Source: Mucilaginibacter sp. (GTDB taxonomy: Bacteria > Bacteroidota > Bacteroidia > Sphingobacteriales > Sphingobacteriaceae). From it: DNA of 64,000 bases. Below the pieces are notes generated by a model, which did not search any database, was not told the DNA's origin, and saw nothing but the letters and a program-made list of their open reading frames with translations. The DNA lies in contig NZ_JAQBOC010000017.1 of assembly GCF_028288225.1 (NCBI RefSeq), forward strand, positions 186,001-250,000, read 5' to 3'. Made by a program: the position numbers and the translations under genes. This document shows positions 1-64,000 of this stretch, piece by piece. Every line of letters begins with the position of its first letter. Position 1 is the first letter of the stretch.

Positions 1-1
1 G

Positions 2-2488
2 TTAAAGATAAATACCAGCACACTTCAGTATAAAGTTGATGCCCGTTATAATAATTTGTATACAAAGCTGCCTCATACCGCTATAACTTCTATTTTTAAA
101 AGCGGTGATAATACCATGTGGTACGGGGCATGGGACAAAAAATTATATAGTTATGAGCCTTTAACGCAGACAGAAAAACCATACAAGCCTACTATAGCTG
201 AACCAGAAGTGCCTAATGACGAGATCGTATCATTTACAGAGGACAGGCGGAAAAACATATGGATGGCATGCCAAAGCACAGGAGTGGCCGTTTATGACCG
301 GATCGCGCATAGCTTTACAAATTACAGGCATGATGGTAAGGACGGATCATTGATTGATAACAACGTAAATACTGTATATACCGACAGGAGTGGCATTGTA
401 TGGATAGGTACAGATAATGGGATAAGTATATATGACCCGGTTTATTCGCCTTTTCAGCAATTCTTTTTGCCTAAAAACAAAAATGGGGACGACATCTCCA
501 TTTATGATTTTTACAGGGATGATCAATACAACCTTTGGATAGCAACCAGCGACGGCATTTATATAAAACGGCACAGTAAAAATAAAAATGGGTTTGAGCA
601 CAGAAAGATCATCTATAACGGGCAATCCCTGGCTGCTACCAAATTTTTTATAGATAAAGATAAAACGTTTTACTTAGGCACCGACTATACTTTGTTTAAA
701 TATAATTCGCAAACCAACCATGTTTCACTTTTGCCCAATACCTCGTCAGACATGGTGATGAAAAAGCTGATCAGTTCAAGGATAGTGTCTGTAGTACGCG
801 ATACTATTGCCAATCATCCGGTGCTGGTGGTTTCGCCTTATGGCCATTATATGACCTATTATGACCTGACTGAGAAAAAATGGGTATCGCGGGTTGACTC
901 GGTAAAAAAGATCGTAAGGAACTTAAATATTAAAGATAACCTGATCAAGAAATTTTATAAAGATAAAAAAGGCGGCCTGTGGCTTGCAACAGAACGCTTT
1001 GGCCTGGGCGACTGGCGGCGGTGCACTACGCCTATAAAATACTTTACCAATGATGTAGGCAATAACTCATCTATCAGCAGCAATGATGTTTATGATATAG
1101 AGGAAGATAAAAAAGGTAATCTATGGATAAGCACCTATGGTGGCGGGCTTAATTATTTCAATCCCACAGCAGGCAAGTTTGTACACATCAAGGAGTCAAG
1201 TAATTTAACCGAGGGCCTGCAAACAGATCTGCGTGGAAATGTTTGGATGGTATGTGACGGTCACATGCATGAGTATAACCCCTTAACAAAAATATACAGT
1301 TGTTATGACCTGCCCAACCTTAAAAAAAACGGCGGGGTTAAAGGGTATGTTTACAAGGATAATTATGATAACCTGTATGCTGGAGGTGTGAATTTCTATA
1401 TCTCATTTAGTCCGGTGGGTATCAGTAAAATAAAAAATGATCCGGATGTTTACTTTACCGATTTTAAGATATTCAATACCTCGTATAGCCAACTACTTGA
1501 AAACAAAACCATCAGCTTAAATCATGCCCAAAACTATTTCTCCCTGGAGTTTTCTGCGCCTGAATATAGCAGCAATCATATTCATTACGATTATATGCTT
1601 GCAGGAGTTGATAAGGATTGGGTTGATGCCGACAGGCGCAACTTTGCAAGCTATTCAAACCTGCCGGGCGGCAAATATGTGTTTAAGGTAAGGGCTTGTA
1701 ACTGGAAAGGCAGTTTTATCAATAAGTACACGTCTATCGTTATTGTCATTAACCCCCCGTTTTGGCTGCAATGGTGGTTTTATACCCTTCTGGTTCTTAT
1801 TATAGCATCGGTTTGTTACTTACTTTACCGGTACAGGATTAACGAGTTCCTTAAACGCCAGTCAATCAGGAACGGGATAGCGCAGGACCTGCATGACCAT
1901 ATCGGCTCCACCTTAAGCAGTATATCTATTTACAGTAAAGTGGCCAAAATTTACCAGCAACAACAAAAAGACGATAAACTGAAAGAAGTATTGCATACTA
2001 TCGGCGAAACAGCCAATGAAACCATTACTGAAATGTCTGACATTGTATGGACCATAAATCCTAAAAATGATCATATGGATAGTATTGTTCAGAAAATACA
2101 ATCATATGCCCAGCCACTTTGTGTAGCCCAAAATATTCACTTTGAATTTAATTGTGATAGCAAAGTTAAAAACCTCACACTTGAAATGGCTGCCAGAAAA
2201 AACTTTTTTCTGATACTTAAAGAGTTGTTGAACAATGCAATAAAACATTCAGGATGTAAAAATTTAACGGTTAATATCAGCCTTAGTAATTACAATCTTG
2301 AATTTCATATACAGGATGATGGAATTGGGTTTGATCCCAGCCTTAAATATGCCGAAGTATCCACCTCGCGGGGAGGGAACGGGTTAGTTAATATCAAATC
2401 AAGGGCCGAAGATTTGAATGCCAAACTTAAAATTGAAAGCGGAATTAATAAAGGAACTCAAGTGGCTCTGGCATTTAGTATCCATTGA
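2..2488 (+). CDS. Two-component sensor histidine kinase with propeller sensor (5' partial)
   Basis: The frame is open to the left edge, so the N-terminus lies outside the window; a TTG at 56 is only an internal codon. About 560 residues carry repeated WxGT/GLW-type two-component-regulator propeller motifs (for example NIWMA, VWIGTDNG, LWISTYGGG), then a Y_Y_Y-type beta domain. One membrane segment (about nt 1775-1835) follows. The cytoplasmic kinase is HisKA_3 type, with the H-box DLHDHIGSTLSS near nt 1888, the N-box ELLNNAIKHSG and the G-boxes DDGIGFDP and GGNGLVNI. It should autophosphorylate on His and pass phosphate to the response regulator 61 bp downstream. The ligand is unknown. In this order, propeller kinases often sense polysaccharide breakdown products, but no carbohydrate locus adjoins it here. 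Confidence 0.93.
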   Translation, partial: LKINTSTLQYKVDARYNNLYTKLPHTAITSIFKSGDNTMWYGAWDKKLYSYEPLTQTEKPYKPTIAEPEVPNDEIVSFTEDRRKNIWMACQSTGVAVYDRIAHSFTNYRHDGKDGSLIDNNVNTVYTDRSGIVWIGTDNGISIYDPVYSPFQQFFLPKNKNGDDISIYDFYRDDQYNLWIATSDGIYIKRHSKNKNGFEHRKIIYNGQSLAATKFFIDKDKTFYLGTDYTLFKYNSQTNHVSLLPNTSSDMVMKKLISSRIVSVVRDTIANHPVLVVSPYGHYMTYYDLTEKKWVSRVDSVKKIVRNLNIKDNLIKKFYKDKKGGLWLATERFGLGDWRRCTTPIKYFTNDVGNNSSISSNDVYDIEEDKKGNLWISTYGGGLNYFNPTAGKFVHIKESSNLTEGLQTDLRGNVWMVCDGHMHEYNPLTKIYSCYDLPNLKKNGGVKGYVYKDNYDNLYAGGVNFYISFSPVGISKIKNDPDVYFTDFKIFNTSYSQLLENKTISLNHAQNYFSLEFSAPEYSSNHIHYDYMLAGVDKDWVDADRRNFASYSNLPGGKYVFKVRACNWKGSFINKYTSIVIVINPPFWLQWWFYTLLVLIIASVCYLLYRYRINEFLKRQSIRNGIAQDLHDHIGSTLSSISIYSKVAKIYQQQQKDDKLKEVLHTIGETANETITEMSDIVWTINPKNDHMDSIVQKIQSYAQPLCVAQNIHFEFNCDSKVKNLTLEMAARKNFFLILKELLNNAIKHSGCKNLTVNISLSNYNLEFHIQDDGIGFDPSLKYAEVSTSRGGNGLVNIKSRAEDLNAKLKIESGINKGTQVALAFSIH

Positions 2489-2549
2489 GACCCTCCCCGT
2501 TATACTATAAATTTATCACGATTTAATCATTTATAAAAAACCAACGAAA

Positions 2550-3197
2550 ATGAGTATCCGAATAGCCATATTTGACGATAATAAAAACATACGCAACAGC
2601 ATTATCCTGTTATTAAACACCGATCCGGTATTTGAAGTAGTTGGTACATTTAGCGATGCCCAGCACTGTGTTGAAAATGTATTGACCTCAAGGCCTGATG
2701 TAATTTTGATGGACATTGAAATGCCCGGAGTTAATGGCATTGAGGCTGTTAGGCTTTTAACCAGGGAGTTTCCGCACATCCAAATCCTGATACAAACCGT
2801 GTTTGAAGACGACGAGCGTGTTTTTGATTCCATATGTGCCGGTGCATCTGGTTATATTTTAAAAAATCAGCTCAACAGCTCGTTAACTGATGCCATTAAA
2901 GAACTGCAAACAGGCGGCTCTCCCATGAGTCCTTCCATTGCCCGCAGGGTACTAAACTTACTGCAACAGGGTTATCAGAACAAGCGCCAGCCGGCAACAG
3001 AAGAGTATAACCTTACTGCCCGCGAAAAAGAAGTATTGACTGCTATTGTAAATGGCCTGAGCTATAAAATGATAGGTTACGAGTTAAATATTAGTTATGA
3101 AACTGTACGGAGCCATATCAAAAAGATTTACGAAAAACTGCATGTAGCTTCTCTTACGGAGGTTGTTGCAAAAGCTATTAATCAAAATATAGTTTAA
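2550..3197 (+). CDS. Response regulator, NarL/FixJ family (REC-LuxR HTH)
   Basis: The 215-residue protein has a receiver domain at about residues 3-120, with the acidic pair DD at 9-10, phospho-acceptor Asp near 55 (LMDIEMPG) and the conserved Lys in ILKN. A LuxR-type helix-turn-helix lies at about 150-200 (LTAREKEVLTAIVNGLSYKM...TVRSHIKKIYEKL). It is co-oriented with the HisKA_3 kinase 61 bp upstream, the usual partner for this class, so the two probably form an operon and a cognate pair. It should bind DNA as a dimer once phosphorylated. Its targets cannot be read from the window. The length is normal for the family. Confidence 0.93.
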   Translation: MSIRIAIFDDNKNIRNSIILLLNTDPVFEVVGTFSDAQHCVENVLTSRPDVILMDIEMPGVNGIEAVRLLTREFPHIQILIQTVFEDDERVFDSICAGASGYILKNQLNSSLTDAIKELQTGGSPMSPSIARRVLNLLQQGYQNKRQPATEEYNLTAREKEVLTAIVNGLSYKMIGYELNISYETVRSHIKKIYEKLHVASLTEVVAKAINQNIV

Positions 3198-3538
3198 ACA
3201 TTATAATGCGTTCTTAATTAATAAAATGAATAAGCAAAGAATTATTGCATTGCCTTTATTGTTTGCATATGTTAATAGGAAGAGCATTTGGACTATGACA
3301 GGCTTTACAGGCTAATTTAATCTCCCGGATTAATAAAGGTAATTCTGCCGGAAACTGACTTCATTATTAGTAGCAACTTACACTATTCCTCTTTTATCAA
3401 TATAAACATGATTAACCTGATCGTTAACGAAGGCACCCATAGACAGCTTATAGCAGACATTGACGGAGGAGTGATATATTTAATATGCTCTCCTTATATC
3501 ATTGGCGACATTATGCCCCTACCCTTTTGATATTATTA
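3198..3538. other. Gene-free stretch after the response regulator
   Basis: AT-rich DNA of about 340 bp with no convincing coding frame. It marks the change from the chromosomal two-component pair to the decayed T6SS/integrase island on the minus strand. I looked here for a copy of the tRNA-Ser 3' end that would serve as the distal att site and saw none. Confidence 0.5.
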
Positions 3539-4060
3539 TTACCTCCTGAATACCCCTAAGCTTAATTTTTTTTCGGCGGAATGATTGACCCTTAAACAAG
3601 ACCCTAACTGTGTTTTGATGCTTTCTAACTGAAACCTGGTATTGAACAACGAATCTTGTATACCAGCCATTTGTGTAACATCGTCGGTCATTTTTTTATA
3701 CAGAAGAAAACTGCTTGTGCCTGTTTGCTCCTGCTTAATAAGATCTTTGATCTTAAAGTTGGCGTTCTGAATATCTTCAAGCATGGATGCCTGGTTATCC
3801 ATTTCTTCGGAATTGATGGTTGTAAATTTAGAAAGCTCATTAAATGCTGACAGGATAAGGTCAAACTGGGTATTCACGTCCTTTCTTTTGGAAAGCAGTT
3901 GTTCGGCCTGGTTTGCCTCATTCCGGAGAAGGTTATATTCATAGCTCTGCGCAGCAAAAAACAGATACAGGCAAAATATAGAAAATGCGGCAAGCGCGGT
4001 AAAATTAATTGCGAACAGCACGTACGATCTGTTTAATTCTTTAGCATTTATAGGTTTCAT
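3539..4060 (-). CDS. TssO-like type VI secretion membrane protein (candidate)
   Basis: The protein has 173 residues: a short cytoplasmic N-terminus (MKPINAKELNRSY), one membrane helix at about residues 14-35, and a long coiled-coil region rich in Gln, Asn and Lys. This size and layout (single N-terminal anchor plus periplasmic coiled coil, start MKP.N..E) resembles TssO of the Bacteroidota-specific type VI system (T6SS-iii), but it is a resemblance seen by eye. No sheath, VgrG, Hcp or ClpV gene is in the window, so if the call is right this is an orphan. A second protein of the same architecture lies at 4481-4975, and a Hint-domain fragment lies between them. Confidence 0.5.
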   Translation of the reverse strand: MKPINAKELNRSYVLFAINFTALAAFSIFCLYLFFAAQSYEYNLLRNEANQAEQLLSKRKDVNTQFDLILSAFNELSKFTTINSEEMDNQASMLEDIQNANFKIKDLIKQEQTGTSSFLLYKKMTDDVTQMAGIQDSLFNTRFQLESIKTQLGSCLRVNHSAEKKLSLGVFRR

Positions 4061-4078
4061 GATGTTTATGTTAGAAGG

Positions 4079-4357
4079 TTATAAAAAAATAGCTGGTTCG
4101 TTATAGGATGCATTGTGTACCAGCACACCCTCTTCGGTAACAAAGTAATTCTCGTTATCCCAAACAGAAAAATTATACACTACAGCGCTCCTGGTTATTG
4201 AGCCTGTATTTTTTATGGCTACCGGTTCGCCCACAATGTTTTCCAACTCATCGCCGGGATAAAGCTCTTGTATCTCGCGCCATTCACCTTTGGTCAGGAA
4301 ACGGTGATCAGGCGTAACTTCAAATATTGTCCCATTTTGCAATTCAACAACCATCAT
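4079..4357 (-). pseudogene. Hint-domain fragment, C-terminal part (toxin/effector remnant)
   Basis: The 92-residue reading frame matches the last two thirds of a Hint (Hedgehog/intein) fold: a TPDHRFLTKGEW block, then the C-terminal block NYFVTEEGVLVHNA with the terminal His-Asn typical of Hint domains in polymorphic toxins and PAAR/VgrG-linked effectors. The N-terminal block with the nucleophilic Cys is absent; upstream codons to the preceding stop do not resemble it. The fragment cannot be an active autoprocessing domain. Its position between two TssO-like genes suggests a former T6SS-delivered effector whose toxin tip has been lost (inference). Confidence 0.6.
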
Positions 4358-4480
4358 GGTAAGGGTTCCAGGATTGCAATAAAAATGTATAGAAAGAAGT
4401 ATCCCATGGAATTACTGCTTACTGCTTTTTCATTGTTGTTTATTGTGTCAGACATATAGGTGTTTTTATTTTTTTTTTAA

Positions 4481-4975
4481 TTAGCGGCCAGCCTGGTAGC
4501 CGATGGTTTCTTTCAGTTGACGGATAGAAAGCTTACAGTCATCTAATGATTTCTTTAAATTTTCAATGTCATTGTTATTGCCCTTAAGCTCACGCCTGTT
4601 AAAAAAGAGTGCGTTATAGAGCAGGGAAAGTTGCAGAAAGGTCTTATACCGTGGATCAAACGCGTTTCTGTCGTAATTGGATTTGATGGAACCTAAGGAA
4701 TATTTGATATCGTTTTCCAGAAAAGCGGCCTTAACAGCCGGGTTAAAGCGTATGATCTGTTTATAAGCGGTATCAACAGTAGCGCGCTGCACCCTAACGG
4801 TATTTTCAAATTCTGCATCCTGTGCCAGCTTAGCTGTCAGGTCTTGTTTTGAAATAATCTTGTCATCCCCAAAATCATGAAACAGGCCAAAACCTATCAG
4901 ACTTACGGTAAACAGAAATACAGTTATTAATAATAAAAATTGATCTCTTCGTTCTTTTATACTCAGTTTTATCAT
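4481..4975 (-). CDS. Second TssO-like single-pass membrane protein (candidate)
   Basis: This 164-residue protein begins MIKLSIKERRDQF, has one membrane helix at about residues 13-32, and is helical and charged to the end (paired coiled-coil stretches around residues 45-75 and 130-160). The short basic N-terminus, single anchor and extracytoplasmic coiled coil are the same as in the protein at 3539-4060, yet the two are not close in sequence. T6SS-iii loci encode TssO-type proteins, so I read this as part of a relic T6SS cluster. A general periplasmic coiled-coil protein is the alternative. Confidence 0.45.
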   Translation of the reverse strand: MIKLSIKERRDQFLLLITVFLFTVSLIGFGLFHDFGDDKIISKQDLTAKLAQDAEFENTVRVQRATVDTAYKQIIRFNPAVKAAFLENDIKYSLGSIKSNYDRNAFDPRYKTFLQLSLLYNALFFNRRELKGNNNDIENLKKSLDDCKLSIRQLKETIGYQAGR

Positions 4976-5047
4976 CGCAAAAGGATATACATTTTCGTGA
5001 TTAATTAATGGTTCAAACCTCAGGATAAAATCACGGAGGCCATATCC

Positions 5048-5966
5048 CTAATACCGGGGATGTGATCGCCGCTTTTGGTAGTGCCTGACATAAAAGGGGG
5101 AAAGACCAGTAAGAAATGTCTTTAGCTGCGCTATTGTGTCTTTCTTGAACGGGGTTCGGTCATGATTTTCAAACGACGCTGCAAGTAGCGGTAGTTGCTC
5201 CAATTCTGCCGTTAAATCGGCGCGTACGCATTCATTTCGTTGAGCGGATGAGTTTTTGATATCCATCTGGCCATAGAGCGCAAAAACATCCCGGAACACA
5301 ATTTCGTTCAGATGGTATGCTATGCCGGCATTTCTGGATCGTAAAAAATTGAATGCCTCTTTTTTGAATTTCCACACCACGCTGGCGTCAAGCCGGGTAT
5401 AGGTATCCTGGATAAATGCCTGAATTTCATTTTGCAGCTCATACAACTTACGGTCTATGGTATCCGATATAGGGCATCACCATATCCAATTTACCCACAT
5501 TGAAACCATTCAGTTGATGAAGCTTAAATGAAACAACTTCAAGCACGCCAAGAATAACATCGTTTTTTACAATCGGCGTCATGATAAAACTTTTAACTTG
5601 TTGCGAAGCCAGCTTGACAGAGATGACACTTTCCGGGTAATCCTTCATAAATTTCCCGATATCAGGCACAATCAGATGTTGCCGGGTATTAATCAATGTC
5701 TTATATAAATGGGTGCAAAGCATGCCGATGTGATGACTTTGCTGTATCCCATTTAATAGAAAATTTTGAATTTGCTGTTCAAACGGCGATATGCTGAGTA
5801 TTCCTTCCTCTTGCTCAAAAAGTGAAAAGCCGACATTCTGATCAGGAATATTAAATACAGAACTGAATATCCTGTTCAGGTTTTGTTGAAGATCCGGAAA
5901 ACTCCGCTGGCCGAGAAAGTTGTTTTTTAATGTGGCAATAGCAGCTTCTTCCGTTACGTCAATCAT
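5048..5966 (-). pseudogene. GAF-domain protein fragment, frameshifted
   Basis: Two abutting minus-strand frames are one gene. The upstream frame (5966-5448) carries a GAF-like domain (IGMLCTHLYKTLIN...VKSFIMTPIVKNDVILGVLEVVS) and ends at ...MVMPYIGYHRP. A one-base shift at about 5462 lets translation continue as DTIDRKLYELQNEIQAFIQ and on through VFALYGQMDIKNSSAQRNE to 5048. The joined text resembles the middle of large Bacteroidota GAF-domain proteins, where GAF is followed by a helical linker and a GQ-DI-SS-RN block. Both ends are missing compared with that family, so it is a decayed remnant. Either a true frameshift or a sequencing error at 5462 would explain the break, but the truncation favours decay. 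Confidence 0.7.
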
Positions 5967-6121
5967 GGGTCATCAGGGCAAAACCTTTTAGTATCCAGCT
6001 TGCAGGCGGGAATTTGGCTGTCCAGGCGGCCGGTTGATCATAGTTTTTAACGGCATCTGCCTCTTTAGCGTTGAATTATGATTCAAACTTTTAACTGTCC
6101 TGAACCAGTTATGTAATTTTT

Positions 6122-6614
6122 TTACAAATTCAAGATAAGGGATAGAATACTTATATCGTCCGTTTTGTATTCAGTTTTAAGAAAGTTGGAAACATGGCGG
6201 TATGAGGTATTAAAATTAGTTAAGGACCTTTGGCGACACTTTTCCCGATCATTTTTTTTAAGTCCTCGTTGTGAGTTTTGAAAAGTGAAAGCAACATCTA
6301 TTTCCTTTGACCGTCGCCGCATAGAATATCCAATATTGCAATTGATGTCACTACCCTACCCCTTTCAATCAGCTGCATCATAGACTTTATTTTCCAATAT
6401 ATCCAGGTATTCATTAAACGACCTTGATTCTGCCTTGTTGCCGGTAGCCCCTGTTGACTTTGGCATTCCATTTCTCCGGCTCCCATGATCTTTTTGTCGA
6501 AATTTCTTTAGGATACCATCGACTGTAATTCGCAGATAAATCGGCAAGGAATCATCCGTGTAATCCTTTGGCTTTCTTAAAATAAAATAATAAGCCCAAA
6601 CTTTTTTCTAACAT
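6122..6614 (-). pseudogene. Tyrosine recombinase (integrase) remnant beside tRNA-Ser
   Basis: Reading leftwards from an ATG at 6614, the frames join as MLEKS..LLFYFKK, then KPKDYTDDSLPIYLRITVDG, then FNEYLDILENKVYDAAD, then THNEDLKKMIGKSVAKG and TNFNTSYRHVSNFLKTEY. These are the Arm-DNA-binding and core-binding (SAM-like) domains of a Bacteroidota phage-type integrase, in the right order but scattered over at least three frames. The catalytic C-terminal domain with the R-H-R-Y residues is gone. The remnant lies 250 bp from the 3' end of tRNA-Ser, a classical integration target, and explains how the T6SS relic arrived. Confidence 0.75.
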
Positions 6615-6714
6615 AACGATAGTTTTTTAAGTGAATAAATATCGAAATGCAGTAGTAAAAAGTCAAGATGTTCGCTCGTCGAACATGTTGTAAACCAAAT
6701 AGTTCCACCATTTT

Positions 6715-6751
6715 GGGTGAGTAAATTTTTTCTAAAAAAATTTACTCACCC
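6715..6751. repeat. Inverted repeat upstream of the integrase remnant
   Basis: Arms of 17 bases (GGGTGAGTAAATTTTTT and its complement) face each other across a short centre. A smaller hairpin GTTCG-N5-CGAAC is at 6670-6684. The repeat lies between the integrase start and the tRNA, where arm-type recombinase sites or an integrase operator are expected. It could also act as a terminator. Confidence 0.6.
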
Positions 6752-6808
6752 AATCACTCACCCATTTATTGAGTTTTTTTGCATTTTTTTGAAGAACCCA
6801 TAAATGAG

Positions 6809-6840
6809 AAAAGCCTGTAATCATAGATTTACAGGCTTTT
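6809..6840 (-). terminator. Terminator-like hairpin after tRNA-Ser
   Basis: The stem AAAAGCCTGTAA / TTTACAGGCTTTT encloses a short loop and is flanked by A and T runs on both sides, so it can work in either direction. It lies about 25 bases beyond the 3' end of tRNA-Ser on the minus strand. Confidence 0.7.
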
Positions 6841-6864
6841 GAGTATTTTTGATGTTGTCATCAG

Positions 6865-6951
6865 CGGTGAGGGAGGGATTCGAACCCTCGGTACAGTTTC
6901 CCGTACGTCAGTTTAGCAAACTGATCCTTTCGGCCTCTCAGGCACCTCACC
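6865..6951 (-). tRNA. tRNA-Ser, anticodon GCT
   Basis: The minus strand folds as a class II tRNA of 87 bases. The acceptor is GGTGAGG with CCTCACC and discriminator G. The anticodon arm CAGTTTGCTAAACTG gives anticodon GCT. A long variable arm lies around GTACGGGAAACTGTAC, and the T arm is GAGGGTTCGAATCCCTC. No CCA is encoded. Its 3' end faces the integrase remnant, so it is the likely attachment site of the decayed island. Confidence 0.95.
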
Positions 6952-7003
6952 ATATTTGATTCTTTCGAACCTTATTCCAATAATTCCCTTTTTTTCGGGA
7001 TTG

Positions 7004-7033
7004 CAAATATAGCAATTAGGCTTATCCCTCAAA
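7004..7033 (-). promoter_or_regulatory. Bacteroidota promoter for tRNA-Ser
   Basis: On the minus strand TTTG (7033-7030) is followed after 18 bases by TATATTTG (7011-7004), which fits the -33/-7 consensus TTTG...TAnnTTTG. Transcription would start about 45 bases before the tRNA. Confidence 0.75.
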
Positions 7034-7049
7034 AAAAAAGTTCGTTTTC

Positions 7050-9116
7050 TTAATAATCAACCCGTACGTGATAAATGCTCATCAGCATTTTTTTAAATAT
7101 TGTTTTTATTGTTTCAATATCCTTCAAGGTTATATCACTGTCTTTCAATTGGTTTTGATCAAGTTTATATTTTACGATCCTGTCAACAAGGTTGCTTATT
7201 GATTGCTCATCCGGCTCTTTTAATGCCCGCGAAGCAGCCTCCACTGAGTCGGCAAGCATCAAAACACCTCCTTCTTTTGAGAAAGGAATAGGTCCCGGGT
7301 ACCTAAAAGTGTTCTCATCTATGAATTTTTCAGGAAAATTTTTCAAAAATGACTGGTAAAAATAATCCACCCTGGTATCGCCATGGTGTGTGCGGATAAA
7401 GTTGATCACAATTTCGGGCAGGTTTGCTTTTCGGGCCATTTCAATCCCCTTGCTTACGTGCCTTATAATTATCTGTGCGCTTTCCTGGTAAGGAAGTTTA
7501 TCATGCGGGTTAAATCCGGATGTCTGGTTCTCAATAAAAAACAATGGGTTCTCCATTTTGCCAATATCATGGTACAATGCTCCTGCCCTAACCAGCAAAG
7601 CATTGCCTCCGATACTGTAGATAGCATTTTCGGCAAGATTAGCTACCTGTAATGAATGCTGAAAGGTACCGGGTGCAGTAAAAGCCATTTCGCGGAGCAG
7701 GGGCGCATTAGTATTGGTAAGCTCTATCAGGGTAATATCAGATGTTATTGCAAAGATCTTTTCAAAGATGTAAATGAGCGGGTAAGCCAGCAACGTTAAT
7801 AAAACACTTACCACAAAAGGTAAAAAATCCATCCAGTCAATACTCCTGATGCTGCCTTCGCGAATAAACGAGATCCCAAGGAAAGAAACAAAATAAGTAA
7901 ACGTAATGATGAGTGCCGAAATAAGGAACTGTTCGCGGCGGATCAGGTTTTTGATGCTATAAATAGAAACCATCCCGGCAGTAATTTCAAAATAGGCAAA
8001 TTCAAAGCTGTTCGGCACAAAAAATCCGGCTATCAGCACAACCAATAAATGGATGTTCAAAGCAAGTCGGGTATCAAATAGGATTCGGATGATTATTGGA
8101 ACAATGCAATAAGGTATATAATATAAATTGGGCAGTTGCAGTTTTATAGCTATCGACAAAGTGAACAGCATTGCCGTAATTACAAGCAGTATTAAGCTTA
8201 CAAGGCGGTTGTCAGCGTAAATATCCTTGCGAAAAAGATATAAAAATACTATAAGCAGGGTAATAGCAATGCCAACCAATAAAACCTGGCCAAGCAAAAC
8301 CAACCTTCTGTCGCCGTTTATCCTGGCATTATCTTCGAATGCTTTTTTGTATGATTGCAGTTTTTGATAGGCCTCATCGCTCACAACTGAACCTTTGGCT
8401 ATAATTACCTCACCTTTTTGAACCATCCCCCTTGTAGTTGACAGATTTTCGACCACTTCTTTTTCAAGCCTTGACGTTAGCTTGTTATCGTAAGTCAAAT
8501 TTGGCTGCAGCCTGTTACTGACCAAATCAAGCAAAAAAGCTTTATCCAGATCCTTATGGGCGCTTAAAAACTGATCGCAATAGTTTAAAGCTTTTTGCTT
8601 GGTAAAAATATCAGCTGTGTTTTTATCAGTTGCCAAATTATAGGTTAAAATAGTTACCTGGTAATTTTCTGCATTCTGCTGATATTTAGGGTTCAGCGTT
8701 AAAACACCTTTATCATAAATTGATTTTAATAAATTATAACCCGTAGATGCATATTTTGCCTTTTTATTATCAGGGATACCGGCGCCGTGCCATTTTATTT
8801 CAAAGTCATTCTTAAATCCTTCAAGCTGATGTTCAGGCATGTCTGGATCTGCCTGGTATATTGGAGTTATGCTTGCCAGCGCAATCTTTTGATCGCTTTC
8901 AATTTCCTGTTGTGTTTTTAATATGGCAAAATTGTAAGGGGATATAAGGTCCTTCTGGTTCCAGATGCGCCCTTTTTCAATATCGTAACTAAATTTTGCC
9001 TGTTTGGGAAGAGTAAAAACAATTACGCAAATGCTCGCCAGCATCATTAAAAACTTAACATTACGGGAGTATTTGCGAAATAATGCCTTTTGGCGCGATG
9101 AAGATAATTTAGCCAT
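7050..9116 (-). CDS. 7TM-HD family phosphodiesterase (PgpH-like)
   Basis: The 688-residue membrane protein has an N-terminal helix, an extracytoplasmic region of about 230 residues, seven or so membrane helices (about 270-480), and a cytoplasmic HD domain with LYHDIGKMENPLFF and the later metal ligands HHGDTRVDYFY. This is the full 7TMR-HDED plus HDIG plan of PgpH, which hydrolyses the second messenger c-di-AMP in Firmicutes. That the Bacteroidota homologue does the same is inferred from family. A TAATTTTG -7 box at 9140-9133 lies 16 bases before the start codon. It is transcribed divergently from the SPFH operon. Confidence 0.88.
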   Translation of the reverse strand: MAKLSSSRQKALFRKYSRNVKFLMMLASICVIVFTLPKQAKFSYDIEKGRIWNQKDLISPYNFAILKTQQEIESDQKIALASITPIYQADPDMPEHQLEGFKNDFEIKWHGAGIPDNKKAKYASTGYNLLKSIYDKGVLTLNPKYQQNAENYQVTILTYNLATDKNTADIFTKQKALNYCDQFLSAHKDLDKAFLLDLVSNRLQPNLTYDNKLTSRLEKEVVENLSTTRGMVQKGEVIIAKGSVVSDEAYQKLQSYKKAFEDNARINGDRRLVLLGQVLLVGIAITLLIVFLYLFRKDIYADNRLVSLILLVITAMLFTLSIAIKLQLPNLYYIPYCIVPIIIRILFDTRLALNIHLLVVLIAGFFVPNSFEFAYFEITAGMVSIYSIKNLIRREQFLISALIITFTYFVSFLGISFIREGSIRSIDWMDFLPFVVSVLLTLLAYPLIYIFEKIFAITSDITLIELTNTNAPLLREMAFTAPGTFQHSLQVANLAENAIYSIGGNALLVRAGALYHDIGKMENPLFFIENQTSGFNPHDKLPYQESAQIIIRHVSKGIEMARKANLPEIVINFIRTHHGDTRVDYFYQSFLKNFPEKFIDENTFRYPGPIPFSKEGGVLMLADSVEAASRALKEPDEQSISNLVDRIVKYKLDQNQLKDSDITLKDIETIKTIFKKMLMSIYHVRVDY

Positions 9117-9132
9117 TTATATGTTTGTGTAC

Positions 9133-9140
9133 CAAAATTA
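9133..9140 (-). promoter_or_regulatory. -7 box (TAATTTTG) before the HD phosphodiesterase
   Basis: Matches TAnnTTTG on the minus strand, 16 bases upstream of the ATG at 9116. I see no clear -33 TTTG at the expected distance, so this is a moderate call. Confidence 0.5.
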
Positions 9141-9188
9141 ATATAAGTTTCCATTATATGCAGTTTTTCTTGCTTTTGTGAAATAAAT

Positions 9189-9211
9189 AATGATATCTTT
9201 ATGATATCATT
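9189..9211. promoter_or_regulatory. Operator-like inverted repeat before the SPFH operon
   Basis: Nine-base arms AATGATATC and GATATCATT are separated by TTTAT, 18 bases before the SPFH start codon. A -7-like TATCTTTA (9194-9201) sits inside the repeat, so a bound protein would block polymerase. The operon's third gene encodes an Arc/MetJ-type DNA-binding protein, the obvious candidate ligand (inference). Confidence 0.55.
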
Positions 9212-9229
9212 TTAAAATCACTTTAAATC

Positions 9230-10087
9230 ATGAATACTGAAAAAACCATCAACCCTCCTTCCGGTTACATTGCTTTCATTTTATTCCTGATACTGCTTGC
9301 CGCAGTGATCATTTCATTTGTGTTTCAGGCTATTGTAGCTGGTATTATTATTGTTGTTGCAGATTTTATTTTTGTTTTACCGGGACTTGTTATTGTTAAC
9401 CCCAATGAATCAAAAGTTCTCACACTTTTTGGCAAGTATGTGGGCACCGTTAAAAAGGACGGCTTTTTTTGGGTAAACCCATTTACAATAAAAAAGAAGG
9501 TTTCATTAAAAGCATTCAACCTGAACGGGCAGCAGCTTAAAGTAAATGACAGCATTGGTAACCCGATTGAAATTGCGGCAGTAATTGTTTGGCAAATAAA
9601 AGATACGGCAAACGCCATTTTCGCAGTTGAAAATTACCTGCAATATGTAAATATACAAAGTGAGGCGGCTGTAAGGCACCTGGCTAATTCTTTCCCTTAT
9701 GATAATTTTGAAGACGAGTCGGCACACATTAGTTTAAGAGGTGGTGCTGAGCAGGTAAGCCTTTTATTGGAAAAAGAGTTAAATGAACGTCTTGATCGTG
9801 CTGGTATTGAAGTATTAGAGGCACGGATCTCCCATTTGGCTTATGCTCCTGAAATTGCGCACACCATGTTGCAGCGTCAGCAGGCCTCCGCCATTATCTC
9901 GGCCCGCAGGCTGATAGTTGAGGGTGCTGTAGGTATGGTTGAAATGGCATTAAGTAAGTTATCTGAAAAAAATATTGTTGAATTGGATGAAGAGCGTAAG
10001 GCTGCAATGGTGAGTAATCTGCTGGTTGTTTTATGCGGCGACAGGAGTGTGAACCCGGTTGTTAATACAGGCACTTTATACCATTAA
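9230..10087 (+). CDS. SPFH (band 7/stomatin-like) membrane protein
   Basis: The 285-residue protein has two closely spaced N-terminal hydrophobic segments (about residues 10-55) and then an SPFH domain ([30 protein letters not shown]; the [13 protein letters not shown] block). A C-terminal helical flotillin-like tail holds the typical [16 protein letters not shown] and QRQQASAII motif. SPFH proteins oligomerise on membranes as scaffolds for other membrane proteins. It is the first gene of a three-gene unit: a TM protein starts 4 bases after its stop codon, and a small ribbon-helix-helix protein follows. The inverted repeat at 9189-9211 suggests operon control. Confidence 0.9.
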
Positions 10088-10091
10088 TAGC

Positions 10092-10601
10092 ATGTTTAAA
10101 GCACTCGACACAAAAAAGGTAAGTGAGTTCTTCATGATAAGGAAAGGCTGGTTTAGCCCCGAATATGAATTAACAGACAATGTTTACACCTATGGTAAAA
10201 TTACCTATCACCGGCTTTCAATGCATAAGGCAACCGTAGTTACAGCTACTGATACCTGGATGTTTAAACGTGAAGGTGTTTTTAGCAGGACATTGTTAAT
10301 CACCGACCAAGATAGTGTGACGGTGGGACGGGCAACACAGGAATTGTTTAGTCGACGAATAGTTTTCACATTGCAAACCGGGTTTAGTGCTGAGTTTTAC
10401 AGGCCATCAATTTGGTCGCGTGAATACATTTGGGAATCGGGCGATTATGGAAAAATAATGCATATTCACAGCAGTTTCTTTAGCTTAAAGGATACCATTT
10501 ATATTGATCAAAGTATGGTACCGGTAACATTAATTCCCTTATTGACCTTTTTGGGATCGTATTTAATTATTTTGAGAAGAAGAAGAAAAGCGGCACATTA
10601 A
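10092..10601 (+). CDS. Unrecognised membrane-anchored protein of the SPFH operon
   Basis: I chose the ATG at 10092, which directly follows the SPFH stop; an upstream in-frame start at 10059 would overlap the SPFH gene. The 169-residue product is rich in beta-prone stretches (KITYHRLSMHKATVV, VFSRTLLITDQDSVTVG, RIVFTLQTGFSAEF) and ends with one hydrophobic helix (LIPLLTFLGSYLIIL) and a basic tail RRRRKAAH, so it is probably tail-anchored with the beta domain in the cytoplasm. I do not recognise a family. Its tight packing between SPFH and a small DNA-binding protein says that the three work together. Confidence 0.75.
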   Translation: MFKALDTKKVSEFFMIRKGWFSPEYELTDNVYTYGKITYHRLSMHKATVVTATDTWMFKREGVFSRTLLITDQDSVTVGRATQELFSRRIVFTLQTGFSAEFYRPSIWSREYIWESGDYGKIMHIHSSFFSLKDTIYIDQSMVPVTLIPLLTFLGSYLIILRRRRKAAH

Positions 10602-10604
10602 TTT

Positions 10605-10775
10605 ATGGCTGAGAAGAAAGCATTTATATTACGCATTAATCCGGAAGTGCTTAAAGAGATTGAGCATTGGGCGGCAGATGAGTTCAGGAGCACTAATGGC
10701 CAGATAGAATACCTGTTGCAGCAAGCTTTGAATGAACGTAAAAAAAGCAGCAAAAAGAGGAAAATAGATCAATAA
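10605..10775 (+). CDS. Small Arc/MetJ-type ribbon-helix-helix protein
   Basis: The 56-residue protein starts 3 bases after the preceding stop codon. The core reads KKAFILRINPEVLKEIEHWA followed by DEFRSTNGQIEYLLQQAL: one beta strand then two helices, with the Arc-like STNGQIEYLL turn, and a very basic C-terminus (KKSSKKRKIDQ). Proteins of this family bind DNA as dimers through the paired strands and often repress their own operon. The candidate operator is the inverted repeat at 9189-9211. No toxin partner is visible, so a toxin-antitoxin role is less likely than regulation of the SPFH unit. Confidence 0.8.
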   Translation: MAEKKAFILRINPEVLKEIEHWAADEFRSTNGQIEYLLQQALNERKKSSKKRKIDQ

Positions 10776-10855
10776 TAAGTCCTGAGTCTGTAGTCCTGAG
10801 TCAAAAATAACGCAGACTTTTGACTCAAATACTATGCGTGCATACTAAAAATCAC

Positions 10856-10863
10856 TAGATTTG
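10856..10863 (+). promoter_or_regulatory. -7 box (TAGATTTG) of the thiolase gene
   Basis: Matches TAnnTTTG, 25 bases before the ATG at 10889. The stretch before it (10778-10828) holds the short repeat GTCCTGAGTC twice and its inverted form. Confidence 0.6.
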
Positions 10864-10888
10864 CAGCACCAATTTTAAAGATCATTTC

Positions 10889-12067
10889 ATGAAAGAAGTA
10901 GTAATAGTTTCAGCAACCCGTACTCCTATTGGCAGTTTTGGCGGCAGTTTGGCAAGCCTTTCGGCCACACAACTGGGTAGTATTGTTATTAAATCAGCTG
11001 TTGAAAAGGCAGGTTTAAAGTCTGAACAGATCCAGGAAGTTTATATGGGCAACGTATTATCTGCAAATCTTGGCCAGGCACCGGCAACGCAGGCTGCTAT
11101 ATTTGCAGGTCTGCCCTCTTTGCCTGCTACAACCATAAATAAAGTATGTGCTTCGGGTATGAAAGCTATTATGCTGGCTGCCCAAAGTATAGCATTGGGC
11201 CAAAATGAAATTGTTGTGGCCGGTGGTATGGAATGCATGAGCAATGTGCCTTACTATTTAGATAAGGCCAGGAATGGTTACAGGTTGGGCAACGGACAAA
11301 TTACTGACGGCCTTATAAAAGACGGCCTGTGGGATGTATATAATGATTACCATATGGGTGCTGCTGCTGAGCTATGTGCTGTTGAATGTAATATAAGCCG
11401 TGAAGAGCAGGATGCTTTTGCAATAGAATCATACAAAAGGTCACAAAAGTCACAAAGTGAAGGCAAGTTTGAACAAGAAATAACTCCCGTTGAACTAAAA
11501 GATAAAAAAGGCAGCGTTACTTTATTTGCTGAAGATGAAGAACCAAAGGCTGTAAAGTTTGATAAGATCCCTTCATTAAACCCTGTGTTTAAAAAAGAGG
11601 GAACAGTAACAGCTGCTAATGCATCTACCCTTAATGATGGCGCCGCTGCGGTTGTTTTAATGAGTAAGGATAAAGCTGATGAGCTGGGAATTAAACCATT
11701 GGCAAGAATAATTGCTTATGCGGATGCACAGCAGGCACCAGAGTGGTTTACAACATCTCCGTCAAAAGCTATCCCCCTGGCTTTACATCGCGCCGGACTT
11801 GTAGCTGATGAAATTGATTTTTTTGAAATAAATGAAGCGTTCTCTGTTGTATCAATAGCCAATAATCAGCTTTTAAAACTCAATCCGGAAAAGGTAAATG
11901 TTAACGGCGGTGCTGTTTCTCTTGGCCATCCGTTAGGCGCGTCTGGCGCCAGGATAATTGTAACCCTGGTGCACGTGTTGCAGCAAAATAATGGAAAATA
12001 TGGTGCTGCGGGAATTTGTAACGGAGGTGGAGGGGCCAGTGCAATGGTTTTAGAAAATTTTCGTTAA
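10889..12067 (+). CDS. Acetyl-CoA C-acetyltransferase (thiolase II)
   Basis: The 392-residue enzyme has all thiolase landmarks: the nucleophilic Cys near residue 88 in NKVCASGMKA, the GGMECMSNVPY block, the C-terminal GHPLGASGAR with catalytic His, and the second Cys in CNGGGGAS. It condenses two acetyl-CoA molecules to acetoacetyl-CoA or runs in the degradative direction. The ACP/KS-type alternative is excluded by these motifs. Length is standard. It has its own -7 box, and the following secreted protein starts 9 bases after its stop, so the two may share a transcript. Whether it serves fatty acid, ketone or amino acid metabolism cannot be told. Confidence 0.93.
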   Translation: MKEVVIVSATRTPIGSFGGSLASLSATQLGSIVIKSAVEKAGLKSEQIQEVYMGNVLSANLGQAPATQAAIFAGLPSLPATTINKVCASGMKAIMLAAQSIALGQNEIVVAGGMECMSNVPYYLDKARNGYRLGNGQITDGLIKDGLWDVYNDYHMGAAAELCAVECNISREEQDAFAIESYKRSQKSQSEGKFEQEITPVELKDKKGSVTLFAEDEEPKAVKFDKIPSLNPVFKKEGTVTAANASTLNDGAAAVVLMSKDKADELGIKPLARIIAYADAQQAPEWFTTSPSKAIPLALHRAGLVADEIDFFEINEAFSVVSIANNQLLKLNPEKVNVNGGAVSLGHPLGASGARIIVTLVHVLQQNNGKYGAAGICNGGGGASAMVLENFR

Positions 12068-12076
12068 TTAGGGGTG

Positions 12077-12991
12077 ATGAAATCTCTGTTAATTACCTGC
12101 TTCATACTGGCATTAACGCCACAATTTATTTTCGCCCAGCACTCAGACGAAAGCAAGCGCATTAAGCAACTGCATTTATATGAAGATACCCTGATTAATT
12201 TGGGCAAAAAGTTTGTTAATGACGAGAACGATCTTGAGCGAAAAAATGCAAACTATGCATTTATCAAAACGCTTGTTAACGCGTTGAAAATCCAGAATTC
12301 TTTCCTTTTTCCGTTTGACTCAGTAAAAAGTGTAAGCATAATAAACTCACCTGACAACCGCTTCCGGATCTTTAGCTGGCACGTAATCAATTCAGATGGC
12401 AGTTACCGGTTTTATGGTACTATACAGCTAAATACCGGTGGTAACTTAAAGATGTACCCATTAGAGGATTACTCGCCGCTTTTAAAAAACCCGGAAGACT
12501 CTGTTACTGACAACCGTAAATGGTATGGTGCGCAATATTATAAGATCGTACCTGTTTATAGTCCCAAACTTTATTATGTGTTAATAGGCTGGAAGGGTAA
12601 TACTGTGGAATCAACAAAAAAGGTAATAGATGTGTTATCTTTTAACGAAGGTAAACCTGAATTGGGAATGCATATTTTTGATGGCAATGGGAAAACCAAA
12701 GACCGGATAGTATTTGAATATACCCGCCAGGCATCAATGTTATTAAAATATATACCCGAGCAAAATCTGATCGTGTTTGACCACCTTGCCCCTCCCGACC
12801 CAAAGTTAAAGAACAAATATTCTACTTATGGCCCCGATTTGACCTATGATGGGTATAAATTAAAAAATGGCAGATGGATATACATTGAAAACCTGGACAT
12901 GAGAAATATACCCGAGAACCGTGACGAGGAATATGTTGACCCTAAAAAACAAGCCGCAATTGATAAAGCTGCTGCTAAAGGAAATCATTGA
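12077..12991 (+). CDS. Secreted protein of unknown function
   Basis: I prefer the ATG at 12077 over the GTG one codon earlier. The 304-residue product begins with a Sec signal peptide (MKSLLITCFILALTPQFIFAQ, cut likely after FAQ region), so it acts in the periplasm or outside. The rest is a globular domain with several Trp and Tyr motifs (FSWHVINSDGSYRFYGTIQL, YVLIGWKGN, FDHLAPPDPKLKNKY) that I remember only as an uncharacterised Bacteroidota family. The tail is charged and low-complexity (PKKQAAIDKAAAKGNH). It starts 9 bases after thiolase. No catalytic motif is evident. Confidence 0.75.
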   Translation: MKSLLITCFILALTPQFIFAQHSDESKRIKQLHLYEDTLINLGKKFVNDENDLERKNANYAFIKTLVNALKIQNSFLFPFDSVKSVSIINSPDNRFRIFSWHVINSDGSYRFYGTIQLNTGGNLKMYPLEDYSPLLKNPEDSVTDNRKWYGAQYYKIVPVYSPKLYYVLIGWKGNTVESTKKVIDVLSFNEGKPELGMHIFDGNGKTKDRIVFEYTRQASMLLKYIPEQNLIVFDHLAPPDPKLKNKYSTYGPDLTYDGYKLKNGRWIYIENLDMRNIPENRDEEYVDPKKQAAIDKAAAKGNH

Positions 12992-13012
12992 TGTTAGAGA
13001 TTAGAGACTGGA

Positions 13013-13062
13013 GATCAGAGATTAGTGTCTTTATTCAAAAAACTAACCTCTAATCTCTGATC
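13013..13062. terminator. Convergent hairpin between two genes
   Basis: Perfect 13-base arms GATCAGAGATTAG (13013-13025) and CTAATCTCTGATC (13050-13062) enclose a 24-base loop, with an extra partial copy at 12993-13006. The right arm is also the last codons (VIRD-stop) of the DUF1801 gene. It probably terminates both convergent genes. Confidence 0.6.
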
Positions 13063-13523
13063 ACTCCTCCTGGTCTTTTTCTGATCGGGGATACCGACTT
13101 AACTATAGTTTCGCCTTTTGTTATTTTTTTAACGGGCTTTTGCCTCGATATTGAATTCTCATAGGCAGATTCAAGCAGCTGCTTTATATACTCTTCCGGA
13201 AAATCTTCCTTGTCCCGCACCCTCAAATAACGGTATTGAGTTCCATTACCAATTAGTATTTTCTGTGGATCAGAAAAGTCTACACCCCGGTTAAACCCAA
13301 AGTTAACATGATCACTACATATGGCTATGCTGCAAAACACGTCACCAGCCTTATCCGTAGGCGACCAACCAAAAGCTACGGCGTTGTAATTATCATAAAT
13401 AAGCTCGTTAGTTTCTGGGTATAGGTCCCATACAAATTCCCTTAACCATAATGCGGCAGCCTTAACACTATCCGGGTAAGGAAGCATGAATTTAATGAGA
13501 TCGCTTACGGTTTCTTTTCCCAT
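13050..13523 (-). CDS. DUF1801 domain protein
   Basis: The 157-residue cytoplasmic protein fits the DUF1801 (YdhG-like) family: an N-terminal helical part (DLIKFMLPYPDSVKAAALWLREFVWDLYP) and the later VNFGFNRGVDFSDPQKILIGNG, RYLRV and EEYIKQLLESAY segments. The family has an iron-chaperone/frataxin-like fold, and its biochemical role is not established. The C-terminal 30 residues are basic (RQKPVKKITKG, PIRKRPGG) and run into the terminator repeat. It stands alone and converges on the secreted protein to its left. Confidence 0.85.
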   Translation of the reverse strand: MGKETVSDLIKFMLPYPDSVKAAALWLREFVWDLYPETNELIYDNYNAVAFGWSPTDKAGDVFCSIAICSDHVNFGFNRGVDFSDPQKILIGNGTQYRYLRVRDKEDFPEEYIKQLLESAYENSISRQKPVKKITKGETIVKSVSPIRKRPGGVIRD

Positions 13524-13886
13524 TTTACTAAGTTGAAAAAGCTAAATTAATAACACATCTTATTTATAAAGGTAAACGTATAAGTTATTGTGATTTTAGT
13601 TATTGCACCTATATCCCTCACCCGTACTGCTTTATTATAATATAAAAATACTATTTAATGGATAAAAATTACTTTTTAACAAACAACTTAAAATAAATTT
13701 ATGGTTCTATTACTGTTAACGTACCTGCTCAAAAAATTCGGGCACAAACTGAAGCTAAAAGCGCTATTACAAAAGCCACAATATTTAATGGCTTTGCAAC
13801 CGGTAAAAGTTCAAAGTGGATCTGTGGCGACATTGTTGCTAAAATAACGCGTAGCAGGTAAATTGTTAAATAATTACTTTTGATCT
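13524..13886. other. Intergenic stretch with a possible coding relic
   Basis: About 360 bp without a start-to-stop gene. At 13700-13861 a plus-strand frame without ATG reads GSITVNVPAQKIRAQTEAKS and ends TRSR-stop, and looks protein-like, perhaps a relic. The cupin promoter lies at its right end. Confidence 0.35.
13875..13882 (+). promoter_or_regulatory. -7 box (TACTTTTG) four bases before the cupin ATG
   Basis: Matches TAnnTTTG and ends exactly four bases before the start codon, which would put the transcription start at or next to the ATG (leaderless). No clear -33 element is seen. Confidence 0.5.
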
Positions 13887-14216
13887 ATGAGATCAACGGT
13901 TACTGATGCTTTACAGAAATTGGCCGGCAGTGATGGCGCTTTGTTCATTAAATTGATGGAGCACGGAAGTATGTCGGTTGAAATTTACCGTCCGGCAAAA
14001 ACAGACAGGCAAACCCCGCATTTGCAGGATGAGCTCTATGTTATCATCAGCGGAAAGGGTGAGTTTTTAAACGATGGCGAGCGATCTGCTTTTGGGCCTG
14101 GTGATGTATTATTTGTACCAGCCAGTGTTGAGCACCGCTTTGAAAATTTCACTGAAGATTTTGCAACATGGGTTATTTTTTATGGCCCAGATGGTGGAGA
14201 AAACACTAAGTTATAA
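13887..14216 (+). CDS. Single-domain cupin protein
   Basis: The 109-residue protein is one cupin barrel: cupin motif 1 is approximated by TPHLQDELYVIISGKGEFLNDG, with the first His of the usual HxH shown as PHLQDE, and motif 2 by FGPGDVLFVPASVEHRFEN, which keeps a His. One metal ligand of the standard set seems to be replaced, so metal binding is likely but not sure. Small cupins include isomerases, dioxygenases and sugar-binding or regulatory proteins, and the substrate cannot be named. It overlaps the convergent DinB gene by 11 bases at the 3' end. Confidence 0.85.
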   Translation: MRSTVTDALQKLAGSDGALFIKLMEHGSMSVEIYRPAKTDRQTPHLQDELYVIISGKGEFLNDGERSAFGPGDVLFVPASVEHRFENFTEDFATWVIFYGPDGGENTKL

Positions 14217-14745
14217 GCCTTGAATCCACATCATCGGCGTACTTATCAACCAATACTTTTACCGTAACCAACAGCTGTCCGGTATGCCGCATGGTATGTT
14301 CGGCTCCATGCACATATAAACCGATAACAGTTGATGGCAATTTTGACCAGCCTACTCCCCTGCTTTCTGTTAAGGTTAATTCGTCAGCATTTTTTAGCTG
14401 GCCGATGCAATTATCAACTTGTTTATCAAACATTTCAACTAAAGTACTTACACTATATTCTCCGCTTGGTGGCTTTCCCTCTGCTGCTAATACATCCAAT
14501 TGCTGCTTATCAAGCTGCTCGCCATTGGCGTAAGTAAAAAGCCTGTTGAGCACACCAGTAAGGTGCTGCAGGTGAAATCCCGGCGATGCAAGACTTGCAG
14601 GCTTTTCCCAGAGTAATGCTTCAGGAAAGTCCGTCATTAATTCAATGATCTCTTCACGCGCCTGTAATAAAGCATGGGCAACAGGCTGTAACAAGCCTGG
14701 CATATTATCCAATGGCCCCCGCAGCCACACTTCGGGTTTATTCAT
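14206..14745 (-). CDS. DinB family protein
   Basis: The 179-residue protein has the DinB four-helix layout. The metal-binding His are near FHLQHLTGVLNRLFTYANG (first pair region) and VHGAEHTMRHTGQLLVTVK (third). The family shares the DinB/YfiT-like fold of metal-dependent transferases such as bacillithiol or mycothiol S-transferases and is often stress-linked. The substrate here is unknown. The stop lies inside the 3' end of the convergent cupin gene. It starts 4 bases from the stop of the upstream GH26 gene's neighbourhood, but the two read in the same direction with GH26 downstream at 14750-15769 starting further right, so they may be co-transcribed. Confidence 0.85.
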   Translation of the reverse strand: MNKPEVWLRGPLDNMPGLLQPVAHALLQAREEIIELMTDFPEALLWEKPASLASPGFHLQHLTGVLNRLFTYANGEQLDKQQLDVLAAEGKPPSGEYSVSTLVEMFDKQVDNCIGQLKNADELTLTESRGVGWSKLPSTVIGLYVHGAEHTMRHTGQLLVTVKVLVDKYADDVDSRLIT

Positions 14746-14749
14746 ATTT

Positions 14750-15769
14750 TTATTTCATTGAATCAAGTTTCGATTTTACCTCGTCGTGGCTTAGCGTTTG
14801 GGGCAGATTGTATATTTCTTTAACACGATCGTGCGTATTATCTGTCCAAAGCCAGCTTGTCCAAACCATAAACCAGGTCCATTGTGACTGAGCTTTTAGT
14901 ATTTCTGCTTTTGGCAATTCGCCGGTTTCTGTTAGCGCAATTGGTTTTCCATTAGCTAATTTAAGCAAATCATTATAATCCTTTTGCTCATAATCAAAGT
15001 GGTATACATCGGCCCCTAAAATATCAACAAAGCTTGCACCCGGATAGTAATCTTTATAGTCATAAGCTTCATCATTAGGTATATCCCGCAGTCCATTTGC
15101 TCCCCATACCCATAATAAGTTATTTAAATGGAAATAATTTGTATACCTGTCATACATCATTTTCCATAATTTACTGATGCCGTTTTCACCCTTCCTGTTT
15201 CCCCACCAAAACCAAACGCCATTCATTTCGTGGTATGGCCGCCATAATACGGTTACACCTGCGTCCCTAAGCTGTTTCAAATAGCCTGCAATAACGTCTA
15301 TTTGGGCAAGCCACTTTTTGTTAAGATCGGTACCAGGCGTAACCAGTTCATTCCATTCGGCATCACTCATTTTGGCAATTACATTTTTAGAGAACTCATA
15401 TGGAGGACTATCCGTTGGTTTACCTTCATGCCACATAAGGGTGATTATATACCCTTCTTTTGACTTTTTTATAGCTTCCTCAACTATCTGCGGACCCAGA
15501 TCCTTATCACCCCAATTAATAAAATCGCAGCCCCAAACAGCAGGATATTTCCCGGTGATATTTTTGGCGCTGTCTGAAAATACATTCCTGTCACTGTTAT
15601 AGTTCTGCTGTCCGGATAAAATATTTTTGCCCTGTATATCATACAAAAACCTGAGGGTTTTCTTCACTCCTGCCGAGGCATTTTCATTTACAGGATTGTT
15701 TTTTTGAGCTTTTAGCTGGCAGATAGCAAATACGATTAAAATAATCAGGAAATATTTTTTCATTGGCAT
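14750..15769 (-). CDS. Secreted GH26 family beta-mannanase-like glycoside hydrolase
   Basis: The 339-residue protein has an N-terminal signal peptide (MKKYFLIILIVFAICQLKAQ) and a GH26 barrel. The acid/base Glu is in WRPYHEMNGVWFWWG and the nucleophile Glu in IALTETGELP; aromatic residues around GKPTDSPPYE and VWGANGLRD line the cleft. GH26 enzymes cut beta-1,4-mannan or related glucans outside the cytoplasm. No SusC/SusD genes adjoin it, so it is not in a visible polysaccharide utilisation locus. It ends 4 bases before the DinB start codon, which suggests one transcript. TAATTTTG at 15817-15810 is a possible -7 box. Confidence 0.9.
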   Translation of the reverse strand: MPMKKYFLIILIVFAICQLKAQKNNPVNENASAGVKKTLRFLYDIQGKNILSGQQNYNSDRNVFSDSAKNITGKYPAVWGCDFINWGDKDLGPQIVEEAIKKSKEGYIITLMWHEGKPTDSPPYEFSKNVIAKMSDAEWNELVTPGTDLNKKWLAQIDVIAGYLKQLRDAGVTVLWRPYHEMNGVWFWWGNRKGENGISKLWKMMYDRYTNYFHLNNLLWVWGANGLRDIPNDEAYDYKDYYPGASFVDILGADVYHFDYEQKDYNDLLKLANGKPIALTETGELPKAEILKAQSQWTWFMVWTSWLWTDNTHDRVKEIYNLPQTLSHDEVKSKLDSMK

Positions 15770-15864
15770 GCTATTGGTTATAAAGGTAAGGACCGACTTT
15801 TGTGTTTTTCAAAATTAATAAAAATCTAATATCAAGTTGTTCCCGCGAATTGCTAACAAAGCCT

Positions 15865-15872
15865 TATCTTTG
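15865..15872 (+). promoter_or_regulatory. -7 box (TATCTTTG) of the L,D-transpeptidase gene
   Basis: Matches TAnnTTTG, 14 bases before the ATG at 15887. The -33 element is not obvious. Confidence 0.55.
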
Positions 15873-15886
15873 AAACATTAATAGCT

Positions 15887-17449
15887 ATGATTAAATTTGC
15901 CCCGGTAAAAAAAATTGCCGTCCCCCTTTTAATACTTTCTGCCTTCATTATCACTTTTCAAAGCTGTAAAAAGAAGCGGAACGAAACTGCCACCTTTTTT
16001 TTTAAAAAGACCCACAACAAAATTTACCAGGATTATACGCCCGAAGATTTTTCGAAGGTTTTTAAAAGTGAATTTACAAGGGAGCGTTCAAATTTAAAGC
16101 ACGCTGATTTTATAGCAGATTATTACAGAAAAAACCATTACACACCGCAATTGGTGCTGGCTCACTTATTTAGTGGTGATTTGCAAACCATATCAGGTTA
16201 CTGTTCCAGAGCCGATGAGCATGGGCTTAATCCACAAATTTTCCATGCTGATAGATTAAGGACGCTGATATATGATTTTGCTATTAAAAAAAATACAAAG
16301 AGTTTAGATTCCGCCTATCGCCAAATTGCCAAAATTGAACTTGCTGCCGCCAATTCATTAATAAATTACTCCAATGCAATGCAGTATGGGGTAATAAACC
16401 CCAAAAGTATTTATCAGCGCTATTTTTTGGCAACCAAAAGGCCTGATAGCATGGGCATGGTGCGTATTTTTCACATCGGTAATATGCAGGCGTATCTGGA
16501 TAGTATTCAACCTAAAAGCCCGCAATACCTGGCCTTACAAAAGGCACTGAGAGAAAAATATGAAGATCCGGGCCGATCAGGCGAGGAAACCAAACGAATT
16601 TTATTGGTTAATCTGGAACGTTTAAGATGGCGGAATAAGCCTTCTGAAAACAAATATGTTATAGTAAATATCCCCGATTTTTTTCTGAATGTTATAGATA
16701 GCGGAAAATCGGTATTAAAAATGAAGGTTTGTGTTGGCCAGGGCCGCAATATGGACAACTCCAATACGCTTTTGGCCTACAATGATTCATGTAAAATTGA
16801 TAAGCCTAATGAGCATGAAACACCTTTGCTTAACAGTTTGATACATAGTGTTGATGTTAACCCTATTTGGAATATCCCCCGCAGTATTGCTAACAAAGAG
16901 ATTTTAGTTGAAGCGGCTAAGGATCGTTTTTATTTATCTAATAAAGACATTGATGTTTATGAAAACGATAAACTGGTTGAGGATCCGGAAGATATAGACT
17001 GGACAAAAATAACCAAAGAAAATTCGCCGTATGAGTTTAAACAAAACCCCGGTGCTGATAATTCTTTAGGTAAAATAAAATTTCTTTTCAAAAACAAAAG
17101 CAGCGTTTATTTGCATGATACACCCGCAAAATTGGCATTTTACAAAAAAATGAGGGCTGTGAGCCATGGCTGTGTGCGTTTGGGTGATCCGCAGGGGCTT
17201 GCCTTAAACTTGTTTGGCCCGGGAGATAAGTACGAGGAAATTGCCAAAGATATGGCGGAGGATAATCCTGGCCCTACCAGTATTTATCTGCCTAAAAAAG
17301 TTCCTGTATATATTACTTATGTTACTTGCTGGGCTGATGAAGATGGCAAATTACAGTTCAGAAATGATGTGTATGGGCACGATATTGTTTTATTTGATCA
17401 TTTGCAGAAGTTCATACGGCCGATTAATCAATTAGTAGCAAAAAATTAA
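15887..17449 (+). CDS. L,D-transpeptidase (YkuD domain), periplasmic
   Basis: The 520-residue protein starts with a hydrophobic export signal ending in a likely lipobox (FIITFQSCKKK), so it is probably a lipoprotein. About 250 residues of scaffold region follow (LVLAHLFSGDLQTISGYCSRA and so on), as in large Bacteroidota L,D-transpeptidases. The catalytic YkuD domain follows from about residue 250 (YVIVNIPDFFLNVIDSGKS) and ends with the active-site motif AVSHGCVRLGDP near residue 428. It should make 3-3 peptidoglycan cross-links or tether proteins to peptidoglycan. A second enzyme of the same superfamily is encoded convergently at 17704-18489. Confidence 0.9.
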   Translation: MIKFAPVKKIAVPLLILSAFIITFQSCKKKRNETATFFFKKTHNKIYQDYTPEDFSKVFKSEFTRERSNLKHADFIADYYRKNHYTPQLVLAHLFSGDLQTISGYCSRADEHGLNPQIFHADRLRTLIYDFAIKKNTKSLDSAYRQIAKIELAAANSLINYSNAMQYGVINPKSIYQRYFLATKRPDSMGMVRIFHIGNMQAYLDSIQPKSPQYLALQKALREKYEDPGRSGEETKRILLVNLERLRWRNKPSENKYVIVNIPDFFLNVIDSGKSVLKMKVCVGQGRNMDNSNTLLAYNDSCKIDKPNEHETPLLNSLIHSVDVNPIWNIPRSIANKEILVEAAKDRFYLSNKDIDVYENDKLVEDPEDIDWTKITKENSPYEFKQNPGADNSLGKIKFLFKNKSSVYLHDTPAKLAFYKKMRAVSHGCVRLGDPQGLALNLFGPGDKYEEIAKDMAEDNPGPTSIYLPKKVPVYITYVTCWADEDGKLQFRNDVYGHDIVLFDHLQKFIRPINQLVAKN

Positions 17450-17703
17450 ATCAACACGAATTGGACGAATTTATTCGAATTGCACAAATTTTCAACCTTG
17501 ATAAATCGATCAATTGGAGAAATGAAATAATTCGGGGAACTAGTGTTAAGTCAACAGTAATTAGTCGTAAGTCATAAGTAAATTTTATTCTTTTTTTGGC
17601 TTAGAACTAAAGACTTTTGGCTCAAGACTAAATGTCAATTCATATATGACACGACACTAGTATTCTATATCAAATTTGAAATAATTTGAGAGAACTAGTG
17701 TTT

Positions 17704-18489
17704 CTATAGACTTGCTATAACACTACTATTTGTACCAGGGAAAACATAGCTTGCGGCCAAACCCTGATCCAGGAATTTTGAGTTGTAGCGATGATCGTTA
17801 CCATTAATAAACATAACTGTTTTATTTTTGATGATATCTATAACCTTGTCTGATACTTCTGGTGAAACTGCCGGGCAACCATAACTACGGCCAAGACGGC
17901 CAATCTGCCCAATTGCATTTTCTCCAACATAATCAGCGCCGTGTACCACAATGGCACGCTCGCGGGCGTTTGAATTAAAACCTGCATCCATGCCATCTAA
18001 ACGCAATGAACGGCCATTTTTTCCATAATAAACATCATCGGTAATATAAAAGCCTAAACTACTTTGATGCGAATCAATTTTATTTGAAAAGCTGGTAGCC
18101 ATATCATCGCCACTGCCGTGTCCATGCGACACCCAAGTGTTAATAAGCAATTCATCATTGATCATATCAATAATCCACATCCGCTTTTCATGGCTTGATT
18201 TGGTTAGATCAACTACAGTAAGAATTGAGCTGGTTTGAGGTAATTTATTTGTTGCTTTTAAATTCATAAAACCCGTTACGGCTTTATTAAATACATCAAG
18301 CTCCAAACCTGATCCCTGCAAATGTGCAGACTCATAGACATTGCTGACATATTTTTCAAGCAATTCTCTGGCAGAGAAAGCTTTTTTAAAATCGATGTTA
18401 TGTTTGTTAATTTCTGCCGGTTTCCAGCTGATAGTAGCAATTGCGAGGATCAATAAAATGCATATAAGTCCGCCAAGAGGTTTTCTCAT
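17704..18489 (-). CDS. Murein L,D-transpeptidase catalytic-domain family protein
   Basis: The 261-residue exported protein has an N-terminal membrane or signal helix (LGGLICILLILAIATISW) and a YkuD-like catalytic region with the active-site SYGCPAVSP (GRLGRSYGCPAVSPEV) and a conserved His in IVVHGADYVG. Compared with the classic HxxxxSHGC pattern the motif is SxGCPA, typical of this separate family. It should act on peptidoglycan in the periplasm. A TACTTTTG -7 box at 18594-18587 gives a leader of about 90 bases. It converges on the other L,D-transpeptidase with 254 bp between them. Confidence 0.88.
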   Translation of the reverse strand: MRKPLGGLICILLILAIATISWKPAEINKHNIDFKKAFSARELLEKYVSNVYESAHLQGSGLELDVFNKAVTGFMNLKATNKLPQTSSILTVVDLTKSSHEKRMWIIDMINDELLINTWVSHGHGSGDDMATSFSNKIDSHQSSLGFYITDDVYYGKNGRSLRLDGMDAGFNSNARERAIVVHGADYVGENAIGQIGRLGRSYGCPAVSPEVSDKVIDIIKNKTVMFINGNDHRYNSKFLDQGLAASYVFPGTNSSVIASL

Positions 18490-18586
18490 TCTTTACCTGG
18501 GTTAAATCAATAATTAATTAGTGGCCTGTTTTACGTAAAGAACAGTCTTAGGGTTCTGTTTTTTTGCCACTATTTACAATCTTTTG

Positions 18587-18594
18587 CAAAAGTA
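18587..18594 (-). promoter_or_regulatory. -7 box (TACTTTTG) of the second L,D-transpeptidase
   Basis: TAnnTTTG match on the minus strand, with a T-run (TTTT) at the expected -33 distance of 18 bases. It lies 97 bases before the start codon in otherwise AT-rich non-coding DNA. Confidence 0.5.
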
Positions 18595-18714
18595 AATATA
18601 TTTTAATAATTAAAAAAATATCTTTTAATATAAGAAAAATGTATCAATATTAAATTCTATATAAATAATTTAATAAAATTGATATTTACTATAAACTACG
18701 GAAATAATTAATTA

Positions 18715-19293
18715 TTATTTAACCCATGTGATTTTTTCTTCTATTTCAGTATTTCTTTTACCTTCCGGATATTCGTCAGCATAACCAAAATAAAGTATTC
18801 CCATTACATTATCTTCCCCGCCAAACCCTAAAAACTCTTTTAATGCAGGTTTAAGCGCCATCCCCCCCGTGCTCCAAAACGAAGCAATATTTAATGCGGT
18901 TGCACCCAGCAGCATGTTTTGTATAGCACATGATGATGATGCAATTTCTTCAAATGGCAAAATTTTTGGCAAATCGCCCCGCTTCATTACGGCTATAATT
19001 ATGTGTGAGACTTTATCGCCCTGGTGCAATAAATTATCATAGATGGCAGGGATAAAGTTATCGCCAAGGCTATTTTGTTTGTATAGTTCGGCATGTTGCA
19101 GGCAAAACGCCGTGGGGTTTTCATAAATTACAAAACGCCAGGGTTCGGTATAGCCATGGGTGGGTGCCCAATTAGCCAGCTCCAATATAGCGGCAATATG
19201 CCCGTTGGGGATCTTATTACCATTCATTGCCTGCGCCTTAACGCTGCGGCGTTTTTTTATAATATTGGTTATTGCTGAAAATATAGTATCCAT
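18715..19293 (-). CDS. Nitroreductase family protein
   Basis: I start it at the ATG at 19293 (MDTIFSAITNIIKKRRSVKA), because the 15 extra codons further upstream would translate through a GC-rich hairpin at 19310-19336. The 192-residue product has nitroreductase landmarks: the FMN-binding KKRRSVKAQAMNG, the ELANWAPTHGYTEPWRFVIYE block, and GATALNIASFWSTGG...LGFGGEDNVMGILYFGYA. The family are FMN flavoenzymes using NAD(P)H on nitro compounds, quinones or flavins, and the physiological substrate is not predictable. It lies 147 bp downstream of the E1 dehydrogenase gene with its own promoter candidate. Confidence 0.88.
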   Translation of the reverse strand: MDTIFSAITNIIKKRRSVKAQAMNGNKIPNGHIAAILELANWAPTHGYTEPWRFVIYENPTAFCLQHAELYKQNSLGDNFIPAIYDNLLHQGDKVSHIIIAVMKRGDLPKILPFEEIASSSCAIQNMLLGATALNIASFWSTGGMALKPALKEFLGFGGEDNVMGILYFGYADEYPEGKRNTEIEEKITWVK

Positions 19294-19309
19294 AGGTGTA
19301 AAAATAAAA

Positions 19310-19336
19310 GCGTCCTGATCAAAATGAACAGGACGC
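19310..19336 (-). terminator. Hairpin between the E1 gene and the nitroreductase
   Basis: Arms GCGTCCTG and CAGGACGC with an 11-base loop are followed on the minus strand by a T-rich tract, as in an intrinsic terminator for the E1 gene. TACTTTTG (19343-19336) overlaps its left edge and could instead be the nitroreductase -7 box, so the hairpin may form in the 5' leader. Confidence 0.55.
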
Positions 19337-19440
19337 AAAAGTAAGATTATTATAAAAAATGGGATTATAAATGAGATTTAATGACAAACAGCTAACTTAC
19401 TAATTAAATATTCCACCATCACTAACTCACACATCACCAA

Positions 19441-21873
19441 TTAATAAATAGCCGGAAATTTATGCGGATCAGTTTCGTTCATTAAACTATAAACTGCTTC
19501 AATTATATCATCTAATGATGGCTTACTAAAGTATCCACCGTCTGATCCGTAAGGCGGCCTGTGTTCTTTTGCTGTAAGTGTTTTAGGCTGCACATCAAGC
19601 GAGTAATAGCCTTTCTGATCCTCAATTACCCGTTGTAAAATATAGGCAGATGCTGCGCCGGGAAGATCTTCGTCCACTATCAATAGCTTACTGGTTTTCT
19701 TCAACGAGCTGCCGCAAACATTATCTGTATCAAAAGGATACAGCGTTTGAGGATCAATAACTTCAACGCTTATACCCAATTTTTCCAGTTCTTTAACGGC
19801 TTCCATAACAATGCGGAGGGTTGAGCCATAAGATATAACTGTAATATCAGTACCCTGGTTCAGGATCTCTGCTTTTCCTAAGGGTACTGTAAATTCGCCC
19901 ACATTAGCCGGTAGCCGTTCTTTTAAACGATAACCATTTAAGCATTCAATTACAAGTGCCGGCTCATCGCCTCTTAGCAATACATTATACATGCCTGCCG
20001 CCTGCGTCATATCGCGTGGCACACAAATATGCAGGCCGCGCATTGAGTTTAAGATCAACCCTAACGGAGAGCCTGAATGCCAGATCCCTTCAAGCCTATG
20101 CCCCCGTGTGCGCACTATCAAAGGCGCTTTTTGGCCGCCGCGCGTGCGGTAGCTTAAGCTTGCAAGATCATCGCTTAAAACATTTATAGAATATAAAAGA
20201 TAATCAAGGTACTGAATTTCAGCTATTGGTTTTAATCCCCGCATTGCCAAACCCATCCCCTGCCCTATAATAGTAGCTTCGCGAATGCCGGTATCCGTTA
20301 AACGCAAATCGCCATATTTACTTTGTAAACCGGCAAATCCCTGGTTTACGTCGCCAATTGCACCAACATCCTCACCAAAAGCGACGATACTTTTATCACG
20401 ATCAAAGTTGGCATCAAAACAAGCATTTAGCACCTCGCGGCCATCTATAAACTTCGAATCTTCAAAATATCTAACGGGTACGTTTGAAACATTTAACGGC
20501 GAATACTGCGTTCCGGTAAATAATTTAGAACTATAGCGTTTTTTGTTTTTTATATTTTCTTCAGCAAGCCAGCTCATTAGCACCTGTTTTTGCGGGGTGT
20601 TGTGCTTTGCGGTAAGGCGCAGAGATTTGCGTATAGCAGCAACCACATCCTTACGACCTGGATCAACACAACCCTGCAACTCAGCAACTACTTGCAACAA
20701 TTCGTCATTTTCAGACACATCCTCAGCAAGCCTTTCAATTAATTGCGAAGCATCATTTAATTCGGTAAGGATCTCGTCGCTTAGTTCGTTCCATACTTGC
20801 TTCTGTACATCTCGTACATACTTTTTGGCTATTGCTTCCAGTTCGTCCATCTCTGCCTCCGTAGCAACGGCTGATGCTATCATCCATTTGCGCATTTGTA
20901 ACAGGCAGTCATGCTCTTCTTCCCAGCCCAGGCGGTCCTTTGATTTATAGCGCTCATGTGACCCCGAAGTAGAGTGCCCCTGCGGTTGGGTCATTTCAAT
21001 AACGTGGATCAAAACCGGCACATGTTCAGCACGGCAAAGCGTAATAGCGCGTTCATAGGTTTCACAAAGCGCTACATAATCCCAGCCTTTAACTTTATAT
21101 ATTTCGTAGCCGTTGCTACCTTTTTCGCGCTGAAAGCCTTTTAATATTTCAGATATATCTTCTTTGGTAGTTTGCAATTTAGCCGGAACCGATATGGCAT
21201 AGGCATCATCCCAAACAGAAATAGCCATTGGCACCTGTAACACACCTGCAGCATTAAAAGTTTCAAAAAACAAGCCCTCGGATGTTGAGCCGTTACCTAT
21301 TGTTCCAAAAGCTACTTCATTGCCTTTTACAGAAAATTTATTTAAATATTCAAGCTCTTTATTTTGCCTGTACAACTTTGAGGCATAAGCCAACCCTAAC
21401 AAACGCGGCATATGGCCACCGGTTGTTGAAATATCAGCCGAGCAGTTCATGGTTTCGGCCTGGTTTACCCAGCTGCCATCTTCATTTACAAAACGGGTAG
21501 CATAATGACAGTTCATTTGCCTGCCAGCTGATGCCGGGTCCTTCTCAATTTCAGGATAAGCATATAGCTGTGCAAAAAATTCTTGCAGGTTGCTCATACC
21601 TGTCGCAAACATAAATGTTTGGTCGCGGTAGTACCCTGCACGCCAGTCGCCTTTTTTAAAGGCTTTGGCCATGGCAAGTTGAGCAACTTCTTTACCGTCG
21701 CCAAAAATTCCAAACTTAGCCTTACCCGTGAGCACCTCCCTGCGACCAATCAAACTCGCCTGCCTGCTTTCGTAGCCAATACGGTAATCATTGATCACAA
21801 TCTTCTTAAAATCATCAAAACTGAGCTCTGCGGTATTCAATTGGCCGGTAGCGTTAATTGCAGTTTCGGGCAT
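19441..21873 (-). CDS. 2-oxoacid dehydrogenase E1, fused alpha and beta subunits
   Basis: The 810-residue protein joins the two E1 subunits in one chain. The alpha half holds the thiamine diphosphate motif FGTIGNGSTSEGLFFETFN and the WDDAYAISVPA block; the beta half, from about residue 480, starts FIDGREVLNACFD and includes VAFGEDVGAIGDVNQGF, GIREATIIGQGMGLAMRGLKP and a transketolase C-terminal domain ending ...PYGSDGGYFSKPS. It decarboxylates a 2-oxoacid, probably branched-chain or pyruvate, and hands the acyl group to an E2 lipoyl protein, which is not in the window. Fused E1 alpha/beta is known in Bacteroidota. It stands alone. Confidence 0.9.
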   Translation of the reverse strand: MPETAINATGQLNTAELSFDDFKKIVINDYRIGYESRQASLIGRREVLTGKAKFGIFGDGKEVAQLAMAKAFKKGDWRAGYYRDQTFMFATGMSNLQEFFAQLYAYPEIEKDPASAGRQMNCHYATRFVNEDGSWVNQAETMNCSADISTTGGHMPRLLGLAYASKLYRQNKELEYLNKFSVKGNEVAFGTIGNGSTSEGLFFETFNAAGVLQVPMAISVWDDAYAISVPAKLQTTKEDISEILKGFQREKGSNGYEIYKVKGWDYVALCETYERAITLCRAEHVPVLIHVIEMTQPQGHSTSGSHERYKSKDRLGWEEEHDCLLQMRKWMIASAVATEAEMDELEAIAKKYVRDVQKQVWNELSDEILTELNDASQLIERLAEDVSENDELLQVVAELQGCVDPGRKDVVAAIRKSLRLTAKHNTPQKQVLMSWLAEENIKNKKRYSSKLFTGTQYSPLNVSNVPVRYFEDSKFIDGREVLNACFDANFDRDKSIVAFGEDVGAIGDVNQGFAGLQSKYGDLRLTDTGIREATIIGQGMGLAMRGLKPIAEIQYLDYLLYSINVLSDDLASLSYRTRGGQKAPLIVRTRGHRLEGIWHSGSPLGLILNSMRGLHICVPRDMTQAAGMYNVLLRGDEPALVIECLNGYRLKERLPANVGEFTVPLGKAEILNQGTDITVISYGSTLRIVMEAVKELEKLGISVEVIDPQTLYPFDTDNVCGSSLKKTSKLLIVDEDLPGAASAYILQRVIEDQKGYYSLDVQPKTLTAKEHRPPYGSDGGYFSKPSLDDIIEAVYSLMNETDPHKFPAIY

Positions 21874-21960
21874 ATAATATTTTGTTTAGGGGGTAAAATT
21901 ATAAAATTCTATTCTGTAATTGGCATTATTCCATATAAAACGTACAGTTTGCAGAATAGT

Positions 21961-21990
21961 TTTGTTATTACATTAAACCTTTTATATTTG
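21961..21990 (+). promoter_or_regulatory. Bacteroidota promoter (TTTG-N18-TATATTTG) before the DUF1573 gene
   Basis: TTTG at 21961-21964 and TATATTTG at 21983-21990 with an 18-base spacer, the same architecture as the tRNA-Ser promoter at 7004-7033. The ATG follows 19 bases later. Confidence 0.75.
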
Positions 21991-22009
21991 TAATAATCAA
22001 ATACACAAT

Positions 22010-22408
22010 ATGAAAAAGATTTTATTAATATGCGCAGTTATTTTAGGGTTTGCCTTCACCGCATCGGCACAAGATAGTGAAAAACCTGTATTTAAATTCA
22101 ACGAAGAAAAACACGACTTTGGTAAAATACCACAAGGCACACCTGTTACTACCGTATTTGAATTTACCAATGTTGGTAAGCAGCCACTTATTTTAACTGA
22201 TGTAAGGCCTACATGCGGCTGTACTATTGCTGATTATACTAAAACACCCGTTAAAAGCGGTGAAAAAGGTAACATTAAGATAACCTATAATGCAGCTGTT
22301 GCAGCTCCATTTAATAAAGTGATTGTTGTTACCTCGAATGCAGAAACACCACAGAAAAACTTGAATATCGTTGGCGAAGTAGTTGCGAAGCCGGCGAGCA
22401 GTAATTAA
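22010..22408 (+). CDS. Secreted DUF1573 protein
   Basis: The 132-residue protein has a clear signal peptide (MKKILLICAVILGFAFTASAQ) and one DUF1573 Ig-like domain: HDFGKIPQGTPVTTVFEFTN, GKQPLILTDVRPTCGCTIADY with its CGC pair, and the closing NAETPQKNLNIVGEV. DUF1573 is a small periplasmic or surface beta-sandwich, abundant in Bacteroidota and of undefined function. A strong promoter and a single-gene layout suggest independent expression, probably at a high level. The length is normal for a one-domain member. Confidence 0.9.
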   Translation: MKKILLICAVILGFAFTASAQDSEKPVFKFNEEKHDFGKIPQGTPVTTVFEFTNVGKQPLILTDVRPTCGCTIADYTKTPVKSGEKGNIKITYNAAVAAPFNKVIVVTSNAETPQKNLNIVGEVVAKPASSN

Positions 22409-22589
22409 AGGATAAAAGCATTCTCCTGAAGCCCTCTCTAAATCTCCCCCCCGGTTGGGAAAACTTGAAAAAAAATATTTAAAGACACGAGCAATCGTGC
22501 CTTTTTTATTTGTTATGAGCTGCAAACTGCATACTCAAAACTGCCTACTCCTTTCATAAGGACTTTCCCGACTTTCGGACTAAATTTAC

Positions 22590-22597
22590 TAATTTTG
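22590..22597 (+). promoter_or_regulatory. -7 box (TAATTTTG) four bases before the aminotransferase ATG
   Basis: TAnnTTTG match ending four bases before the start at 22602, as at the cupin and at 58547-58554. It suggests a leaderless mRNA. Confidence 0.5.
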
Positions 22598-22601
22598 CAT
22601 C

Positions 22602-23834
22602 ATGCCAAAAATATCGCACAAAGGGCAGCAAATGCCCGCTTCCCCTATTCGTAAATTAACGCCTTTTGCTGATAAGGCTAAGCTTGATGGTAAAAAAGTT
22701 TATCATTTAAACATCGGTCAGCCGGATATTGAGACTCCTGAAGGGATGCTTAACGCTATTAAAAATATTGATTTTAAAGTTTGGGCTTATACACCTTCGG
22801 AAGGAACTCTATCCTACCGAAAAAAGCTTACAGAATATTATAACAAACTAGGTTATAACATTGCGCCTGAGAATATAATTGTTACAACGGGTGGATCAGA
22901 AGCCATTACCATATCAATGATGGCTTGCCTTGACCCGGGTGATGAGGTAATTATCCCGGAGCCTTTTTATGCCAACTACAACGGCTTTGCCTGCCAGTGC
23001 GATATAGTGGTTAAACCCATTCTATCTTACATTGAAAACGGGTTTGCACTGCCTCCGATCAGCGAATTTGAAAAGCTGATAACTAATAAAACCAAGGCTA
23101 TTATTATTTGTAATCCTAATAATCCGACAGGGTATTTATACTCAAGGGAAGAAATGGACGAATTAAAATCGCTGGCTTTAAAACACGATCTGTATTTATT
23201 TTCAGATGAGGCTTACCGCGAGTTTTGCTATGACGGGCAATCATTTATATCGCCAATGCACCTGGATGGCCTGGAAGAAAATGTAATAGTGATGGATACT
23301 GTGAGCAAGCGTTACAGCGCATGCGGTGCACGCCTGGGTTGCCTGATCACCAAAAACAAGGCTGTACTGGCTGCGGGTTTAAAGTTTGCGCAAGCACGAC
23401 TTAGTGCAGGTATGGTTGAACAAATTGCCGGCGAAGCTGCAGTTAACACACCTGATGAATATTTTGAAAAAGTAAATAAAGAATACACCACCCGCCGTAA
23501 CACCATAGTAAATGCCTTAAATAAAATGGAAGGCGTTTATTGTCCTAATCCTGGTGGTGCATTTTATGTGGTAGCAAAACTACCGATAGATAATGCCGAT
23601 AAGTTTTGCCAATGGATGCTGGAAAGTTTCAGCTATGAAAACCAAACGGTAATGATGGCGCCTGCAACAGGTTTTTACAGCACACCTGGCGCTGGCTTTA
23701 ATGAAGTAAGAATGGCATACGTTTTGAACAATAATGATATTGAAAAGGCGATGATCTGCCTGAATGAAGCGTTGAAGGTTTATCCGGGGCGTTCAGTTGG
23801 CAGTGAGCAGTTGGCAGTGGGCAGCGGAAAATAG
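22602..23834 (+). CDS. PLP-dependent aminotransferase, class I/II
   Basis: The 410-residue enzyme has a fold-type I aminotransferase layout: HLNIGQPDIETPEGML, the TTGGSEAI loop, ICNPNNPTGYLYSREEM, the FSDEAYREFCYDG block, and the PLP Lys in DTVSKRYSACGARLG. The C-terminal GGAFYVVAKLP and NEVRMAYVLNNNDIEKAM are as in aspartate-type enzymes, so aspartate or an aromatic amino acid is a likely donor, not certain. The last 14 codons (RSVGSEQLAVGSGK) come from an intergenic repeat (CAGTTGGCAGT type) that has removed the original stop, so the true family C-terminus is near ALKVYPG. Confidence 0.9.
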   Translation: MPKISHKGQQMPASPIRKLTPFADKAKLDGKKVYHLNIGQPDIETPEGMLNAIKNIDFKVWAYTPSEGTLSYRKKLTEYYNKLGYNIAPENIIVTTGGSEAITISMMACLDPGDEVIIPEPFYANYNGFACQCDIVVKPILSYIENGFALPPISEFEKLITNKTKAIIICNPNNPTGYLYSREEMDELKSLALKHDLYLFSDEAYREFCYDGQSFISPMHLDGLEENVIVMDTVSKRYSACGARLGCLITKNKAVLAAGLKFAQARLSAGMVEQIAGEAAVNTPDEYFEKVNKEYTTRRNTIVNALNKMEGVYCPNPGGAFYVVAKLPIDNADKFCQWMLESFSYENQTVMMAPATGFYSTPGAGFNEVRMAYVLNNNDIEKAMICLNEALKVYPGRSVGSEQLAVGSGK

Positions 23835-23960
23835 TTGGCAGTTTTCTGTATGCTGTCGGCAGATAAAAAACTACAAACCGGCAACTGCCTACTGCAAACT
23901 TTTATTTATCTTTGTACCCTTATCAAAATACTGCAAACTGGCAACCGATAACTGCCAACT
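23797..23960. repeat. Short intergenic repeats (CAGTTGGCAGT family)
   Basis: GGCAGTGAGCAGTTGGCAGT-like words run rightwards through the aminotransferase tail and their inverse (ACTGCCTACTGCAAAC, ACTGCCAACTC) returns before tmRNA, forming a loose inverted repeat. A related copy (GCAAACTGC...CTGCCTACTC) lies at 22518-22552. Confidence 0.55.
23907..23914 (+). promoter_or_regulatory. -7 box (TATCTTTG) of the tmRNA gene
   Basis: Matches TAnnTTTG, 54 bases before the mature tmRNA 5' end at 23969. It lies inside the repeat family. Confidence 0.5.
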
Positions 23961-23968
23961 CAAAAAAT

Positions 23969-24336
23969 GGGGTCGACCGGAATTGACAGGATGGAGATAA
24001 GTAAGTAAGCATGCAGCGCGTTGGGTGAATTAGCGCTTAAATCAGAACACTCAAAATCACAAATGGCGAAAATAACTACGCCTTAGCTGCTTAATTTAGA
24101 ATTTAGCTAGCTTTTGTCCCGCCGGTTTTCCGTTTCATCGGATCGGCATCAGGGGCATCGAAAGATGGGACTGGCCTGCTTAAGGTGTGCATAGCGGGCG
24201 AGATAAAGCACCTAAGGAAGACGGTACAGGCAAGCAACTGGCCTTCCCCTTCCCTACAATTAAACAGAAGCTAAGCATGTAGAAAGCTTACCTTATACCA
24301 TGTTTGGACGAGGGTTCGAATCCCTCCGGCTCCACC
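23969..24336 (+). ncRNA. ssrA: Transfer-messenger RNA (tmRNA)
   Basis: The acceptor halves are GGGGTCG at the 5' end and CGGCTCC at 24327-24333, with two wobble pairs, followed by the discriminator A. The T arm GAGGGTTCGAATCCCTC and the D-like opening GACCGGAATTGACAGG fit tmRNA. The tag frame at 24065-24094 reads GENNYALAA-stop, a typical Bacteroidota tag ending in ALAA. tmRNA with SmpB rescues stalled ribosomes and marks the nascent chain for proteolysis. Its 3' end is one copy of the island repeat, so the gene is kept intact by the insertion. Confidence 0.95.
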
Positions 24337-25848
24337 CGAAGGGATAATCATCTGATTATCCCTTTTTTTATCATAAATTAACAGATTTTTCTCTCTCATT
24401 ATCAGCGAATTATGTGCAAACACTTCCATCATCGTTGGAGTTCGATAGACACCGTTTTGATAGTATAAATTGCTGTCGAACACCAGGTTTACAAACTCAC
24501 GTTTTTGAATTGTATCTGCTTTACCGTATATATATTTAATATCCGTAAGGAAATTTAAATGCTTAGCTAAAATCTTAAATCCTTGTGAATGGTCTTTTCC
24601 TAATCTTTCTACTGCACCCTTGATAGAAAAAATCTCACCATTGTAATTCGAAGACCAACGATCATATGTTTCACGAGATATTTGACTACTGATCCATTTC
24701 TCTTCTACAGCAAATAATTTTTCCTGCACCTTTTCAAGTTCTTCTTTTTTTTCAACAAGTGCTTTCTTATTACTATTCATAGCTGTCTCAAGCGATTGTT
24801 CGGCTGTTTCCTTAATGTATTTAATATTTGTTTGCGATAAACTCATTAATTCGCATACTTCTAAAAATTGGTTGTGGGATTTGATTGCACTAACATTATT
24901 GTGTTGCGGAAACTTACATTTATAGTAGTAAAACCATTTTCCAGTCTTGCCTCGGGACGGAGCGCCTGAAAGTGGCTGTCCACAATGACACCTCAGTATT
25001 CCTCTAAGAGGAATATTATCATCTAATACGGATTTTGTTTTTTGGGGCTTTGCGATTTTGTTTTGTACAATTTGCCATGTAATTTTGTCAATTATCGGCT
25101 CATGAATACCTGGAAACAATCCTCCGGGATATTCTTTAAAGGCTTTTGCTTTAACCATTCCAGCATAAACGGGATTTGTCAATATACGTTCTATCGCCAT
25201 GTTGCCTCCGCGATTAAATCCCAATGTCTTAGCTTGATTTTTCAATTCATAAAGGGGGACGTTACGCAAATAGGACTCATAAATAAATTGTATGATTTTC
25301 GCGTCTTTCTCCTCGATAACAATTGTGCGATTTTTACCCTCACCTACCTTTTTGTACCCAAAAGGCGCTAGGTTGCTCAGAAATCTTCCTTCTTTGGCCC
25401 TGGCGGTATAATTCCCTCCTCTTATTTTAATGCTTCTATTAATGTTATCTTCTTCAGCGAGTAACAACTGAAGACCTGTTCTGAAATAACTGCCGGGAGT
25501 ATCATAATCAAAAGTAATTCCCTCCGTAACGCTTACGATTTGAATGCTATATTGTTTTTGCAGTCGTTTAACTAACGTCATTGCCTCTCCCGCATCACGG
25601 CTAAATCTATCTAACTGATCAACAACAAGATAATCTACGTTCTTTTGGTGTTTCGTAATAAAGGCAGTTAGCTTTAAAAAATCAGGCCTATCGAAAGTTT
25701 TTGCGCTGTGTCCACGATCGATAAAAGTGTCAATCAAATGAACTTGGTTAAATTGAAGCCATTGGTCAGTATAAAGTTCTTGGCGTTCAATAGACCCGTT
25801 ACTTTGACCTAAATTGCTGAAGCGCAAATATCTAATCGCTCGTTTCAT
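24271..25848 (-). CDS. Large serine recombinase (site-specific integrase)
   Basis: The 525-residue protein has a resolvase domain with catalytic Ser in YLRFSNLGQSNGSIERQ (near residue 11) and DQLDRFSRDAGEAM, a recombinase domain (NLAPFGYKKV...GMVKAKAF), a zinc ribbon (CHCGQPLSG...KC) and a long coiled coil (about residues 350-450). It should cut and rejoin att DNA, here at tmRNA. The last 30 or so codons (PSGGAGGIRTLVQTWYK) are antisense to the tmRNA 3' end, so they come from the target. A 51-codon gene overlaps its start. In an excised circle the frame would end ...GAGRICITLVLC. Confidence 0.9.
   Translation of the reverse strand: MKRAIRYLRFSNLGQSNGSIERQELYTDQWLQFNQVHLIDTFIDRGHSAKTFDRPDFLKLTAFITKHQKNVDYLVVDQLDRFSRDAGEAMTLVKRLQKQYSIQIVSVTEGITFDYDTPGSYFRTGLQLLLAEEDNINRSIKIRGGNYTARAKEGRFLSNLAPFGYKKVGEGKNRTIVIEEKDAKIIQFIYESYLRNVPLYELKNQAKTLGFNRGGNMAIERILTNPVYAGMVKAKAFKEYPGGLFPGIHEPIIDKITWQIVQNKIAKPQKTKSVLDDNIPLRGILRCHCGQPLSGAPSRGKTGKWFYYYKCKFPQHNNVSAIKSHNQFLEVCELMSLSQTNIKYIKETAEQSLETAMNSNKKALVEKKEELEKVQEKLFAVEEKWISSQISRETYDRWSSNYNGEIFSIKGAVERLGKDHSQGFKILAKHLNFLTDIKYIYGKADTIQKREFVNLVFDSNLYYQNGVYRTPTMMEVFAHNSLIMREKNLLIYDKKRDNQMIIPSGGAGGIRTLVQTWYKVSFLHA
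24319..24368 (+). repeat. Left attachment site (attL): tmRNA 3' end and terminator
   Basis: Fifty bases running from the T arm of tmRNA through its terminator to a T-run are repeated at 56857-56906 with one mismatch (C at 24324, T at 56862). The last 44 bases are identical. Confidence 0.85.
24341..24369 (+). terminator. tmRNA terminator
   Basis: Ten-base arms GGGATAATCA and TGATTATCCC with a two-base loop, followed by seven T. It lies 5 bases past the tmRNA and inside the att repeat. Confidence 0.85.
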
Positions 25849-25987
25849 ATAGTTCTTTTAATGTAATTTGAACAAGAATTTCCGCTAATAAATTTAGTAA
25901 TTTCTTTTCTTTTTCTTGTTCAAGCTCCTTAGCTTTTTGTGAAATATTTTTCTCGATTGCGTCTTGAGTGTCCTTGCTAATTTCCAT
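25832..25987 (-). CDS. Small coiled-coil protein overlapping the recombinase start
   Basis: The 51-residue frame (MEISKDTQDAIEKNI, then KELEQEKEKKLLNLLAEIL) starts at the ATG at 25987 and ends at 25832, overlapping the recombinase start by 17 bases. This is a translational-coupling layout. Its regular heptads suggest a coiled coil. I do not recognise the family. It may be a directionality or accessory factor for the recombinase, by position only. Confidence 0.5.
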   Translation of the reverse strand: MEISKDTQDAIEKNISQKAKELEQEKEKKLLNLLAEILVQITLKELYETSD

Positions 25988-26213
25988 ATCAAATTAATCA
26001 ACCTGTCAATAAAATCTTTAAACAGCAAATCTTATCTTGCCATTAATGCGACGACAAATTTCATAAGCTTATAAAGCTGTTTATGACAAGTTTTTCGGTA
26101 GTACCGATAAATAAGGTAGGACTTGATTAACCGAAGGGAAATTAAGGAGAATATTAAGCGATTCAAAAGGCACGAAAAGTCGCAAGATTTAGGAACATTT
26201 TGAAGACACAATC

Positions 26214-26242
26214 ATAGTGGAGAATGCAAAAGTCTCCACTAT
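26214..26242. terminator. Hairpin in the recombinase upstream region
   Basis: Ten-base arms ATAGTGGAGA and TCTCCACTAT with a nine-base loop. It sits between the recombinase promoter region and gene relics to its right. There is only a weak T tract, so the terminator role is tentative. Confidence 0.45.
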
Positions 26243-26271
26243 ATTGTCTGTTAAGGCTGTTATTCAATCAT

Positions 26272-26892
26272 TTAATAAATATCAATAGGCATATTCCTCT
26301 TATTCAGCCACAAAACATCAATTGGAGATAACATTTCATCACACTCTGCGTGTTGTTCGTTCCCAAGCCTCCTGAAATGTCCACTAACCGTCCTAAAAAT
26401 TATCAGGGCTGACAAAAATGCCCTTGCCCCCTGGCCGCTCGTTTCCAAAATAAATGAAATAGTCCGGCGAGGGCAAGTATTTTACTTTATACCGTTGGTA
26501 TACAGCGTCAGGTTGGATGAGGCCATTAATGATCAACCGGCTACCGTCCAGTCGGAATGTTTTGACACTGCCATCAGGCGCTATCTGTTCGATGATGATT
26601 TGGTGAATGATCGTGCGAATCAGAGCTTTGTTTTTCCCGGCAACAGTCGAAGTATCCTGCTTTGATAATAATATTTAAGTAGCTCCGGCCATTTTTGGGG
26701 ATTCTTTAATATCGCCCTTACCAAACCGGGATAGTTGTTGATATCCAGATCGGTTTGTGCCAGTTTTTCCCGGGTGTAGCCAACAACTGTTCGCCGGCTT
26801 GCAGCCGGATGCTTTGATTTTCGCCGCTTATACCCATAATACCCGTACGTACCCTGATCTCTGTTTGATCCCCAATGAGCAACTGCAAGCAT
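26272..26892 (-). pseudogene. Broken minus-strand reading frames (unrecognised relic)
   Basis: Three protein-like pieces follow each other on the minus strand. 26892-26620 reads YTREKLAQTDLDINNYPGLV to LLPGK; a one-base shift continues it as NKALIRTIIHQIIIEQIAP and on to KGIFVSPDNF at about 26400; another frame gives SPIDVLWLNKRNMPIDIY and stops at 26272. They look like parts of one or two decayed genes. I cannot name the family. The right end of this relic is antisense to the start of the 610-codon frame, so a rearrangement joined them. Confidence 0.45.
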
Positions 26893-28589
26893 TGGATGAG
26901 CAAAAAAACAGGGAACAAATAGTTGCGGTTTTGATTAACAAGCCTGAGTCCGAATTTTATTCAATAAAATGGTATTACAAACAATTATTTGATCGTTCCT
27001 TAGGTGATAAAGAATGGGGACAGTTTTCGGGAAACAAAGGAAGCTCATCTCACGGTCGATTAAACATAGAGTTACTTACTCCCGCAATAATTTCCTGGCG
27101 GCTATGGCAGAGCTGGTTGGTCGCACATCCAATACTGGAAACCGATTTCAATAATCCATCTCCACCGATCGATGAAAGCAATCCGAATTGGGGTAGTATA
27201 TTAGTGGGTGGTAAAATATTTCTTGCGAACGATGAGCCTAAATACGAATGGGTACCAATCCTTCCTTCGTTGTCAAGTTTTGAGCAATTTGAAAGTTCTT
27301 CCACTACAGCTGGTTTTGCAGTAGGTCTTTCCGGTTTTGCGGTAACCCCTGAACGATCTCAAGCTGATCTTCCATTTACCCATCCGTTTGCAAATGATGA
27401 TGATTTCGGACTACCACCGCAAGAAGGAGGACCACCAGATGGGATAAGGCACCCGTGGGGTAACGTGGGCAATGATTTTACATTTGGCGTTGCGCCCGAT
27501 AAGCAATATTGGCCATTGCTGGCAACAAGCAATCTTGATCTCAGCGCAATTGCACCATGGATTAAGCCGAGCAACGAAGTTTCTGATGGATTAGCAGAAA
27601 CTCCTATAGGTTTTGACGTTCCAGGGATTCTTCACGTAGAGGAAGACATGGGATTGTTGCCAGTGGGATACCGACCCGGGGAATTTGACAGAGTGGCGAT
27701 ATACGGACGCTGGATAATTGATGCCGGGCATGACGATTTCGGATCAGAAATTCACCCGCCAACCTTGTTGGCCGTGGCTCGGCCAAATGGCGATAACAGG
27801 GATGAAACAATATCGACTCTTATTGGGCTGCCATACTTTGTTAGTCAAATCTTTGGACATGATGATAATGAGAATCCTTTAGGTCTGCGAACATATCTTT
27901 TTAGTGAATTGTCAAAAAAAGATGCTGATTTATTTGGACCTCATTTTGGGATGGCCCAAGCCACCCTGCCATATGGGCCTCTCCTTAATACTATGCCTAA
28001 TATCTATCCTGGTTTTGGGCCTGATGGAAGCTTTATTTATTTTTTTTACACGTTACGGCTCCCTTCGGGCAGAAAGTCTTCGTCAGACAAATTAATAGTA
28101 AGGGCAAATTTCAAGACAAGAACGGGTGTAATACCGCTAATAGTAGCAGGCAATGATGAATTGTATGTATATATTATTACAACACCGGATTATGTTGCAG
28201 CACAAACGCCACTGCAAGCTGGATGGTTGGACATTTCTAAGGACGATTTACTCAATGAAGCGAGTCAATCGGAAATAGATGCTGTCAATCAGTATTTATC
28301 TGAAGCAATAAATGGTATTAGACAAGGTCGGAAACCCGATGGCTCACAAATCCCCAGTGTTGCGGATTGGGATGCCCTGGCGAATGGACTGCAGGATTTA
28401 ATTAACAGAGGGGTATCAATGCCTTGGTACAAGGCTCCGGCGGCTCCAAGTCCAGAAGAACTCGATCAGAACGCTTTTGAAATACTAATGGAAGATTGGT
28501 CAGGCCCGAAAGAGGCACCGAGAGATATTGATGACCATCAACCTTTTCCGATATGTGGTTCAATTAAATTACGGTGGTCGCGTGCATAG
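26757..28589 (+). CDS. Large protein of unknown function; N-terminus uncertain
   Basis: The frame is open for 610 codons but has no ATG in its first half. The GTG at 26757 would read antisense to the relic above, so the real start may be a TTG near 26931 (LINKPESEFYSIKW), or the N-terminus may be lost. There is no signal peptide. It holds WGSILVGGKIFLANDEPKY, the striking block YGRWIIDAGHDDFGSEIHPP, and GPFGPDG-like turns, and is rich in Pro, Gly, Asp and Trp. I have a faint memory of such EIHPP motifs in uncharacterised proteins and give no function. It sits among mobility relics. Confidence 0.6.
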   Translation: MPVFPGCSQQLFAGLQPDALIFAAYTHNTRTYPDLCLIPNEQLQALDEQKNREQIVAVLINKPESEFYSIKWYYKQLFDRSLGDKEWGQFSGNKGSSSHGRLNIELLTPAIISWRLWQSWLVAHPILETDFNNPSPPIDESNPNWGSILVGGKIFLANDEPKYEWVPILPSLSSFEQFESSSTTAGFAVGLSGFAVTPERSQADLPFTHPFANDDDFGLPPQEGGPPDGIRHPWGNVGNDFTFGVAPDKQYWPLLATSNLDLSAIAPWIKPSNEVSDGLAETPIGFDVPGILHVEEDMGLLPVGYRPGEFDRVAIYGRWIIDAGHDDFGSEIHPPTLLAVARPNGDNRDETISTLIGLPYFVSQIFGHDDNENPLGLRTYLFSELSKKDADLFGPHFGMAQATLPYGPLLNTMPNIYPGFGPDGSFIYFFYTLRLPSGRKSSSDKLIVRANFKTRTGVIPLIVAGNDELYVYIITTPDYVAAQTPLQAGWLDISKDDLLNEASQSEIDAVNQYLSEAINGIRQGRKPDGSQIPSVADWDALANGLQDLINRGVSMPWYKAPAAPSPEELDQNAFEILMEDWSGPKEAPRDIDDHQPFPICGSIKLRWSRA

Positions 28590-28678
28590 CGCCAAACAAG
28601 TTTAGAACTATAACAGGAAATAAACAGAACAGCCAGAACAGGCTATTCAATATCTGTATTAATAGCTGGTTTTTAAAT

Positions 28679-28714
28679 TAACTAACCATTGGCAAATAAC
28701 TAACCATTGGCAAA
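28679..28714 (+). repeat. Perfect 18-bp tandem duplication
   Basis: TAACTAACCATTGGCAAA occurs twice, head to tail, in the otherwise gene-free DNA after the 610-codon frame. Too few copies for an iteron origin; it may be a slippage duplication or a paired protein-binding site. Confidence 0.7.
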
Positions 28715-28805
28715 CCAGAGATTGTGATGGAAGATTTATCTATTTATTGTTTAGTATTTTAACCGTCTTATTTGCTGCTGGAACAACTTTCTAAAATATG
28801 GAGAG

Positions 28806-29006
28806 TTGTCTTCAAAACACAGTGTTGCAATGGCTTCTTACGGCCAGCTCAGAAGAAAATTAGAGTTATCAAATTGTTGGGGAGATATTTTAACAAGAGA
28901 TTTTTTTAAACAAATACTGGTTCAATGGGGTGAACTTGAAAAAAAATCACCCGCTATTTGGAAAAAGATCTACACTAAAGTTTTGGAACCGATTAGTGAA
29001 ACTTAA
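28806..29006 (+). CDS. Hypothetical 66-residue frame
   Basis: Start ATG or the in-frame ATG 8 codons later (MASYGQLRRKLELSNCWG). The sequence is protein-like (FFKQILVQWGELEKKSPAIW), basic, with no TM segment. I do not recognise it, and it may be a fragment. No clear promoter. Kept at low confidence. Confidence 0.3.
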   Translation: MSSKHSVAMASYGQLRRKLELSNCWGDILTRDFFKQILVQWGELEKKSPAIWKKIYTKVLEPISET

Positions 29007-29350
29007 CTCGGAATCCCGTTAGTATGTCAACTTTCTCGTCAGTAATGATGTGGTTTTACCGGCGGCTTTGCTGTCTTTGGAGTTTAGCGTGCGGAAAAAT
29101 TTCAAAAAGAAACCGGCACGTTTAAAACCGGATAATAATAAAAGGCTACCCTGATCAGGAGTTGCCTTTCGTTGGTTTCTATGCAGCTTTATTTACTGCA
29201 ATCGCCCTTCGTAATGAATTAGGGTTTTTATTTAACGGATTTGGTGCAAATCAAATTACAATAATTTAGTTGGAGAAATACTTAGGAGCAAGCATGCGCT
29301 TTGACAGTCGTTGCATACGTAGATGGCCGGGGTGTTACCTCCCATTCTCG
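29007..29350. other. Gene-free stretch with a terminator hairpin
   Basis: About 340 bp with no gene. Its main content is the hairpin at 29141-29169, which serves the RteC relic on the minus strand. Confidence 0.5.
29141..29169 (-). terminator. Terminator-like hairpin downstream of the RteC relic
   Basis: AAAGGC and GCCTTT arms close over the self-complementary CCTGATCAGG. On the minus strand it is followed by TTATTATTAT. Confidence 0.6.
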
Positions 29351-29692
29351 TCATCGATTCTTTTTAATATCGCGTCCCTTACCGCTACTATAAATTTTAC
29401 CTGGCACCCTTTTTCTGGACATAATGGACTGCCAGCGGCGGTGGGCCTTACCGATCTTTACATTGAAATGCGCTTCCAGCCACTGGATGATTTCGGTAAT
29501 CGATGCGTTGCCATATTTAATTTGCCCGGTCAGCCAGATGCCGTAGCCAAATTCAACGAGGTTAATGGTCTCCCCTGTCCAGGATAAAGTTTTAGGATTA
29601 TCCTTTACCAGTTCGCGGGATTCTTTGTGATAGGTGTTTTCAAGACTTTTCAATTCGTCGATTAAATAGGTTTGCAGCCTTTCCAATGCCAT
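29351..29692 (-). pseudogene. RteC-like protein, C-terminal fragment
   Basis: The 113-residue piece (SLENTYHKESRELVKDNPKT, LSWTGETINLVEFGYGIWL, TGQIKYGNASITEIIQWLEA, FNVKIGKAHRRWQSIMSRK) matches the C-terminal domain of RteC, the regulator that switches on excision of Bacteroidota conjugative transposons. The N-terminal two thirds are missing. It shows that at least part of the island came from a CTnDOT-like element. It is probably not functional. Confidence 0.7.
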
Positions 29693-29901
29693 AAACCTGC
29701 CAAAAAGCTGCTCACCAGGGGCGATACGAGTACTTCTGCGGGTTTATGCCGTAGTTCCTCCGTACGGGGCTTTGGGGATGGGCCGGGCGAGCCGGGTACC
29801 TTTGGTGGTTTTTTCTGTTTGTTAGAATAGCATTAAACGCTATATTTAACTAATTGAAAATCAATGCTATTAAAAAAAAAACATCTTTAACGGACTTAGC
29901 C

Positions 29902-30401
29902 ATGTTTACATCATCACAACAAGAAACGTACTTAGCAGGCTTAATTGAGGAGGGCGTTGCTAAATTTAAAAGCAAAACCAAGTGGTCAAAGATTGCGAAC
30001 TACGTAGTGTCGGTGGCAATTATTGTGCTGTCTTCCCTTTTAACCGTTACGCTCGGGCTAAACTTCGACTCAAACGGGACAGCAGCTGTATCGAATGTAT
30101 TGCAGGTAAAAAATTATGCCTTAATCATCGGTGCGAGCATAACCCTGCTTTCGGCGCTTAAAGCCTTTTGGAAATTGGATACCTACTGGATCAGGCGTAA
30201 AATAATGTTTGGGAAATATGAGGATCTTCAATATGAATTTAAGTATAAACAAGCATCTAACTCACTAAAGATCTGGCCGCATTGTTTGAACAATACCGAG
30301 CCATTCAAGCCAATCAAATGAACTATTGGGAAGATGCCTACAAGCGCTTAAAAACAGAAACGGACAAAAAGAAAGATCCCAAACCTCACCAGAGTGAATA
30401 A
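29902..30401 (+). pseudogene. SLATT-type 2TM protein, frameshifted near its C-terminus
   Basis: Translation starts at the ATG at 29902 (MFTSSQQETYLAGLI). Two membrane helices (NYVVSVAIIVLSSLLTVTLG and YALIIGASITLLSALKAFW) are followed by the cytoplasmic DTYWIRRKIMFGKYEDLQYEF. This is the SLATT layout of 2TM proteins linked to nucleotide-sensing defence (SMODS/CBASS-like) systems. After ...KYKQASNSLK at about 30263 the frame fails, but the neighbouring frame continues with KDLAALFEQYRAIQANQMNY and EDAYKRLKTETDKKK up to the stop at 30401, a normal SLATT end. A one-base loss, or a sequencing error, explains it. No partner cyclase is seen. Confidence 0.6.
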
Positions 30402-30583
30402 ATTCATGGATAATTTATAAATACATAAAAGCCCCCGTGCACTCGCTGCTTTGGAGCTTTAATCTACACCTTGTCACAATGCGCACATGAGCGTGCGTTT
30501 TGAGGCCGCAAGATAGCATCCAATTTTTTTTATAACAAGAGCCATCCCTAAAAGTGCTATATTTTAAGTCTAAACCATTCACA

Positions 30584-30799
30584 ATGAAAAGAATGCTTCT
30601 TATTGTCACGATGCTTATCGGTATATCCGTGAGCTATGCAACACCCATCAAGCCGCATATCAAAGCCACTGTTGATTCAGTCTATATATGCCAAAGCAGA
30701 GCAGCTTATGCCTATCACTCCTATGAGTGCAGAGGGCTATCACAGTGCACCCATGTCATTGTGAAGATTCCCAAAGCCCAGGCAATCAAACAAGGGTAA
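30584..30799 (+). CDS. Small secreted Cys-containing protein, probably truncated
   Basis: From the ATG at 30584 the 71-residue product has a signal peptide (MKRMLLIVTMLIGISVSYA) and a mature part VYICQSRAAYAYHSYECRG / LSQCTHVIVKIPKAQAIKQG. This resembles a small family found in Bacteroidota with HS...CRGL..C and an end with CK.C. The ending Cys pair is missing here, so the 3' end seems to have been lost. Function unknown. Confidence 0.55.
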   Translation: MKRMLLIVTMLIGISVSYATPIKPHIKATVDSVYICQSRAAYAYHSYECRGLSQCTHVIVKIPKAQAIKQG

Positions 30800-30903
30800 C
30801 TTACGGTAAACATAATAACAGCTGCGGCTTACCGAAAGAACATTACACATAACAATAACAGGAAAGATCAGTTCCTGGGAAAGAATAAAGGCATACACCT
30901 TCT

Positions 30904-31218
30904 TTAAATCCCCCGGCTGAAAATGCCCAACGCTTTTTTTAAAATATCCCTTTCCTGCTCAACTTCCCGTAAACGGGCCTTGATCCGCTCATGTTCGGCT
31001 CCTGATACAGGCGGAATAACAATAACATCCCCCGGGGACGGTAATGCTCCTAAAGATTGATTATACTCCGACTTCCACCGATGAACCATGTTCGAGTTAA
31101 TACCCAGTGAGTGGGAGATCTCCTGAACAGGACGGCCGCTGATTGTCATTTTTATTACATCGTTCTTAAACTTCGCATCGTATTTCCTACGCGGCTTGTC
31201 TAACTTTTTTCCTAACAT
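30904..31218 (-). mobile_element. IS3-family transposase OrfA, orphan
   Basis: The 104-residue protein is IS3/IS911-like OrfA: an N-terminal HTH (RRKYDAKFKNDVIKMTISGR, EISHSLGINSNMVHRWKSEY) and the coiled-coil REVEQERDILKKALGIFSRG. OrfB (catalytic DDE protein) is missing downstream, so the element cannot transpose alone. A possible right terminus with ACTGTCCGGTTTTAC lies at about 31237-31255. Confidence 0.8.
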
Positions 31219-31267
31219 CGCTTTGCTAATTTAAGCAAATCCTACTGTCCGGTTTTACCGATGCATC

Positions 31268-31752
31268 TCACATAACTTCCTGTTCTATATAATTATCGAA
31301 ATGTTTAATCTCATCTATAACTTTTGCAAGGACCCTTTCGTGCTCACGAACAGTAGATGTAATGTCGTTAATCGTCTGCTTCAGATCAATGGTCTTTTCC
31401 TGAATCTTTGTAAATCCACTGGAGATGGCCTCTGTCAACATTTCTGACTGTACTTCATTATTACGGATACATTTATAGTGCTGCTCCTCAATCTCCGTCC
31501 CACATACCGGACAGGCTGCATAGTTCAGTAAGCTAAATAAATTGCTGCCTTCATCGATAAACTCAAGCCGACTAAGATCACTGTCATAATGTTCCAATAA
31601 AAGTTCAAAACGCGCCAGTAATTGTTTTTTATAGTTGATCTCTGAAGTCACTTCCACTTGCTCATCAACCAGTTTCTTTCGAGCTATCTTGGCTCTATTT
31701 AAGTTAGCCCAAAAACCATCAAATCGGCTTAGTGCCGATTTATATTCGTATT
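31268..31752 (-). pseudogene. Zinc-hook coiled-coil protein fragment (SMC/Rad50-like)
   Basis: The frame is open from about 31752 (EYKSALSRFDGFWANLNRAK) without an ATG, and a GTG at 31657 is not a convincing start. It is a long coiled coil interrupted by YAACPVCGTEIEEQHYKC, a CxxC-type zinc hook as in Rad50-like or AAA ATPase proteins. The ATPase ends are absent. It stops next to the IS3 right end. It is the middle of a larger ATPase, probably from a defence or mobile-element gene, cut on both sides. Confidence 0.55.
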
Positions 31753-31975
31753 ACTGTAAATGGCCAACGTTTCGAAACTACATCAGGCCGGAAATGCGAA
31801 TCTGCTGCATAGAATAGCATTGCGGGGACGGCTAAAAGGGACTAAGAAGGAAACTAAATCCTTTAATGCCTATTTAGAAAATCTGCAAGCACAAGTTTGT
31901 GAGGCACACCACCAGTTAAGCGAAACAAGTAGCATTATTACTGCCGAGAGTTTTAGAAGCAAATTTTAGGCAAAA
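31741..31975 (+). pseudogene. Tyrosine recombinase N-terminal remnant
   Basis: Plus-strand codons read YIRITVNGQRFETTSGRKCE, then in another frame GRLKGTKKETKSFNAYLENL, QAQVCEAHHQLSETSSIITA and ESFRSKF. This is the Arm-binding domain of a Bacteroidota integrase, in two frames, with no catalytic domain. The left end abuts the zinc-hook fragment on the other strand. It is a different copy from the one at 6122-6614. Confidence 0.7.
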
Positions 31976-32039
31976 GCGAAAAAGTAAGAAATATTACACG
32001 AAGGTTCAAAAAGTAATTTACAGGACAGACGAATCCATT

Positions 32040-32440
32040 TTTAGATAGCGCTCCGCGTAAATGAATACCAACGGGATCTTTTCTAATAACAACTTTGCCT
32101 TTTTTAGGGGCAAGGAAAATGATAAGTCTTAGAAAAACTTAGGCAGGGATTTAATTACTCAAACTATTGTAATTCACCCCAATTTGAGGAAAAAATTAAT
32201 GAATATTTGAAAAAACATAATTGCCGGATAAATCGAAGACCAATACCGGTATTAATTGTCAGGCAATATTAAATAACTCGCTATTAAATACTTATAACCA
32301 TAAAATAAAATAAAAATTATTTCTCTTAAATTATTTTATTCCCTGTCATTTTTATCGGTTAATAATCCAAAACCCTTTAATGGGTGTAGTTTTTGTTAAT
32401 TGGGTATACATTATTTTCATTGATTTGATATACGTATTAT
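32040..32440. other. Gene-free stretch before the NHL surface protein
   Basis: About 400 bp of AT-rich DNA between the mobility relics and the cargo. No frame is convincing. It must hold the promoter of the 1241-residue protein, but no clear TAnnTTTG box is visible. Confidence 0.4.
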
Positions 32441-35400
32441 ATGAAAACACATTTACTGTTTTTTTTTATCTTTTTTACGTTTGGTTTAACGCAGTTGAAT
32501 AATAATCTTTTTGCACAGGCGCCAACTATTTCATACACCCCATCAACTAACGTTTATACTGCAGGCACACCTATTCCTATCTTGTCTCCTGTTAATTCCG
32601 GTGGAGCGGTTACATCGCTTGCTTACGGTGCCGCGGTTCCTCTTACCGGTGCAGTTTTAAGCAATCCTTATGGAATGGGAATTGACCCCGCAGGCAATAT
32701 TTATGCTGTTAATTTTGGCAATAACACGGTAAGTAAATATAATTCAACCGGTATATACCAGGGAACTTTTGCTACAACCGGCTTATCAAATCCGGTCGGT
32801 ATTATTTTTGACAAAGCCGGAAATGGGTATGTTTTGAACTACAACAGAACAAATAATGGTAATGGTAATTTTCATGGTAATGCTTATGTGTCTAAATATA
32901 GTTCAGCCGGTGTATACGTGTCAACCATAATCCAGGGATTGGGCACCAGTAACGGAATTACAATAGACCCCTCTGATAACCTTTATATAGCCGAAGGCAG
33001 CTACAACAATGGTACAAACACGGTAGACCAATATAATACAAGCGGGGCTCTTGCGTTTTCCCTGAATAATGCAAATACGGCTAATCCCGTAAATGTGGCA
33101 GTAGATGGTTCTGGTTATATATATGTATTAGATAACACAAACCTGAATGTAACTAAATATAATTCAGCCGGGGTTTATTTATCAACTGTTGTTACAGGTT
33201 TAAGTAATCCTAATGCATTTTATGTTGACGGCGCGGGCGATATATATATCGGCGATTCGGGAGCGCACACTGTAACAGTTTACAATCCATCCGGCGTTAT
33301 TTTAACAGCGATAACCGGCCTTACTGATCCCGAAGGCATTGTTACAGATAGTAAGGGCAATATGTATGTGTCTGATTATACCAACGGTACTGTAACTAAA
33401 TACCCGGTTGCAGGCGGCTATTATTTAAGCGGCGTTTTACCGGCGGGCTTAAGTTTTAACAGCACCACAGGTGTTTTTAGCGGAACACCTACAACTTCAT
33501 TTGCTGCTGCAACCTATACCGTTACCGCTTATAATGCCAGCGGGAGCGGCAGTGCTACTGTAACGCTATCATGCCCCGCCAATACATCGGCGCCCGTTAT
33601 CAGTTACAATCCCACAATAAATGTTTTTACAACAAATTCACTTATAACACCTTTAATTCCTGTTGTTACCGGAGGGATTCCCACGAGTTACAACATCAGC
33701 ACCGCGTTGCCTGCCGGTCTGATTTTCAACACCACAACAGGTATTATCTCAGGCACACCTACAGCAACTTCGGCCGCAAAAATTTATACCATAACCGGCA
33801 CCAATGGCTCCGGCAACAGCAGTACTGTTGTAAGTATAGCCTGCGTTAGGGATAATTACTGGACAGGGCAGCATGACAAGTTTTGGAGTACAAAGCAAAA
33901 CTGGAGCACCAACACCGTTCCCGTGTCAACTGATCTTGCCAGTATTGGTGTTATCAATTATACCGGCCCTGACCCAGTAGTAGATGCCTCCGTATCTATT
34001 AATTATATAACATTTGGCGCTAACGCAGGTTCTTTAACGGTTCAAAGCGGGGTAACATTTACTGTTAATAACATCCTTACAATTAATAATAATGCAACTC
34101 CAACTTTTACAGGAACCGTAATCGCATCTGTGACAGGGGCAATAAACATTGCTCCATTGGCTGTTGTAAATATTGCGGGCACCGGGGCATTAACCATCAC
34201 CTCCCCTTTAAGGGTTACTTTAAAATCGGATGCTACAGGCTCTGCAACAATTGGCGAGATAACCGGAGGTTCAATTACCGGGAATGTTAATGTAGAGCGG
34301 TATTTTCAAGGCAGTACCTCTAAAGTTGGCAGCCGGTATGTAGAGCGGGGTTACCGGATCATATCCTCGCCGGTTTATAATGCTACAGTTGGCAGTAACA
34401 AAGTATATGGCTTAAATTATATAGTTGGAAACACCGCGGGCCAAACCACTGGAGCAAACAGCACCACAAATGCATTTATTACCGGCTGCACAGGCGGCAG
34501 CACCAGTGCCGGTAACCCGTCTATTTATTTATATCGTGAAGACCGGACTCCGAGCAACGCCTCCTTTACCAGCGGGAATTATATTGGCATTACCAATATA
34601 ACCAATTCAACTTCTGCCGGCACTATAGGCGCAAGTGATGGCGGCACCTACAACATTCCTGTTGGTAACGGCGTACTTTTCTTTTTCAGGGGCGCCGCCA
34701 TCAATTGGGCAACAAGAACTGCATTCCCGTTTATCGCACCTGAAAACGTAACGTTAACTTCAACCGGCAGCTTAAATCAAGGCACCATAACTATAAATGA
34801 CTGGTTTACGCCGACAACGGGCTTATCAAACACTATTACAGGATTTAATATGGTGGGTAACCCTTATGCAAGTTCAATAGACTGGGAAACCTCTACCTAT
34901 GGAAATAAAGCCGGGGGTATTATTTCCAGTAATCTTGATGCAGCAATATATGTATTTAACCCGGTAAACCAGCAGTTCGAAACATACTCGGCGTCCCTGC
35001 ATGCAGGAACAGGCAGCGCTACCAGGATTATTGCCAGCGGACAGGGTTTTTTTGTACATTCAAGCAATGCCGGCCCTGCCACCTTACAATTTAAAGAAAG
35101 CGCCAAATCTGAACTCTCGCAAAACACGGGCAGCTATTTATTAATGGGTAAACCTGCCGCACAGGTTGCGGTTCAGCAAATAATGCGGTTAAAGCTTGTT
35201 ACAGATTCTGTTAATTATAGTGACATAGTAATTGGCTTTAATTCTACTGCATCACCGCGATACAACGGGAAGGAAGATGCTAAATATGTATCGGGGCCAG
35301 GAGCTGCTGAAGGCTTGGCAAGTATTTCTGATGATAATATCCGTTTATCTATTAATGCATTGCCATTGCCCAAACAAGCCCCGCAGATAATTAAATTAAG

Positions 35401-36166
35401 TATAACGGCAGCAAAAACCGGCCAGTATACTTTACAAAGAACCGCACTGGTAGCCATTCCACAGATTTACGATATATGGCTAATGGATCGTTACAAAAAA
35501 GATTCATTGGATATCCGCCATAATTCAACTTATGTTTTTACAATAGATCTGTCTGATACGGCATCATATGGCCGTAATCGTTTTACAATAGTGATGCGCC
35601 AAAACCCGGCATTAGGCACACATTTACTGAACTTTGCAGCAACGAAAACTACCGATGGCGCTGAGATTATATGGAAAGCGGAAAATGAACAGAACTACAC
35701 TAATTTCACCGTTGAAAGAAGCAGTGACAACGGCAAAACTTTCGTGGTTCTTGGCGGCTTTCTATCCGACGCCGGTAAAAATTACAGCCTTTTGGACAAA
35801 AATCCTCCAGCTGCGGCAGATCAATATCGGTTGAAGATCGAGGATCTAAATGGGGAAATCAGCTACTCGAAAATAATTACACTGATGTATGCTAACTCTA
35901 CTAACCACACTATTATCAGCAATATTTCGGTATATCCTAACCCTACAACAGAAAGGGTTAATTTAGCAATCAATCAAACAAGTAACAATACTGCCTATAA
36001 TATACAGATGACAAATAATATGGGGAGCATTGTAAGAACGGCTACACTAACCCAGCCTTCCTGGCAAAGTGATATAAGCAAGCTGCTCCCGGGAATCTAT
36101 TTTATAACTGTGCGAAACAAAAATGATAATAGTATTGCAGGCAGAACAAGTTTCGTAAAATTATGA
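32441..36166 (+). CDS. T9SS-secreted protein with NHL repeats and Ig-like domains
   Basis: The 1241-residue protein has a signal peptide (FFFIFFTFGLTQLNNNLFAQ) and about six NHL-type repeats at residues 70-330 (NPYGMGIDPAGNIYAVNFG, NAFYVDGAGDIYIGDSG, DPEGIVTDSKGNMYVSDY). Two putative Ig domains follow, with ALPAGLSFN..TGVFSGTP and PAGLIFNTTTGIISGTP. A long T9SS-substrate region (FNMVGNPYASSIDW) leads to a type A sorting domain at the C-terminus (ISVYPNPTTERVNLAI...LLPGIYFITVRN...SFVKL). It should cross the outer membrane through T9SS and lodge on the surface, where the NHL propeller binds a partner. Confidence 0.9.
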   Translation: MKTHLLFFFIFFTFGLTQLNNNLFAQAPTISYTPSTNVYTAGTPIPILSPVNSGGAVTSLAYGAAVPLTGAVLSNPYGMGIDPAGNIYAVNFGNNTVSKYNSTGIYQGTFATTGLSNPVGIIFDKAGNGYVLNYNRTNNGNGNFHGNAYVSKYSSAGVYVSTIIQGLGTSNGITIDPSDNLYIAEGSYNNGTNTVDQYNTSGALAFSLNNANTANPVNVAVDGSGYIYVLDNTNLNVTKYNSAGVYLSTVVTGLSNPNAFYVDGAGDIYIGDSGAHTVTVYNPSGVILTAITGLTDPEGIVTDSKGNMYVSDYTNGTVTKYPVAGGYYLSGVLPAGLSFNSTTGVFSGTPTTSFAAATYTVTAYNASGSGSATVTLSCPANTSAPVISYNPTINVFTTNSLITPLIPVVTGGIPTSYNISTALPAGLIFNTTTGIISGTPTATSAAKIYTITGTNGSGNSSTVVSIACVRDNYWTGQHDKFWSTKQNWSTNTVPVSTDLASIGVINYTGPDPVVDASVSINYITFGANAGSLTVQSGVTFTVNNILTINNNATPTFTGTVIASVTGAINIAPLAVVNIAGTGALTITSPLRVTLKSDATGSATIGEITGGSITGNVNVERYFQGSTSKVGSRYVERGYRIISSPVYNATVGSNKVYGLNYIVGNTAGQTTGANSTTNAFITGCTGGSTSAGNPSIYLYREDRTPSNASFTSGNYIGITNITNSTSAGTIGASDGGTYNIPVGNGVLFFFRGAAINWATRTAFPFIAPENVTLTSTGSLNQGTITINDWFTPTTGLSNTITGFNMVGNPYASSIDWETSTYGNKAGGIISSNLDAAIYVFNPVNQQFETYSASLHAGTGSATRIIASGQGFFVHSSNAGPATLQFKESAKSELSQNTGSYLLMGKPAAQVAVQQIMRLKLVTDSVNYSDIVIGFNSTASPRYNGKEDAKYVSGPGAAEGLASISDDNIRLSINALPLPKQAPQIIKLSITAAKTGQYTLQRTALVAIPQIYDIWLMDRYKKDSLDIRHNSTYVFTIDLSDTASYGRNRFTIVMRQNPALGTHLLNFAATKTTDGAEIIWKAENEQNYTNFTVERSSDNGKTFVVLGGFLSDAGKNYSLLDKNPPAAADQYRLKIEDLNGEISYSKIITLMYANSTNHTIISNISVYPNPTTERVNLAINQTSNNTAYNIQMTNNMGSIVRTATLTQPSWQSDISKLLPGIYFITVRNKNDNSIAGRTSFVKL

Positions 36167-36836
36167 TCAAATTGAAAAGCTAATTTTCATTTGCTGCCCT
36201 GGTTTAGTATTAAGCCATGCCCTATGGCAGATAACGGTGCCGCTATAAATTAAACCGGCGTTAAAAGTTATCTTGAACCGCCATTACCGGTTATGTATAA
36301 GGTTTTACCATCGTATTATATAACCAGTCTTTATTGCTGATATTTTGGGCAATTAATGACACCTGGCCGTTCTCAGCTTTATGATATCCCATGTATTTAA
36401 TATGGCCCTGTTTGGATCAGGATCCTGATCATTCTTCTGCGCCAAAATTACCCGTTTTAAGTATCGTGTTTTTACCACCTTTGTTTATTTCAAATGAGGC
36501 AAAAAGCGAGCTAAATTTAACGCTATCAATGGGCTGGCAGTTGGGTAAGGCATATGGCCTTGGAGTCAAGCATTGGTAATGCTTTATCTGAGGAATCCTA
36601 CAGGATCGTTAATAAAATTGTAACTTTAAATGATAGTTATCGTAAAAAAGGAATATGACAATTCAAAACAATATTACCCTTCAAATTAACAATTCGGCAT
36701 CACGCCTCTTGGTTTCCATAATCAGCACTAATTTTGCTGTTATGCTTTTATTATTCCTGGTATATTGGTTTGCCTGAACGGCCTTGCAGGCGTTATTTAT
36801 ATAAATTCACAAAGTGAGATATCATCAGAAAGCTGA
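36167..36836. other. Long stretch without an annotated gene
   Basis: About 670 bp between the T9SS protein and gmd. It may contain a 40-codon membrane frame at 36655-36777; the rest has no convincing frame. Confidence 0.4.
36655..36777 (+). CDS. Possible 40-residue membrane peptide
   Basis: ATG at 36655 to TGA at 36777, with AAAAAAGGA-like ribosome site just upstream and a TAACTTTA box at about 36620. The second half is hydrophobic (FAVMLLLFLVYWFA). No homologue is known to me and the frame may be chance. Candidate only. Confidence 0.25.
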   Translation: MTIQNNITLQINNSASRLLVSIISTNFAVMLLLFLVYWFA

Positions 36837-37949
36837 TTATTCAAACTGATTTTTAATTGAATAACCAAATGTTTTTAAAAGCTTCTCCTTTTCGAACAAC
36901 TGCAAGTCTGCAGTTATCATCTCCCTTACCAGTCCTTTAAGATCATACTTTGGTTTCCAGCCTAATTTCTCCTTACATTTAGTTGGATCCCCGATCAAAA
37001 GGTCAACTTCTGTCGGCCTGAAATATTTTGAATCTACATTTACAATTTCTTTTCCGGTTGCTAATTGATATTCGAAATTTTTACAATTAACCACATAGCC
37101 TTTTTCGTCTATTCCGGATCCTTTAAATTCAATTTCTATACCCACTTCATCAAAAGATAAACGAACAAATTCTCTGACCGGAGTAGTTATTCCCGTGGCG
37201 ATGACAAAATCTTCAGGTTCTTCCTGCTGTAATATCAGGTACATAGCTTCAACATAGTCCTTTGCATGCCCCCAATCGCGCTGCGCGTCCAGGTTACCCA
37301 AATAAAGTTTATCCTGCAGCCCCATAGCTATTTTTGCAACCCCACGTGTTATTTTTCTCGTCACAAAGGTTTCGCCACGCAATGGGCTTTCATGGTTAAA
37401 TAGTATCCCGTTACAGGCAAACATCCCATACGCTTCCCTATAATTTACGGTTATCCAATAAGCATATAACTTCGCAACGGCATAAGGTGAACGCGGATAA
37501 AATGGCGTTGTTTCTGATTGCGGTACGGCCTGAACCAAGCCATATAACTCAGATGTTGAAGCCTGGTAAATTTTTGTTTTTTTTGATAAGCCTAAAATCC
37601 TTATAGCCTCTAAAATCCGAAGCGTCCCTATGCCATCTGCATTGGCGGTGTATTCCGGCGTATCAAAGCTTACTTTGACGTGGGACATAGCACCCAAATT
37701 ATATATTTCATCTGGTTGTACCTGCTGTATTATTCTTATCAGGTTGGTACTATCACTGAGATCGCCATAATGCAGGATCAAGTTCTTATTTTCATCATGC
37801 GGATCCTGGTAAAGGTGGTCAATTCTATCAGTATTGAATAGGGAACTCCTGCGCTTTATTCCATGGACGATATATCCCTTAGAAAGTAATAGTTCTGTTA
37901 AATATGCGCCATCCTGACCTGTAATCCCTGTAATTAAAGCTATTTTCAT
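36837..37949 (-). CDS. gmd: GDP-mannose 4,6-dehydratase
   Basis: The 370-residue SDR enzyme has the nucleotide-binding [36 protein letters not shown], the substrate loop [20 protein letters not shown] and the catalytic [15 protein letters not shown]. It converts GDP-D-mannose to GDP-4-keto-6-deoxy-D-mannose, the precursor of GDP-fucose, GDP-rhamnose or GDP-perosamine. No GDP-fucose synthase follows here, so the next step must be elsewhere or be a different sugar. It is the second gene of a minus-strand pair, 21 bp downstream of the WecG-type transferase. Confidence 0.95.
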
Positions 37950-37970
37950 TAATAAGATATATGCTGGTTG

Positions 37971-38732
37971 TTATTTAGCGAGAACAGGTAATCTTCCGGC
38001 CCACAGTTTTTCTGTTTTTTGCTTAAGTATAACCAGGACAAATACAGGACCATAATAAATATATCTTTTAAACATTCTGCGTGGCTCCTTTAAAAACCGG
38101 GCAAACCACTCCAAACCTAAGTTTTGCCAGAATTTGGACGGGCGGTTAACTGTCCCGGCATAGAAATCAAAAACAGCCCCGATAGAGCAAATTGTACTCA
38201 CATCCAATAATGATTTATATTTATAAGTCCACTTTTCCTGCTTTGGTGCAGTCATGCCAACGAATAACACGTCAGGTTTAAATGCATTTACAGCATGTAT
38301 AATTGCATCATTATCCTCACTGGAAAATGATTTCTTAAACGGAGGAGAGTAAAATCCTGTTTTAATATTTGGAAACTCTACATTTATCCTTTTTTTGATG
38401 AGCGCTAGTGTTTCATCAGATGAACCTAAATAAAAACAACGGCCACCGCTAAGATTTAACTTGTTTAAAAGAAAATAATGCAGGTCTTCTCCGGCAATTT
38501 TTTTTATAAAATTCCCTGTTAAAAGTTTAACCGCAGCTACTATTCCAATACCATCGGGCAATAAAACATCGGAATTACTTAAAGCCGATTTAAACTCTTC
38601 ATCATTTTCAGCTATTATATAGGAATATTGATTAACTGTGTTTATGATGCATTTTGAATTTAATTCAATCTTATCTAAATTAGAGGTTAAAATAGAATAA
38701 TCCGATAACAAAATCGTCGAATAGTCGCTCAT
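37971..38732 (-). CDS. WecG/TagA/CpsF family glycosyltransferase (GT26)
   Basis: The 253-residue protein has the family blocks NQYSYIIAENDEEFKSAL, LLPDGIGIVAAVKLL, CFYLGSSDETL, VGMTAPKQEKWTYK and ICSIGAVFDFYAGTVNRPSK. These transferases add N-acetylmannosaminuronate, N-acetylmannosamine or glucose to a lipid-linked intermediate at the inner membrane. Here it probably extends the chain started by the WcaJ-like enzyme. It forms a two-gene operon with gmd, upstream of it. Confidence 0.9.
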   Translation of the reverse strand: MSDYSTILLSDYSILTSNLDKIELNSKCIINTVNQYSYIIAENDEEFKSALSNSDVLLPDGIGIVAAVKLLTGNFIKKIAGEDLHYFLLNKLNLSGGRCFYLGSSDETLALIKKRINVEFPNIKTGFYSPPFKKSFSSEDNDAIIHAVNAFKPDVLFVGMTAPKQEKWTYKYKSLLDVSTICSIGAVFDFYAGTVNRPSKFWQNLGLEWFARFLKEPRRMFKRYIYYGPVFVLVILKQKTEKLWAGRLPVLAK

Positions 38733-39201
38733 TTAGTTGAAATTATATAAACTGATATGAAATATTATTGTAAAGCATTTTACATTAGACAATTCTAATG
38801 CCCTCTTTTATGGAATTTTTAGAATCCATTAAAAAACCCATCAAACCGGCATGAATTTATAATTTTAATTACTGTTCGTTGAAAAACAATAAGAAATTAG
38901 TAATAAAATCCGTTAAATTAAAATTAACTCAATTTTGCAATTTGGGGAATGGGGAATTTGCTACACAAATAAAATGTAAATTCCCCTGATTAATCGCTGA
39001 ACTAAAACTGACATCAATTATGTTTTTCAGGTTTAATTAGTGAATTCAATTTAAATCATAAAAATATAGCTTAAATAAGGTATTTGATTAAAAAAAAATA
39101 CGAACCATTCTTCCCTTATTTACGTAAAAACGTGGATAAGGGAAATTTAATTCCATAATTTATTACTAGAATCCTTCATCCTGCTTTGTAAATTATTGAC
39201 A
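38733..39201. other. Divergent intergenic region
   Basis: About 470 bp, strongly AT-rich, between the minus-strand WecG gene and a small plus-strand frame. Both promoters should lie here. I see no element that fits TAnnTTTG with confidence. Confidence 0.4.
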
Positions 39202-39432
39202 ATGAATAAAGTTAAAAACATTAAAATCGATGGCAAAAAAATGCGGGACTTAGCTGATAGTTTGAAAGAACAAATCCCGGGTCTTGGTTTTGCTTTAATA
39301 GTTTTTGAATTTGAAAATGGCTCGAAGGTTGGAAATTATATTTCAAACCTACAGGAGGATTTTATGATAAAAGCTTTAGAAAATCAATTGGAATCATTAA
39401 AAAAAGGGCAAACTTTTTCTACTCCGGAATAA
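39202..39432 (+). CDS. Small hypothetical protein
   Basis: From the ATG at 39202 (a TTG two codons earlier is less likely) the 76-residue product reads MNKVKNIKIDGKKMRDLADS and ends LESLKKGQTFSTPE. It is cytoplasmic and soluble, with GLGFALIVFEFENGSKVGNY as a likely beta hairpin. I do not recognise it. Proximity to the EPS genes is the only clue to role. Confidence 0.5.
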   Translation: MNKVKNIKIDGKKMRDLADSLKEQIPGLGFALIVFEFENGSKVGNYISNLQEDFMIKALENQLESLKKGQTFSTPE

Positions 39433-39714
39433 TAATTAAAATAAATTCGAATAATATCTAATTCTCTGAAACAGTCTCCTCGTTAGCTTAAAGCATAACA
39501 GTACACCAGCAAATATTTTTTTAATTTACAGGTAAAATAACGGCAATAATTTCCCCATATATGCCCGTCATTTTTTAACAAATGTTTTTATTTATTCACC
39601 AATTCATTGTTGCATGATAATTGCAAACGGGTGGCTGTCTTATTCATTTGATAATATTTAACTAAGACTTTTGCCTTATTTAGGATATAATTTATTCAGC
39701 ATAAATGTGCTTAT

Positions 39715-41100
39715 ATGGAAACACGCTATCTTTACCTTTTACGCTTCACACTTGCCTGTACTGACCTTTTATTAGTGAATATCTGTTTTTTTCTGGGTTA
39801 TTATTTATCTAACAAGTATGGGATTAGAATTGATAAAGCCATATATCAGCACAATGTCGTGTTTTGCAACCTTATATGGATTATCTGCACCGGCATTTTC
39901 AGGCTATACACCGAACAAATTATACTCAAACAGGAATTAATATATAAGTCCACATGGAAGAGCGCAGCATTACATGTGGCTTTGTTTATTGCATATTTAT
40001 TTTTCACTAATACTTCAGATTTTTCAAAATCATTTTTCATTTCCTTTTATGCCTTAATGGTGTTTAGCTTCTTGTTGAGCCGTTTTATTGGTACAGCCCT
40101 GCAAGCCACACTAAATAAAAACTTTGATGTGCGTACAGCAGTGGCGGTGATGGGTATGAACCAGGGAGGGCTGAAACTGGCAAAATACCTTGAGCAGCAA
40201 AGTAGTTTACATTTTGTAGGCTTTTTAGGTGAAGGCTCATCCAGTATAAATGAGAAGGGCGAACTTATTATGGCCTCTACCGCCGATCAATTAAAGGTGG
40301 CGGCCACCTCAGGAGTTGATGAAGTATTTGTTTGCATTGATACCAACAAAATGAGCGATCTCCCAGATCTTATCCGGGAAGGAGAAAAGCAATGCATTCG
40401 ACTGAATTTTGTTCCAGATCTGGCAGTTTTTGACGCAAATTTCAGAGTTGACAAGAGAGGGGATTTTATGGTGCTTTGCGCTCGCAGCGAACCCCTGGAA
40501 AAAATTGGTTGTCGTTTCAGAAAAAGGCTGTTTGACATCATTGTAAGCTCGTTTGTTATTTTATTTATATTCAGCTGGCTTTATCCGTTACTTGCCATTA
40601 TTATTAAGATCCAAAGCCCGGGTCCGGTTTTGTTTAAGCAATTACGGTCAGGGAGGGATAATAAGTCCTTTTGGTGCTACAAGTTCAGAAGTATGCGCCT
40701 TAATAATGAAAGCAACAATTTGCAGGCGACTCTTAATGATAGCCGGATCACCCCAATTGGCCGCTTTATGCGAAAAACCAGCCTGGACGAGTTTCCGCAA
40801 TTTTTTAATGTGCTCTTAGGATATATGAGTATACTTGGGCCAAGGCCGCATATGCTTTCACATACAGAACAATATCGCCAAATCATAGATAAATACATGA
40901 TCCGTCATTTTCTTAAGCCTGGCATAAGCGGGTGGGCGCAAATCAATGGCTACAGAGGTGAAACGAAAAACACTGCATTAATGGAAAAAAGAGTTGAGCA
41001 CGACATTTGGTATATGGAGAACTGGTCGCTCATGCTGGATGTTAAAATCATGTTCCTTACCATAATTAATATTTTCAGGGGCGAGAAAAATGCGTACTAA
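39715..41100 (+). CDS. WcaJ-like initiating sugar-phosphate transferase
   Basis: The 461-residue protein has an N-terminal part with about four membrane helices (LLRFTLACTDLLLVNICFFL to SFYALMVFSFLLSRFIG), a central CoA-binding-like/Rossmann domain (VAVMGMNQGGLKLAKYLEQQ) and a C-terminal bacterial sugar-transferase domain from about residue 268 (RKRLFDIIVSSFVI, KFRSMRLNNESN, TSLDEFPQFFNVLLG, KPGISGWAQINGYRG). It should move a hexose-1-phosphate onto undecaprenyl phosphate, starting repeat-unit assembly. Family is the PssY/WcaJ polyprenyl glycosylphosphotransferases. It stands alone on the plus strand, opposite to the rest of the locus. Confidence 0.92.
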   Translation: METRYLYLLRFTLACTDLLLVNICFFLGYYLSNKYGIRIDKAIYQHNVVFCNLIWIICTGIFRLYTEQIILKQELIYKSTWKSAALHVALFIAYLFFTNTSDFSKSFFISFYALMVFSFLLSRFIGTALQATLNKNFDVRTAVAVMGMNQGGLKLAKYLEQQSSLHFVGFLGEGSSSINEKGELIMASTADQLKVAATSGVDEVFVCIDTNKMSDLPDLIREGEKQCIRLNFVPDLAVFDANFRVDKRGDFMVLCARSEPLEKIGCRFRKRLFDIIVSSFVILFIFSWLYPLLAIIIKIQSPGPVLFKQLRSGRDNKSFWCYKFRSMRLNNESNNLQATLNDSRITPIGRFMRKTSLDEFPQFFNVLLGYMSILGPRPHMLSHTEQYRQIIDKYMIRHFLKPGISGWAQINGYRGETKNTALMEKRVEHDIWYMENWSLMLDVKIMFLTIINIFRGEKNAY

Positions 41101-41876
41101 CAATACATTAATGTTCTATTAATAAATTGGCACGCATAAATCATTCAGCGACTGTTAATGGCCTGAACTTAAATTGAATTAGCCTGACCTCTCTCCTCTT
41201 ATAGACACTTCGTATGTCAAATCAGCGAACGGATTTTGCTCTTTCTTAGTCATCTGAAAAATAGTCTGATATGTCAATAAATTGTGACCCTAAATAGAAA
41301 AGAATCTCCCCGCTGGTAAAGTTGCATCTTAAAAAAACAAGGCGCTTATTCCTTTTTCTATCCATAGGGCGCCTAAACATATAAAATCAGAAAACAAGTA
41401 AAGGATTGTTTCTATTACAGACATCTCACAAAACCGTACGTGCCGTTCGGCCTGTCGCGACTTGTCAGAATATTGGTAGCTGTTTCTCAACAGGATGGTC
41501 TCGGTTACCGGTTAATTGTCACATTACTTAACTCAGCCTCGCTTGCCATTTACTCCTGGCTTCCGGCCTACCCTGGCAAATAGCTCTCTTATGAGCTCGG
41601 TTGTTGGCGTTTCGCAATAAATACACAATGCCTTGGTTTTATTCCAATATTCAGTCCTTCAATGTTCGTAAGATCTCTCCATTTTCTTTTGGAGCTTGTT
41701 GCCCATTTACTAAGGTGTATCTGGACTTACGCCTTATAGCGCATATCCATGCCTTGCACACAACAAAAAAGCCGGATGTTTATCCAGCTCATTTCAACTT
41801 TCGAGGCATTATTGCGAATAATTCGCACTCCTGCAACGCTGGTTTTCTCTCAGATCAGTTTTTTCAATTTTCTAAT
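41101..41876. other. Long intergenic stretch with a group II intron-like segment
   Basis: About 775 bp between WcaJ and the 3' end of the kinase gene. It holds a weak GGCGC hairpin (41338-41374). At 41410-41560, on the minus strand, the words ACCGGTAACCGAGAC, AAGTCGCGACAGGCCGA and CACGTACGGTTTTGTGAG resemble the conserved end of group II introns. No reverse-transcriptase frame is present. A plus-strand frame at 41601-42035 is not convincing. Confidence 0.35.
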
Positions 41877-44240
41877 TTAGAACCTGCTTTTAAAATTGCT
41901 AAAGACCGGGGCAAGAACGCTTTTTCTGGTTGTGGTATAATACCGTTGATCGTATTTATATCCATAGCCATGTTTTATTCTTTCTATACCATTAAAAATA
42001 ATATTAATATTATGAAGCTGCTTTTGTTCATCTAACTGATTTATAAATTCCAATTCAGCTTTATCTGTTGTCCCCTGCCTTATCACATACAAAGTGACGT
42101 CAGCAATCCTTGAGAGAATTATTGCATCAGGCACGAGGTGAACGGGCGGGCTATCCAATATAATATCATCATAATCCTTCCTTAAAACAGCTATTAATTC
42201 TTCCAGTTCCTTCTTTTCTAATAGTTCGGATGGATTGTTAACAATGGAGCCACAGGCGATGATATCCAGATTGAGTATTGATCCCGCTGGCCGAATAATG
42301 TCTGACAATTCGGCCCTTCCATTAAGATATTCACTTATGCCACTTTCTTCAGATGACAAGCCTAATGCCTGCGCCACCCGGGGTTTCCGCATATCAAGTT
42401 CAAGAATAATTGTTTTTTTAAAAGCGAATGCCAGGGCGATTCCTAAATTTACGCTTACAAAACTTTTACCTTCACCAGGGATGCTTGATGTTAACAATGT
42501 TACCCTGCCTGTTTTTCTTTCGTTGTGTAAAAAAAACAGCTTGATACGTAAAGCCCTTATTTGTTCACTAACAGCGCTCACATTATTTTCATTAATCGCA
42601 ACCAAGTTTTGATTTTTTTCAAACGGCAGTTCCCCTACGACCGGCAGTTTTAACACGTCTGTAATATCTGTGATTTTTGAGATCCTGGTATTCAAACTAT
42701 TTCTCAAACTAATTAGCCCTATGGGAAAGCCAATGCCAAAAAGCATTGTGACAAAAGAAACAATAGGTGTAAGGTCCCTTGGAGATTCTGCATAAGCTTC
42801 ATCTATGACACGGTTATTTGATAAAGTAGAGGCATATTTCACAGAAACCTCTTCTTTTTTTTGAAGTAAATAAGTATATAAACTTTCTTTACTTGACTGC
42901 TGCCTTTTAATACTTATATATTGCCGTTCCTCTGATGGCATATTTTTTATCGAAGCTTCAAAACCTTTATTATAGGTGTCTAATTTTTCTTTTGTTCTTT
43001 GAAGTGATATTTTTATATTTTTAACATTTTCCTTTATAGCCGCTTTCGTTGTTTTGATCTGATTGTTAATCGGGTCAAAATCCGGATTCGTTTCGGGCAT
43101 CGTTGCAGCTAATTTATCATGCTGTAGTTGCAACTGTGATAGTTTTTCAATAGAGTTGCTCAATGCAGGATCTGTAATTCCAACTGTTGCAGGTGCCTTT
43201 TCCGAAGTTTGATTTGAATTGATGTATTTTTCAATGCCGTCAACTACACTTAATTTGATATTAACTTCGTTTAAGTTGGCATCATTAACCTGCTGGTTTT
43301 CTAAACGGATTTGTGCTTCAGAATTTAAATCCGTTAATCCCCGGCTGCTTTTAAATCCTTCAATCCCCTTTTCGGATGCCTTTAATTCTCCTGTTAAAGA
43401 AGCTAATCGTTGATCCACAAAATCAAGTGTGCGTTTGGTTTCAAGGCTTTTTTCAATAGCAGAATACAAAGTATAGTTGGAAATAAGGCTGTTAAGAACG
43501 TCGCGACCTCTTTCCGGCACTTTATCTGTAACTGATAAATCAACAGACGTTGCCAATTTCGTGGCGAGGCTGATATCAATTATATCCTGATAAGACAAAG
43601 TTATTTTCTCAGGATCAGATAAAACTATCTTTATAACATCGCCTTTATGCCCAATTATTCTTTTACCTGGTGCTAACTTCCAAATACCAAAGCGGGACAT
43701 ATAAGAGTTATTAAACGCAAATTCAGATAGCTTCCCGTCCGGGTTTTTAAACCAAAATGTCTTATTGTCTTTAATAACAATATCGATTTCGTCGTTATTA
43801 AGCTTTCCGGTTGGTTTAAATGAAAGTAGTTTAACAGGACTTTTCTTATATAAATCATCTGCAAATAAACCATCTGTTTTTTTATAAGTAATCCATAATT
43901 GCAAATTCCGGACTACCTGGTTTATAAGTTTTTTGGATTTTAATATTTCCATTTCATTTTCAACGCCATCAGTTGAATTCGTTATCCCGATTTCCTTAAG
44001 CATTTCAGCTTTTGAATCAGGTGTCTTTTTATCGTCTTTTATAAGTAAGGTTGCTTTGACGACATATAAAGGTCTGGCATTGTTTAAATAAAATACTGCA
44101 ACTGCAGCGCTGATTCCTATACATAAAAGAAAAAGAGGCCAATAGAATAAATATCGTTTTAAAATATTTTTCAGGGTACTGCTGCCGCTTTTGTTTGGGT
44201 TTATTATTACTGTTGTTGTTTTACCTGGTTGTATACTCAT
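41877..44240 (-). CDS. Polysaccharide co-polymerase/tyrosine autokinase (Wzc-like)
   Basis: The 787-residue protein has a Wzz domain with a TM helix at about residues 30-50 and another near 510 (IVSFVTMLFGIGFPIGLISL), a long periplasmic coiled coil, and a cytoplasmic BY-kinase: Walker A SSIPGEGKSFVSVNLG near 585, A' ILELDMRKPRV, B DDIILDSPP. The tail is Tyr-rich (GYGYKYDQRYYTTTRKS), typical for autophosphorylation. It should control chain length and export together with Wza (52010). It lies at the far end of the minus-strand cluster, about 8 kb from Wza, and no matching phosphatase gene is present. Confidence 0.93.
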   Translation of the reverse strand: MSIQPGKTTTVIINPNKSGSSTLKNILKRYLFYWPLFLLCIGISAAVAVFYLNNARPLYVVKATLLIKDDKKTPDSKAEMLKEIGITNSTDGVENEMEILKSKKLINQVVRNLQLWITYKKTDGLFADDLYKKSPVKLLSFKPTGKLNNDEIDIVIKDNKTFWFKNPDGKLSEFAFNNSYMSRFGIWKLAPGKRIIGHKGDVIKIVLSDPEKITLSYQDIIDISLATKLATSVDLSVTDKVPERGRDVLNSLISNYTLYSAIEKSLETKRTLDFVDQRLASLTGELKASEKGIEGFKSSRGLTDLNSEAQIRLENQQVNDANLNEVNIKLSVVDGIEKYINSNQTSEKAPATVGITDPALSNSIEKLSQLQLQHDKLAATMPETNPDFDPINNQIKTTKAAIKENVKNIKISLQRTKEKLDTYNKGFEASIKNMPSEERQYISIKRQQSSKESLYTYLLQKKEEVSVKYASTLSNNRVIDEAYAESPRDLTPIVSFVTMLFGIGFPIGLISLRNSLNTRISKITDITDVLKLPVVGELPFEKNQNLVAINENNVSAVSEQIRALRIKLFFLHNERKTGRVTLLTSSIPGEGKSFVSVNLGIALAFAFKKTIILELDMRKPRVAQALGLSSEESGISEYLNGRAELSDIIRPAGSILNLDIIACGSIVNNPSELLEKKELEELIAVLRKDYDDIILDSPPVHLVPDAIILSRIADVTLYVIRQGTTDKAELEFINQLDEQKQLHNINIIFNGIERIKHGYGYKYDQRYYTTTRKSVLAPVFSNFKSRF

Positions 44241-44719
44241 TATAAAATTAATGTGGAAGTTGTTTTTTTGAAGGTGTTAAAACGAAAAATACAATCTGCT
44301 GTTTAGCAAAATAAAATACTGATTTCAGCATGTTTAAAACGAGCTAAAAGAATTGATTTATAAAAAAATATTTCACGAGAGAATTAAAACTTTTAAAAGA
44401 AAAAACATAACTAAGGAACGGCTTTATAAAGGTAAAACATTTTACCTTTATACTAATTTAAAAAACTATATGACATCAAATTCCTATCATTTAAAAAACC
44501 TATTGCGAAAGGAAAATAATATTCATATCAGTTTATAAAATACAAAAATAGTGCCGCTTAAAAATTTGGCAATCGGTAGGAAAAGCAATGAAAAAAAAGC
44601 GCATTTAAGCCAAAAAGGGCCTCATTCTGATTTGCAATTGTAAAATTAAATTTGACAGGACATTAATTGTAGAAAATTATCCCCAATGCATCCTGTATAT
44701 TTTTCTTTTAGTAAGTACA
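44241..44719. other. AT-rich gene-free stretch
   Basis: About 480 bp of very AT-rich DNA before the kinase gene start and after the beta-helix gene. An open frame at 44353-44538 has skewed Lys/Asn content and looks random. Confidence 0.4.
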
Positions 44720-46234
44720 TCATTCTTTACCGTACCACAAAATAATTGGTTTATTAACAGGATCACATATCTGGTACTCAAATGCCCCTATATCCGGAGC
44801 CTTGCCCGTAAATGGCAGGCCAACGTTTTTTCCGGCATCTATGCATGGGGAGGCTTTTTGCAGATGTAGATCATTAGCAGTTGTTAAAAGCGGGTTTGTT
44901 GAAATTGAGTGATTTGCTTTCCCTGTTTTAACCTGGTACTGAGCTAAGGTATTTAAAATATAGGATGTACGATCTGAATAAATATCGCTTATTCCATTAT
45001 TAAAAAAACAATTATAGTCATCTTCTGCAAGCACGCCAGTATCATCTGAACTAAAATTAACCATAGCATACCAGCCGGGGGTTTTCATATTACTAAAAAT
45101 ATTATTAACAAGCTTAATCATTGAAACCTCAGATACAGATGCATAATCCAGATCAAAAAAGCGGCTTTGAAAATCATATATGGAGTTATTAAAAACATTC
45201 ACCCCGCCGGCTTTATAGATACCGATTGCAACACTGGTGAAGTCTATGCCGCCCCCAATCATTACATTTCTGGCTAACGTGGAATTTAATATTGCGCCGA
45301 TCCCATTTGCCGCGCCATGATTATTTACGATTTCGCATTTTGCATAGTTTATAACGTAAATATAAGAATGGCCGCAATCATACATATAATTTCCTTGAAC
45401 AAGGCTGTCAAATGCGTTTTCCAGTTCTATCGCATCTGTTTTAATATTATAGATTTTGTTATTCAGAATAGTGTGCGAATAAACAACATAGTATGCACCA
45501 TCCAGATCAATTCCGCTTAGATTGCAGTCATGAATTGTATTATCCTGAAAAATACAATCATGGGTTTCAATCATTGTCCAAATTCCACGAAGTGTAAAAT
45601 TACTTATTATATTACCTGTATAGTTGTTGTGATGGCATTGAGAATGATGTTCCCATATGCCATTTCCGTTTCCATCATTAGTAGCTCCATCAAGGATGTT
45701 ATTGTTAAACGAATTAAAAGACCCTTGTACAGTAATTCCGCCATAGAAAATACAGTTTTCTATAGTGCAATTCGTAATCCCTATATCCGTGCTATTCCAG
45801 ATATTCCCTAATTGGGCTATGATGTTTTTAGTGCCCGATCTTTTGAAGGCTATGCCTTTTACAATGATATTTGTCTTAAAAACCGTTAAAATATTCAAAG
45901 CCAAATTTGTACCGCCATCAATTACCGGTAAATCCCCGGTTCCGTAGTTGCTAAAAATTAAACCATCGCAAATAGGCACAAGCGTGCTTGAAGTCCATAT
46001 ATCACCTTTCTTAAACAAAATAAAATCACCTGATTTAAGACCCGATAACGACTCAAATTTAGCTATCGTTTTCCATGGAGTTGATGGATTCTGAGCTTGA
46101 ACAAAACTCCTGTTATCATCACCCGAACTTGATGAAAAATAATAGGTTGCCGCAAAAGCACTTTGAACAGAACACGAAATAATAAGTATAAAAATTATTT
46201 TCTTAATTGAGAATTTACTCAAAGTGAACTGCAT
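44720..46234 (-). CDS. Right-handed parallel beta-helix protein, secreted
   Basis: The 504-residue protein has a signal peptide (KIIFILIISCSVQSAFAATY) and a pectate-lyase-like beta-helix with repeated N/D ladders (NCTIENCIFYGG, NNNILDGATNDGNGNG, IIETHDCIFQDNTIHDC, LNNKIYNIKTDAI). Such proteins bind or cleave polysaccharides. Inside an EPS cluster it could be a lyase, epimerase or trimming factor for the polymer. The C-terminus (CDPVNKPIILWYGKE) lacks a T9SS domain. No catalytic residues are assigned with confidence. Confidence 0.85.
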   Translation of the reverse strand: MQFTLSKFSIKKIIFILIISCSVQSAFAATYYFSSSSGDDNRSFVQAQNPSTPWKTIAKFESLSGLKSGDFILFKKGDIWTSSTLVPICDGLIFSNYGTGDLPVIDGGTNLALNILTVFKTNIIVKGIAFKRSGTKNIIAQLGNIWNSTDIGITNCTIENCIFYGGITVQGSFNSFNNNILDGATNDGNGNGIWEHHSQCHHNNYTGNIISNFTLRGIWTMIETHDCIFQDNTIHDCNLSGIDLDGAYYVVYSHTILNNKIYNIKTDAIELENAFDSLVQGNYMYDCGHSYIYVINYAKCEIVNNHGAANGIGAILNSTLARNVMIGGGIDFTSVAIGIYKAGGVNVFNNSIYDFQSRFFDLDYASVSEVSMIKLVNNIFSNMKTPGWYAMVNFSSDDTGVLAEDDYNCFFNNGISDIYSDRTSYILNTLAQYQVKTGKANHSISTNPLLTTANDLHLQKASPCIDAGKNVGLPFTGKAPDIGAFEYQICDPVNKPIILWYGKE

Positions 46235-46395
46235 TTTGCTTATATTTTATAAAATTCTATTATTTCTTTTAACGAAGTCAGGAGTGTTATAGTTACATAA
46301 TCTATAAATGTACGGGATAGGTGTTGTATATAAGAATTTACACAAAAAACTATTGATGCCTCCTGGAGAGCTATCTGCAACAAAAAACTTTAAAC

Positions 46396-47481
46396 TCATT
46401 TGGTGACTAACCGTTCATAGATTTCATTTAGATCACTTGTATATTTATTGATGGATACGTTTGCGTTAATATAGTTGAAAGCATTTTGAGCAATGATTTC
46501 AGTGTCAATTTTCCGCAGGATTATATCTTCTATTTTTGATGCTAATTCTTCAGGATCATTTTTCTTTATAACAATTCCATTCTGATTGTTTTTTACAACA
46601 GATATGATTGAAGCATCATCTGTTACAATTACTGTGTTTACTGATGCCATTGCTTCAAGTATGGAAATAGGCATCCCTTCCGAATGTACGGAAGGAAGTA
46701 AAAACACATCCGAATTATAAAGTGCTTCCCATTTTTCAAGGCCGGATATTACCCCGTGATAGGCGAAATTTAAACCCTGGTAACCAGATAAATCATTTAG
46801 CAACTTATCAAGGTCAGGGCCGGTTCCATAGATATCAAATTGAAACTGATCAAAATATTTTTGCAAATATTTAAAAGCGTCGCTTATTACGAATATCCCT
46901 TTACTGGTATTGATACGACCCAAAAATATCAATTTTAATATCCCTTCTCTTCTTACATCCTTTAATTCTAAGCCTGGATTTATGTTAATCGCATTGGGCA
47001 ATACCTGGAAATCCAAATTGCCATACCGCCTGGTAAGCTCTTGCTTTTCAAACTCGCTTAAAACAATAATTTTATCTGAATTGTTAAATAAATAGGCAAG
47101 GCAATACCTAACCAACTTATCCTTTGATTCATTCATTAGAAAATACCCGCCATGAACGTGAAATACCACTTTTTTCCGGAACACCTTTTTTAAAATCAAA
47201 TGGATCAGGAAATCCCTTAGTATAGATTTTCTTTCAAGACCTATATTTAAATGAACAATTTGAAACCGCTTAAAAAAAGGATAGGTAAATGCTTTAGCAT
47301 AGCTATAAAGCAATTTAAAAAACCATTTGATATTTTTTTTTTCGTTGTCCTTTGACCCAAGTTTTAAATGGATAAACCGGGTCTTATTTGAGTTAATAAT
47401 GTCAGCAACAAGGCTGGATATACCACTAACATTATCTTTGGCATATAAACTAGGACTGGATATCAAAACTTTAGGTTTCAT
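46396..47481 (-). CDS. Glycosyltransferase, GT4 family
   Basis: The 361-residue GT-B protein starts KVLISSPSLYAKDNVSGISS and has the C-terminal donor-binding block with LKLIFLGRINTSKGIFVISD, ALYNSDVFLLPSVHSEGMPI and ILEAMASVNTVIVTDDASI (E-x7-E type). It transfers a sugar onto the growing lipid-linked repeat unit on the inner side of the membrane. Donor and linkage cannot be read from sequence. Confidence 0.92.
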   Translation of the reverse strand: MKPKVLISSPSLYAKDNVSGISSLVADIINSNKTRFIHLKLGSKDNEKKNIKWFFKLLYSYAKAFTYPFFKRFQIVHLNIGLERKSILRDFLIHLILKKVFRKKVVFHVHGGYFLMNESKDKLVRYCLAYLFNNSDKIIVLSEFEKQELTRRYGNLDFQVLPNAININPGLELKDVRREGILKLIFLGRINTSKGIFVISDAFKYLQKYFDQFQFDIYGTGPDLDKLLNDLSGYQGLNFAYHGVISGLEKWEALYNSDVFLLPSVHSEGMPISILEAMASVNTVIVTDDASIISVVKNNQNGIVIKKNDPEELASKIEDIILRKIDTEIIAQNAFNYINANVSINKYTSDLNEIYERLVTK

Positions 47482-47522
47482 ATTATTTTCTTAAATACAC
47501 TGCTGCCAACATCTTACCCCTG

Positions 47523-48110
47523 TTAGGTTGTTGGAGACGCCGCCATCTTGACTTGATTTGTTCCAGGTATAGTTTTATTGATTATCCTGGCCGGGTTGCC
47601 TACTGCAATACAATTATCAGGAATACTTTTGACTACAACAGCCCCCGCCCCGATCCGTACATGATTACCTATAGTAATAGCACCTATTATAATAACATTA
47701 CACCCAATTTCGACATGATTACCAATTACAGGTGATTTACTTATGCTGCCATCTTCAAAAACTTTATTCCCTATTGTTGTACATTGTCTTAGAACACAGT
47801 TTTCACCAATTACTACCTGGTTATTAAGTACAGTTGCCTGGCCATGGTACAAAATAAAATTCTTCCCGATACGAGTATTCCATGGAATTTCCATACTAAA
47901 AAACCATTCCACTAAAATTTTATAAAATACGAGATAAATAAAACCCAGGTAATAATAAATCTTACGGGTACAACAAAAATTGGCTATTCTGAAAAGCAAC
48001 AGTACTAGCCTTCCTTTTATATTACCTTTATTGGCGCGCCAATCTTGAAAAACAAAATTAAAAAACCATTTATAGTTAGATTTATGATTGTTGTTTAAGG
48101 TGTTTTTCAT
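47523..48110 (-). CDS. Left-handed beta-helix acyltransferase (serine acetyltransferase type)
   Basis: The 195-residue protein ends with hexapeptide repeats (IGKNFILYHGQATVLNNQVV, IGENCVLRQCTTIGN, IGNHVEIGCNVIIIGAITIG) and AGAVVVKSIPDNCIAVGNP, the CysE/Maa-type coenzyme-A acyltransferase fold. The N-terminal helix region is short. It likely O-acetylates a sugar of the repeat unit. It starts 7 bases after the stop of the upstream GT2 gene. Confidence 0.88.
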   Translation of the reverse strand: MKNTLNNNHKSNYKWFFNFVFQDWRANKGNIKGRLVLLLFRIANFCCTRKIYYYLGFIYLVFYKILVEWFFSMEIPWNTRIGKNFILYHGQATVLNNQVVIGENCVLRQCTTIGNKVFEDGSISKSPVIGNHVEIGCNVIIIGAITIGNHVRIGAGAVVVKSIPDNCIAVGNPARIINKTIPGTNQVKMAASPTT

Positions 48111-48117
48111 AAAACAT

Positions 48118-49101
48118 TTAGGTTCTTTTAACGGCTTCAGATTTTGTTATTGTACAATATAAATACATAAGCTTTGCATAAAAAAGAGGCGATAATGAAA
48201 ATAATTTGAAGGCATATTTATGTTTTTTTTTCACTAATTCCGAATTGTTTATAAAGTACTTATATCTAAGCAGCGTATCAACTACCCTGGTATATTGGCT
48301 CGGGTAACTATTTTTTCCCGCAAGAAGAAGCAAATTAAGTAAGGAAATATTTGCCATTACATCAAACGATTTGGCCTCTGCAATAGAATTGGTATCTTTT
48401 TTTGAAACCAAGTCAACCATTTTACCCGAAACATCTATAATTTCCATGTATTTAGGATTGAATTTGCTCATACTTGCAGAGTCGGCCCTAACAAGGTAAT
48501 TATATTTTGCCAGGTTCAGAAGTACAGTTTTATTGGCTCCTAAAAACGCCTTACAGGTATAAAGAATATCTTCATTGATATATCCCTCGAATTTAATTTG
48601 CCGGGCGAGTTCTGCTTTATATAATTTATTATTGGCACTTCTTTCAAGATCACCTTTTAAACAGGCTGATAAGGCTTCACTATGATTAAATTCTATAGGA
48701 ATTGAACTTTCGGCAGGACAACTAATCTTATAATCGAAGATTACCTTCATCCGGCAGGCACAAATATCTGCGTCAAATTTTTGGGCATTCTCTATAAGAA
48801 GCTCGTACATATCAGGTTCTATGGTATCATCCGCATCTATAAATCCTATATATTGTCCGGACGCACTTTGTAAACCAGTGTTTCTTGCAGCAGATACGCC
48901 TGCATTTTCCTGTTCAATTAAAATTACCCGGTGATCAATGGCAGCGTAGTAATTACACCGCAAACTACTTCCATCAGTAGAGCCATCATTCACCAGGATA
49001 AGCTCAAAGTCTCTAAAGGTTTGTAACAGAATTGATTCTATACAGCCATCAAGGTAGTTTACTTTATTATATACAGGTACTATGATCGAAAGAAATGCCA
49101 T
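48118..49101 (-). CDS. Glycosyltransferase, GT2 family
   Basis: The 327-residue GT-A protein opens FLSIIVPVYNKVNYLDGCIE, has the nucleotide-sugar motifs ILVNDGSTDGSS and FIDADDTIEPDMYELL (DxD) and a lengthy C-terminal helical part. It should add a sugar in inverting mode to the repeat unit. It starts 8 bases after the end of the flippase gene, in the same operon. Confidence 0.92.
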   Translation of the reverse strand: MAFLSIIVPVYNKVNYLDGCIESILLQTFRDFELILVNDGSTDGSSLRCNYYAAIDHRVILIEQENAGVSAARNTGLQSASGQYIGFIDADDTIEPDMYELLIENAQKFDADICACRMKVIFDYKISCPAESSIPIEFNHSEALSACLKGDLERSANNKLYKAELARQIKFEGYINEDILYTCKAFLGANKTVLLNLAKYNYLVRADSASMSKFNPKYMEIIDVSGKMVDLVSKKDTNSIAEAKSFDVMANISLLNLLLLAGKNSYPSQYTRVVDTLLRYKYFINNSELVKKKHKYAFKLFSLSPLFYAKLMYLYCTITKSEAVKRT

Positions 49102-49109
49102 TTAATATC

Positions 49110-50582
49110 TTATATAAGTGAGGTTTTGGGACTGTCAGGTAACGGTTGGCTATCTTTTTGATACCGGATAAAGCCAGTGATTAAAACAATAGCTGTAATG
49201 CTGAAAAATATAGAAAAAACGACATGCGAATTATACCTGCCTGCAACGAACACATAACCTGAAATGATAATTAACAGAAAAATATAATAGCCGAGACAGC
49301 TTTTAAAATTTGTTACTCCTTTTTTAATAAGAAATAAATTTTGGCAAATGTGAAAAATCAAAAAGGAGATAAAGACTGAATAGTTAATAACGGAAAGGGT
49401 TCTAAAATACAATAAACCTATAAAACATCCTCCAACATTAAGCAGCAAGCTTAAAAGATTCAGCCACATGTCTACTTTTTCAAATTTAATTGCTACAATA
49501 AGATTGGCCTGCAATAATACGGTTGGAAATATAAGCATTGTTAAAAACATCTGTTTTAAGCCGATTATTGCACCATTATATTGTTTGCCGAATGCAAAAG
49601 GGAGAATTACATCGGCAAAAGAATAGACGAAGGTGTAAGATAGCATGGCGAAACAAGTATAAATTATCAATATATTTTGATAGAGTTTTTTTTGTGCTTC
49701 TACATTTCCAGAATTATAATATTTGACAAACTGTGAGTAAATTGTGGCGGAAATTATTACAGGTAATATCATAAAAATGGAAAATATCCTGAATGAAATT
49801 TCATAGTTGGCAACATCCTGCAACGTTAACATTTTAGAGATAATTATATTAGCAATGCGCCAGTAAATAATTGATACACTGCCTATCACAACAAATTGCC
49901 AGTTTAACAAAATCTGTTTTTTTAAATCATCCCACACCACTTTCGACTGCCACACAATTTTTAAACCCATATTATTAGATGAGCCCACTTTTATAAATAA
50001 ATTAAGCGTCAAAAAGCGAAGAATTATTAAAAAAACAGATAATGTAAGAATCGAAAAAGGGTAAAGGAATAATAAGCACCCAAGCAGGAGCCTTAAAAAC
50101 CCGTCAATAATTAATACTATAAAAGTCTTTTTTTGTTTAAACTCTGCTATGTTAAGGTTCTTAATTGCATAAATTACATTATCAAATATAATATTGGAGC
50201 CCAGAATTATGCTTAACCATCTGATTTGTCCATTTGGATAAAGTATAAAAGCGATCGCTATATTCAGAGCATAAAACAGGACGCCCAAACCCGTTTGAAT
50301 TTTTAAGAACTTACCAAAAAAATCAGCCTTATTTATTGCCTGGTCAAATTCACGTATAAACCATTGCCCCAGGCCCATGGAAGAGAATGCCACCATTATT
50401 TGATATATCGTAGAGGCAATTAAGAAATGAGCAAAATCAGCGCTAACGAATTTACGGGCCATGATAACAAAAAACAAACTGAGAAAAACTGTTTGCAAAA
50501 CATTCGCAATAACTCCCCACAAGCTATTTTTAACCAGGGATGACTTTAATGATTTGGGGAATTTGAAACTAATCCAATTCAT
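49110..50582 (-). CDS. wzx: Polysaccharide flippase (Wzx/MATE-like)
   Basis: The 490-residue protein is almost all membrane, with about 12-14 helices. Its first block (KNSLWGVIANVLQTVFLSLF, VIMARKFVSADFAHFLIAST) fits the PST/Wzx flippase family. It should move the undecaprenyl-linked repeat unit across the inner membrane. Its start codon lies inside the last codons of the polymerase gene (14-base overlap), so the two are translationally coupled. Confidence 0.88.
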   Translation of the reverse strand: MNWISFKFPKSLKSSLVKNSLWGVIANVLQTVFLSLFFVIMARKFVSADFAHFLIASTIYQIMVAFSSMGLGQWFIREFDQAINKADFFGKFLKIQTGLGVLFYALNIAIAFILYPNGQIRWLSIILGSNIIFDNVIYAIKNLNIAEFKQKKTFIVLIIDGFLRLLLGCLLFLYPFSILTLSVFLIILRFLTLNLFIKVGSSNNMGLKIVWQSKVVWDDLKKQILLNWQFVVIGSVSIIYWRIANIIISKMLTLQDVANYEISFRIFSIFMILPVIISATIYSQFVKYYNSGNVEAQKKLYQNILIIYTCFAMLSYTFVYSFADVILPFAFGKQYNGAIIGLKQMFLTMLIFPTVLLQANLIVAIKFEKVDMWLNLLSLLLNVGGCFIGLLYFRTLSVINYSVFISFLIFHICQNLFLIKKGVTNFKSCLGYYIFLLIIISGYVFVAGRYNSHVVFSIFFSITAIVLITGFIRYQKDSQPLPDSPKTSLI

Positions 50583-51888
50583 AAGTATACGTTTTGAAAG
50601 GATAGGTAATAATTAAAACGGTCATACTTGCAACCATAATTAAAATTCTGTTATCATATATGGAGTATACAGTGTTAAATGCGACTAACCAACAGATCAA
50701 TGCGGCGATCAAAAAAATTACTCTTTTATCAATGAAGCCTTTTAAATAATATAACAATCCTTTGAACAAAGGGACGAGTATAAATAATACAAAAATTCCA
50801 AATCCGATAAATCCTAATTCTACTATAATTTTCAAATATCCATTTTCCGGCTGATCGAAATATAACAATACACCGGGTTCAATTTCCAGGTATTGATCCT
50901 GATCATGCCTCATTACGTAGTTTTTATAATTTCCTGATCCAATTCCCAGGTAGGGATGCTTCTCGGCAATTGTCAATGCTTTATTCCAGAGAGATTGGCG
51001 GAATAAATAATCTTCAGATAAATTTTGAGCTCTATTAAATATAGTAATGTTGGGTGAAAAAATTGAGTAACCAACAGCCAGTATGAGTAATATTGCTATC
51101 CCATAAATACGGATTTTTTTTCCGACCATAAAAAACACGAAAAACATTCCAACAGCAAAACCACCTATTGCTGACCTGCTTCCAGCATAAGCAATACCTA
51201 CCAAAGCAAATACATAGATCAGGAAGTTTATGGTCCTGCCCTTTTTTGATATTCCTTCTTCAACAAATAAAAACAAAAAGCTGCCCATTGCCATGTACTG
51301 TCCGCTGGCCTGTGAATCATAAAATATTCCGGGATACCTGATTAAATTATAATTAGAGTCAACCGTATTATTGTTAAGATCCTGGTAGATTGTAAACTTT
51401 AATCCAACAATTATCTGTATTAAAAGAAAACTTAAGGCAATCACATAGCTTATTTTTAATGCATTGATGGCCCTGATATAAAAATTCGAATCTTTGATGC
51501 ACTCTAAAATAAAGAAACGGCTAAAAATAAAAACCGGGATTATCTTTAAAACGTTCAGATAAGTGGTATCAGGAAACTCCGAAATGAGTCCGCTAAGTAT
51601 AGTAACGATACATAGCAGGATAAATAAAAAGAAATAAAGCCTGTATTTGCTTTTAAAGTCAATATTTATAAAATCCTTAAAAAGAAAAAAAAAGCAGTAA
51701 ATACAAATAAAATCAAATGTTCTGAACCCTCCCCAGACCTCTTTTACGATCTTCAAATTCATCAGAGGCAGAAAATAGAGAATAAAAATAAGGCATGACT
51801 GAACATTATTTCCTTTATAAAATATAACCCTGATGAAAAATATCAATAACGTTATAATCGGCAGGATGAAAATTAAATTAGCAAACAT
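50569..51888 (-). CDS. wzy: O-antigen ligase/polymerase-like protein (Wzy)
   Basis: The 439-residue protein has about 11-12 membrane helices and a large periplasmic loop between helices near residues 285-350 that includes RAQNLSEDYLFRQSLWNKAL and GIGSGNYKNYVMRHDQDQYL, as in the O-antigen ligase domain (Wzy_C). It should polymerise repeat units in the periplasm. It lies between Wza and Wzx. Assignment as polymerase rather than ligase is by neighbourhood. Confidence 0.85.
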   Translation of the reverse strand: MFANLIFILPIITLLIFFIRVIFYKGNNVQSCLIFILYFLPLMNLKIVKEVWGGFRTFDFICIYCFFFLFKDFINIDFKSKYRLYFFLFILLCIVTILSGLISEFPDTTYLNVLKIIPVFIFSRFFILECIKDSNFYIRAINALKISYVIALSFLLIQIIVGLKFTIYQDLNNNTVDSNYNLIRYPGIFYDSQASGQYMAMGSFLFLFVEEGISKKGRTINFLIYVFALVGIAYAGSRSAIGGFAVGMFFVFFMVGKKIRIYGIAILLILAVGYSIFSPNITIFNRAQNLSEDYLFRQSLWNKALTIAEKHPYLGIGSGNYKNYVMRHDQDQYLEIEPGVLLYFDQPENGYLKIIVELGFIGFGIFVLFILVPLFKGLLYYLKGFIDKRVIFLIAALICWLVAFNTVYSIYDNRILIMVASMTVLIITYPFKTYTYELD

Positions 51889-52009
51889 ATTCGTTTAATC
51901 CTTTTAGGGGCAGTATAATTTGATGCGGCTGAGTTTAAAACTTCCCTGAAAAATATCCTTCAGGGAAATTTTATTTAAGGCAGGTGGTGTCTAATTATAT
52001 ATTATCAGA

Positions 52010-52789
52010 TTACCTGTATAAATTAGACAGAACAATAGCAATAATGGAAAGTCCCGACAGAACTAAGGTCGCTGTACGGTAACCACGATCCACCTGGGCA
52101 AATTTGGTACGGTCGGCCTGTACATAAATTTCATCGTTGTTTCTCAGGTAGTAATAAGGAGAGTCAAATAGTTTTTTTGATGTTAAGTCTACCGGAATAT
52201 AATTTCTTTTTCCGTCCACCTCTCTGATAAGAATGATGTTGTTCCGGAGCGCCGTGATATTTAAGTCTCCTGCTAAACTTAAAGCCTGGGTTATTGTAGT
52301 TCTTTCATTCTGCAGCGTATAAACATTCGGCCGTTGCACATCACCAAAAATTGAAACTTTGAAATTGATAAGCCTAACGTTTACAACAGGATCTTTATAA
52401 AAGCTAAGAAGCAATTGATCCATCTTTGTACTTAGTTGTGATGTCGTCAGGCCCGCAGCCTTTAAATTCCCGATTAAAGGTAAGTGAATATCGCCTTTGT
52501 CATCAACAAGATAACCTGTAATTGGATTTTCAGGGGAGTTGTCAAAAGGGCTGCCATTTACACGGTTTAAGTTATAATTAAATATCGCGGATGATTCCGG
52601 ATTTCTGCTATTTACATTTATACCTAAAATATCTGCAGGTTGTATAATTAAAGGGGAATAGTTATTTACCTGTTCTTGAGTAATCGTATTGTGGTTTAGG
52701 TCCTGAAAGTAAGGTATGTTTTTATAAGAGCTGCAGGAGCAAAATAAAATCAATAAAAATGCGACATAAAAAGAGGTTTTTTTATTCAT
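52010..52789 (-). CDS. wza: Outer-membrane polysaccharide export lipoprotein (Wza-like)
   Basis: The ATG at 52789 (MNKKTSFYVAFLLILFCSCS) is preferred to an upstream TTG. A lipobox CSC is followed by a polysaccharide-export (PES) domain (YSPLIIQPADILGINVNSRN), SLBB-type segments and a C-terminal TM helix (TATLVLSGLSIIAIVLSNLY). 259 residues. It forms the outer-membrane channel for the polymer, with Wzc as partner. It is the first gene of the long minus-strand cluster, so its upstream region 52790-53293 probably contains the main EPS promoter. Confidence 0.9.
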   Translation of the reverse strand: MNKKTSFYVAFLLILFCSCSSYKNIPYFQDLNHNTITQEQVNNYSPLIIQPADILGINVNSRNPESSAIFNYNLNRVNGSPFDNSPENPITGYLVDDKGDIHLPLIGNLKAAGLTTSQLSTKMDQLLLSFYKDPVVNVRLINFKVSIFGDVQRPNVYTLQNERTTITQALSLAGDLNITALRNNIILIREVDGKRNYIPVDLTSKKLFDSPYYYLRNNDEIYVQADRTKFAQVDRGYRTATLVLSGLSIIAIVLSNLYR

Positions 52790-53293
52790 AAGGGATGGGA
52801 TTATCAATAGTTTATTAAAAGTAAAATTAAAAAAATATCTGATTAATTAATTTATATACCACTAAGCAACCTGTTAAGCCAATATAGTGCCATTATGTTA
52901 AAATCCAGGACTAGCTTCCTGTTGCACCTATTTATAAAAATATTTCCTGGCGATATCTGCCTGCTCATGCTTAAAAATCGGCTTTTTGAGGAATTAACGG
53001 CTTGATTAATTTTTCAATTCTTAATAATACTTTTTTAGCCCTCCTTCAAATCATATCAATTTCAGCAAGAAGACGGGGATTTAATTCCACATAATTAAAA
53101 AAACAAGTGTAAATCTTGGGTAAAACAGAGGAATTACTGTCCCCAAGACAGATTGTCTTATTTGTAAATATCATTCCCTTTAATTCTCCTTAATGCAACA
53201 TTACGTGAATAGCTTCCCTTTGCATTCAGGTTAGCAACTTTAATTTGAGCACTTCGTATAACGTGACATAATCTTACTTATATACTTAGCAAT
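52790..53293. other. Divergent promoter region between EPS and surface-protein genes
   Basis: About 500 bp between the minus-strand wza and the plus-strand Ig-like gene. On the plus side TTTG (53244-53247) with TAATCTTA (53269-53276) lies 17 bases before the next start and is a tolerable promoter. On the minus side no fit is convincing. No gene is present. Confidence 0.45.
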
Positions 53294-53977
53294 ATGGCAC
53301 CTAAAAACACAATTTTAAAATCGGGATTTATTTTATTATTTCTATTTTCTTTTTCTGCAGGTTTCGCCCAAAAAACGCTGACCGGCCCGAGCGACGCAAC
53401 TACACCCCCTCCTGCCCTCGCATCATCCGTTCAAAAAATCATTAACAACAACGGGACAATTAGTTTAAGTACCGCCACTGTTGCTGGCAATACATACCAA
53501 TGGTTCAAGAAAGATCAATCCGGAACCATGCAGCTCGTACAGCAAGGCCCCGGAAGTACATTTACTGAAAATGCGTCAGGAAAAGGGTATTATACATATG
53601 AATTAGTGGAAAGCAACAGTAACGGTTGTACATCTGTCGCTTCAGAGCCTTTCACTATTTATGTACTGCCGCAATGGACTGCCGCGATAACTCCAAGTAC
53701 CACTACGGTCTGCGAGCAGGGGCATTCAACTTCCATCCTTACCGCATTACCTGCAAGTGATGACAGCTTCTCCTACTCTTATCAATGGACAAGAAACGGA
53801 TCAGCCATAACCGGAGCAAATAGCAGTACCTACACTGTAAGTGAAACTACTGCCGGCAATGTAAATTATGGGGTAACAATTACCTCAAAATTAAGCACCT
53901 CAAGCAGTTCTGCAGCTTCACAATCCATAACTGTTATTCCGGTGCCAACCAAGCCAACAGTGGTCGCCGGTTTGTAA
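53294..53977 (+). CDS. Secreted Ig-like repeat protein
   Basis: The 227-residue protein has a signal peptide (KSGFILLFLFSFSAGFAQ) and two Ig-like/PKD-type domains, the second with YSYQWTRNGSAITGANSSTY. The first resembles the same motif (YQWFKKDQSGTMQLV). The end PVPTKPTVVAGL shows no T9SS sorting domain, so it is either soluble or has lost its C-terminus. It leads a three-gene group with the CHU_C protein and PorP/SprF. Confidence 0.75.
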   Translation: MAPKNTILKSGFILLFLFSFSAGFAQKTLTGPSDATTPPPALASSVQKIINNNGTISLSTATVAGNTYQWFKKDQSGTMQLVQQGPGSTFTENASGKGYYTYELVESNSNGCTSVASEPFTIYVLPQWTAAITPSTTTVCEQGHSTSILTALPASDDSFSYSYQWTRNGSAITGANSSTYTVSETTAGNVNYGVTITSKLSTSSSSAASQSITVIPVPTKPTVVAGL

Positions 53978-54006
53978 AATGCCGATTAAATTAAACAATC
54001 CACTTG

Positions 54007-55464
54007 ATGAGGCCGGGCTTTTTTCTATTACTACTTTTTATAATGCATTTCCCGCTTACGGGCTTTACCAAAAGCAATCCGGAAGGAGGAGGAAATGTAG
54101 TGATCATCAGCGCCGGCAAGTCTGCTACGTTACATGCCACAACCAACGGAGCTGTTGCTTACCAGTGGTATAAGGATGGAATACCTGTAAAGCTCGCCCT
54201 CCAAAAAGATCTTGTAGTCAGGGAAGCAGGGAAATATACCGTTGTAGGGTTTAACCAGGAATCCTGTCCTTCAGAAATGTCAGACCCCATAGAGGTGAAA
54301 TTTTCAAATAATGCAAAACATGACCTTTGGATTACCGCAGAAGATAATTCAAGGTCATATGGTTCGGATAATCCGGCTTTTACTTTTAAGTTCGAGGGTT
54401 TTGTTAATGGAGATGATCAAAGCGTTTTAACAAGCATACCTATGGCTACAACCCAGGCAACCAAAAAATCCGGTGCCGGAAAGTATGCAATTGTAACAAC
54501 CGGGGCTACAGCCGGCAAATATAATATCCATTTCAAAAGCGGATATTTAACAATTACCCAAGCACCGCTAACTGTTACCGCAAAAGATGATACAAAGTTT
54601 AAGGATGGGCAGCCTTATAAACCAGGCAAAGGGGTTGAATTCTCAGGCTTTTTAAATAATGATACTCCAGATTCATTAAAAGGGAATCTAATATATTCAG
54701 GAAATGCGATAGGCGCGATCAATCCCGGAGACTATAAGATTTTGCCCGAAGGGTTAAGCTCAGCCAATTACCAGGTCAATTATATACCGGGTGAATTAAC
54801 TATTTCTGATCAAAGTGTTGACCTTGGAGTCCGGACTTATGCTGAAACCAAGAGTGTTGGCGTTGGTGAAATTTTTACTTATTACATAAGCGCCACCAAT
54901 AAAACCTCAAAAGCAACCAGTGTACAATTAACGGATATATTACCACAGGATATTGATTTTGTTAAAATTACCAGTTCAACCTTTGGCAATGCCAGCTATG
55001 ACAGAAGCAATAATACACTGACCTGGCTAATCGGGGATTTTGCCGCTAACGAAAAAGCGGTGCTGGAATTACAAGTCAGGTCGCTTAAACCAGGCGATAT
55101 TAAAAATTCGGTCACAATAAGTTCAGCGGAAAAAGATAGCAATCCGGCCGATAATATAGCCGTCGACTACAAAAAAATTAACAGCCTGAAAATTCCGAAC
55201 ATATTTACTCCAAATGGAGATGGGGTGAATGAGGCCTTTGTAATTCCAGGTTTGGAGAGTTACCACGATAACGAAATCACCATTTTTAACCGGGCAGGGA
55301 ACAGCATATATCAAAAAAAATCGTATCAAAACGACTGGGATGGTTCAAACTTGAGCGATGGAACTTATTTCTACATCCTGAAAGTCAAAATTGGCGATGA
55401 CAAGACGGATGTGTATAAAGGTTATGTAACCCTCCTGCGATCAAACATTAATCACCTTAATTAA
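54007..55464 (+). CDS. T9SS type B-sorted protein with Ig, MBG and DUF11 domains
   Basis: I start at the ATG at 54007 (a TTG just before is less likely). The 485 residues run: signal peptide (MRPGFFLLLLFIMHFPLTGF), Ig-like (AVAYQWYKDGIPVKLA), two MBG domains (ITAEDNSRSYGSDNPAFTFK; VTAKDDTKFKDGQPY), a DUF11 repeat (SVGVGEIFTYYISATNK), and a C-terminal gliding-motility-type CHU_C/T9SS type B domain (IPNIFTPNGDGVNEAFVIPG to GTYFYILKVKIGDDKTDVYK). Proteins of type B depend on a PorP/SprF partner, and one follows 17 bp downstream. Confidence 0.9.
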   Translation: MRPGFFLLLLFIMHFPLTGFTKSNPEGGGNVVIISAGKSATLHATTNGAVAYQWYKDGIPVKLALQKDLVVREAGKYTVVGFNQESCPSEMSDPIEVKFSNNAKHDLWITAEDNSRSYGSDNPAFTFKFEGFVNGDDQSVLTSIPMATTQATKKSGAGKYAIVTTGATAGKYNIHFKSGYLTITQAPLTVTAKDDTKFKDGQPYKPGKGVEFSGFLNNDTPDSLKGNLIYSGNAIGAINPGDYKILPEGLSSANYQVNYIPGELTISDQSVDLGVRTYAETKSVGVGEIFTYYISATNKTSKATSVQLTDILPQDIDFVKITSSTFGNASYDRSNNTLTWLIGDFAANEKAVLELQVRSLKPGDIKNSVTISSAEKDSNPADNIAVDYKKINSLKIPNIFTPNGDGVNEAFVIPGLESYHDNEITIFNRAGNSIYQKKSYQNDWDGSNLSDGTYFYILKVKIGDDKTDVYKGYVTLLRSNINHLN

Positions 55465-55480
55465 TTATTAACACCTGATT

Positions 55481-56449
55481 ATGAAAAATTTATTTTTTAT
55501 AATATGTCTCTTAGCTATGGGACATACGGTTCTTTCACAACCGGCTTCACAAAACAACAAGTATATATTTAATGGATTATATATAAACCCGGCTTATTCG
55601 GGCTATAAACAGGATTTATATGTTCAATCATTCTATAAATCTCAATGGACTGGCTTCAGCGGGGCACCCACCAGCTATTCCTTGGCAGCCGATGGCCTGA
55701 TCGTAAATTCAAAAGTTGGCCTGGGCCTGGTATTTTCCAGTGATAATATTGGTGCCCAAAGTAATCTTTCCGGTTATGGCAGCTATGCCTATCACCTCCA
55801 GATGGATGCAGATGAAAATTCCATATTATCTTTCGGCTTAGGTTTAGGATTTGTTCAGAACGGCCTTGACGGGACAAAGCTAAATGCTGTTGAAAACGGT
55901 GACAGCAATGTCCCGGTAAATTTTCAAAGTATATTATTGCCTGATTCAAAGGCTGGTATTATGTACAGCAATGAAAAAATTTACGCGGGGATCTCCATGG
56001 ACAATATGATTGCGCATTATTTTAAAAAAGATAACTCTATAAATGCAATTGTTCCGAAACCCCGGTATTATTTAACAGGCGGCGGGTTAATGACGCTGAA
56101 TGATGACATGAAATTAAGGCCTTCATTTCTACTGACTGATACACAGGACGGACTTAAGAGCCTTGATTTGAATCTGTTTGTTCTGCTTGGTGACCGTTTA
56201 TGGATAGGAGGCACATACCAGACTGATGTTACTCATTCCTTTTCTAATTCAAACATTGCCTCACAAAACACAAATGCAGTGGCGGCAATGGTAGAAATAG
56301 TTGTTAATGACAAGATCAGGCTGGGTTATTCTTTCGATTATTCCATGTCAGCTTTGGGTAACAACAATTACGGCTCTCATGAGATCTCTATAGGTTTATA
56401 TTTTAGATCTAAAAAATCGTCCTTAACCAGTAACAATCGCTATTTCTGA
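55481..56449 (+). CDS. PorP/SprF family type IX secretion membrane protein
   Basis: The 322-residue protein has a signal peptide (MKNLFFIICLLAMGHTVLSQ), the family opening NKYIFNGLYINPAYSGYKQD, LYVQSFYKSQWTGFSGAPTS, and a beta-barrel tail that ends DYSMSALGNNNYGSHEISIG and LYFRSKKS. PorP/SprF outer-membrane proteins receive T9SS type B clients such as the CHU_C protein just upstream. This cassette is a standard client-partner pair. The full T9SS core (GldK-N, SprA) is not in the window and must be encoded elsewhere. Confidence 0.92.
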   Translation: MKNLFFIICLLAMGHTVLSQPASQNNKYIFNGLYINPAYSGYKQDLYVQSFYKSQWTGFSGAPTSYSLAADGLIVNSKVGLGLVFSSDNIGAQSNLSGYGSYAYHLQMDADENSILSFGLGLGFVQNGLDGTKLNAVENGDSNVPVNFQSILLPDSKAGIMYSNEKIYAGISMDNMIAHYFKKDNSINAIVPKPRYYLTGGGLMTLNDDMKLRPSFLLTDTQDGLKSLDLNLFVLLGDRLWIGGTYQTDVTHSFSNSNIASQNTNAVAAMVEIVVNDKIRLGYSFDYSMSALGNNNYGSHEISIGLYFRSKKSSLTSNNRYF

Positions 56450-56856
56450 TCATTACCGGGATCAAATGCTATTCGTCCCGGCTATGCAGTCTTTCTAGGG
56501 ATTGTTATTTATGATGGTGGTCAAAATAGCACTTATTAACACTGCCACCACGGACAGCCAAATACGGAAGAAGTCAGGTCTGTCAATTGGGTATGGAATA
56601 AATAGCCTTACGTGTGAAAAGCTTGTGGATTTATGCCGTGCGAGCCTTAACCGCCCTGGCTTCGTGGGCCACCTTTGCCGTTACAGATGATCCGCTTAAA
56701 TTAACTACAATAATTTATTCCGTTATTCATAATTCCTATATTTGCATAATAAGATTTGCAATCAGTCTGTATATAAAAAAATGGTAAGTATTTCGGTGAG
56801 TAAGAAATTAAGCCATTATAAAATATTGAATATCAGCACAATACAAGGGTAATACA

Positions 56857-56906
56857 AATCCTTCCGGCTCCACCCGAAGGGATAATCATCTGATTATCCC
56901 TTTTTT
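56857..56906 (+). repeat. Right attachment site (attR): copy of tmRNA end and terminator
   Basis: Copy of the left att repeat, with one mismatch (T at 56862) and an identical 44-base tail, including the hairpin with GGGATAATCA and TGATTATCCC arms. The DNA on both sides is otherwise unrelated to tmRNA, so it is not a second ssrA gene. Confidence 0.85.
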
Positions 56907-56945
56907 CATAAACGGCACAAAGAGGAGATAAAATATGTTTTGACA

Positions 56946-56967
56946 TTTATATGTTTAAACATATAAA
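56946..56967. promoter_or_regulatory. 22-bp perfect palindrome before the LLM gene
   Basis: Half-site TTTATATGTTT with its exact complement, 62 bases before the LLM start and near a TAATTTTA box (about 56976). Such TATG...CATA operators are used by MarR or HxlR-type regulators. No regulator gene adjoins it. Confidence 0.5.
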
Positions 56968-57029
56968 AAATACAGCCTAATTTTACATCGGCGGGATACC
57001 TGTCATTTTTATGCTTTAAACTTTGAGCT

Positions 57030-58052
57030 ATGGAAATCGGAATCGACAGTTTTGCGGCGACAGGCAGTCTGGAAAGTGCACTGGATGCACAGGGTAACAT
57101 AAAGGCCATGGAAGACCTGCTGGCCAGGATAGTGTGGGCCGACCAGGTGGGCCTTGACGTTTTTGGTATTGGTGAGCATCACCGGAAAGAATTTTTAGAC
57201 TCCGCTACCGCGGTGATCCTCGCGGCGGCGGCGGCCCGTACCAAACGCATCCGGCTGACCAGCGCGGTAGCGGTACTAAGCGCCGCCGATCCGGTAAGAC
57301 TGTTCCAGAATTTCGCGACGCTGGATATCATTTCCAAAGGACGTGCGGAAATGGTGGTTGGCCGCGGCTCGTCCGTTGAGGCTTTCCCCCTATTTGGGTT
57401 TAACCTGCAGGAATACGATCCTTTATTTGAGGAGAAGATCAACCTGCTGTTAAAGATCAGGGATAATGAAGTGGTGAACTGGTCCGGACGTTTCCGCGCC
57501 GCTTTGAACAACCAGGCCATTTATCCCCGTCCGGTACAGGAAAAAATGCCGGTATGGCTGGGTGTAGGTGGCACGCCGGCATCCTTTGTCCGTGCAGGCT
57601 CACTGGGCGTGCCGCTGATGGTCGCGGTGATCGGGGGCGATACGGAACGTTTCAGGCCGCTGGTGGATCTATACCGGCGGGCTGGCCGGGAGGCAGGTTT
57701 CGCGCCGGAAGCGCTTAAGGTGGGGCTTCATTCCCTTGGCTATGTGGCCGGCACGACAGAAGAGGCGGCAGAAGCATACTATCCGGGTTATTTTAAGATA
57801 TTTACCAAATTTGGCCGGGAACGCGGCTGGCCGCCGGTGACACGGGCTGGCTTTGACGCGCAACGGGGGCCGAAAGGTGCTTACCTGATCGGTTCGCCTG
57901 AGGTGGTGGCTGAAAAAATCCTGCGCCACAGTGAAGCACTGGGCGGCATATCAAGGGTCACTTTCCAGATGGATAACGCGGGGCTTTCACACGAGCAACT
58001 ATTAAAATCCACCGAACTGATAGGCCAAAAGATTAAACCGCTATTGCAATAA
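57030..58052 (+). CDS. LLM class flavin-dependent oxidoreductase
   Basis: The 340-residue protein is luciferase-like monooxygenase family: EIGIDSFAATGSLESAL, VFGIGEHHRKEFLDSAT, RIRLTSAVAVLSAADPVRLF, GRAEMVVGRGSSVEAFPLFG, MPVWLGVGGTPASFVRAG. Most members use FMN and oxidise small organic compounds. The substrate is unknown. Base composition is visibly more GC-rich than the DNA to the left. The leader includes the palindrome at 56946-56967. Confidence 0.92.
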   Translation: MEIGIDSFAATGSLESALDAQGNIKAMEDLLARIVWADQVGLDVFGIGEHHRKEFLDSATAVILAAAAARTKRIRLTSAVAVLSAADPVRLFQNFATLDIISKGRAEMVVGRGSSVEAFPLFGFNLQEYDPLFEEKINLLLKIRDNEVVNWSGRFRAALNNQAIYPRPVQEKMPVWLGVGGTPASFVRAGSLGVPLMVAVIGGDTERFRPLVDLYRRAGREAGFAPEALKVGLHSLGYVAGTTEEAAEAYYPGYFKIFTKFGRERGWPPVTRAGFDAQRGPKGAYLIGSPEVVAEKILRHSEALGGISRVTFQMDNAGLSHEQLLKSTELIGQKIKPLLQ

Positions 58053-58370
58053 AGCGCTAATACTGGCCTCTGCACACCAATCAAACAGATCAGCCCTGTC
58101 ACAAAAGTATTGGCGTTATTTTAAAGGAGCTGATATCGATATTTTTCGGTGTGTTTATCTCCATTGGGAACCATTGACCTTTTTGATCATTTTCCAGAAT
58201 TTCATTTTGGATATCTAATCCAGTGTAAAGCTAATCTTCGCGAAGTATAAGAAACGCTTGTTAAAACAGTCTAAGCAGGCATGAGCAATGCTATGCATAC
58301 AAAGCATTCAGACAGGGCTTATCTATTTAGCAGTTTAGCGTTTGAAAAAGTTTCACCATAAATTCAATTT

Positions 58371-58398
58371 CTTGCATATATTAATTAATATATGCAAG
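58371..58398. repeat. 28-bp perfect palindrome
   Basis: Half-site CTTGCATATATTAA with its exact complement. It has AT-rich centre and GC-rich ends. Position: 160 bp before the 79-residue gene. A dimeric regulator's operator is the likeliest role. Confidence 0.65.
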
Positions 58399-58524
58399 AT
58401 TAGTTTTAAGGCCAAACCTGTTGTTACAGGGCGCCAGGTTGCCTGCGTCCTGGTTTAACCGGATGAAAGTATACGAGAATGAGCACGATCAATTGACAAC
58501 GTTCAGCCTTGCGTACAAATCTGC

Positions 58525-58554
58525 TTTAAGAACTGCATTTATCGTTTATCTTAG
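58525..58554 (+). promoter_or_regulatory. Promoter (TTTA-N18-TATCTTAG) of a leaderless-looking gene
   Basis: TTTA at 58525-58528 and TATCTTAG at 58547-58554 with the 18-base spacing used elsewhere in the window. The box ends four bases before the ATG at 58559. Both boxes differ from consensus by one base. Confidence 0.5.
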
Positions 58555-58558
58555 CGCC

Positions 58559-58798
58559 ATGACCAATAATTTTAAAATTGACTTTGAAGGCAGCGATTTC
58601 GAGTTTTTTTCCATGAACAGGTGGAAGCTGCAGCTATACCAGGTATACGTCATGTACGAAGGTAAAAGGAAACGTTTTCACATGCAGCTTAATGAGGAGG
58701 GGAAATTTTATATTACAGATAAACAAACCTGCCCCCAGATCTACCTGCACCTGGAAGATACGCTGGGCGATGCGATTTTGAAACTTGGGCGATCCTGA
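58559..58798 (+). CDS. Small hypothetical protein
   Basis: From the ATG at 58559, 79 residues: MTNNFKIDFEGSDFEFFSMN, RWKLQLYQVYVMYEGKRKRF, HMQLNEEGKFYITDKQTCPQ, IYLHLEDTLGDAILKLGRS. Soluble alpha/beta character, no signal, no TM. I remember similar small proteins in Mucilaginibacter-like genomes but no function. The start is set by the promoter just upstream. Confidence 0.6.
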   Translation: MTNNFKIDFEGSDFEFFSMNRWKLQLYQVYVMYEGKRKRFHMQLNEEGKFYITDKQTCPQIYLHLEDTLGDAILKLGRS

Positions 58799-59105
58799 TG
58801 CTTGTATAACCTCATTAAATGTTTCGGCTGCGGGAAAGAAGGCGGCCCGGCAGAATTCCAGCTATGGATAGCAAATAAGGTAAAATGACTTCATTGAGCG
58901 ATTCCTGGCGAAATCAATACACCACGTCTTTGCCAGCGGCTCTCTAAATTACCGTATCACTGGTGCGGAATTTATATTAAGCCATAGCTAAATTATATGC
59001 CGCTTGCCGTCCTGGCTTTGCCTTTAATTTATTAAAAGAGATCATATCCAACGCCTTAACCGTTGCATATGATCTGAACAAATCTTTCAGTATTGTATGA
59101 GAACA
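58799..59105. other. Gene-free stretch before the M1 gene's 3' end
   Basis: About 305 bp. Holds no convincing frame. Confidence 0.4.
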
Positions 59106-61598
59106 CTATGCTTTGACTTTATTTATCTCTTTAATTGCGTCCTCCGCCAGGTTAACAGATGCATTGTCATTAAGTTTCTTCCGGGCATCTTCGATTTGTT
59201 GTAAGGCAGCGATGAGCTTGGGCGCAATATTATACCTTTTGAAACTGATGGCAAGGTCCCTGATGGCAATAATGCCTTGCTGTACGTATGCTTTATTGTC
59301 CAACCGGCCGATCATTTGGGTGAACGGACCTTGGGTAAGGTTAAATTTTACCTGCGTAGAACCTTTATTGAAAGCATTGATCACGTAGGGCCATTCCTTG
59401 TCCGACCCACTGGCAGCATACACATTAATAATGGCCTGCCCCAGCTGTCCTTTGTCATCTGCTTCCATGCTTTTGGCAATTTTGAATGCATCCGCGGGCG
59501 CAATATTGTTAAAAGCAATAAGTGCGGCACCTTTGACCGTATAGGAAGGGCTGGACAGCGACGCTTTGTAAATAGCAGCATATGCCTGGGATTTGGTTTT
59601 GCCCAATACGCTGATGGCGGCGCCGCGAACAGGGTAATTTGCGTCCTGGGTTGCCAGGTCGGTTATGATGGGCAGGGCGGCGTTGGCAACTGCCGCACTG
59701 TCCATTTTAAGCGCCTTGATTGCTTTGATCCGCATGCCATGGTACTTGTCTTTTAATGCCGATAGCACAATGCTTAGTCCCTGCTCAGAAGTTTCCTGGC
59801 TGGTGGCTGCGTTCAGTGCCTCCAGCCTGTCCAGGTAAAGCGGTGCATGGCGATATTGGTAGCTAAATTCTTGAATGGTCTTATGGTCAGCCTTTTTTGT
59901 GATCAGCATCTTGTCAGCATCAACATTCACCAAGTCAGGCTTTGCGGGAAGTTTAAACGTGAGTGTATCAGTTTTTTGCGTAAGCCAAACCTGTTTCCGC
60001 GTGGTTTTTCCGCCGGCATAGATGTCTATAGCAACGGGCAGGCGGAATACCTGGCCGTCTTGCTTTTGACTGATAAAAATCGTTTCCTGGTGATCGGCTT
60101 CGCTCCATTGATAAGCAATATCTAGTAGCGGGTGGCCTGCACCGTAATACCACTGGTTAAAGAACCAGTTCATATCCTTCCCTGAGATCTCTTCCATGGC
60201 CAGTCTCAGGTCCTGCACCTCGGCATTTTTAAAGGCATGCGTTTTCAGGTAAAGGCCTAGTCCTTTAAAAAATGCATCGTCCCCCAGGTAGCTGCGCATC
60301 ATATTCAAGACAAGGCCGCCCTTGTCGTAAATATTTGAGCCGTTAACACCTTCCTGGTCTGTATATACAAAAGGCGTTAGCGCCTGCTTATAGGCGGAGG
60401 CATTGTTCAGGTAGGCCTGTAGTTCATCGTACCGTTTAGCATCGCCATCGTCTTTTCCATATTTTTTTTCGTTCCAGTATTTCTCGCCAAAAACTGCAAA
60501 AGATTCGTTAAGCGTTTCGTTGCTCCAGCTTTCGCAGGTCACCAAATCGCCAAACCATTGGTGAAAAAGCTCGTGTGCTATCGTCGTTCCGCCCGAACCG
60601 TTCGGATCGTCAATGAGGTCCCATGGCGTTTTCTGCACGTAATCGCCATGCAAGGTGGCCGAACTGTTTTCCATAGCACCAAGGGGGTAATCGCGGACAA
60701 CTACCTGTGCGTATTTCTCCCATGGAAAATCCACGCCCAGCGCCTTCGAGAAAAGCTCCATCATTTCAGGCGTTTGCCCGAAAACCTGTCTAGCATAAGG
60801 GGCATAAGCCGGCTCCATGTAATAAGAAACTTCTTTGTTACGCCATTTATCTTTATAGATCTTAAAATCGCCTATCGCCATCATAAACAGGTAAGGGCAA
60901 TGCGGCAGCGACTGTTTCCAGGTGTCGGTGCGCGTACCGTCAGCATTGTTCTTCTGGCTGATGAGCAGGCCGTTTGATAAGGTGGTATATTTTGCAGGCA
61001 CCGTCATGCTCAGCTGCTCAGTTGTTTTTTGATCGGGCTTGTCGATCGTTGGGAACCAGCAGGACGAACTTTCGGCCTCGCCCTGTGTCCAGATCTGCGT
61101 TGGCTTTCCGGCTTCTTTACCAGTAGGATTTACAAAGTATAAACCTTTTCCGTCGTACTTAAAGCCCGGTTTACTGTGCACGTCATCAGGCTTGGCAGTA
61201 TACTCGATATACAGCGTATAATGTTCGTTTTGCTTGTAGGTCCTGTTCAATTGGACTGCTATTGAAAGGCTGTCTTCGTAACGGTATTTAAGCGGGACTA
61301 TCTTTCCGTTTTCCATAATGCCGATGGTTTTGATATCCATCCACTTGGCATCAAGCCTTACGGAATCTACCGGGTAAAAATGCGGCTTCAGGGTCACCCA
61401 CTCTTTTCCGTTCAAATAGGACCGCTGGTAATCGAACCTGACGTCAAGCCGGGTGTCTATCAAATCATTGATCTTCGGGGCGCTTGCATGGTAATACGGA
61501 ATATTTGCAGGGTGAAGATTCAGCTGAGCCGTTGCAGATTGAAAAACAGCGCACGTAAATGCCAGGCTGCAAAGTAGAGATGTATATATTTTTTTCAT
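59106..61598 (-). CDS. M1 family aminopeptidase, exported
   Basis: The 830-residue protein has a signal peptide (LLCSLAFTCAVFQSATAQ), an N-terminal beta domain, GAMEN exopeptidase motif (YPLGAMENSSATLHG), zinc site HELFHQ with the third ligand Glu in NETLNESFAVFGE (around residues 334-357), and a C-terminal HEAT-like array (about 570-820). Aminopeptidase N-type enzymes remove N-terminal amino acids; the signal peptide places this one in the periplasm or outside. It stands alone on the minus strand. Confidence 0.93.
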   Translation of the reverse strand: MKKIYTSLLCSLAFTCAVFQSATAQLNLHPANIPYYHASAPKINDLIDTRLDVRFDYQRSYLNGKEWVTLKPHFYPVDSVRLDAKWMDIKTIGIMENGKIVPLKYRYEDSLSIAVQLNRTYKQNEHYTLYIEYTAKPDDVHSKPGFKYDGKGLYFVNPTGKEAGKPTQIWTQGEAESSSCWFPTIDKPDQKTTEQLSMTVPAKYTTLSNGLLISQKNNADGTRTDTWKQSLPHCPYLFMMAIGDFKIYKDKWRNKEVSYYMEPAYAPYARQVFGQTPEMMELFSKALGVDFPWEKYAQVVVRDYPLGAMENSSATLHGDYVQKTPWDLIDDPNGSGGTTIAHELFHQWFGDLVTCESWSNETLNESFAVFGEKYWNEKKYGKDDGDAKRYDELQAYLNNASAYKQALTPFVYTDQEGVNGSNIYDKGGLVLNMMRSYLGDDAFFKGLGLYLKTHAFKNAEVQDLRLAMEEISGKDMNWFFNQWYYGAGHPLLDIAYQWSEADHQETIFISQKQDGQVFRLPVAIDIYAGGKTTRKQVWLTQKTDTLTFKLPAKPDLVNVDADKMLITKKADHKTIQEFSYQYRHAPLYLDRLEALNAATSQETSEQGLSIVLSALKDKYHGMRIKAIKALKMDSAAVANAALPIITDLATQDANYPVRGAAISVLGKTKSQAYAAIYKASLSSPSYTVKGAALIAFNNIAPADAFKIAKSMEADDKGQLGQAIINVYAASGSDKEWPYVINAFNKGSTQVKFNLTQGPFTQMIGRLDNKAYVQQGIIAIRDLAISFKRYNIAPKLIAALQQIEDARKKLNDNASVNLAEDAIKEINKVKA

Positions 61599-61834
61599 TA
61601 AATCAATTAGTGTCGCCGGAGCGCAAAGCTAAACACCTGCAATGAAATTTGATGTAATTTTTACGATACAAAATCCCCGGCTTATTCCGGTTTTTCCGCC
61701 GAGCCGGATATCCAGCCGGTCACCTGGAAAAAGGCAATTTTCAACAGTGTTTTCAATTCCGTTTGTCCCGTATTGAACATAGACAACGGGATATTCCACC
61801 GGTCTAACAGGCGGCTTGCCGTGTATTCCGGTTG

Positions 61835-62326
61835 TTACTTTCCCGCATGCAAGCTGGCAATACGGTACAGCTGCCATTTATTATCTTTATACCGCCAAAA
61901 GGCCACAAATCTGCCCGGTCCGGATGGTGTTTCGCTTTCCTGGTGATTAATAAATTTGTGATAACCTATTTCTATGGCGCCGAATCCAGCTATTGAATAT
62001 ACCTCTATGCTTCCCTTCACCAGCACCCTGCTCACCTTACCGCAAATATTTTCCTTTATCGCAGCTAAAAGATCTTTTTTCGAGGTCATCAGGCCGCCTT
62101 CGTCATGATAAAACTCTATACTATCGGCAAAGATAGCGGCCTGGGTATACATGTCACAGTTATTATAGGCGTTAAAATAGACGCTATCCATATGGACAAT
62201 AGTATTATACAATTCCTGCGACTGGGGTTTATAAGTAATGGTTTCCTGGCTTTGAGCCGATGCAGTGACCGAAATAAAAAGGCTAATAGCTAAAGCAATA
62301 AGTGCTGATAATTTAATTTTTTTCAT
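61835..62326 (-). CDS. Exported NTF2-like (SnoaL/DUF4440-type) protein
   Basis: The 163-residue protein has a signal peptide (LSALIALAISLFISVTASAQ) and an NTF2-like cone domain: YNTIVHMDSVYFNAYNNCDM, EFYHDEGGLMTSKKDLLAAI and GRFVAFWRYKDNKWQLYRIA. Such domains host varied enzymes or binding roles, and no ligand is evident. It lies 237 bp upstream of the M1 aminopeptidase in the same direction and may form an operon with it. Confidence 0.88.
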   Translation of the reverse strand: MKKIKLSALIALAISLFISVTASAQSQETITYKPQSQELYNTIVHMDSVYFNAYNNCDMYTQAAIFADSIEFYHDEGGLMTSKKDLLAAIKENICGKVSRVLVKGSIEVYSIAGFGAIEIGYHKFINHQESETPSGPGRFVAFWRYKDNKWQLYRIASLHAGK

Positions 62327-62892
62327 GATTTAATTTTATTAAGAATGCGCTTACCAGTTCTATGCCACTTACATAATAAACTAATAATCAGCAATTTAAA
62401 TTTATACAAAATTATAGCGTTCGCTAATGATACAACTTTTTGTTTGCTTTCGATACTATTCAGTTAATAAGAAAGCTTACTTTTTACCCTTTCTACGTTG
62501 CCGGCGTTGGGATCGATATTAATGGCTCGGGCTGCGCCTTGTGCCGCTTGCTCCTCCCCTGTTATATTCATATTGTTACAATGATTAAGCGGTATGTTTT
62601 ATACTTTGTAACCTGTAAATCTATCCTAATATGTCATTGAAGATTAAGATATTATGCAGTGGCGTAGCTCCGTAGGAAAAGTATGGTATGCAAGGTTGCG
62701 TAGGGACTATTACGAGTATTTTACAGATAGCGGTTTTCACCCTATTGATACTGCAATTAGACTAAGACCTATCACAAAGTTCATCATCGAAAAGCATATC
62801 TTAAGTAACAAGAACTAAATCTGCCCGGTTGGTGCGCTCAAAATCCCTATTGAGAAGAATCCACCAAATCGTTGACGCACTAAATGTTGACC
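62327..62892. other. Stretch with a possible small gene
   Basis: About 565 bp. A 54-codon frame (62654-62818) is the only plausible gene. The rest shows nothing that I can name. Confidence 0.4.
62654..62818 (+). CDS. Possible 54-residue protein
   Basis: ATG at 62654 to TAA at 62818: MQWRSSVGKVWYARLRRDYY, EYFTDSGFHPIDTAIRLRPI, TKFIIEKHILSNKN. The composition looks like a real basic protein, maybe a fragment of an integrase or transposase-like DNA-binding domain. I found no match to a family I know. Confidence 0.3.
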   Translation: MQWRSSVGKVWYARLRRDYYEYFTDSGFHPIDTAIRLRPITKFIIEKHILSNKN

Positions 62893-64000
62893 TTACAGCG
62901 ACGGCACCAATTTAGCCTTCAGGTCAGGGTCTTTCATATTGCGGTCCAATGGAAAAATGGGTCGCTTTAATCTTTTATAGGGTAAATGCTCAATATCCTG
63001 GTCTACCCCACCGGGTGTTAATGCCAATAGCCAATCGGCATGCATGGCAAATAGTTCAGGTTCAAGGTAACCGATCTTCACCACAACAATAGCAGCCGTC
63101 CGTGGATTAAGGCCCAGTTTGGTGAAATCTTTTTCATGATGATATGGCTTCCTTTTTTGGGTTACGATAATGTGCACGCTTCCCATTTTTATGGACGCTT
63201 CCACTTCGGCATCAATATCACCCTTGACAATTGATTCGACTGTCCCGGTGATATGTACCGGCGGCGCAAGCCTTGCGTCGACTTTTGCACCCGCATAGCC
63301 ATCCACATGACCACCAACACGCGCCGCTATTGCTTTTTTAATGAGTTCAGGGCCCGGAATGGAGGCATAGATCAGTGACGGCCCTTTATCTGTTCTAAAC
63401 TCCGGCCGGTTCAATATTTGTGTTAAGGTCCAGGTCACATCCCCTGCGCCTCCGGCTGTCGGGTTATCGCCGGAATCGCTAATATAAAAAGGACGCTTTG
63501 TGCTTATGATCGCCTTTTCCAGGCATTCCTTTAAATTGCCTGTGGGTGCAACAAACTTAAAATCCTTTCGCACGTCCCAGAAGCTTTTAGCCAGGTACTC
63601 GGCTGTGCTGGTCACTTTGGCTTTGTCATCGCCGGTTACTATTACTACGGCATGGTTCCGTGGTTCATCGGCCCAAGCGTAACCTATCCATATCGCTGCA
63701 TCGACTATACCTTCTTGTTTAGCGGCCGGCCATACTTTCTCGTACAGGCTTTTGCCAGGCTCAATCCTGGTGCTGGTCTTTTCGCCGGGCAACAGAATTG
63801 GGACCGCTACATAGGCCTTGTAAGCTGGTTTGCCTTTTCCGCTTACAAGCCGGTCGATCAGGTTAGTCACAGCACGGCGTTTGGTTTGTACTGCGTCTTC
63901 ATGAGGCGCCATGCGATAACAGGTGATCAGGTCGCTGTTTTCAGCCAGGCGCCATGACACGTTACCGTGCAGGTCCATTGCTGTTGAAATAATGGTCTTC
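62893..64000 (-). CDS. M81 family metallopeptidase (MlrC-like), 5' partial
   Basis: The frame runs off the right edge. The part seen (about 368 codons) has MDLHGNVSWRLAENSDLITC, YRMAPHEDAVQTKRRA, FYISDSGDNPTAGGAGDVTW, SLIYASIPGPELIKKAIAAR and the C-terminal AIVVVKIGYLEPELFAMHAD. These match the microcystinase C family (DUF1485 and MlrC C-terminal domains). The D-H-G-N block near the start and the D-NPT-GG block are metal-site candidates. It is probably a hydrolase with an unknown peptide substrate. Confidence 0.88.
   Translation of the reverse strand, partial: KTIISTAMDLHGNVSWRLAENSDLITCYRMAPHEDAVQTKRRAVTNLIDRLVSGKGKPAYKAYVAVPILLPGEKTSTRIEPGKSLYEKVWPAAKQEGIVDAAIWIGYAWADEPRNHAVVIVTGDDKAKVTSTAEYLAKSFWDVRKDFKFVAPTGNLKECLEKAIISTKRPFYISDSGDNPTAGGAGDVTWTLTQILNRPEFRTDKGPSLIYASIPGPELIKKAIAARVGGHVDGYAGAKVDARLAPPVHITGTVESIVKGDIDAEVEASIKMGSVHIIVTQKRKPYHHEKDFTKLGLNPRTAAIVVVKIGYLEPELFAMHADWLLALTPGGVDQDIEHLPYKRLKRPIFPLDRNMKDPDLKAKLVPSL

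Follow-up and report, generated by a model that had tools for sequence, protein, structure and literature searches.

The open frame at positions 26757–28589 of the window, i.e. the whole stretch of 64,000 nucleotides from Mucilaginibacter sp. analyzed here, can with some confidence be regarded as the nearly complete remains of an acquired gene whose start was lost where it joins a FecR-like gene, and whose family domain would combine an OB-like fold with a metal site. As judged from its sequence, it belongs to a widespread, uncatalogued family of bacterial proteins. A previous sequence-only reading had called the frame unassignable and suggested that it could be island cargo, truncated by a rearrangement and perhaps deprived of an N-terminal domain. 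Cargo, truncation and the failure to assign it are borne out by the results below; the missing domain is not, as the closest homologues, L010 and L014, have only about 70 residues ahead of the region shared with the window protein and no apparent signal peptide (by eye).

An Uncatalogued Protein Family

The frame is matched by no Pfam or NCBIfam model and is present as a single copy in its own genome. A protein search among 298 relatives found no counterpart in the other 297, while a search of 395 genomes of the phylum returned the frame itself and weak matches in 28 others (best E 0.0107). Plasmid and phage searches with the frame gave a best E of about 1, and blastn of window positions 25850–30900 against plasmids gave no match. 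Matches to PHROGs at E 0.19 and 0.38 were taken as chance. In the PDB, a sequence search with the frame reached an Annexin at E 0.25, i.e. no solved relative, and the family profile had no match. Peptide patterns run against genome contigs gave nine stretches, none of them a relative.

Homologues were recovered with the DNA pattern W[IV]-x-D-x-G-H-x5-E-I-H-P-P, which occurs in one stretch of the viral contigs and in seven of the genome contigs; in all eight, the EIHPP block lies inside a long open frame. The phyla represented are Chloroflexota, Acidobacteriota, Myxococcota, Actinomycetota and Bacillota (a Paenibacillus). Five homologues align to the window protein at 25–36% identity (L010 36%, L014 25%) and, where intact, have its C-terminal end in common; among the five, L010 is cut by a contig end and L011 is frame-shifted at its C-terminus. 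Together with the window sequence they formed the six-sequence profile used for wider searches. With this profile, the domain was detected in the window's class in 25 genomes out of 294 besides the window's own. The class of L014 (200 genomes) contributed three matches besides G674, a set of 27 genomes two besides G675, and a set of 145 genomes six besides G671 and G676. Six of the eight matches from the latter two sets (L114–L119) span most of the profile and two the domain only; in the classes of the window and of L014, the new matches extend over all or part of the domain. Six of the 26 genomes matched in the window's class gave no locus and were left out of the reading, and among the 26 only the window's own belongs to its family f1. 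L117 has one TAA within its profile match, so that, counting the frame-shifted L011, two members of the narrow family look damaged.

A looser pattern, D-x-G-H-x5-E-I-H-P, yielded 11 stretches in the viral contigs, and inspection by eye recognized a relative only in L002; the six-sequence profile recovered only the L002 contig from the viral contigs. Plasmid tblastn with L014, L015, L044, L013 and one protein of the HGQ family described below gave no match. A Pfam/NCBIfam scan of 14 relatives gave no match above cut-off in the EIHPP domain; LGFP repeats lie elsewhere in L012 and L013. Our literature search found no paper mentioning EIHPP or GVGFFDF, and the papers matching EIHPV, ELHPV, EIHPP or TEIHP do not, by their titles and the beginnings of their abstracts, concern such a family.

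In a tree of 21 rows, the window protein groups with L010, from an Anaerolineae metagenome-assembled genome (MAG), and L014, from a Terriglobia MAG (support 96/91). It differs from both in lacking their MACE start and in carrying an extra insertion of 26 residues after HPF (residues 212–237; 27390–27467, plus strand), which is also absent from L011, L015 and L016; near this site, the insertions of L012, L013 and L002 differ from it in length. The C-terminal part (27855–28586, plus strand), defined by alignment with homologues including L114–L119, ends in a QPFPxxGxIxxxW segment that reads HQPFPICGSIKLRW in the window, QIFPFTG in L014 and QPFPFYG in L015 and L016. This shared ending indicates that the 3' end of the window gene is complete. 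L015, L016 and L011 (Actinomycetota, Myxococcota) as well as L114–L119 resemble the window protein in the EIHPP domain and, where intact, in QPFPFYG or a close variant; unlike it, those read have a signal- or lipobox-like N-terminus (by eye). The relatives from the window's class (L033–L051) share the domain with its HYTHD, HVEWE and GHPPxxTEIHP blocks, but the match is confined to it and their open frames are mostly 527–586 residues long; the five of which the full sequence was read appear to be secreted. Many of the family members read appear by eye to be secreted or lipoprotein-like, whereas no signal is apparent in the subgroup of the window, L010 and L014. The neighborhoods of L010, L014, L015 and L016 have no genes in common (by eye).

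An hhalign comparison of the nine narrow-family and LGFP-type sequences with 17 others that were aligned separately (14 from the window's class and three from that of L014) gave a probability of 99.3% and an E of 3.5e-20 over 118 columns, which speaks to alignability and not to an independent find, since both sets had been trimmed to the region around the motif and the first one had served to find the second.

Conserved Residues and Predicted Fold

The EIHPP domain corresponds to residues 162–366 of the window frame (27240–27854, plus strand), as delimited by the alignments, the domain model and the fold searches. W165, G193, H209, D240, E295 and G317, which lie outside the selecting motif, are present in all 34 domain sequences, and D204 in 33 of them. 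D322, G324, H325, E331 and H333 are likewise found in 34 of 34, an invariance that is partly due to selection because these residues belong to the motif itself; they fall in the GRWIIDAGHDDFGSEIHPP block (residues 317–335; 27705–27761, plus strand), where D-x-G-H-x5-E-I-H-P-P spans residues 322–335. Five loci (L043, L046, L048, L049 and L051) failed the motif expression and were left out of the 34, yet still show the HY[TS]HD, H[IV]EWE and GHPPxxTEIHP blocks. The window protein retains each of these conserved residues.

Many invariant His, Asp and Glu residues in an otherwise divergent family are typical of an active site. From the residue types, the conserved W, H, D, E, D, H, E, H set is, by a modest preference, a divalent metal site; that this putative site is catalytic rather than merely binding would be a bolder proposal, to which we give distinctly less than even weight. 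The main competitor is a structural or ligand-binding role of the invariant residues in a binding module, secreted or surface-exposed in many relatives. The LGFP repeats of L012 and L013 fit such a module, as do the lipoprotein-like starts of L015 and L016 (by eye), but the sheer number of invariant His, Asp and Glu residues speaks, on general grounds, for an active site. A binding module is a serious contender, at somewhat less than even weight.

The structure prediction and fold search suggested by the earlier reading gave mostly OB-like proteins as the nearest matches, at the level of the L015 domain and with none significant. A full-length AlphaFold model of the window protein was poor (mean pLDDT 44.7). 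Its Foldseek list, mostly antibody Fabs with GH98 also present, was treated as meaningless; VIA-align of the same model placed MCM8 (MCM8-NTD), LysRS and GH98 enzymes among the top rows at Z 4.0–4.4. The domain model m57d36ae4087a, built on homologue L015 with nine sequences and not on the window's own domain, is of moderate quality (pLDDT 68.6, pTM 0.67) and mostly beta. Foldseek against the PDB returned SSB (0.058), Hcp1, another SSB and LysRS as top rows for this model at E 0.058–0.15, none reaching E ≤ 0.001. With VIA-align, the best match was PriB (Z 6.5, rmsd 3.1, 89 aligned); 108 of 996 chains had Z ≥ 5 and none Z ≥ 8, and a Z under 8 may mean a common arrangement only. The best 50 rows are mostly SSB, PriB, tRNA-synthetase (among them LysRS), RecO and other entries that are known as OB folds. 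In BFVD, no match had E ≤ 0.001, and the top rows contained uncharacterized proteins and SSBs. Proteins with the five-stranded OB barrel, such as SSB, PriB and the LysRS anticodon domain, make up most of the nearest matches to the moderate L015 model, all below significance, and we consider an OB fold of the EIHPP domain fairly likely. The PDB sequence-profile search revealed no relative among OB proteins, and SSB, PriB and LysRS are not known to carry the EIHPP residue set.

A Possible Superfamily

The motif HGQ...ELHP was first suspected to mark a second uncatalogued family. What we call here the HGQ family is characterized by DxHLVL, IAEIP and GVGFFDFxHGQTGVAPNxxELHP. Its pattern occurs in 37 stretches of the viral contigs (L073–L109), most of which also contain DxHLVL- and IAEIP-like blocks, and a Pfam scan of three members gave no match above cut-off. 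In an alignment of 26 of the 37 stretches, G187, D192, H195, E206, H208 and P209 are invariant. The HGQ family thereby shares with the EIHPP family the spacings G-x4-D-x2-H and E-x-H-P in the same order. Comparison of the two profiles gave local probabilities of 0.9–2.9% in four comparisons and a global one of 0.1%, in register at the motif but not significant; the score was 20.0, whereas none of 60 column shuffles exceeded 17.6. The larger alignment raised the probability to 5.0% and the score to 23.6 (at most 21.1 in 60 shuffles), which is still weak. A proteasome chain matching the HGQ alignment in the PDB at E 0.099 was taken as chance.

Conceivably, though rather doubtfully, the EIHPP proteins and their relatives from the window's class could be joined by the HGQ family in one large, uncharacterized superfamily of OB-fold metalloproteins, many of them secreted, and possibly a new enzyme class. 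Its signature, equally tentative, would be G-x4-D-x2-H ... E-x-H-P.

Coding Status and the 5' End

The frame runs on the plus strand from a GTG at 26757 to the stop ending at 28589 and comprises 610 codons. The sequence-only reading had noted the EIHPP block, a lack of ATG in the first 290 codons and an antisense relic overlapping the 5' end, and all three observations hold: the translation contains YGRWIIDAGHDDFGSEIHPP, the earliest ATG is codon 298, and the relic proves to be a frame-shifted FecR-like C-terminus. In 200 simulations of a 64-kb sequence (first-order Markov, same composition, three frames of one strand), the maximum length reached without a stop was 282 codons. From 26892 on, the codon-position G+C of the frame is 0.54/0.43/0.35; within its first 38 codons, third-position G+C is 0.55. 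Its codon-usage score (0.011) is the lowest of 17, below those of all 16 neighboring genes compared (0.016–0.107), yet exceeds those of the five alternative frames of the same stretch (−0.095 to −0.013), a pattern compatible with a coding gene that is foreign or in decay.

The relic lies at 26396–26873 on the minus strand and was detected by tblastn with the L111 and L112 proteins. Residues 216–378 of L111 align in frames −3, −2 and −1 at 52–54% identity, and the matches of L111 and L112 reach minus-strand positions 26870 and 26873, respectively. Since the relative proteins align across three successive minus-strand frames, the relic is the broken C-terminal part of a FecR-like gene, a name that for the relic and its 378- and 411-residue homologues is our judgement from sequence. 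Searching 100 relatives with the antisense ORF turned up longer proteins in two further genomes, the 378- and 411-residue homologues among them, and a Pfam scan of this ORF gave nothing convincing.

Similarity to L010 starts at codon 41 of the frame (26877), which corresponds to residue 8 of L010, and is weak in this stretch (16 of 2000 shuffles reach the score); against L014, the same N-terminal stretch is not significant (660 of 2000). Codons 1–36 show no similarity to L010 (220 of 500 shuffles reach the score). FecR-like and L010 similarities thus meet within about four bases, which is most simply explained by a join at which the ATG and about seven codons were lost. That probably only about seven codons are missing also follows from the short stretch ahead of the shared region in L010 and L014. 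Both of these begin with MACE plus a helix-like stretch, and this type of start is absent from the window copy at the FecR junction. Loss of the gene start at this junction is hence the likely course of events, and the truncation by rearrangement proposed earlier gains support from a 5' end that abuts the relic.

Alternatively, the gene could be whole and start at one of the in-frame TTG codons at 26865 and 26892, its N-terminus being merely divergent. This would leave an open stretch of about 570 codons with coding-like codon positions, and the N-terminal match is weak to L010 and absent to L014. Yet the only ATG or GTG ahead of codon 150 is the GTG of codon 1, inside the FecR antisense stretch, and the match with L010 sets in at L010 residue 8, directly beside the FecR boundary, so that we consider an undamaged gene less likely than a start lost at the junction.

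The gene-like part of the frame, as defined by similarity to L010 and by codon-position G+C from 26892, extends from codon 41 to the stop (26877–28589, plus strand) and is a real coding sequence. The preceding 26757–26873 (plus strand), antisense to the relic, is a spurious 5' extension; accordingly, the frame stands as the long coding frame first described, but not with its start. That the frame is a non-coding or antisense artefact can be inferred at most from its first 39 codons, which are antisense to the relic, and is refuted for 26877–28589 by homologues across phyla in the identical reading frame, by coding-like codon positions and by a length beyond chance, leaving it practically no probability.

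The Genomic Island

The gene resides in a 32.5-kb island in ssrA, as deduced from the recurrence of the ssrA 3' end as a direct repeat and from the gene, at the left end of the island, for a large serine recombinase, the probable integrase (24271–25848, minus strand; Pfam Resolvase 9.3e-20, Recombinase 6.4e-9). The left 50-bp repeat (24319–24368) consists of the 3' end of the tmRNA gene with a terminator-like hairpin, and the right one (56857–56906) is a displaced copy of the ssrA 3' end with 49 of 50 positions identical. Integration at tmRNA genes is known (PMC4383910, PMC3146451). In addition to the EIHPP gene, the island contains the FecR-like relic, an RteC gene fragment (29351–29692, minus strand; profile positions 106–199 of 219; Pfam RteC 5.4e-23), a transposase-like ORF and polysaccharide genes. 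A lone copy that is absent from the other 297 relatives searched and flanked by the ssrA repeats agrees with the proposal of island cargo.

Between 36837 and 56449, genes for a GDP-mannose dehydratase, a WecG-type transferase, a sugar transferase, a GNVR/AAA protein and a glycosyltransferase are followed by genes for CHU_C and PorP/SprF proteins. A second copy of segment 29737–30798 (about 1.06 kb), with 82% identity, lies elsewhere in the genome (C4:36189–37243), near a large conjugation-type ATPase-like gene (by eye); the DUF4231-like ORF of the window segment differs at its end from that of the copy.

Origin and Significance

Taken together, the gene was acquired horizontally and lies as cargo in an island integrated at ssrA. 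Its left end was joined to a decaying FecR-like gene, probably at the cost of the start codon and about seven codons. The product is one member of an uncatalogued widespread family, whose defining unit is a small domain of about 150–200 residues, probably with an OB-like barrel. The invariant W, H, D, E, D, H, E, H set would most likely serve to bind a divalent metal and perhaps constitute an active site. In the narrow family, the domain is followed by a second, beta-rich C-terminal part.

The window copy could possibly be expressed from a TTG start but is probably only a decaying cargo gene, and the family is of more interest than this copy. Its conserved domain, with a likely active site, spans the five phyla named above and, within the window's class, 25 of the 294 other genomes, with no Pfam or NCBIfam match above cut-off in the members scanned. 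Defining the EIHPP domain renders many proteins annotated as "hypothetical" comparable and testable.
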